From positions 1 through 25,912 of IMG/VR virus record IMGVR_UViG_3300043436_003770: a stretch of DNA of 25,912 bases. The stretch is one strand, 5' to 3'. Below are positions 1-25,912 of this stretch, piece after piece. The translations under genes were made by a program, and so were the position numbers. The stretch is from a virus. The notes beneath the pieces were generated by a model. The model was not told the DNA's origin, did no database searches, and saw only the letters and a list, made by a program, of their open reading frames with translations. Each line of letters starts with the position of its first letter. Within the stretch, counting starts at the first letter, position 1.

Positions 1-1158
1 GAAGTTCATTCCTTCTAACACTGCACCTTTACCAGTACTTCCACTTCCCATAAATGGGTCTAATACCGTTCCTCCTTTGGGTGTTACTAAACGAACTAAG
101 TATCGCATTAAATCAGTTGGTTTAACTGTTGGATGTGTATTACTTCTTTCAGTTGGTCTTGCCTTATATGCAATAGATGTTTTATCTTGTCCTTCATCTC
201 TACCTTTAATAGATTTAGGTTGAATGGTTTCGCATCCTTCGTTCCTATCACTCTTTGACGTTTTAGGACAGTAAAAGAAACGTGATGCTCCACCTTGATC
301 ACTAAAAGTAGATTGTCTTACACCCTTTTGATACTTTCCATAAATTGCAGCATTATTATCACCTTCCCATTTATTTGGTGATGATTTACTTTTACCACTT
401 TGTTCATCTAATATCTTTCCTGCAACTTCATCTAATATAACATTTGCTGGAAATCTACCTTCTACTGTTTTAGTTCCACTTTTTATATTCTTACCACCAT
501 TAGTTGTTTCAAAGTTTCCACTAGTCATTGTTAAATCATAGGTTCTACTTTCATTACCTATTCTACAATCATCTATATTGATACCGCCCGTTCCCCATTC
601 TAATACATTCTCTGCTACTGTTTTTTGTTCTAATGGTTTTCTTCCCATTACTACGGGTTCGAATGCTGGTTTTAATGCAGTGCCCCAGCCTTCATAGGGT
701 GAGTTTCCTTTGGTTATATCAAATTGTTTATCAGTTTTATCAAAAGTATTTTTATAGTTTCCACCTGTCATATCTAAAACTTTTCTTTCACCAACTACTT
801 CTCTTTCGTTTCCTTCTAACTTATCAATTGCTTTACCGATGTTGTGTGATTTAGGAAAGCCTGAACCGTACATCCAAGCAATACAATCTCTAATTTCAAA
901 TCCAGCATCTTCTATTGCTACTGTCATTCTATGGTAGGTTCTTGTTCCACCGAACGCGAGGATATACCCACCAGGTTTAAGAACCCTTAGACATTCACTC
1001 CATACTTCTTTATTGAATGCTATACCTGAATTATCCCAACCCTTATTCATAAAGTTTAATTCGTAGGGCGGGTCAGTTACTACACTATCTACCGAATTGG
1101 TTTCTAATTCTTTGAGTTTGTCTAAGCAATCTCCTAATAATAATTTTACTTCTTTCAT
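1..1158 (-). CDS. DNA adenine/cytosine-N4 methyltransferase (3' end cut by window)
   Basis: Probable S-adenosylmethionine-dependent DNA methyltransferase of the N6/N4 amino class. The frame is open from ATG at 1158 to the left edge, giving 386 codons without a stop. The catalytic motif IV DPPY is at residues 29-32. The SAM-binding motif I, DPFMGSGSTG, is at about 367-376, preceded by HPTVKPTDLMRYL. DPPY before the SAM motif is the beta-type order. The roughly 330 residues between the motifs should include the target-recognition domain; part of it reads MYGSGFPKSHNIGKAI, which I associate with phage methyltransferases. Perhaps 20-40 residues are missing at the C-terminus. It is the last visible gene of the left operon, 3 bp after its neighbour. 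No restriction enzyme is visible, so it may protect phage DNA as an orphan enzyme. Specificity cannot be read from sequence. Confidence 0.93.
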   Translation of the reverse strand, partial: MKEVKLLLGDCLDKLKELETNSVDSVVTDPPYELNFMNKGWDNSGIAFNKEVWSECLRVLKPGGYILAFGGTRTYHRMTVAIEDAGFEIRDCIAWMYGSGFPKSHNIGKAIDKLEGNEREVVGERKVLDMTGGNYKNTFDKTDKQFDITKGNSPYEGWGTALKPAFEPVVMGRKPLEQKTVAENVLEWGTGGINIDDCRIGNESRTYDLTMTSGNFETTNGGKNIKSGTKTVEGRFPANVILDEVAGKILDEQSGKSKSSPNKWEGDNNAAIYGKYQKGVRQSTFSDQGGASRFFYCPKTSKSDRNEGCETIQPKSIKGRDEGQDKTSIAYKARPTERSNTHPTVKPTDLMRYLVRLVTPKGGTVLDPFMGSGSTGKGAVLEGMNF

Positions 1159-1161
1159 AAC

Positions 1162-1617
1162 TTATTGTCTGTAATCTTCACCTGATGAATTATATTTCTT
1201 ACCGATATTCTTTTTCATTTTTTTAATTTCCGCTTTCTCGACAAGAGTGATATTGATTTCTTTAACGTAGTGGTTAAAATCTTCATCGGTATGTAGTAAC
1301 TCCATCATCTCTCGATAATACTGTTGCCAGTCTTCTCTACTCATAAAAACCCACTTATCATATTTGTTTCGTATCTCTAATTTTCTTTCTACATACCGTA
1401 AGTAGTATTCATCAGTTTTAGATTCGTATTTTATTCGTGAGGGATTTGGTTCTTTTGGAAGTCCATTAGGAAGTTGATTTCTTTCTAAGCGGCTCTTTGC
1501 TAATTTCTCCTGATATGTTAGGGGATTCCAATAATACCTTCTACCACTCTTTGCTATACGAGGTATTGTTTTTCTATCTTCTTGTGATTTGGGTTTTGGA
1601 CCTCTCTTGTTACTCAT
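1162..1617 (-). CDS. Hypothetical basic phage protein, 151 aa
   Basis: I do not recognise this family. It is a soluble, strongly charged 151-residue protein with no signal peptide or membrane segment. The N-terminus is rich in Lys/Arg/Pro (MSNKRGPKPKSQEDRK) and is followed by a mixed-charge, largely helical-looking body with many Tyr, Trp, Glu and Lys. The start overlaps the end of the sigma-like gene by 8 bp and the stop lies 3 bp before the methyltransferase start, so the three are probably co-transcribed and translationally coupled. The basic N-terminus would suit nucleic-acid contact, but this is only inference. A terminase small subunit is conceivable from its basic character, but no recognisable helix-turn-helix supports that. 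Confidence 0.75.
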   Translation of the reverse strand: MSNKRGPKPKSQEDRKTIPRIAKSGRRYYWNPLTYQEKLAKSRLERNQLPNGLPKEPNPSRIKYESKTDEYYLRYVERKLEIRNKYDKWVFMSREDWQQYYREMMELLHTDEDFNHYVKEINITLVEKAEIKKMKKNIGKKYNSSGEDYRQ

Positions 1618-2152
1618 TCTGAAATGGGTTTTTTATTTCGTTTTGCAGATGTTTCTTTATTTTCTTTATACAACTGAACGTAGTTGATTTACTTATTCCT
1701 ATTTTGTTTGCTACATCCATCATCTTATCATCTGTCATCATATACATTTCAAATATGGTTGCTGGTGCGAATTGTTTGGTAGATTTTAACCGGCTCAATT
1801 CTATTTGAACTCTTTCCCACGTTTCCATTAACTGAATATCTCTATCAATATCGTATTCAATATCAGGTGTATCATACGAAATCATATCCCCTTTGAAACG
1901 AATTCGGTTTCCTTTAATTGCTTTGTTTAAGAAACGAGTTTTTATTATTCTCATACAGTAGATTAAATTGTATGATTTACCCCAAAATACCTTTCTGTTG
2001 GGTTTATTAGCAAGGTAGAGGTATAAATCTCCAACTGCATCTTCCGCGTTCTGTGAGTGTTTAGTAATGTTCGTAGCAACTTGTATCAACCAGACGTGTG
2101 ATTCACTACATAGATTACTCAATCTCCAACTAGCTTCATTATCTAATGACAT
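1610..2152 (-). CDS. Sigma-70-like RNA polymerase sigma factor, phage type
   Basis: Likely a small sigma factor or sigma-like transcription regulator that would redirect host RNA polymerase. At 180 aa it has the two-domain ECF-like layout. Residues about 25-80 resemble region 2: the run NAEDAVGDLYLYLANK precedes an aromatic-rich helix (IYCMRIIKTRFLNKAI), where sigma factors contact the polymerase and the -10 element. A linker of about 50 residues follows. Residues about 140-168 look like a region 4 helix-turn-helix (DKMMDVANKIGISKSTTFS) with a basic last helix. The match is by pattern; the classic acidic core of region 2 is only partly kept, so a non-sigma helix-turn-helix protein is the alternative. 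It lies in the left operon under a host-type promoter, which would suit a gene made early to switch on later ones. Confidence 0.65.
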   Translation of the reverse strand: MSLDNEASWRLSNLCSESHVWLIQVATNITKHSQNAEDAVGDLYLYLANKPNRKVFWGKSYNLIYCMRIIKTRFLNKAIKGNRIRFKGDMISYDTPDIEYDIDRDIQLMETWERVQIELSRLKSTKQFAPATIFEMYMMTDDKMMDVANKIGISKSTTFSCIKKIKKHLQNEIKNPFQNE

Positions 2153-2169
2153 GGAAACTGGTGGTTGAA

Positions 2170-2460
2170 CTATTCGGTAGGTTTGTTTATCTGTATAGAT
2201 GATAATTCCTCCTTCTTTAACTCGACTTGTTGTATAAATGATTTAAGGGTATCTACCGCAACTGCCCAATACTTCACCGTTGATTTACAACCGCATGGTT
2301 GTGGGTCATTTGAATTTGCTATGAGTTTCCAATTATTCCAAATTATATTTAGACGGTTTCCATCAGTAGGTAATTCTGCTTTAATTGGATTAACCACCGC
2401 ATACATTTCGTTGTATGCGGTTTCGGTTAAAGGCCAATAGATTGTTTCACTACTACTCAT
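2170..2460 (-). CDS. Hypothetical small phage protein with PCGC motif, 96 aa
   Basis: Unrecognised small soluble protein. I chose the ATG at 2460 (MSSSETIYWPL) over an in-frame start at 2562, because the longer form would overlap the upstream gene by more than 100 bp, while the short form overlaps by only 8 bp as its neighbours do. A central Cys pair sits in the motif DPQPCGCKSTVKYW, and the C-terminal half is a predicted helix ending in a Lys/Glu-rich stretch. The CGC motif recurs in a different arrangement in the protein encoded at 2726-2917. Two cysteines alone are not enough to argue for a metal site. No function is assigned. Confidence 0.65.
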   Translation of the reverse strand: MSSSETIYWPLTETAYNEMYAVVNPIKAELPTDGNRLNIIWNNWKLIANSNDPQPCGCKSTVKYWAVAVDTLKSFIQQVELKKEELSSIQINKPTE

Positions 2461-2707
2461 TTGGGTTTGAGTTAAGTATTGCTGGATTATTCGTATCCAA
2501 TAAGTGAACGATTTTATCAAATTGAGGATGGGCAGGAGAAAAGTTAAATCCGACGGATGCAAGGATAAGGATTAAATCCTGTATGTTTGTAAGTTTAGAC
2601 CAATCTACGAAGTAGTATCCTTCTGGATTAATTTGATTTGGTTGGGGAGGGAGTCCATTGATGTCTATGACATTTGAACCTGATACTGATGTTAAAGTTT
2701 GTTCCAT
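2453..2707 (-). CDS. Hypothetical small phage protein, 84 aa
   Basis: Unrecognised 84-residue acidic protein. It starts with a Ser/Asn/Pro-rich stretch (MEQTLTSVSGSNVIDINGLP) and continues with an aromatic segment around YYFVDWSKL and a hydrophobic helix, DLILILASVGFNF. That helix is too short and too interrupted to call a membrane anchor with confidence. The gene lies 18 bp downstream of the 63-aa CGC protein gene and overlaps the next gene by 8 bp, so it belongs to the left operon. The leader is A/T-rich with no Shine-Dalgarno sequence. Tight packing with co-directional neighbours is the main reason to believe it is real. Confidence 0.65.
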   Translation of the reverse strand: MEQTLTSVSGSNVIDINGLPPQPNQINPEGYYFVDWSKLTNIQDLILILASVGFNFSPAHPQFDKIVHLLDTNNPAILNSNPNE

Positions 2708-2725
2708 ATTATTTGTTTTTGTTTT

Positions 2726-2917
2726 TTAATATAATTTAATTGATTCTTTACATCCAAATAATTCATTTAGATAAATTCTTCTTCTCTCACAGCCACAATC
2801 TGCTGTGTTAAAGTATGTTATAGCAATCCAACCAGCCAAGTCTTTTCCAAAACCTAGTGTGATTACGTTGATTATACCATCAACTACATTGCCAACTTTG
2901 ATTATACATATTTTCAT
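2726..2917 (-). CDS. Hypothetical small CGC-motif phage protein, 63 aa
   Basis: Small protein with the C-terminal pattern ADCGCERRRIYLNELFGC. A CGC-x-(R/K)-R...LN ending is, to my memory, recurrent in short proteins of Bacteroidota phages, but its function is unknown to me. The N-terminal part is hydrophobic (IIKVGNVVDGIINVITLGFG) and may form one buried or membrane-associated helix. I prefer the ATG at 2917, one base after the stop of the GIY-YIG gene, giving a TGA-T-ATG junction; an alternative start at 2944 would add nine residues inside the upstream gene. The three cysteines could bind a metal or form a disulfide, but sequence alone does not decide. Confidence 0.65.
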   Translation of the reverse strand: MKICIIKVGNVVDGIINVITLGFGKDLAGWIAITYFNTADCGCERRRIYLNELFGCKESIKLY

Positions 2918-2918
2918 A

Positions 2919-3497
2919 TCATTTCTTTTTAATTTTATTTGCATTCAAAAGATTATATCCAAGTTCAATATGCTTGCTAATCCAATACCTTTCTAATTCA
3001 TAGAGGGTTTCTTTCGGTGTTCCAAGTGGTAGAACTTCAATTATCTTAAATGTAGCCAAGCAGTTAATCCAATTATCGCCTTCTTCTTTAAGGGCTTTAT
3101 GTAAAAGTGGAAGCGGTTTCTTCCAGCCTTTTCCTTGAAGAAATTGCAGGAAATCATTTTTGTGGCTAGTTAATCTAACATTTGGTTTAGCTTGTGAGCA
3201 ACCAATATAGATTCCGTTGGAAGTGCTGATTTTATATATGAATGGATTTTTATCAGCTCTTTGATAATCTGAATGGTATTTCATAGTTCTTTCATAGTTT
3301 CTTCTGAAATACGAAGTATCGCTACCCCAATAGTACATAGGATTAGAATTACGAAACTCCTTATTGATTTTTTTAGAACAGATTTTACAATTTTGTTGCT
3401 TGCCACTTTTTCTGCGGGAACATTTGTAGAATTCATCTGCAGATTTAGTTTCATTACATTTTCCGCAGGTAAGATTAGTTGTGTTTATGTTTGCCAT
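2919..3497 (-). CDS. GIY-YIG endonuclease with N-terminal zinc finger (putative homing endonuclease)
   Basis: Probable free-standing homing-type endonuclease of 192 aa. An N-terminal zinc finger has C11-x2-C14 and C37-x2-C40, with ETKSADEFY between the pairs as in treble-clef or HNH-associated fingers. A GIY-YIG catalytic domain starts near residue 85: IYKIS at 87-91, GIYIGCS at 95-101, a candidate catalytic Arg at 108, and a Glu-containing helix around 166-178 (YELERYWISKHIE) followed by YNLLN. I chose the ATG at 3497 (MANINT); the in-frame ATG at 3545 would add 16 residues with no domain content. It lies on the operon strand between two small unknown genes, so it may be an intronless mobile insertion into the left operon. 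Confidence 0.82.
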   Translation of the reverse strand: MANINTTNLTCGKCNETKSADEFYKCSRRKSGKQQNCKICSKKINKEFRNSNPMYYWGSDTSYFRRNYERTMKYHSDYQRADKNPFIYKISTSNGIYIGCSQAKPNVRLTSHKNDFLQFLQGKGWKKPLPLLHKALKEEGDNWINCLATFKIIEVLPLGTPKETLYELERYWISKHIELGYNLLNANKIKKK

Positions 3498-3549
3498 TTT
3501 AAGTATTGTATTAGTTATATGTATAAGTATGCACCTGAAACGCATTCCG

Positions 3550-3825
3550 CTATTTTGCTGGGATTATTTTATTAAATGTTAATTGTTTAATTATTTTCTG
3601 TAATGTATCTTTCTGTCTTTGGGAATAAGTAGCTGAATGATATAATACTACTAAAAAATCTTTTTCCCAACTATTCAGTTCTTCCTTATATAATTCTAAT
3701 ACCTCTGATATAAAAATTCTTTGTTGTTTAGTAAAAACTAAATTACATTTAACTGATGGTGTATAAGCAGTAAATGATTTTTGATAATTGTTTTTTTTCT
3801 GATTGCTATATCTATCCTTTGCCAT
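3550..3825 (-). CDS. Hypothetical small phage protein, 91 aa
   Basis: Unrecognised 91-residue basic protein. The first 20 residues are Lys/Asn/Tyr-rich (MAKDRYSNQKKNNYQKSF); the rest looks helical, with FTKQQRIFISEVLELYKEEL followed by a second amphipathic helix ending in a Lys-rich tail. It starts 14 bp inside the DUF4373-type gene, so translation is probably coupled to it. It might be a replication accessory protein by context, but nothing in the sequence proves that. A roughly 50-bp non-coding gap separates it from the GIY-YIG gene downstream. Confidence 0.65.
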   Translation of the reverse strand: MAKDRYSNQKKNNYQKSFTAYTPSVKCNLVFTKQQRIFISEVLELYKEELNSWEKDFLVVLYHSATYSQRQKDTLQKIIKQLTFNKIIPAK

Positions 3826-4459
3826 TAGTTTCTAAATTAAATAAATTATCAAATTCATCTGATGAATATATTGGTTTATGATTTGGTATAAAAAAAGAAT
3901 TATTAGTAGTAACTGATTGTTGTAAGTTTTCGGTAGTTTCCTTTACTTTGCTTTCCTTTACTTTGCTTTCCTTTACTTTACTTTCCTTTACTTTCCTTTC
4001 CTTTACTTTACTTTGTGCATTAATGTCTACATAAACTTCATTTAAGTTTTTCTCAAACTCGTTATTGCCAACAAAAACTTCCTTTAACTTGTATATTTGT
4101 GAATTTTCTTTACAATAACCTGTTCTACGAGTCAATACTGTGTCTTCTAACCTATTTGTAAATTTTTCACAATGCAAGTAACCATGCGATAATTGCAATA
4201 AATTTAACTTAATACAATAGTTAATTACTTCGATTAGTTCATCTATATCGCAATCATATTCAGGCAATAACAATTCAATAGTTTCATCATCCCATTTAAT
4301 TTCAAAATATTCAGCATCACCTAATAATTCTAGTGTAATGATATAAATTGCATATCCTAAGTGTTTATACTTCCTACGAAGTGCTTTGATTTTAACATCA
4401 TTTCTCATTTGAACATCATGTGTAAAATACTCAACGTTGTGTTTTTTTGGTCTTGCCAT
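3812..4459 (-). CDS. DUF4373-type (Lin1244/Lin1753-like) DNA-binding protein, putative replication organiser
   Basis: The N-terminal 100 residues match what I know of the DUF4373 / Lin1244-Lin1753 N-terminal domain: MARPKKHNVEYFTHDVQM, then KIKALRRKYKHLGYAIYI, a winged-helix-like module common in phage and plasmid replication proteins. Residues 151-174 are a low-complexity run of the five-residue unit KVKES, also typical of this family, acting as a charged linker. The C-terminal part is Asn/Ser-rich and short. At 215 aa it lacks room for the usual full C-terminal DnaD-like domain, so it may be a reduced form. It is the first gene of the left operon. Its ATG lies only 8 bp after the U-run of a terminator hairpin at 4468-4517, so expression may be attenuated. 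The role in phage DNA replication is inferred from the family. Confidence 0.78.
   Translation of the reverse strand: MARPKKHNVEYFTHDVQMRNDVKIKALRRKYKHLGYAIYIITLELLGDAEYFEIKWDDETIELLLPEYDCDIDELIEVINYCIKLNLLQLSHGYLHCEKFTNRLEDTVLTRRTGYCKENSQIYKLKEVFVGNNEFEKNLNEVYVDINAQSKVKERKVKESKVKESKVKESKVKETTENLQQSVTTNNSFFIPNHKPIYSSDEFDNLFNLETNGKG
3938..4009 (-). repeat. 15-bp tandem repeat encoding KVKES units
   Basis: About five imperfect copies of a 15-bp unit encode KVKE(R/S) repeats in the DUF4373-type gene. Each unit is a multiple of three, so gain or loss changes linker length without breaking the frame. On the plus strand it reads as repeats of CTTTACTTT with TTCCTTT. Confidence 0.9.
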
Positions 4460-4467
4460 AATATAAT

Positions 4468-4517
4468 AAAAAAACCCATTGAAAAATAAATCTGACCATT
4501 TACTTTTCTTTGGGTTT
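4468..4517 (-). terminator. Long hairpin with U7 tail just before a start codon (terminator or attenuator)
   Basis: On the minus strand AAACCCA (4517-4511) pairs perfectly with TGGGTTT (4478-4472). After a 2x2 A/A internal loop, GAAAAGTAAAT (4508-4498) pairs with ATTTATTTTTC (4491-4481) with one G-U. The terminal loop is GGTCAG (4497-4492). Seven T (4474-4468) follow. This is the layout of an intrinsic terminator, yet it ends 8 bp before the ATG at 4459 of the gene it would cut off, and it lies downstream of the promoter at 4646-4677. Confidence 0.72.
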
Positions 4518-4639
4518 AGTTTGAACTTAATAAGTTCGTTATCTTAATAGATGTGGTCAGGCATCTGTTTGTTTCTACTACTATATATATTATCGTAAAT
4601 CACCAAACACGAATAATGTTAGTAACTTTTTTAATACTA
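4468..4639 (-). ncRNA. Untranslated leader or small RNA of about 170 nt with no convincing ORF
   Basis: Inferred transcript from the promoter at 4646-4677 to the terminator hairpin at 4468-4517. It holds no ORF worth calling; a six-codon reading, MPDHIY, is not convincing. Visible structure, read on the plus strand: an inverted repeat TTAGTA/TACTAA at 4619-4640 around the expected transcription start, AGATG/CATCT at 4549-4566, and the perfect palindrome arms GAACTT/AAGTTC at 4523-4537. It could act as an attenuating 5' leader of the left operon, or be released as a terminated small RNA. Both are inferences from signal order. Confidence 0.45.
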
Positions 4640-4640
4640 A
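4619..4640. promoter_or_regulatory. Inverted repeat at the expected transcription start (possible operator)
   Basis: TTAGTA (4619-4624) and TACTAA (4635-4640) are perfect inverted arms around a 10-bp A/T spacer. The right arm ends 6 bp from the -7 element at 4646-4653, where a repressor would block initiation. The arms are short and AT-rich, so chance is possible. Confidence 0.35.
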
Positions 4641-4645
4641 TAGCT

Positions 4646-4677
4646 CAAATATACGAATAATAATTGGTATTTCCAAA
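4646..4677 (-). promoter_or_regulatory. Bacteroidota-type promoter driving the left operon
   Basis: On the minus strand TTTG (4677-4674), a 20-bp spacer, then TATATTTG (4653-4646). This is a full match to the Bacteroidota primary-sigma consensus TTTG-N19/20-TAnnTTTG. Expected start is near 4639. It lies just after the terminator at 4688-4716, so it insulates the left operon from upstream transcription. Confidence 0.75.
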
Positions 4678-4687
4678 TTTATTTTAC

Positions 4688-4716
4688 AAAAAAACCCCTA
4701 GTCGAATGACTAAGGG
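4688..4716 (-). terminator. Rho-independent terminator
   Basis: On the minus strand CCCTTAGTC (4716-4708) pairs with GACTAGGGG (4703-4695) over nine base pairs with one G-U. The loop is ATTC, and a run of seven T (4694-4688) follows. It is a second stop about 115 bp after the bS21 terminator, which is odd unless a transcript starts between the two. Confidence 0.85.
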
Positions 4717-4805
4717 TAAACACGTAATGGTAATGGATATTACCGTAAGGAAGCGATTACGGACGAAATGGCATTAACGCCGTAATCTATAATATATATG
4801 CGATT
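4688..4805 (-). ncRNA. Candidate small structured RNA between two terminators
   Basis: This stretch has no ORF but has compact structure on the minus strand: an 8-bp perfect stem GATTACGG/CCGTAATC (4787-4780 with 4762-4755) with two further possible C-G pairs inside, a 6-bp stem GGTAAT/ATTACC with a four-base loop (4744-4729), then the terminator at 4688-4716. A possible -7 element lies just upstream at 4812-4819. The order promoter, stems, terminator is that of a small RNA gene. I see no tRNA features. The alternative is the decayed 3' region of the bS21 transcript. Confidence 0.35.
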
Positions 4806-4811
4806 ATTTTT

Positions 4812-4819
4812 CAAACGTA
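4812..4819 (-). promoter_or_regulatory. Possible -7 promoter element
   Basis: The minus strand reads TACGTTTG, a full match to TAnnTTTG, directly after the U-run of the bS21 terminator. No TTTG is found at the proper -33 spacing, which overlaps the terminator stem, so this is a half-site only. Confidence 0.3.
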
Positions 4820-4830
4820 ATTTGGGAAAT

Positions 4831-4863
4831 AAAAAAGGGAATGATTTTACACATCCCCTTTTT
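4831..4863 (-). terminator. Rho-independent terminator after bS21 and the late block
   Basis: On the minus strand AAAAAGGGGATG (4863-4852) pairs with CATTCCCTTTTT (4843-4832) over 12 bp with one G-U. The loop is TGTAAAAT, and the arm itself ends in six T (to 4831). It begins 10 bp after the bS21 stop codon and closes the long leftward structural block. The A-rich 5' arm would also allow weak plus-strand function. Confidence 0.85.
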
Positions 4864-4872
4864 ACTTTAGCA

Positions 4873-5076
4873 CTACTCTCCCACAATCCTATTTTTATTT
4901 TCTCTATAAATGGCATCTTGTTTCTGTAATCGCTTTAAAGTTGAAGGTTTTACAAAATGTTTTCGTTCTCTTAACTCCATTAGATGACCACTGATTTCTA
5001 CTTTCTTTTTGAACAGTTTTAATGCTTTCGCTAAATCTCCATTCTTTACTCGTACTCCTACTAATTTTACTCCCAT
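4873..5076 (-). CDS. rpsU: Phage-encoded ribosomal protein bS21
   Basis: A 67-aa small-subunit ribosomal protein of the bS21 family. The diagnostic core is ALKLFKKKVEISG at 18-30, then ELRERKHFVKPSTLKR at 34-49, matching the family pattern of a basic helix, LR-R, and (E/F)-KP-(S/T). It would bind near the 3' end of 16S rRNA on the 30S platform and could replace or supplement the host copy. Tyr57 aligns, by my recollection, with the tyrosine of Bacteroidota bS21 (Tyr54 in Flavobacterium) reported to contact the sequestered anti-Shine-Dalgarno. It is the last gene of the late block, 62 bp after its neighbour and 10 bp before a strong terminator. The leader (ATACAATATAACGTT) has no Shine-Dalgarno sequence, unlike host Bacteroidota rpsU genes as I recall them. 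bS21 genes are known in other aquatic phages. Confidence 0.93.
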   Translation of the reverse strand: MGVKLVGVRVKNGDLAKALKLFKKKVEISGHLMELRERKHFVKPSTLKRLQKQDAIYRENKNRIVGE

Positions 5077-5138
5077 AACGTTATATTGTATTTTTAATTT
5101 GGGTTTGACTTAGCCGGTCGAAATTAACTCGTGTGAGT

Positions 5139-5267
5139 TTATCTGCCCTGTCCTTGATATCTCTTTAACTTTTGTTCTTTTGGTCCTACTGATTTCTTAC
5201 CAATAGGATGTTTTTTTCTTTTACCAAAATTCAGTTTGGTTTGTGATGCGGTGGGTTTCTTAGCCAT
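5139..5267 (-). CDS. Small basic phage protein, 42 aa
   Basis: A short ORF starting MAKKPTASQTKLNFGKRKKH and ending in KLKRYQGQGR. It is very rich in Lys, Arg, Gly and Gln and has no hydrophobic core, so it is probably an extended nucleic-acid or structural accessory protein. Short phage proteins ending in a similar K-Y-x-GQGR tail are familiar to me from Bacteroidota phages, but their function is unknown. Its ATG shares one base with the stop of the upstream 28-aa ORF (TAATG), a classic coupled junction and the main support for both. A 62-bp gap follows before bS21. Confidence 0.6.
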   Translation of the reverse strand: MAKKPTASQTKLNFGKRKKHPIGKKSVGPKEQKLKRYQGQGR

Positions 5268-5353
5268 TAAAATAGATTTTGAATTATTCCTATGATGCCC
5301 AGTATGATAAATCCTACTGCAAGGATTCCTAATATGATAGTTATTACTTTCAT
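5267..5353 (-). CDS. 28-aa single-membrane-span peptide
   Basis: ATG at 5353 encodes MKVITIILGILAVGFIILGI and eight further residues ending IQNLF. It is almost entirely one hydrophobic helix with a single N-terminal Lys, so it should insert into the inner membrane. The start overlaps the preceding stop as ATGA and its stop overlaps the next ATG as TAATG, so it is bracketed by two coupled junctions. Possible roles are a holin or antiholin-like or other lysis-associated peptide, given the membrane and coiled-coil protein upstream, but no endolysin is in the window and I cannot assign one. Confidence 0.55.
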   Translation of the reverse strand: MKVITIILGILAVGFIILGIIGIIQNLF

Positions 5354-5643
5354 TTCGATTTTGTTTTATTTAATAATTGATTTTCTTTGGTGAGGAATTC
5401 TACCTTAACTGCAAGTGCTGAAACTTCTCTTGTCAATTGTAATACCATACCACGTAGTTCATCTTTTTCAATAGATGATTGGGCTAGTAATGCTTCTAAT
5501 TTAGCAATTCGGTCTCTACAATCTCCTTTGATAAAATCATCTTCTTTATCTTTACGGATTGCTCTTTTTTCATAAAAACGAAATGCAGTAGTTCCACCTA
5601 ATACCGTTATAGCGGTTGCAATTACAGTATATATGTTTTCCAT
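5350..5643 (-). CDS. Membrane-anchored coiled-coil protein, 97 aa (possible holin or spanin-like)
   Basis: An N-terminal transmembrane helix at about residues 4-22 (IYTVIATAITVLGGTTAF) is followed by a basic stop-transfer stretch, FYEKRAIRKDK, and then by a heptad-like coiled coil at about 35-90, with IAKLEALLAQ and LTKENQLLNK. This topology, a membrane anchor with a charged coiled coil, is frequent in small phage proteins near lysis genes, including holin-like and spanin-like ones. I chose the ATG at 5643, one base after the upstream stop, over the in-frame ATG at 5697, which would lie inside the neighbour. It is followed by an ATGA overlap with the 28-aa membrane peptide. The function remains inferred from topology. 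Confidence 0.72.
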   Translation of the reverse strand: MENIYTVIATAITVLGGTTAFRFYEKRAIRKDKEDDFIKGDCRDRIAKLEALLAQSSIEKDELRGMVLQLTREVSALAVKVEFLTKENQLLNKTKSK

Positions 5644-5644
5644 A

Positions 5645-5959
5645 TTATTCTTCCTTTTTATCAGGTATGCAATTTGGTACGAGTCTACCACCATCACCCT
5701 CTTTCATTCCATATTGAGTATAACCTGCAGTGCAAGGGTCATCATCTTCGAAACGGTATTTAAGTTTAGTTCGGTATTCGTTCATTTGAAAAATATACAG
5801 TTCTTGTGCAGACATCCTTTGACCTCTAGCATCTCTTAGTGTTGAGTAACAGACTGCAACTGCTTGAGTTGTATCATCATATTCTCCACCTATTTCTGAC
5901 ATACAACGTGAAATGTACTCTTCTTCTCTTTCACCTTTATTTGGTTCTGGTATTGGCAT
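5645..5959 (-). CDS. Conserved-type phage hypothetical protein with four cysteines, 104 aa
   Basis: Starts MPIPEPNKGEREEEYISRCM and continues with AVAVCYSTLRDARGQ, a pattern I recognise as common in phage proteins near or fused to capsid proteases; its role is unknown to me. Cysteines are at 19, 37, 76 and 97. The C-terminal half contains PCTAGYTQYGMK and RLVPNCIP, suggesting a second small module possibly held by a disulfide or metal. It precedes the membrane/coiled-coil gene with a one-base gap. Upstream, the plus-strand homing endonuclease separates it from the rest of the late block, so it was probably once next to the 6550-6876 gene. Confidence 0.72.
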   Translation of the reverse strand: MPIPEPNKGEREEEYISRCMSEIGGEYDDTTQAVAVCYSTLRDARGQRMSAQELYIFQMNEYRTKLKYRFEDDDPCTAGYTQYGMKEGDGGRLVPNCIPDKKEE

Positions 5960-5968
5960 GTTATTTTA

Positions 5969-6000
5969 TTTGGAATTATCAAATATTTTTCGTATCTTTA
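5969..6000 (+). promoter_or_regulatory. Bacteroidota-type promoter of the plus-strand endonuclease
   Basis: TTTG (5969-5972), a 20-bp spacer, then TATCTTTA (5993-6000), which matches TAnnTTTG in all but the last base. The expected start is near 6007, about 24 bp before the ATG at 6031. It is correctly placed for the only plus-strand gene. Confidence 0.65.
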
Positions 6001-6030
6001 CTATTATTAACAATTAAAGATGAAAAAGTT

Positions 6031-6549
6031 ATGAAGGCATATTACATTTATCACATACCAGGAGTTAAAATTGGTTGTTCTAAAAACCCTAAACAACGTG
6101 TCAAAACACAAGGATATTCTACCTTTCAGATATTAGAAACTCATACTGATATTGATATTGCAGCCGATAGAGAAATTCAATTACAAAAACAATATGGTTA
6201 TAGAGTAGATAAAGGAAATGAATTATATAGTAATAAATTTTCTAATATGGGTAAAAGTGCAAATGCAAAAGGCAATAAAACTATGATTGAAAATAAAATT
6301 GGTATATTTGGTGCATCTAACGAACAAAGAAAGTTATGGGCTAAAAATGCATCTAATATTGGTGTTGCAATTAGTGCTGATAAAAGACGTGGCCAGAAAC
6401 TAAATCAAGAAACAATTGATAAAATGAAACTTAATAATCATGTGCACGTTTTGAAAAATATTACAAAAAAATGTGAACATTGTTCTATGGTTATGAATTT
6501 AGGAAATTATGCTAGATGGCATGGTGATAACTGTAAAGGTAAGAAATGA
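6031..6549 (+). CDS. GIY-YIG homing endonuclease with C-terminal zinc finger, antisense to late block
   Basis: A 172-aa homing-type nuclease. The GIY-YIG domain is at the N-terminus: YYIYHI at 4-9, VKIGCS at 12-17, Arg23 as candidate catalytic Arg, and Glu48 in ADREIQLQKQYGY. A modular DNA-binding stretch of NUMOD3 type follows at about 87-115 (GIFGASNEQRKLWAKNAS). The C-terminal finger C148-x2-C151...H164-x3-C168 lies in the typical context NYARWHGDNC. I chose the ATG at 6031; the in-frame upstream extension to 5839 is hydrophobic antisense of the neighbour and crosses the promoter. It is the only gene on the plus strand. Its stop abuts the stop of the 6550-6876 gene, so it looks like an insertion in the late block. 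It is AT-rich even by local standards. Confidence 0.85.
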   Translation: MKAYYIYHIPGVKIGCSKNPKQRVKTQGYSTFQILETHTDIDIAADREIQLQKQYGYRVDKGNELYSNKFSNMGKSANAKGNKTMIENKIGIFGASNEQRKLWAKNASNIGVAISADKRRGQKLNQETIDKMKLNNHVHVLKNITKKCEHCSMVMNLGNYARWHGDNCKGKK

Positions 6550-6876
6550 TTATCTTACTTTATAGGTTACACCAAAGATTTCTATTTTGGTAATTAAATC
6601 ATATACAAACGTTCTGTATCCACCAGCATCCATTGCATAAAATATCATATAGCCTAATGCAGCATAGTTATATCCCACACCAGGATTACGTGAAGGTCCC
6701 TGAAAAGTAAATACTTCTCGACCATCATATTGTTCGCCATCTAAGGTTTCACCCCATATTTTAAGTGGAACGTTTTTATTAGTTAGAGTTAGAGTTCTCA
6801 ATCTCCTTACAGAAATTTCTTGTTCTCCGTTTCTAAACTCCTGAATACGATTGTATATTTTATTAGTTAAGTTCAT
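6550..6876 (-). CDS. Hypothetical phage protein, 108 aa
   Basis: Unrecognised soluble protein. It begins with an amphipathic helix (MNLTNKIYNRIQEFRNGEQE), then a beta-rich body with a Gly/Asn-rich centre (GPSRNPGVGYNYAALGY) and a terminal KIEIFGVTYKVR strand pair. No membrane segment is present. It starts 14 bp after the protease-like gene and ends back to back with the plus-strand endonuclease. By position it may be a minor structural or assembly protein, but no motif supports a specific role. Confidence 0.68.
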   Translation of the reverse strand: MNLTNKIYNRIQEFRNGEQEISVRRLRTLTLTNKNVPLKIWGETLDGEQYDGREVFTFQGPSRNPGVGYNYAALGYMIFYAMDAGGYRTFVYDLITKIEIFGVTYKVR

Positions 6877-6890
6877 TTTATTTCTTAATA

Positions 6891-8054
6891 CTATTTTGGT
6901 AGTTCTTCTTTATGATATAAGTACTCACTATCTTCTGTATGTACCTCACCGGTCATTAGTCTACCATCTGCATCTTTATGAGTAGGGCCTTCGTATAATT
7001 GACCATCTGCTGTATAATGTGGTACACCTACTTTTAACTCTAATTCACCTAATTCTCTTAATTTATTTCTACTCCAACTTAATGCAGATTTACCACCCCA
7101 TAAGAGGTATGATATAGTACCACAAGCAGTAGTATCACTTTCATCATAATAAGTTTCAGCTCTACTTAGGTATGAGTACATCCTCTTAATAGTATCTAAT
7201 GAAATCCCTTCACCATTTGCCAATTGTTGTGCTCTTACTTTACCTACTTGTGTTGCACACTTATTATTTACTTTATCATTTAGTTCAATACCTCTTTTTG
7301 CATTGTTACGGATTGATACTCCATAATCACTATATGATTCTAATTTATCTTTTTTTTTTTTACTTACTTCACCTGGGTAGGTTGAATTTATAGAAGGTTG
7401 AACTCCTTCTAATTCTGTATCTGGCATTAAAAGTGAATGAATTAACTCCAATAAATTCTTTGCTTCTGTTTCATCCAAATCACTAATTTGTTTAGAGAAT
7501 AGATTTTTAGGTTTAGATTTTGCTTCAATATGTTCTGCAATCATTTCAACTGAAAAGCCTTTTACTTCACCCGATTTTATCTTATTCCAAATTTCATCAT
7601 TTTCTACTTTATAGACACCGAACCACGTTCCTCGTGGTAGAGTAAATCCATATGAGTTTGATTTATCTTTTGCTGATTGGTCTATTAACCAACTTTCAGT
7701 TAGATACACACCCTTTACTTTTGAATTACCATGCTCAATTGTCATCTCATTGTTTAGTTTATTCTTCATAAACTTGCGAGACATTTCTTCAATTGTTTTT
7801 TCAGAAAAGAATATTGCATAAGGTTTGCCTTCAAAATCTGCTCTAAGTATTTTCTTATTTGGTATGAGTAGTGGTCCAGCCACCAATCTTTTTTCATCAT
7901 CTACTGATTGTAGATTTACAATCTCTTTATTAAAAAAGATAAAATCTCTTTCAATCGCAGGAGCTGAAACTAATGAATTACTATAAACGCCATCTTCTTC
8001 ATCTTGAAGTATCAGTTCGTATAGGTCTAATTGGTCTAGTTCTTTAAGTGTCAT
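6891..8054 (-). CDS. Prohead protease-like protein (Peptidase_S78_2/XkdF type) with extra C-terminal domain
   Basis: Residues about 55-172 resemble the XkdF-like Peptidase_S78_2 domain: VAGPLLIPNKKILR, IFFSEKTIEEMSRKF, TIEHGN with His108, VYLTESWLI, GTWFGVYKV and GEVKGFSVEM with Ser168. His108 and Ser168 are the candidate catalytic pair. The protease would cleave scaffold and capsid during head maturation. Residues about 241-340 form a second domain (RIELND-like helix, CATQVGKVRAQQLANGEG, YLSRAETYYDE, YLLWGGKSALSW), a C-terminal module I have seen fused to such proteases. The two are joined by a linker with four Lys encoded by 12 consecutive A. Its place after the tape measure gene, far from the capsid gene, is unusual. 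Confidence 0.82.
   Translation of the reverse strand: MTLKELDQLDLYELILQDEEDGVYSNSLVSAPAIERDFIFFNKEIVNLQSVDDEKRLVAGPLLIPNKKILRADFEGKPYAIFFSEKTIEEMSRKFMKNKLNNEMTIEHGNSKVKGVYLTESWLIDQSAKDKSNSYGFTLPRGTWFGVYKVENDEIWNKIKSGEVKGFSVEMIAEHIEAKSKPKNLFSKQISDLDETEAKNLLELIHSLLMPDTELEGVQPSINSTYPGEVSKKKKDKLESYSDYGVSIRNNAKRGIELNDKVNNKCATQVGKVRAQQLANGEGISLDTIKRMYSYLSRAETYYDESDTTACGTISYLLWGGKSALSWSRNKLRELGELELKVGVPHYTADGQLYEGPTHKDADGRLMTGEVHTEDSEYLYHKEELPK
7350..7361 (-). repeat. Homopolymer of 12 A in the protease-like gene (slippage-prone)
   Basis: Twelve T on the plus strand give AAA x4 (Lys232-235) in frame on the minus strand. The sequence after the run is GATAAATTAG. Gaining one A reads AGA TAA; losing one reads ATA AAT TAG. 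Both shifts stop within three codons and would leave a protein of about 237 residues with the protease domain only. Confidence 0.95.
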
Positions 8055-8088
8055 ATATTTTTAACAATTAGTTTAGTAAAAAGTGTAG

Positions 8089-10164
8089 TTACATCGTGGC
8101 TGCAGCATTTGTGCGCCTATCCAAAGCAGTTTGTGAACTTATTTCGGTTGAAACGACGTAGGCCTTCAGGGGTTTCTGTGTAGTAGATGCAAGTGTTTGT
8201 GCAATCTGTGATGTAGGATTTGCTCCACCACTACTTTGTATTTGTGGTATTGACATTGCTGGTGGTGCACTAAATGATGGTGGTGTTCCAGTTGCTCCTC
8301 CACCCGATGATGAACTACCTCCGCCCGGTTTTGGTATTGATGGTAGTTTAGTTGAAATGATTTTCTTCACATTTAATAAACCAGCAGCAATTACCGTACC
8401 TGCAGCAATCGCTCCAAATGGTGGTGGGTATGCACTGAGCGCTTTACTCGCACCTTGATAAGTGGATATAGTGGCTTGTGCAATTGCTAAGGCTTTACCT
8501 GCAACTGTATCTTTTCCAACCATATCAGCAACTGCTCCTAATGCATCACTAATAACAGATAATTTAGCATCTGCTTGTGCCTTTTCAATCTGTATTCTAA
8601 TCGCGGAAGTTTGTCTATCATAAGCAAGTAGTGCATCAGCAGAGGCCTCTGCTGCAACCATTGCCTGTCTATCTAACTCTCTAATATTATTAAAGGTATC
8701 TAATTCATCCTGAAAAGTTGCCTTACCTTTTGCTAGTTTGTATTGATATTCAGCATCAATTAAACTAATTGTATCTTCTCTTTCTTGTGCTTGTGTTGCT
8801 TTAAGGGCTAACGCATTTTCTTTATCTTTAGCGATTAACCCATCAATTATTGCACCCTTTTCAGCAGCAATTGTTTCTTCTCTATTTCTTGTATCACTTA
8901 CGAATTGTGTCTCTAATGCGTTTCTTTCTGCGAGTAATCTCTTACGGTCTTCTTCTGCAAGACCAACAACTTTCATCAGGTCTTCTATTCTTTGCTTTTC
9001 TCTTTTGTAGTTAGTTTCAGCAAAATCTTGTTCCTGTTGTAGTTGTGCAATCTTCTCACCAAATATCTTTGTTCTGGCTTGTTGTAGTTTATCTTCTGAT
9101 TCCTTTACGGCTTCATTTAAGTCAATAGTCTTTTTAGCATTCTCAATTCTTTTTAGGTCTTCTTCCTTTAATCTCTTCGCTTCTTCTTCTGCCTTCTTCT
9201 TGCGTTCTTCCGCAGCCTTCTTTTGTTCTTCTGCTAGTTTTTTATTCGCCTCTTTCTGTGCATCAGTTAAACGTGCAAATCCTTTATTAAATCCTTCTTG
9301 ACCTGCCTTAAATCCTGCAACTACTGAATCTGCTACACCCTTTACTAATTCTTTACCGTTTTCAACTTGTTGAGTTACACCCTCTTTCACTGCCTCGAAT
9401 GCAGCATTAGCACCTTTGGTTACTCTTTCCCAATCTAAGGTAAAGACACCAGCGATGACATCACCTGCTCCTTTTGCAACACCGATAAGAGTTTTGAAAT
9501 TTGTAACAAGTACATTGATAATAAATCCTGATACTTCTTTTATAGTTCCAAATAAACCAGTGAATACACCAGTTAGAACTCCAACGGTTTTGGATATACC
9601 GTTCATTACTTTATCTGATTCCAATAAACCGATTACTAAATCAGCAAATGCATTCGCAATCGGTTCAATGATTGCAAATAATCCATTCATTATTTTAGTA
9701 AATCCTTCGGTTATTCTATTTAGTTTCGCAGTACCTTCTTCGGTTCTGGATAAGGCTTCTCTCATAGAAATGAATGCACCCACTATTAAACCCACAATAC
9801 CTAATGATATTGTTAGAGTTTTACCGAACGTTGCAAAGGTATCTCCAACGGTTTTTAATCCACCACCTAATTTACCCAAAGGGCCTGGTAGTGAAGCCAT
9901 ACGGTCTTCAAATTGTCCTGCCTTAAATCGTGCTCTATCTTGTGCATCATTAAGATTATCCAACCTATTTCTTAAGTCTTCGTATTCTTTACCAGTTGCT
10001 TTACCTTGCAGTTCTAATCTCTGCATTGCGGTAACGGTTTCTTTTAACTGTGCTCGTAAGGATTTGGAACTATCTGCGGTTTCGTTTATATCATCACTAA
10101 GTTGTTTAACTCCACCTGCACCAGTTACTTTAGCATTAATCTCTATATCAACTACTTCTGCCAT
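8089..10164 (-). CDS. Tail tape measure protein
   Basis: A 691-aa tape measure protein. The N-terminal about 100 residues are charged and helical (KSLRAQLKETVTAMQRLELQ). Hydrophobic segments follow near 115-135 (TLTISLGIVGLIVGAFI), 160-180 and 195-230. Residues about 300-560 are a long Lys/Glu/Ala-rich coiled coil (AEEQKKAAEERKKKAEEEAK). After it come a hydrophobic AAGTVIAAGLLNVKKI segment, a Gly/Ser/Pro-rich stretch, and the ending KAYVVSTEISSQTALDRR, typical of such proteins. At about 0.15 nm per residue the tail would be near 100 nm, indicating a siphovirus. The 50-codon ORF overlaps its start by 17 bp. No tail-assembly chaperone pair is seen upstream as expected in the usual order. Confidence 0.92.
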   Translation of the reverse strand: MAEVVDIEINAKVTGAGGVKQLSDDINETADSSKSLRAQLKETVTAMQRLELQGKATGKEYEDLRNRLDNLNDAQDRARFKAGQFEDRMASLPGPLGKLGGGLKTVGDTFATFGKTLTISLGIVGLIVGAFISMREALSRTEEGTAKLNRITEGFTKIMNGLFAIIEPIANAFADLVIGLLESDKVMNGISKTVGVLTGVFTGLFGTIKEVSGFIINVLVTNFKTLIGVAKGAGDVIAGVFTLDWERVTKGANAAFEAVKEGVTQQVENGKELVKGVADSVVAGFKAGQEGFNKGFARLTDAQKEANKKLAEEQKKAAEERKKKAEEEAKRLKEEDLKRIENAKKTIDLNEAVKESEDKLQQARTKIFGEKIAQLQQEQDFAETNYKREKQRIEDLMKVVGLAEEDRKRLLAERNALETQFVSDTRNREETIAAEKGAIIDGLIAKDKENALALKATQAQEREDTISLIDAEYQYKLAKGKATFQDELDTFNNIRELDRQAMVAAEASADALLAYDRQTSAIRIQIEKAQADAKLSVISDALGAVADMVGKDTVAGKALAIAQATISTYQGASKALSAYPPPFGAIAAGTVIAAGLLNVKKIISTKLPSIPKPGGGSSSSGGGATGTPPSFSAPPAMSIPQIQSSGGANPTSQIAQTLASTTQKPLKAYVVSTEISSQTALDRRTNAAATM

Positions 10165-10300
10165 AATATCTTCTTTTAATTAGTTTCCAACCTTGTTTCC
10201 ATGTCCAGGGATATTCATGTTTTCCTTTGGCAATATCTATTTTATCAGATACTCCGTAGAAATCACCCATTTGTAATAAATCTATAAGGCTTGTAATCAT
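10148..10300 (-). CDS. Small ORF overlapping the tape measure start, 50 aa
   Basis: ATG at 10300 opens MITSLIDLLQMGDFYGVSDK, with the distinctive later segment YPWTWKQGWKLIKRRYYG, and ends at TGA inside the tape measure gene, overlapping it by 17 bp. It fills the otherwise empty 170-bp gap after the glycosyltransferase gene. The Trp-rich basic C-terminus is not random-looking. An internal ATG at 10270 (MGDFYG) is an alternative start. Position just before the tape measure is where phages carry tail-assembly chaperones, but it is much too short to be a full one. Function unknown. Confidence 0.5.
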   Translation of the reverse strand: MITSLIDLLQMGDFYGVSDKIDIAKGKHEYPWTWKQGWKLIKRRYYGRSS

Positions 10301-10311
10301 ATTATCTTTAA

Positions 10312-10341
10312 CAAAATTATTTAGAAAAATAAGGGAACTAA
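10312..10341 (-). promoter_or_regulatory. Weak possible promoter before the tape measure module
   Basis: The minus strand has TAATTTTG (10319-10312), a full match to TAnnTTTG, 12 bp before the small ORF start. The -33 partner is TTAG (10341-10338), one mismatch with an 18-bp spacer, so it is below standard. It could give the tape measure module its own transcript. Confidence 0.25.
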
Positions 10342-11015
10342 GGGAGTTGTGACCAGTAATCTTCTCTGAATTTAGGTTCTAAATAGATTATTCCGGTTTC
10401 AGTATTCGATTCATCGGTTCTTTTGTATATTTCTTCATTCGGTTTATCACCCATACCCGATATGTGATACACACCCATACCCCATCGGTATATCATAGAA
10501 TACCTACCCGTATTGCCAGTATGTATCTTTCCATTCGTCATAAAGGTTAGCCAATTATCTTCACCAATAGATTTATCAACCATATTGATTCCTTTAATCC
10601 ATTCACTCCTATATGCGTTACCATTATTTACTGAATCAGAATAGTCCTGATATTGGTTGTTGGAAAAGAAGTAATGTTTTTGACATCGGTATATATCACT
10701 ATTCGGTGCTTCCCTATGATATTCTCTTTGTAGTTCCAATGCCCATGACGTTAGTAAATCATCATCATCTAAACGGAATATCACATCACCTTTGCATTGT
10801 GTAAACCCCCACTCTAATTTTTTGCCAACTGAACTAAATCTTTTGTTTAGATTTATTATCTTTACTTTTGGGGTATCAATTCGGTATTCTACATAAGTGC
10901 AATCGTTTATGATTACCATTTCAGCATCTTCTAATTCGGTCTGATTTAGAAACGAATAAATTGCTTCCTCTAAAAGGTCTTTTCTTTGGTAGGTTAGTGT
11001 TAGTACGGATATCAT
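10338..11015 (-). CDS. Glycosyltransferase family 2 (GT-A fold)
   Basis: A 225-aa GT2-like enzyme. It starts MISVLTLTYQRKDLLEEAI, the standard GT-A opening (hydrophobic strand, T-Y, then helix with SFLNQT). VIINDCT follows at about 34-40, and the metal/nucleotide-sugar DXD site is present as RLDDDDLL (Asp83-86). It lacks membrane segments, so it is cytoplasmic. It would transfer a sugar from a nucleotide donor; acceptor and sugar are unknown. It overlaps the next gene upstream by 4 bp (ATGA) and is the last of four tightly coupled glycosyltransferase-like genes placed directly downstream of two Thr-Pro repeat virion genes, which makes virion glycosylation a reasonable guess. Confidence 0.88.
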   Translation of the reverse strand: MISVLTLTYQRKDLLEEAIYSFLNQTELEDAEMVIINDCTYVEYRIDTPKVKIINLNKRFSSVGKKLEWGFTQCKGDVIFRLDDDDLLTSWALELQREYHREAPNSDIYRCQKHYFFSNNQYQDYSDSVNNGNAYRSEWIKGINMVDKSIGEDNWLTFMTNGKIHTGNTGRYSMIYRWGMGVYHISGMGDKPNEEIYKRTDESNTETGIIYLEPKFREDYWSQLP

Positions 11016-11632
11016 AATTTATTCCATTCCCTTTCATCTTCAACAGATATTTTTACAAATTCATTTCGAGATGCAGTTCGCGATAATCCCCACGGGTGTG
11101 GTTCGGTTTCGATTTGGATACCAGTTATCATCCAACCACCAATTTCTCTTAATAACCAATCATCTCCATATGCTACTTTTAAGGTTGAAGGTATAGGTTT
11201 CCAATTGGTTTTATGTACAAATAATAAGCATCCCCATCCCCAACCTCTTTTATCTAATTTATGCAGTGAGTATTCTCCACCACCATAATAGTTTTTACCA
11301 TCTTGTCCTATAATTCCTAAATGTAAGTTTTCATTTATATATGGCAGGCAATTTACATCCCAAACTAAATCATCATTTGATATACAAATGTTTTCATAAT
11401 TGGATAATTCAACCCCTAAATTCCATGCAGGATTGACAAAGATGTTTTCCTCTTGTTCTAATAGGATTATCTTATCAGTTGAACTGATTTGAGCGGGTCT
11501 CCTTGATTTATTATTATCAATTAGTATAATCTCACCAACATCAGGTGAAGACTCCAAGAGAGGTAGGGATTTAAGTATTTTATCTGAATACCACATCGTA
11601 GGTATTATTACAGAAAATTTATTTCCATTCAT
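11012..11632 (-). CDS. Glycosyltransferase family 2-like protein with altered DXD
   Basis: A 206-aa protein with a GT-A-like start (FSVIIPTMWYSDKILKSLPL), then EIILIDNNKSRRP at about 34-46. The segment FVNPAWNLGVELSNYENICI is the typical GT2 run before the DXD site, but the site here reads SNDDL (Asn86-Asp87-Asp88) instead of a full DXD. Many family members tolerate such variation, so activity is possible but not certain. The later segment GWGWGCLLFVHK and GDDWLLREIGGWM fit the acceptor-side half. It overlaps its neighbours by 4 and 14 bp. No membrane anchor is seen. Confidence 0.8.
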   Translation of the reverse strand: MNGNKFSVIIPTMWYSDKILKSLPLLESSPDVGEIILIDNNKSRRPAQISSTDKIILLEQEENIFVNPAWNLGVELSNYENICISNDDLVWDVNCLPYINENLHLGIIGQDGKNYYGGGEYSLHKLDKRGWGWGCLLFVHKTNWKPIPSTLKVAYGDDWLLREIGGWMITGIQIETEPHPWGLSRTASRNEFVKISVEDEREWNKL

Positions 11633-12602
11633 TTATTTTACATTTTACGAAATCATATATCCATGTAGATACGGAATACGTTTTAGAGTAATCTAATTCT
11701 TCAAACCATTCCACTTTTTGGTCTTTTGAATGCAACCATAAGTGGGATAGATTCGGATACTGTTGGGTTACTGTTTGATAAAATCCCATTGCAGTTTGCA
11801 AATCAGTTTTATATTCACCCCATGCTTGTTCATTAACACCAGGTAGTCCTTTCCATATTTCACACATCTCTCCACCAAACGCACATCTATCCCAACCTGA
11901 AGAATGTGCAACAAAATCTTCAAACAGATAAAGAAGGGTTAAACCGTAGTTCCATTCCGCTTTCCATTCCGAAATTCTATTGATGCAAGTTTCATTTGTT
12001 AGTGATTGCCAACTGAACTCTCCGCCAATCCAAACTATTTCTTCATTCCCTATGAACTTTGGGTTAGTAATTAAATCCCAAATAAAATCGGATTTTGGTT
12101 TCCAATTCTGCCAACAATCATTACGTGGAAAAGTGTTTATATTTTCCCAGCCTGGTATTTCTCGTACCCTACCTGGAACACATTGACTATCCCCTATTTT
12201 ATTGTAAAAAGAAGTATGTGGGTCATAACTTCTACAAATCAAATTGGGTGTATTGGATATGGGATTTATTCCTAAATCATCCGTATCAATATAACTACCA
12301 CCAAATTGCCATAATAAAACTAAACGGAATAGGTCTGAAAAATCACGAGGGTTTGTTCTCATATATTTTTCAACCTTTTCAGCAGGTATCGGTACTCCAT
12401 CAAAAAATGATTTATCCCATTTATGAACCTTTATCTGAAATTTACTATCTAATTCGTTTTGTTGTATGGTATTGGAAATCAATACAATAGGTTTATTTGG
12501 ATTCCATACTCTGGTTGAGTATATGGAATCAGTTAGGATTTTCATTCGGGTAGGAGTTATTCCACCATCCCAATAAAAAAATATAGTGTTTATATCAAAC
12601 AT
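11619..12602 (-). CDS. GT32-like (DXD, OCH1/toxin-type) glycosyltransferase
   Basis: A 327-aa protein from ATG at 12602 (MFDINTIFFYWDGG). An in-frame ATG at 12644 would add 14 residues and a longer overlap, so I prefer the shorter start. The signature is RDFSDLFRLVLLWQFGGSYI followed by DTDD at 106-109, as in the Gly_transf_sug / GT32 group, where S/A-D-x-x-R-x-x-x-L...GG-x-Y-x-D-x-D binds the nucleotide sugar and metal. N-terminal WDGG with PIVLISNTIQQNEL fits the first GT-A strands. The C-terminal half is Trp-rich and unassigned. It overlaps the adjacent genes by 13 and 14 bp. Confidence 0.85.
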   Translation of the reverse strand: MFDINTIFFYWDGGITPTRMKILTDSIYSTRVWNPNKPIVLISNTIQQNELDSKFQIKVHKWDKSFFDGVPIPAEKVEKYMRTNPRDFSDLFRLVLLWQFGGSYIDTDDLGINPISNTPNLICRSYDPHTSFYNKIGDSQCVPGRVREIPGWENINTFPRNDCWQNWKPKSDFIWDLITNPKFIGNEEIVWIGGEFSWQSLTNETCINRISEWKAEWNYGLTLLYLFEDFVAHSSGWDRCAFGGEMCEIWKGLPGVNEQAWGEYKTDLQTAMGFYQTVTQQYPNLSHLWLHSKDQKVEWFEELDYSKTYSVSTWIYDFVKCKINEWK

Positions 12603-13531
12603 GATGTCTTTGCTGTAGTTTGAACCCAATTCCAATAGTGCCATGATGCGGTTTCCTTTTTAGGTTCTTCTGCCGTATTGTAGGGTAATGTATTCATCCA
12701 TCTACCTTTATAGAATAGGTCATCCATAGTATTTAAAACCCCTGCGTTATGGAATATATTAAACCTATTCCAATCATTTTCAGTATGCGTTCCCCAACTA
12801 AAATCAAAGTTAGGATGACAAATGGTTTTCTTTCCCATTTTCCAACCACCCCATAGTACTGACCACATATCTGAACACCATATTTGTATGGCATGATATT
12901 TTGGGTCATCTTTAACTTTTTGTACATTTAATTCAGTAACCCATTTGAACATCAATTCGGAATCCCATTCAACTCTTTCCCAATACCAATTGGTAATTCC
13001 TTTCATAAGATATTGAGCCCCTATGCAATTTACGTTATTATCTTTAAGTAGGTCTTTACTAATACCTGCTATTTCAGACATTAAGTCCAAAACATCATCA
13101 CCTTTTTGTTTGATGTAATCATAAGAAATGTAGGAGTTTGTATCACTGCCATACCAATTATCATCGGTTAGCATTTCATCAGTAATCCAATCTTTTGGGG
13201 GTTTTGTAAGGAGTATATCACAATCGTGATAAAGAATTACTTCATCTTTTAACTCTGGAAATCTTAACCAATGTTGTTTAAGAATATTTGGTCTAATAGA
13301 TGAAACATAATGTTTGGTTACACGAGTATCTTTATAGAAAAGAAATCTTGCGGGATAGCCTTTAGCTAGTTTTAACCAATCTTCAGGTATCCCATCTTCT
13401 CCAATACTACAAACAATATCAATTTTATTTGGGTTTACACCCATTTGGATAAAATTGTTTAACATAGTCTCAACTTGCCAACTGTAATAAGGAATAGCAG
13501 GTTGAGCACAAATAAATCTTAAATTTTTCAT
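12590..13531 (-). CDS. Putative glycosyltransferase with DCD motif
   Basis: A 313-aa protein that starts MKNLRFICAQPAIPYYSWQV and carries a DXD-like site, YHDCDILLTKP (Asp103-Cys-Asp105), after a hydrophobic strand EVILY. This is the GT-A arrangement, and later CIGAQYLMKGI fits the post-DXD region of many GT-A enzymes where the acceptor binds. The C-terminal third is Trp- and His-rich (NIFHNAGVL, SWHYWNWV). The family is not certain; by layout it resembles large phage-encoded proteins annotated as glycosyltransferases. It is the first of the four-gene cassette and begins 40 bp after the Thr-Pro repeat gene, with no hairpin in between, so all may share one transcript. Confidence 0.7.
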   Translation of the reverse strand: MKNLRFICAQPAIPYYSWQVETMLNNFIQMGVNPNKIDIVCSIGEDGIPEDWLKLAKGYPARFLFYKDTRVTKHYVSSIRPNILKQHWLRFPELKDEVILYHDCDILLTKPPKDWITDEMLTDDNWYGSDTNSYISYDYIKQKGDDVLDLMSEIAGISKDLLKDNNVNCIGAQYLMKGITNWYWERVEWDSELMFKWVTELNVQKVKDDPKYHAIQIWCSDMWSVLWGGWKMGKKTICHPNFDFSWGTHTENDWNRFNIFHNAGVLNTMDDLFYKGRWMNTLPYNTAEEPKKETASWHYWNWVQTTAKTSCLI

Positions 13532-13570
13532 AACTTTTATTTGTATATAATTATAGTATTTTTATATCTC

Positions 13571-14956
13571 TTAAACAAGTATATTAAATCCATCAATCGG
13601 GTTAGGAGTTACATTACTAAGAGAGGCGTTTACAAATGTTTCAAAATTAGGGTCAAATCCTGTCAAATAAACTTCATTTTGACCTATGGTTATAGTTGCT
13701 GTTCCACTTGATGACCCGGCTGGTGATACATCTACTGACCAATCAAATGATAAATTTTGAGTAAATGTTTCTCCATTTTCAACTGTTACCCAAATTTCAG
13801 TAAAATCCGGGTCATCTGTTCTTTGTTCAACAGTTAAAGATAAATCAATTAATGCTGAAGTAGTTGTAGTAGTTGGCGTATCCGTTGGAGTAACTGTTGT
13901 AGGTGTAACAGTTGTAGTTGGACACGTACCTCCGCAATCAAATACATAATCTAAATCGTCTGCTCCAGGACCTGATAATGTTCCAGGTCTAATACAAATA
14001 AATTCGCCTACCTCAACTTCAAAATCATAATAATAAGTACCATCACAATCTTGATAATTAACGGTTTGGGTATCAAACGAATTGTTGTAATATTGCTGAC
14101 ATGTATAGCAAGGTGTTTCAGTCGTTGTTGTTGGTGTATCCGTAGGAGTTACTGTTGGCGTTACAGTAGGTGTAACCGTTGGAGTAGCCGTAGGAGTTAC
14201 TGTTGGCGTTACAGTAGGTGTTAAAGTTGTAGTTGTAGGCGTATCAGTCGGTGTAACCGTTGGTGTAGCAGTTGGCGTAACCGTTGGAGTAGCCGTTGGC
14301 GTTAAAGTAGTCGGTGTATCCGTAGGAGTTACTGTTGGTGTTACAGTCGGAGTAGCCGTAGGTGTTAAAGTAGTTGGTGTCGCTGTAGGAGTAACAGTTG
14401 GTGTTAAAGTTGTAGTTGTAGGTACATCAGTTGGTGTAACCGTAGGTGTAACAGTAGGTGTAACAGTAGGAGTAACAGTTGGTGTTAAAGTTGTAGTTGT
14501 AGGTACATCAGTTGGTGTAACCGTAGGTGTAACAGTAGGTGTTAAAGTTGTAGTTGGTGTATCTGTTGGAGTTAAAGTTGTAGGCGTATCAGTTGGAGTA
14601 ACGGTAGGTGTTACAGTTGGAGTAACGGTAGGTGTTACAGTTGGAGTTAAAGTAGTTGTTGGAGTTAAAGTAGTTGTTGGAGTTAAAGTAGTTGTTGGCG
14701 TTAGAGTAGTAGTAGGAACTGGCAGTACCTCTTTAACTACATCATTTGAACAAACATCTGATGTATTTTGTAACTTAATACAAATAGTATCATCAGGCAC
14801 AGTTACTATAGCAGTAGAACCAGGACCAGGTAAATAGACATCATTACCATCCATAGACATTGTAAAGTTAATACAATCGTTTGAATAGTATATATCGTAA
14901 AAATCTCCTGAATTAAACCCTTTTTCTGAAAGGGTTATTTGTTTTAATATTGCCAT
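13571..14956 (-). CDS. Thr-Pro repeat virion protein, 461 aa (putative tail fibre/adhesin)
   Basis: Modular protein in three parts. Residues 1-80 are a small domain (GDFYDIYYSNDCINF, STAIVTVPDDTICIKL) of the type found in Bacteroidota phage structural proteins. Residues about 81-281 are an uninterrupted low-complexity run of TPT, TVTPT, TATPT and TTLTPT units: Thr/Pro-rich, mucin-like and probably extended. Residues 282-345 hold a cysteine-rich domain (CYTCQQYYNNS, FICIRPGTL, FDCGGTCP). After a short second linker, 380-461 look like a beta-sandwich (DLSLTVEQRTDDPDF ... WSVDVSPAG). There is no signal peptide, consistent with a virion part assembled in the cytoplasm. It lies between tail genes and the glycosyltransferases. 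A receptor-binding role is inferred from context. Confidence 0.75.
   Translation of the reverse strand: MAILKQITLSEKGFNSGDFYDIYYSNDCINFTMSMDGNDVYLPGPGSTAIVTVPDDTICIKLQNTSDVCSNDVVKEVLPVPTTTLTPTTTLTPTTTLTPTTTLTPTVTPTVTPTVTPTVTPTDTPTTLTPTDTPTTTLTPTVTPTVTPTDVPTTTTLTPTVTPTVTPTVTPTVTPTDVPTTTTLTPTVTPTATPTTLTPTATPTVTPTVTPTDTPTTLTPTATPTVTPTATPTVTPTDTPTTTTLTPTVTPTVTPTATPTVTPTVTPTVTPTDTPTTTTETPCYTCQQYYNNSFDTQTVNYQDCDGTYYYDFEVEVGEFICIRPGTLSGPGADDLDYVFDCGGTCPTTTVTPTTVTPTDTPTTTTTSALIDLSLTVEQRTDDPDFTEIWVTVENGETFTQNLSFDWSVDVSPAGSSSGTATITIGQNEVYLTGFDPNFETFVNASLSNVTPNPIDGFNILV
14114..14716 (-). repeat. Tandem repeat array encoding Thr-Pro units
   Basis: About 600 bp of imperfect 6-, 12- and 18-bp units based on GT(T/A)GG(T/A/C)GT(A/T)A on the plus strand, coding for about 200 Thr/Pro/Val residues. 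Longer blocks are also duplicated: the unit ending in GTAGGTACATCAGTTGG appears twice, near 14430 and 14505. Related units recur in the upstream gene. Confidence 0.95.
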
Positions 14957-14972
14957 ATTTCTTTTTTATTTA

Positions 14973-17309
14973 TTAAGGACAAGGTGTTTCAGTTATAACA
15001 GATACTGGACCTGATGGTAAAGGACTTCTTTCAAAATTATATACCATAAATGGTTTACCATCTGATTCTGCTGTATAATTTCCTTGCCATTGCTCAAGGC
15101 CTGTTACTTTTTGAAATGCACCAAAATCACCATTTGAAAAAGCAGTTGTTAATGATGAATTTTTATATGCAGGCGTGCCAGTTGTATTTTGGTTAGCCCA
15201 AGTAAAATTATAATAAGCATATGCTTGTTGTCTTGGATAGAAAGAACCAGATTGTTGATTATAATACAAATCAGAAGTACTTGTACCTGCTCCACTACAT
15301 GGAGAAGATGGTATAGATGTACCATTTATATTGTTAGTACTTTTTTGATTGATTGGTAACGTAATTTTACTATCTAATCGATGAACCCATGCATTTGATG
15401 ATGAATTATAAGTATCAGCATCCAATCTAACTATTTGTCTATTATTATTAAATTCAGCAATATAGAATCTGTTAGCAGGAATATTTACTTGATATCTTGT
15501 ACTATAATCAGTATTATAAGCAGGTACTCTAGCAAAACCATTTTCCATAAGACTTTGAGACTCTAATAATATACCAATAGTAGCAGCAATACTTCCTGAT
15601 GAAGTTAAATAAGGTTTAGCTAATGTATATGATGCAAAACCATTACTACCACTCATGTTATATAAAAGTAAATCTCTATCAACTGATGGTTTAATTTCAA
15701 CACTTCTAGTTACACTATTCCATAATGATGCACTCCAAAAACCACCACCATTCCAGAATACGGGTTGAGTAGATATACCACCATTACCTAAATATGAACT
15801 TGAAATTGGTGCTAATCCATTATCATATGTATCTACTATAACTACATCATAATAATTACTACCGCCTTGAGTTACTCCAATAGAATTTGAACCTGATTTA
15901 AATCCTACTTGAAAAATAAATGGTGCTATTGAACTGGTCATATTAAAACTTGTTGAAAACGAAGTATTAGAATTAGCAGCAATAGTTTGAGAACCAGTCA
16001 TAGCAGTTCCACTTCCAGTAATATATACATTCATACTAGTATCTACTGAATATGGATTATTTAAAGATGATGATATATCAAATTTAAAATTTCTACTCAA
16101 TGAAGGTGTAGTTGTTGTGGTAGTTGGAGTAGCAGTTGGAGTCAAAGTAGTAGTACCAGTAGTACATACAGTGCAAGTTATTATATCTGAACAAGTTTCA
16201 TTACATTCAATTGGGAAATTTAATCCAGGCTCTCTAAATATAATTGTACCTGGTTCAACACACAAACTAACTGTTAAACCACCACCAACTGGAATTGTAG
16301 TTTCAGCTGAATTACATGGTGTATAAGTTACATCCAACGTTTCTTCCGTAGGATTTTCAACTGTATAACATCTACAAGGTGCTTCAGTTGTAGTTGGTGT
16401 TAAAGTTGTAGTTGGTGTTAATGTAGTAGTAGATACACCTGGACATTCAAATTCACCCGTTGTAGTAAGTGTTAATAAACCACCGCCCGGGTCAAATGAT
16501 AATTCACCTATAATAATGAAAGTATAGGTAATTCCACCAGCAGTAGCAGTTACTCTTTCTCTATTAGCAAATGTACCACCTGGGTATTGTATTGAATAAA
16601 AAGTATTCGCATCATCACATCTTTCTAACACATACCAAACTGGTGCCAGTGTAGTTGTAGTTGGTGTTAAAGTTGTAGTTGGTGTTAATGTAGTTGTAGG
16701 CGTTAATGTAGTTGTAGGCGTTAATGTAGTTGTAGGCGTTAAAGTTGTAGGAGGTATATAATCTATCACATCAAAATTAAACGAACAATCTATATCTTTT
16801 GTAAATGTATCTGGAATAATCGGTCCTAATAACTGAATATTACATACACCAGTTTTTAAGTTATATTCATTTATTGCACGTAAGTGATAATAATTACCTC
16901 TCCATTGTACAATATCATTTAATTCCATCTTAAAATAATCCGCAAGAGGTATGATTGCTGATGCATTAATCAAACGTGTCTTTGGATTATATAGTAGAGT
17001 AACGTATGTTTCCCAATATTCAGTATATAAACTACCCGTTGGTGTTTCACCAAACGCAGGTTGTTCTGGATTAAATAGTAGTGAAAGTGATGATGATGTA
17101 GGTGTATTCCCACTCACATTATCAAAATATGGAAATGAATTTAGTGCACTACTACTTACTGCTGTTTTTGTACCATCAGTAAATCCCTCTACAAAAAATG
17201 TATTAGTAGCTTTCGTTCCATTATAGAAATAGACGTGAGGTAGTACTCTTACTGGTTCGTAATTTATAGAACTAATGAAAGTTGGTATATATATCGCGTT
17301 TAATCCCAT
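14973..17309 (-). CDS. Large modular tail protein with Thr-Pro linkers, 778 aa
   Basis: Residues 1-185 look like a virion-attachment domain (YEPVRVLPHVYFYN, DIVQWRGNYYHLRAINEY, CNIQLLGPIIPDTF). A TTLTP linker covers about 186-222. A small domain at about 223-291 (VWYVLERCDDANTFYSIQYP) is followed by a second linker, and then a cysteine domain at 311-374 (CRCYTVENPTEETLDV ... SLCVEPGTIIF ... ECNETCS). A third linker leads to a Ser/Asn-rich C-terminal domain of about 375 residues that should be beta-structured and ends MVYNFERSPLPSGP. This is an N-anchored, distally displayed layout, fitting a receptor-binding or baseplate-attached fibre. It lies 16 bp before the sister Thr-Pro gene, 1 bp after the preceding tail gene. 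Confidence 0.78.
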   Translation of the reverse strand: MGLNAIYIPTFISSINYEPVRVLPHVYFYNGTKATNTFFVEGFTDGTKTAVSSSALNSFPYFDNVSGNTPTSSSLSLLFNPEQPAFGETPTGSLYTEYWETYVTLLYNPKTRLINASAIIPLADYFKMELNDIVQWRGNYYHLRAINEYNLKTGVCNIQLLGPIIPDTFTKDIDCSFNFDVIDYIPPTTLTPTTTLTPTTTLTPTTTLTPTTTLTPTTTTLAPVWYVLERCDDANTFYSIQYPGGTFANRERVTATAGGITYTFIIIGELSFDPGGGLLTLTTTGEFECPGVSTTTLTPTTTLTPTTTEAPCRCYTVENPTEETLDVTYTPCNSAETTIPVGGGLTVSLCVEPGTIIFREPGLNFPIECNETCSDIITCTVCTTGTTTLTPTATPTTTTTTPSLSRNFKFDISSSLNNPYSVDTSMNVYITGSGTAMTGSQTIAANSNTSFSTSFNMTSSIAPFIFQVGFKSGSNSIGVTQGGSNYYDVVIVDTYDNGLAPISSSYLGNGGISTQPVFWNGGGFWSASLWNSVTRSVEIKPSVDRDLLLYNMSGSNGFASYTLAKPYLTSSGSIAATIGILLESQSLMENGFARVPAYNTDYSTRYQVNIPANRFYIAEFNNNRQIVRLDADTYNSSSNAWVHRLDSKITLPINQKSTNNINGTSIPSSPCSGAGTSTSDLYYNQQSGSFYPRQQAYAYYNFTWANQNTTGTPAYKNSSLTTAFSNGDFGAFQKVTGLEQWQGNYTAESDGKPFMVYNFERSPLPSGPVSVITETPCP
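16383..16435 (-). repeat. Thr-Pro linker repeat 2
   Basis: A short array of TTLTPT units between the second small domain and the cysteine domain of the 778-aa protein. It shares its unit with the larger arrays at 14114-14716 and 16643-16752. Confidence 0.85.
16643..16752 (-). repeat. Thr-Pro linker repeat 1
   Basis: Tandem TTLTPT units of 18 bp encode residues about 186-222 of the 778-aa tail protein. Several copies are near identical (GTTGTAGGCGTTAATGTA on the plus strand), which suggests recent expansion. Confidence 0.9.
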
Positions 17310-17310
17310 A

Positions 17311-19440
17311 TTAACATGCTGGTATTGGTGAAGTTCCTATTAATGTTATTCCTGTCTGTCCTGTTACTGATTCTACACAACTGATAATTTGTCGTTCTTC
17401 TTCACATGTACCTGCTCCACAATCTACATATTGCGATGAAGGATATATATAAGTTGCGGTTGAACTACCGTATGGTATAATAATATCAATTACTCTTGAT
17501 GTAATTGCACCATAACATAATTCAATATCGTATCTAACTCTCACTCTCACATCAGCACCATAGTTGATAATTGGAGTACCTCCCCCATCAACATAAGTTG
17601 CAGTTGTTATATTATTTGTAGTTGTATAAAAGTTAGTTAAACATGAAATTCCAAATGAATCACTAAAACCATCAGTTACACTAACCTTGTTATTAGTAAT
17701 TGGTACAATCGAACCACTATCTCCTGTTGCATTTAGATAAGTAAGTGGAGAACTTGCAAATCCAGTCTGTACGTTAAACTCTCCTTGTGAAAAGAAATTT
17801 TGTGTATCTGTATAATAGGTTTTACCATACTCTCTACTGTTTGCCTTTTGGAATTGTTGTGATATATAATCACCATCTAGTGTATCTCCAAAATTCAATT
17901 GATTAACAGCAAGGTTGTTAGCTGGTATAACTTCTATTTTTTCATCTAAATTTATGTATTTGTTAAAATCTTTAGTCTCGCCTTTAGAATACCAATCGTT
18001 AAATGTTTCAACTATAAATCTTTTTTGTTGTGTTTTATCTGGATATATTACTAAGTTGTATTTCTTTTGCACACCCTTAATAAAATCAATCAGTTTAATT
18101 CCATTTGTTGCGAATGGCATATTATTAGCAATGTTCATTACCTCTCTATCACCACCTTGATTTACTTTGGTTACTGATAATTTAGATTCCGCTTTACCTG
18201 ATGGGTCTAACTTAATATTAAATTGAGCAGAACCACCTAAATTACTCGTATAACGAATGTAAAATTCATAAGTTCCATCAGGTAGGAAATCAGTACTTGC
18301 CCACTCTGCAGTTAAGTTAAAAACCTCTTGTCTTGTATATGGTAAATTATAGGTGTATTGGTCAAGCATAAAGTTGTTTATCGCAACTAATGGAGCAACT
18401 CTTGTATCACCAGGTGATTTCATTACTAATTCAAATTGAGGATAGCCAACAGAAGTTCCACTATCTGGTATAATTTCAAAGTTTAATTTTATCTCTCCTC
18501 TTAACTTTGAGTTAAACCCTAATGTGTATTCTAATGAAGATGATAAATTACCATTTGGGTTAGACTCAATGGAATACCATGGCAGTAGATAATCAGTTCC
18601 AGAATCTGGTAGTACTACTGCAGTAGCACCACTACCACTTATTGCACCTATCTTAAATAACCCATAAGTTTCTAAATTTATATTATCATAAATTGGGTAT
18701 CTTAAAGAACGGTTACATATCATATACACATTATCTAAGAACGGTTGTTCCAAAAATGATGATGAATAAGTATAACCTACTGTTTCAAAGATTGCATCCC
18801 ATACTTTCTTTACTCTAATCGCTGGTTTGAAATCTTGAACACATAATCCGCCGTTTGGTGAATCAATACCAAATTGTGCTTCTTCGGGCGTATATTGTAT
18901 TCTCTGTCCATACTCAGCAAGAGGATAAACTATATCTCCATTTAATAAACCGCCAACCCAACTGGTTGTGATATTATCTACTGATGATGTGTGATTGTAC
19001 TGTTGTAATGATGAGGTTAAATCCGTTAGGTATAATCGGTTAGTATCTCTTGCAAATGAAGATAACCCACCGTAGATAGATACTTCATACGATTCGATAA
19101 ATCGGTTCGCATATACATTTACTTTATTTAACTGTAAGTATCCTTGTGAAACATACAATCCGTTAAAATCAAAATAGGCTTCTACCTTTGCATTGGTTTG
19201 GAATAGGTATGGATTTTCAACTGATATATCATACACATGATTAAAAAATGCATCATTTACCTTTGTACCTGGTATAGTTATTTGACGTGTAAAATCAGAA
19301 GGTAAAATACCAATATCAAATAAACCTGTCACATTATCTGATACTTTTATTTCTTCATCCTTAAACAAATCAAGCTGAACGAATCCGTTACTACCTGATG
19401 CCATTAGCCTAAAACTACCACGCGATGAATTTACTCCCAT
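17311..19440 (-). CDS. Large tail/baseplate protein, 709 aa
   Basis: A 709-aa protein of the kind that follows tail genes in Bacteroidota siphoviruses. The N-terminal part (FVQLDLFKDEEIKVSDNVTG, PSDFTRQITIPGTKVN, FNHVYDISVENPYLF, YLQLNKVNVYANRFIESYEV) resembles baseplate-hub or distal-tail proteins with ring-forming beta domains. Residues about 455-520 contain GIKLIDFIKGVQKKYNLVIY and KQQRFIVETF-like segments that in my memory mark tail-associated hub proteins. The C-terminus carries several cysteines (CGAGTCEEERQIISC). No catalytic lysozyme or peptidase motif was seen. It overlaps the preceding gene by one base (TAATG) and is followed one base later by the 778-aa fibre-like gene. Confidence 0.75.
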   Translation of the reverse strand: MGVNSSRGSFRLMASGSNGFVQLDLFKDEEIKVSDNVTGLFDIGILPSDFTRQITIPGTKVNDAFFNHVYDISVENPYLFQTNAKVEAYFDFNGLYVSQGYLQLNKVNVYANRFIESYEVSIYGGLSSFARDTNRLYLTDLTSSLQQYNHTSSVDNITTSWVGGLLNGDIVYPLAEYGQRIQYTPEEAQFGIDSPNGGLCVQDFKPAIRVKKVWDAIFETVGYTYSSSFLEQPFLDNVYMICNRSLRYPIYDNINLETYGLFKIGAISGSGATAVVLPDSGTDYLLPWYSIESNPNGNLSSSLEYTLGFNSKLRGEIKLNFEIIPDSGTSVGYPQFELVMKSPGDTRVAPLVAINNFMLDQYTYNLPYTRQEVFNLTAEWASTDFLPDGTYEFYIRYTSNLGGSAQFNIKLDPSGKAESKLSVTKVNQGGDREVMNIANNMPFATNGIKLIDFIKGVQKKYNLVIYPDKTQQKRFIVETFNDWYSKGETKDFNKYINLDEKIEVIPANNLAVNQLNFGDTLDGDYISQQFQKANSREYGKTYYTDTQNFFSQGEFNVQTGFASSPLTYLNATGDSGSIVPITNNKVSVTDGFSDSFGISCLTNFYTTTNNITTATYVDGGGTPIINYGADVRVRVRYDIELCYGAITSRVIDIIIPYGSSTATYIYPSSQYVDCGAGTCEEERQIISCVESVTGQTGITLIGTSPIPAC

Positions 19441-20600
19441 TATATTATTAGTTTATAGTTTTGACCGTATTTGAAATCAAACGAGTATTGTATTGTCTTA
19501 TCTACCACACCAGTCTTGAACTGAATGGATGGAGTATTTATGGTTATAGGTCTTAAATCACCATTACTTTCATCATATATCCAATATATTTCATCACTCA
19601 CAAGTAGTTGTTTGAATATATCGTTGTAATCTTGACTTACCCAATCAGTATTTACTGTTATGTTTTGGTCTGTATCTACTAAATAATTTAGTATTGATGA
19701 ATCGTAATTGTTATAGGATAAACTCCTACCTCCCCAACTTCCTAACTGCGGTTCATAAACTGAACGATTGACTGTAAAGGATTGTGTATTTACCATATTA
19801 AAGTTAAACCAATCCCATTGGCCAAAACGGTTCTTCCACTTAATTCTTATGTTTGGATACTTTTGATTACACGTTACATTGTAACGAATAGGAGTTCCAA
19901 GAGGAGTTGAACTGTTATAGGCTTGTATAGTGTACCATTCTATATTTGAACTCAACCCAATCGATGCTGGCCCTATTGGATAGGTTTTTATCTGACCTGA
20001 TGTATTAGTGGTAGTTGAAAGTGCATAATCAATCGTTGTACTATCTGATTTTGTATAAACGATTTTAGTTGGTTGTGTACTATCAGTAACCCCAACATAA
20101 ACTCCTGCAGATCCTGAATTAAAATCAAATGCTGATTGAGTATTTGGTCCATCAGTCATCAACGGCCAATGTGGTGTTAGGGTACTAATCTCTTGTCCAA
20201 TAGTTTCCTGAAATATTTGGTAGCCATCTAAACACTTATATACACTCGATGAAACTGCTGAACTTGATACTATGGTTGAACCACTGATATAAGTGTAATA
20301 TGCATCTACTGCAAAGTATTTTACATTTGAAGTATTCGCTTCTAATGGGTCTTGTAGTGTTGAATTAAGAATACGGGAAACATCAAATATACCAACCTTA
20401 GATTCATTTGGATATTTAACTAATTGATAATCAGGTTGTGAGCCAGAGTTAGTTAGTGCTCCATCCCAATAATATAAATCTAAATTATATTGGAAAGAGT
20501 TTTTTGCAATTTCACTACCATTACTTTCACTTACTGCAAATATAATTGGTGATTGTGCTAGGGAAACTTCTGCTGGTGTTTGTGTTATTGATAAACTCAT
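19440..20600 (-). CDS. Tail structural protein, 386 aa
   Basis: A 386-aa beta-rich protein with Ser/Thr-rich surface loops. Features include PIIFAVSESNGSEI near the start, YNLDLYYWDGALTNSG, FDVSRILNSTLQDPLE, and a C-terminal domain with RIKWKNRFGQWDWFNFNM, WVSQDYNDIFKQLLVSDEIY and TIQYSFDFKYGQNYKL. The last part resembles a distal tail or baseplate wedge module, with the aromatic-rich GQWDWFNF run as a marker that I recall from Bacteroidota phage tail proteins. It precedes the 709-aa protein with a one-base overlap, so the two probably form one baseplate sub-assembly. Exact role is inferred from position. Confidence 0.72.
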   Translation of the reverse strand: MSLSITQTPAEVSLAQSPIIFAVSESNGSEIAKNSFQYNLDLYYWDGALTNSGSQPDYQLVKYPNESKVGIFDVSRILNSTLQDPLEANTSNVKYFAVDAYYTYISGSTIVSSSAVSSSVYKCLDGYQIFQETIGQEISTLTPHWPLMTDGPNTQSAFDFNSGSAGVYVGVTDSTQPTKIVYTKSDSTTIDYALSTTTNTSGQIKTYPIGPASIGLSSNIEWYTIQAYNSSTPLGTPIRYNVTCNQKYPNIRIKWKNRFGQWDWFNFNMVNTQSFTVNRSVYEPQLGSWGGRSLSYNNYDSSILNYLVDTDQNITVNTDWVSQDYNDIFKQLLVSDEIYWIYDESNGDLRPITINTPSIQFKTGVVDKTIQYSFDFKYGQNYKLII

Positions 20601-20653
20601 AATAGAATAATCTTTTCATATTTAACCAATTCCCACTAAAAAGTTATAGAGGC

Positions 20654-21082
20654 CTACCTTTTGACAATTCCTTTACGAATATCATCTGCAACACCTTTAG
20701 CCAAATCTCTCGCTAGTAGTTTTACATTCTTCTGTATTGCCTCATTTAAGGATTTAGATGCAAAGTTTATTTTGCCTGGTATGTTTGAAGTTTTACCATT
20801 GCGAATATTACGTGCAACAGTTGGGTCATTCCAATACTTTCCGTATTCTGCTCCAGGTGGTGCATAACTAACGGTTAGAGTTTGTGACCAATTGGTTACG
20901 ATATTAAATTGTGATACTTGTTTTGATTTCCCAATTATCTTATTCGATGAATTGTAACTTAACATTTGTTTTTTAAGATTACCTCTCGTCTTTGCATTTG
21001 GAATTACATTTACAGGAGTATATACCTCTAAAAGAGTTCTTACATCTGTTGCAATCTTACGAAGGGTTTTTATTTCAATCAT
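20654..21082 (-). CDS. gp10-like tail/neck component, 142 aa
   Basis: A basic 142-aa protein with helical ends and a central segment SYAPPGAEYGKYWNDP, then NIPGKINFASKSLNEAIQKN and a helical tail. Length, charge, the E-Y-(G)-x-Y-x-N-D segment and the position after the completion protein fit HK97 gp10-like head-tail or tail-completion components. The start overlaps the upstream stop by one base. The alternative is an unrelated minor tail protein; I rely on position and general pattern. Confidence 0.6.
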   Translation of the reverse strand: MIEIKTLRKIATDVRTLLEVYTPVNVIPNAKTRGNLKKQMLSYNSSNKIIGKSKQVSQFNIVTNWSQTLTVSYAPPGAEYGKYWNDPTVARNIRNGKTSNIPGKINFASKSLNEAIQKNVKLLARDLAKGVADDIRKGIVKR

Positions 21083-21597
21083 TATGGGTATAATTCAAAT
21101 ATACAAATTGGTCTATCGTTATGCGTAGTTAAAACAAAAGTAGATACCCAACCTGCAAGACCATTGTTAAATCTATCAGCAAAGGGTTCATTTATTATTT
21201 CATCCGGAATAGAAAAGGCATCAACACTTCTCTGTAAATAAGAAGTTAAATCATTGATAATTGCTAGAGTATTCGCGTGTATATCTACTACATCATCTAC
21301 ACCGTAAAAATCAATTACCTGTGCATTGGTTCTGCCATCTGATTCATTATCTCTATTCTTAATCTTATCAGCAACAATCAACTGTATAGTATAATCAGTA
21401 GTATTGTTTGTAAAGTTAGCAAATAGTATATTAACATTACCAATTGGATACATAGGAAATTCCCGCGTATCTAAATCTGGAATATCACCAGTAGTTACTA
21501 TCTGTAACGTAGGGTGATTTACCATAATCGTTTTTAAGAAGTTTAAGACATTATAGTATAAAGTATAATTGTCTCCGGAGTTATGTATTATTGGCAT
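21082..21597 (-). CDS. Putative tail completion/terminator protein, 171 aa
   Basis: A 171-aa acidic protein. It has an N-terminal helix (YNVLNFLKTIMVNHPTLQIV), a beta strand pair around PMYPIGNVNILFANF and TTDYTIQLIVADK, the segment IDFYGVDDVVDIHANTLAII, then a C-terminal FADRFNNGLAGWVSTFVL. The alternating helix and sheet with a D-x-x-D-x-H helix agrees with tail-terminator or completion proteins that cap the tail tube at the neck. It sits between the connector-like gene and the gp10-like gene, as in many siphoviruses. The one-base overlap with the gp10-like gene suggests coupling. Confidence 0.6.
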   Translation of the reverse strand: MPIIHNSGDNYTLYYNVLNFLKTIMVNHPTLQIVTTGDIPDLDTREFPMYPIGNVNILFANFTNNTTDYTIQLIVADKIKNRDNESDGRTNAQVIDFYGVDDVVDIHANTLAIINDLTSYLQRSVDAFSIPDEIINEPFADRFNNGLAGWVSTFVLTTHNDRPICIFELYP

Positions 21598-21603
21598 AGT
21601 AGA

Positions 21604-22119
21604 TTATAGTTGAATTCCTGCAAAGTATTGATTTGTTTGGTCTGGATATATTTGAGTTTGATTACCAACTGATTCCAAATATTGTGGAATTTCGTTTGAG
21701 TATGAAATCAAATAGTTTTGTAATCTTAATGCATAGTAATCAGCATTCGTCTGGCATTGTTGTTTTAGATAATCAATTTCAGATTTAGAAGGTGCCGTTG
21801 CTTGTTCTGATATTTGTTTAACTGCACCATTTGATTTGAACTGAATAGATGAAAATGGTACATACTCCAAACAAGTGTACCAAATTAGTGTAGATTTTAT
21901 ATGGTCATCTAACAAATCCTTATAGTATATGGATAAATTATCAACTGTATTCGCAATTATCTGTGCCTGTAAGTAATCAAATAAAACAGTGCCTAATAGG
22001 TTCTTCAAATATTTGTCCTGTGCAGTTCTCATAAAGGGAAGTAATGCATCAGCATCTATTGCACCTTGCAGTGGAGAGTTCTTAATTATATCGTTTCGTG
22101 TTATGAATAATGCGTACAT
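21604..22119 (-). CDS. Head-tail connector-like protein (DUF6712-type), 171 aa
   Basis: A 171-aa mostly helical protein: FITRNDIIKNSPLQGAIDAD, then LLPFMRTAQDKYLKNLLGT and FDYLQAQIIANTVDNLSIYY, with IKSTLIWYTCLEYVPF and a C-terminal helix SEIDYLKQQCQTNADYYALR. This all-helical pattern, with its position just after the portal gene, is typical of head-tail adaptors; I recall the family as DUF6712 in Bacteroidota phages. It lies 11 bp after the portal gene, and 6 bp before the completion-like gene. Family membership needs a profile search. Confidence 0.65.
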   Translation of the reverse strand: MYALFITRNDIIKNSPLQGAIDADALLPFMRTAQDKYLKNLLGTVLFDYLQAQIIANTVDNLSIYYKDLLDDHIKSTLIWYTCLEYVPFSSIQFKSNGAVKQISEQATAPSKSEIDYLKQQCQTNADYYALRLQNYLISYSNEIPQYLESVGNQTQIYPDQTNQYFAGIQL

Positions 22120-22130
22120 AGTTGTTTGTT

Positions 22131-23405
22131 TTATATTGTTTCGTAATTTTTGTTAAAGAACCCACCTCTTATACCTGAAGAAAGTACATCTTCATTTTCA
22201 TTTGATGCATCCGCTTCATCATCAGTAGTTGCTGGAGTTTCTAATGATTTGTTTGTTTCATCTTCTACTTCCGCAACTGTTTTATCAGTTTCTTCTGCTT
22301 GTTCAGAAAGGATTGCAAGTGGTGTAGTTTGTTCAAAGTATAATTCCATATTATCCCAACCACCTTCACTTAGGGCCATATCTAATTGATTTAGTATTAA
22401 ACCCTGAAAAGGTTGAATAGTCATAGTTTGAAAAATAGAAAAGGCTGTTTTCATTTCTTCACTCTGTGAACTAAACCCATTATTTGCAGTACGAATACCG
22501 AATAGTAGTGGTGATGTAACCCTATGTGCAACAAGTATTCTGTCCTGTGCATACTCTGCTACATACTGAAACTTCTCATGTAGATTATCAATCTGTATGA
22601 CATCAATCGTTGGTTTAGTTGCAGGGTCATCATTAAATGATAACATAAACTTACCAGCATTGGATGTTCCAGTAAATTTAGAATACAATAAGTTCTCTAT
22701 GGTTTGTCTTTCTTCTGGTGCCGGAACTCCGTTGTTCATATTCAACATAATAGCGGGCAAGAATCCATTTTCTATGTTGTTAAGGTGTAAGTTACTCAAC
22801 TCACCCTCAACTATCGAAAATTGGAATGCTGGTATCCAATCTGGAAGTGAATAATAGTATAGACCTGGTGAATAGTTTTTAATGAAAAGGATTTCTGATT
22901 TTTCAGTTGATGTTCCAAATGCTGGATACTTAACCTTATCTTTTACTTTACGATGGTCTGACCAATCAGTACAATAGTAGTAGTTTTCAATACGTGGATT
23001 ATCATATATCTTTTCTGCCCTAATAGTATGAATAGGAACGTGATAGAATTTCTTTATCTTTGTGTGGTCATCATTCCAAATAACTTGATATACTGCATTA
23101 CCAAATAATTTCAAATCAAATGCAACTCTCTTAGTTTCTTCTTGTGGAATTAACTTTTGAATTATCGCATTCTTTGTTTCATCTTTTGAATAAATTCCTT
23201 TACCAAAGATTAAATCAGCAATACCTTCTACACATGCAGCATTAGTTGAACTAATATTATATGCGGTAGTTACTGCTTGAAAAAAATCATCCTGGTCATT
23301 TATACCATAAGGCACCCAAGATTGACGAGTTTTAGTATCCTCTATAATAGTTGGTATTTCATTATTACCATATGATAGGACTGACAGTTTGGTTTGGTTC
23401 TTCAT
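22131..23405 (-). CDS. Portal protein
   Basis: A 424-aa portal protein of HK97 type. Support: the N-terminal ITTAYN-like segment with CVEGIADLIFGKGIY, a central wing region, KRVAFDLKLFGNAVYQVIWN, and IVEGELSNLHLNNIENGFLP. Near the C-terminus is the clip/stem-type run RVTSPLLFGIRTANNGFSSQ followed by EEMKTAFSIFQTMTIQPFQ and a helix to LNQLDMAL, a familiar portal signature. The last about 50 residues are acidic (AEVEDETNKSLE) and low complexity. It forms the dodecameric DNA channel at the capsid vertex. It follows the small 120-aa gene by one base. In most phages the portal gene precedes the capsid gene; here it is downstream of it. Confidence 0.88.
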   Translation of the reverse strand: MKNQTKLSVLSYGNNEIPTIIEDTKTRQSWVPYGINDQDDFFQAVTTAYNISSTNAACVEGIADLIFGKGIYSKDETKNAIIQKLIPQEETKRVAFDLKLFGNAVYQVIWNDDHTKIKKFYHVPIHTIRAEKIYDNPRIENYYYCTDWSDHRKVKDKVKYPAFGTSTEKSEILFIKNYSPGLYYYSLPDWIPAFQFSIVEGELSNLHLNNIENGFLPAIMLNMNNGVPAPEERQTIENLLYSKFTGTSNAGKFMLSFNDDPATKPTIDVIQIDNLHEKFQYVAEYAQDRILVAHRVTSPLLFGIRTANNGFSSQSEEMKTAFSIFQTMTIQPFQGLILNQLDMALSEGGWDNMELYFEQTTPLAILSEQAEETDKTVAEVEDETNKSLETPATTDDEADASNENEDVLSSGIRGGFFNKNYETI

Positions 23406-23406
23406 T

Positions 23407-23769
23407 TTATTTTATTATGATGTATGTGTTTGATGAATCATCGTATGATGTAAATCCATCGTTTTGATTTACGTATGCTGGTTTATCTTCTGATTGTGAT
23501 GTATATACTTGAACGCTACCATGCCATATTGGTTCATCACTACCACTATTAAGAATTTGTGCCCTATATTCACCACCAATTATTGCACCACTTATAGATG
23601 CAGTAAATGATAAATAAGATTCATACCCTTCAAATTGTATATTAGTAAGTGATGCAGTGGTATTATATTGTGTAGTCATATCTTGCAATAGGAATACAAA
23701 CTGATTTGATGCGGTTGGTTGGGTTCTAATTGTGTATCCGTTACTTCCAGATATATAGTATGCTAACAT
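23407..23769 (-). CDS. Small structural protein, 120 aa
   Basis: A 120-aa beta-rich, Ser/Thr/Gly-rich protein. Recognisable segments are ISGSNGYTIRTQPTASNQF, SLTNIQFEGYESYLSF and GAIIGGEYRAQILNSGSDEP followed by WHGSVQVYTS. This looks like an Ig-like or beta-barrel fold of minor head or tail structural proteins that lie next to portal genes in Bacteroidota phages. It has no hydrophobic anchor. Its leader contains the stem-loop at 23782-23809, which lies between the tail-tube terminator and the start codon. Confidence 0.65.
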   Translation of the reverse strand: MLAYYISGSNGYTIRTQPTASNQFVFLLQDMTTQYNTTASLTNIQFEGYESYLSFTASISGAIIGGEYRAQILNSGSDEPIWHGSVQVYTSQSEDKPAYVNQNDGFTSYDDSSNTYIIIK

Positions 23770-23781
23770 AAGCCTAAATTA

Positions 23782-23809
23782 AGTTGTTATTATCTCATAT
23801 TTAACAACT
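23782..23809. promoter_or_regulatory. Perfect 8-bp stem-loop in the leader of the 120-aa gene
   Basis: AGTTGTTA (23782-23789) and TAACAACT (23802-23809) are perfect inverted arms around a 12-bp loop. It lies 13 bp before the ATG at 23769 and 25 bp after the terminator. It could be an RNA-processing or stability element or an operator. No promoter consensus is visible between it and the terminator. Confidence 0.4.
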
Positions 23810-23834
23810 GAATTCCTCAAAATAGTAAATGCAC

Positions 23835-23860
23835 AAAAAAAGGAATGATTTCTCATTCCC
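23835..23860 (-). terminator. Rho-independent terminator after the tail-tube-like gene
   Basis: On the minus strand GGAATGA (23859-23853) pairs with TCATTCC (23848-23842) around GAAA, and seven T follow (to 23835). It begins about 26 bp after the tail-tube stop. Genes downstream lack a visible promoter, so some read-through is needed. Confidence 0.82.
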
Positions 23861-23885
23861 TTAATTTCTTAAATCTATTTACTGA

Positions 23886-24431
23886 TTACGAATTTGTACC
23901 GTACACTACGTTGTAGTTAGCAGTTAAACCTGCAAGAGCACTAACAGTAGTTGAACCAGATAAGAATGCTGCTGGTAATCTTTCTTGTCCTGTGAAAGTT
24001 AAAGAGTATCCGTAAAGGTCTCCCATTGCTCCACCAGTTTGAATAGTACCTGCAGTTAAATCTGCTCCTTCTTTTTGTCCTACTAATAGTGCATCACCAT
24101 TCATTGTCCAAAGAATAATTTGAGGTCTTCCATAAGCCAATAACTTCAATTGAGTAGTCATTTCGTTAGTAAGTTTCTTCAAATTAAGTGTCAATTCCTG
24201 TGAGAAGAAAGTAGTACCGTTTTCACGTGAACTATTTACAGTCTCTGTATATGCAGATGTTCCTTTTAATTCGTAGTAGTATAGATTTGAACCTGATGGT
24301 ACAGCAGTGATTTCACCTGTTCCATTAGCAGTAAATGAGCCTGTAGTATAGTTGATGAAATATACGCCTTGTATACCACCTACTGATTCTTTACAAACTT
24401 CATTACGTCCTTGTGTTATTAAACAACTCAT
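23886..24431 (-). CDS. Putative major tail tube protein, 181 aa
   Basis: A 181-aa protein that starts MSCLITQGRNEVCKESVGG and contains IQGVYFINYTTGSFTANGTG, FFSQELTLNLKKLTNEMTTQ and the run AYGRPQIILWTMNGDALLVG followed by GAMGDLYGYSLTFTGQE. This arrangement, with a conserved CK-x-SVGG start and a L(L)VG...GD-x-x-GY-x-LTFTGQE ending, recurs in abundant small tail-tube proteins of Bacteroidota siphoviruses as I recall them. It is bracketed by terminators, as would suit a protein made in large amounts. The leader has AGGA 11 bases before the ATG, one of the few possible weak Shine-Dalgarno sequences here. A minor capsid or decoration protein is the alternative. Confidence 0.65.
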   Translation of the reverse strand: MSCLITQGRNEVCKESVGGIQGVYFINYTTGSFTANGTGEITAVPSGSNLYYYELKGTSAYTETVNSSRENGTTFFSQELTLNLKKLTNEMTTQLKLLAYGRPQIILWTMNGDALLVGQKEGADLTAGTIQTGGAMGDLYGYSLTFTGQERLPAAFLSGSTTVSALAGLTANYNVVYGTNS

Positions 24432-24459
24432 ATCTATTTCCTATTTATATTATTTATTA

Positions 24460-24485
24460 AATAAGGGAGGATATTTCACCTCCCT
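24460..24485 (-). terminator. Hairpin terminator or attenuator after the major capsid gene
   Basis: On the minus strand AGGGAGG (24485-24479) pairs perfectly with CCTCCCT (24470-24464) around an 8-base loop. The tail is TATTTAAT, only partly T, so it is probably leaky. It lies 13 bp after the capsid stop and 33 bp before the tail-tube start. Confidence 0.75.
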
Positions 24486-24497
24486 ATTGTTTTGTTA

Positions 24498-25505
24498 TTA
24501 GTATGCTCCGAAGTAAACGATGTCTTCACCGATACCGAACTGAACACCTGACGTATACCTCATTATGACGCGATAGTTTTGTGAACCATCTAAGTTAGCC
24601 ATATCTAATACTCTTACTTCGTTGTGGTCTGATAATAGTCCAGTACCGAAGAATAAGTTAGATTTTTGAGCTGCTACGATTGTATCACTACTCATACCAG
24701 GACAAGTTACGATTTCAATTCCTTGGAAGTTGAATGGCTTTTCACCTACGTTCATTTGAGTGTTGAAACCTGATTGGTTTGCGTTTCCACCTAAAGCAGT
24801 TTGGTATGCTTTAGCAACGTTAGTAGATACATAGATTAATAAGTCTTCTTTACCATATACTGCATTTGGAATACTATCATATACTGAACCGATTACAGAA
24901 ATTACGTTTGCTGAAGTTACTGAACCAGAAATTGGTTGTCCACCTACAACAGTTGCCGAACCAGAGAATGCTGGAATAACACCAGTCGATACTGTGATTG
25001 ATCCTGATACTACTGTTGTTCCTGCTGCGATTGATGCAGAGAATAGAGTTTCAAATCCTGCGAATTGACCGTTTGAGTTAGTACCTTTCCAGATAGACTC
25101 TTCTGTTGCTTGAGCAACAAAACCTGCTACATAAGAAATTAAGTAATCGTTAAAATTAGCAGGGATAGTATCAAATGCACTATATCCTAATTGTAATGAT
25201 TCCCAACTATCTACGAATTCTTGCTTACATAAGCTTAAGTTTACTTGTAGTTCTTTTGGTTCTAAGATTCTTTCAGTCAATGAAACACTTCCTGATGTTA
25301 CGAAATCACAAGATGCATCCTGTACAATACCTGCAACAGCTACTTTTTGGATTACTTCTTTGTACTTTACGTTTGGCTTAATCGTTACTAAACGGTTATC
25401 CAATGTTTTTGCTGATAATAGGGCGGCACTGATGTACTGACCTGCAAACTCACCTGCGTAGGTAGAGGTAATTGATGGTTCAGCGAATTTTTGATTTTTT
25501 TTCAT
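24498..25505 (-). CDS. Major capsid protein
   Basis: A 335-aa major capsid protein. It fits the family by length, by position directly after an acidic scaffold-like gene and before a terminator, and by composition. Segments: AGEFAGQYISAALLSAKTLD and TIKPNVKYKEVIQKVAV at the N-terminal arm; ERILEPKELQVNLSLCKQEF, then a helix with YVAGFVAQATEESIWKGTNS; and a C-terminal run with VSTNVAKAYQTALGG, FNFQGIEIVTCPGMS and SNLFFGTGLLSDHNEVRVLD. These are the spine helix, A-domain and capsomer surface of HK97-fold proteins of Bacteroidota phages. A Ser/Gly/Val-rich insertion at about 160-200 (SGSITVSTGVIPAFSGSATV) may be a surface loop. The leader is A/T-rich (TTAAAAAACGAAT) without Shine-Dalgarno. Confidence 0.88.
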   Translation of the reverse strand: MKKNQKFAEPSITSTYAGEFAGQYISAALLSAKTLDNRLVTIKPNVKYKEVIQKVAVAGIVQDASCDFVTSGSVSLTERILEPKELQVNLSLCKQEFVDSWESLQLGYSAFDTIPANFNDYLISYVAGFVAQATEESIWKGTNSNGQFAGFETLFSASIAAGTTVVSGSITVSTGVIPAFSGSATVVGGQPISGSVTSANVISVIGSVYDSIPNAVYGKEDLLIYVSTNVAKAYQTALGGNANQSGFNTQMNVGEKPFNFQGIEIVTCPGMSSDTIVAAQKSNLFFGTGLLSDHNEVRVLDMANLDGSQNYRVIMRYTSGVQFGIGEDIVYFGAY

Positions 25506-25523
25506 ATTCGTTTTTTAATTAAA

Positions 25524-25912
25524 TTATTTATACATTTTCAACCACACTCTTTCTTGTGCAGTTAAATGTTTGTTATTATTTTGTTTCGGTTTTAAGGTAG
25601 AGAATTTCTTTGCAGCTTCTACTGGTGCTCCATCTAATTTAGGAAGTTCTTCTTCATCTTCATCTTCCATATCTTCATCTTCTTCGATTTTGATTTCTTC
25701 CATTGCTTGGATTTTCTTTTCCATTTCTTCAATTCTGTATGCTAGTTTAGTCACTAACTCATCAATTGATTCTGGTATAGAAGGCCCATCTTGTTCGATG
25801 TCTGCAGGAACTCCATCGCCAGTTGAAGGTAAATCTCCTTCTACTGAATCAACGGTTGCTTCCATTTCTTCTTCTTTTTCTTCTTCTTTTTCTTCCAATT
25901 CAACGTTTTCTC
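25524..25912 (-). CDS. Acidic scaffold-like protein (5' end cut by window)
   Basis: The frame is open to the right edge: codons GAA, AAC, GTT, GAA precede the TTG at 25898, so the apparent TTG start is not the real one and the gene continues outside. The visible 129 residues are very acidic, with Glu runs at the left part, the coiled-coil LVTKLAYRIEEMEKKIQAME in the middle, an EDEDMEDEDEEE stretch, and a basic C-terminus NNKHLTAQERVWLKMYK. An acidic coiled-coil with a basic end next to the capsid gene is the classic scaffold pattern, either stand-alone or the tail of a protease-scaffold fusion. As a protease-like protein is found at 6891-8054, a scaffold alone is likely, but the missing N-terminus could be a protease. 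Confidence 0.75.
   Translation of the reverse strand, partial: ENVELEEKEEEKEEEMEATVDSVEGDLPSTGDGVPADIEQDGPSIPESIDELVTKLAYRIEEMEKKIQAMEEIKIEEDEDMEDEDEEELPKLDGAPVEAAKKFSTLKPKQNNNKHLTAQERVWLKMYK

Follow-up and report, generated by a model that had tools for sequence, protein, structure and literature searches.

The 25,912-nucleotide stretch of viral DNA analysed here (the window), which is a 25.9-kb IMG/VR virus record, carries a gene for the ribosomal protein bS21 with an equivalent of Tyr54 of Flavobacterium johnsoniae bS21 and a leader that lacks a Shine-Dalgarno (SD) sequence. The preferred reading, to which we assign a probability of about 0.6, is that this is a bS21 of phage lineage, whose accessory gene comes last in the virion-gene transcript of a small tailed phage, probably of Bacteroidota, and that its Tyr57 would keep the anti-SD tucked away and so favour SD-less messages. 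The interpretation given in a first-pass annotation of the same DNA is partly supported.

The gene is a 67-amino-acid open reading frame (ORF) on the minus strand, which begins with ATG and has no further in-frame start upstream. Its identity as bS21, already named in the first-pass annotation, is confirmed by matches to PF01165 Ribosomal_S21 (E 3.5e-15, 55.9 bits against a cut-off of 27, profile positions 2–53 of 55) and to PHROG 21469, "ribosomal protein S21" (E 1e-9), and by matches to solved structures. The top structure matches are bS21 in 9i5v (E 4e-8) and F. johnsoniae bS21 in 7jil (E 4e-7), and E. coli bS21 is matched more weakly (E 3.5e-4). In the scan of the record the bS21 signal has an E value of 1.6e-16, and chance is ruled out. 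The model predicted from an alignment of the window and locus proteins has helices at residues 15–29, 31–37, and 44–66 with a mean pLDDT of 83.6, and a structure search with it gave weak matches only, every one of them a ribosome entry.

Compared to F. johnsoniae bS21, the phage protein has four more N-terminal residues and one fewer ahead of helix 1. Its Tyr57 corresponds to F. johnsoniae Tyr54 in the pairwise HMM alignment and in three multiple alignments, so that the tyrosine which the first-pass annotation placed at the anti-SD-contacting position is found there in every alignment made. Tyr54 of F. johnsoniae bS21 stacks on A1534 of the 16S rRNA (PMC9976891), and an aromatic residue at this position is the Bacteroidia-type feature linked to anti-SD sequestration. 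The residues at positions 21, 23, 25, and 28 are K, V, I, and H; they differ from F. johnsoniae bS21, and these positions have been named as divergent in phage bS21 (Chen 2022, PMC9723584). Position 25 is written as Asp by Chen 2022 (PMC9723584), where the 7jil sequence used here has Lys.

Table 1. Features of the window that bear on the bS21 gene and its surroundings
Feature	Position	Strand	Basis
Weakly sigma-factor-like protein, candidate late-transcription regulator	1610..2152	-	PHROG 1740 E 1.3e-6
Lin1244-like replication initiation gene that opens the next transcript	3812..4459	-	Pfam/PHROG profile matches
Bacteroidota-type promoter-like site TTTG-N20-TATATTTG, between terminator and replication gene	4646..4677	-	motif search
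Second intrinsic terminator, 10-bp stem, T run	4687..4717	-	fold of 4680-4725: z -4.6
First intrinsic-terminator-like hairpin, directly 3' of bS21	4831..4863	-	fold of 4815-4875: -16.3 kcal/mol, z -3.4
bS21 (ribosomal protein S21) gene, 67 aa	4873..5076	-	PF01165, PHROG 21469, PDB bS21 matches, three-helix model
Tyr57 codon, equivalent of F. johnsoniae bS21 Tyr54	4906..4908	-	alignments; Tyr54 role from PMC9976891
bS21 leader, A-rich, no SD, no notable fold	5077..5138	-	duplex +0.7 kcal/mol; fold z -0.53 (5070-5140)
42-aa Lys/Arg-rich ORF ending GQGR	5139..5267	-	shared by bS21-bearing and bS21-less relatives
Gene with DPC...GYTQYG...VPNC motif, syntenic with bS21	5645..5959	-	synteny across relatives
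Head maturation protease (Peptidase_S78_2/XkdF)	6891..8054	-	Pfam/PHROG profile matches
Portal protein, used to place the phage	22131..23405	-	PHROG 33693 E 6.9e-65; Nonlabens phage P12024S 35%

Almost every gene of the window lies on the minus strand, in the order capsid, portal, tail proteins, tape measure, maturation protease, the genes at 6550–6876 and 5645–5959, a holin-like gene, the 42-aa gene, and bS21. The maturation protease is about five genes upstream of bS21, which places bS21 in the proximity of a prohead protease. On its 3' side, bS21 is followed by two terminator-like hairpins, the TTTG-N20-TATATTTG site, and the replication gene. Two sites of this promoter-like form were found in the window against 1.15 expected by chance, an excess that is weak alone; L203, L205, and L218 have comparable sites that overlap with the terminator. 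The surroundings of bS21 have an identical order in L203, L205, L206, L207, and L218 (L204 being the same phage type as L205), and terminators follow bS21 in the window and in all of these five loci except L207. Four portal relatives that cover the site (L485–L488) have no bS21, and in L485 the terminator lies directly 3' of the 42-aa gene. Because bS21 is present in some relatives and absent from its site in these four, it is, as judged from gene order, an accessory last gene before the terminators in this group of small phages, a placement that is new here. Its position at the end of the virion-gene transcript makes late synthesis plausible, and the description of the protein as late-made in the first-pass annotation can be kept at that strength.

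The 42-aa basic ORF has no Pfam or PDB match and no PHROG match at E below 0.2, and its role as a second ribosomal protein is therefore unsupported by these searches. It is kept as a gene ahead of the terminator, or ahead of bS21, in several relatives; a special tie to bS21 was rejected because relatives without bS21 retain it. The sequence DPCxxGYxQxGxKxxDGxxVPNC or a close form of it occurs both in the product of the 5645–5959 gene and in unrelated proteins that adjoin bS21 in T4-like phages (L216, L219, and L241).

Only 3 of the 31 leaders in the window reach −6 kcal/mol or lower, compared to 10 of 31 mock sites (Wilcoxon p 0.0097), which amounts to SD avoidance, and the avoidance is clearer when five loci of related phages are taken together with the window (p 1e-6). 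The Flavobacterium phage immuto likewise avoids SD sequences, whereas the Microcystis phage Mel-JY01 shows the opposite. The gene set is siphovirus-like, and the portal shares 35% identity with its counterpart in Nonlabens phage P12024S, which has a genome of 35.7 kb; P12024S/L are the sole portal relatives among annotated phages. A search for prophages in Bacteroidia genomes by portal or capsid gave weak matches or none. Owing to the SD avoidance and the Nonlabens-phage-like portal, a Bacteroidota host, as assumed in the first-pass annotation, is likely.

A search with the phage bS21 as a single sequence recovered no viral or phage-record relative, although alignment-based queries did recover viral bS21 relatives. 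In the main tree, in which 126 sequences over 65 columns form a short alignment with uncertain deep branching, the window bS21 falls within a phage-only clade of ten (support 99/96, branch 0.66). Small siphovirus-like members of this clade are L083, L086, L087, and L207, and members from larger phages are L208, L210, L216, L219, and L231, those read being T4-like. A split (99/91; 99/94 in a second tree) separates proteobacterial and pelagiphage bS21 from the Bacteroidota side, where the clade lies, and the clade is retained in the second tree, from which column 54 was removed (99/88). It lies outside the 99/89 cluster that contains 57 of the 60 Bacteroidota host sequences, and over these 65 columns the protein is thus not placed inside Bacteroidia host bS21. 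The first-pass annotation had named a position outside Bacteroidota bS21 as evidence against its proposal; the placement obtained is a border case, being on the Bacteroidota side of the deeper split and outside the host cluster. Since the clade is outside the host cluster, the window bS21 looks like a long-standing phage version rather than a recent host capture, and it has probably passed from phage to phage. The bS21 of L121 hardly differs from Chryseobacterium-like host sequences, and this locus probably represents host or prophage DNA.

These placements bear on a simpler explanation, which we consider possible but hold with reserve: when translation demand is high, the phage copy would only supplement a ribosomal protein that is loosely bound and exchangeable, and initiation would not be specifically affected. 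Such a role would suit an accessory gene at the end of a transcript that is missing in four relatives with the site covered, and loosely held ribosomal proteins are favoured by viruses (Mizuno 2019, PMC6375957). On the contrary, the long separate branch of the phage-only clade suggests more than a copy, and the protein has residues that are rare or unseen in sampled hosts, such as His28.

The first-pass annotation had further proposed that the phage gene, which it described as having no SD in its leader, escapes the autoregulation of host rpsU. The description is borne out by the SD pairing energy of +0.7 kcal/mol, which means no pairing, and an extended SD stronger than −13 kcal/mol, the mark of an autoregulated rpsU, is absent from this leader as well as from all 85 distinct viral bS21 leaders. 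Host rpsU carries an extended SD and is autoregulated in F. johnsoniae, and the SD is strong where present (McNutt 2023, PMC9976891). Among 38 rpsU leaders sampled evenly across the order Flavobacteriales, 5 (13%) had a canonical extended SD, three more were of a Chryseobacterium-like type with an altered anti-SD, and 30 were neither; only 12% of rpsU leaders reached −13 kcal/mol in an even sample of the class Bacteroidia and 57% among hosts chosen for their similarity to the window, all of these fractions being approximate because many sampled genomes are probably MAGs with anti-SD tails unchecked per genome. The lack of an SD as a mark that separates phage bS21 from host rpsU is therefore largely rejected (p 0.02 against the even Flavobacteriales sample), and to call a phage bS21 gene SD-less says little, since many hosts' rpsU genes are SD-less also. 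An extended SD cannot safely be assumed for the rpsU of this phage's host. Because most of the sampled Flavobacteriales and Bacteroidia rpsU genes lack it, escape from host autoregulation is host-dependent and holds for some possible hosts only.

It is accordingly unlikely that the main role of the gene is to escape rpsU autoregulation while its altered N- and C-terminus re-select messages for the phage. The SD-less gene itself and the K, V, I, and H residues in the region reported as divergent (PMC9723584) would fit such a role. Against it, both the genes of the window phage and the majority of rpsU genes in the even host samples have SD-less leaders by default, the phage messages resemble ordinary SD-less Bacteroidota messages so that special selection is unneeded, and Tyr57 is retained. 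With the equivalent of Tyr54 kept, the anti-SD is predicted to stay locked, which argues against the turn toward SD-led messages implied by the change of message choice in the first-pass annotation.

In 73 viral bS21 genes, an aromatic residue 54 belongs to SD-avoiding phages in 34 of 37 cases and a non-aromatic one in 6 of 36 (Fisher p 2.7e-11, with related rows treated as separate). Tree-aware pairing leaves three to five independent contrasts, with which a sign test cannot be significant, and for this reason the association is a lead, not proof, even though it is a new comparative result. The window's own clade holds both states, with Tyr or Phe54 in the SD-avoiding siphovirus-like members and Arg54 in the SD-using larger phages. 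In the larger Arg54 sister phages 66 of 116 leaders reach −6 kcal/mol or lower, compared to 21 of 116 mock sites (57% vs 18%; p 2e-7). Exceptions are Met, Lys, or Arg54 in the SD-avoiding phages L098, L332/L333, and L319. The T4-like phages L210–L243 carry an SD on roughly half of their genes, and the bS21 gene is SD-less in the lineages seen except L208/L209. The plainest cause of the association is host type. Infection of Bacteroidota by some of the Arg54 phages is conceivable, as the capsid of one of them (L213) is about equally near a Flavobacterium phage and a Microcystis phage (52–53%), but their SD use resembles that of the Microcystis phage. The association also fits a phage bS21 that acts in the ribosome and a residue 54 that matters there. 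A bolder proposal, which at present is decidedly doubtful, is that phage bS21 is an anti-SD setting tuned to the phage's messages, with, in a single phage-only lineage, a locking aromatic residue where these are SD-less and Arg54 where they use an SD. If it were true and an Arg54 phage infected Bacteroidota, its bS21 would unlock the anti-SD; SD-blind host ribosomes would then be switched to SD-bearing phage messages by an Arg54 bS21 that is itself mostly made from SD-less leaders.

In the preferred reading, in which Tyr57 keeps the anti-SD tucked away, bS21 would be translated from an A-rich start that lacks an SD, together with the structural proteins, and would occupy the loosely held bS21 place on the host 30S subunit. 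Via Tyr57, the 16S anti-SD tail would stay tucked away, and the ribosomes may thereby remain in the state best for SD-less messages, which are the phage's own. Where host rpsU has an extended SD, the added bS21 would presumably also lower host rpsU. Loss of bS21 or of its C-terminus makes F. johnsoniae ribosomes poorer at initiating on SD-less mRNA and better at initiating on rpsU (PMC9976891), and in other Bacteroidetes phages bS21 is co-expressed with structural genes (PMC9723584). Several points stand against the mechanism: host bS21 is already normally present, the residue-54/SD association loses significance when the tree is taken into account and has exceptions, and phage bS21 may inhibit a foreign ribosome, given that pelagiphage bS21 is incorporated into E. 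coli ribosomes and leaves translation at ~5%, that is, nearly abolished (Mizuno 2019, PMC6375957). It is nevertheless highly improbable that the window bS21 slows or poisons host-type initiation or works outside the ribosome, because E. coli is a mismatched host for the pelagiphage protein, the phage needs translation late, and the core and Tyr57 are conserved.

Ribosomal proteins are often encoded by phages, and the substitution of host bS21 by a phage copy in Bacteroidota is an idea already in print and thus not new (PMC9723584, PMC9976891, PMC6375957). Chen 2022 covers bS21 of Bacteroidetes phages, including the aromatic residue 54, the divergence at the N-terminus, the gene neighbourhood, and the late expression (PMC9723584), and McNutt 2023 describes rpsU autoregulation and remarks on phage bS21 (PMC9976891). 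The freshwater Bacteroidetes phages of Chen 2022 and the window have in common a bS21 with an aromatic residue 54 and a divergent N-terminal helix, set apart from bacterial bS21 and encoded near the prohead protease and structural genes (PMC9723584). In contrast, those phages are myoviruses whose genomes reach 331 kb and whose bS21 and structural genes lie on opposite strands (PMC9723584), whereas the window is small and siphovirus-like, outside the large T4-like genome type, with bS21 as the last gene on the same strand. Residue 54 is aromatic in 61 of 61 sequences of Chen 2022 (PMC9723584), while the close relatives of the window bS21 include Arg54. The T4-like phages L208–L243 (IMG/VR) have bS21 proteins up to ~61–65% identical to that of the window in a shared phage-only clade (99/96), and differ in their Arg54 and SD-using genomes. 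F. johnsoniae bS21 (7jil) shares the family and Tyr54 with the window at a core identity under 50%, and its rpsU has an extended SD where the phage gene has none. The pelagiphage Kolga EXVC016S (48.7 kb) is, like the window phage, a small tailed phage with an annotated bS21, but it has a Pelagibacter host, a bS21 of the pelagiphage/alphaproteobacterial type, and another gene order.

The kind of gene is therefore known, and what is new is its accessory last-gene place in a small-phage group together with the residue-54/SD lead; a literature search found no study that compares phage bS21 leaders or ties residue 54 to phage SD use. In one bS21 lineage the anti-SD lock holds Tyr in some members and Arg in others, and their phages avoid or use SD sequences; the group thus offers a compact natural experiment. 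Reporters for SD-led and SD-less messages exist in F. johnsoniae (PMC9976891), and the effect of phage bS21 and of its residue 57 is hence directly measurable.

Other features of the window and its relatives were also seen. Four successive ORFs lie amid the tail genes at 10338–13531, of which three match glycosyltransferase families and the fourth has no Pfam match, and the tail-region proteins encoded at 13571–14956 and 14973–17309 bear long Thr-Pro repeats (TPTVTPT). In the 62.6-kb L025 contig, the maturation protease and the sigma-like gene are both duplicated, ~31–32 kb apart, perhaps because the assembly joined two related genomes. The ORF at 5839–6549 on the plus strand, opposite to its neighbours, has a GIY-YIG-like sequence (YYIYHIPGVKIGCSKNP) and perhaps encodes a homing endonuclease, and a similar ORF lies near the corresponding place in L082 (765–1253, minus strand).
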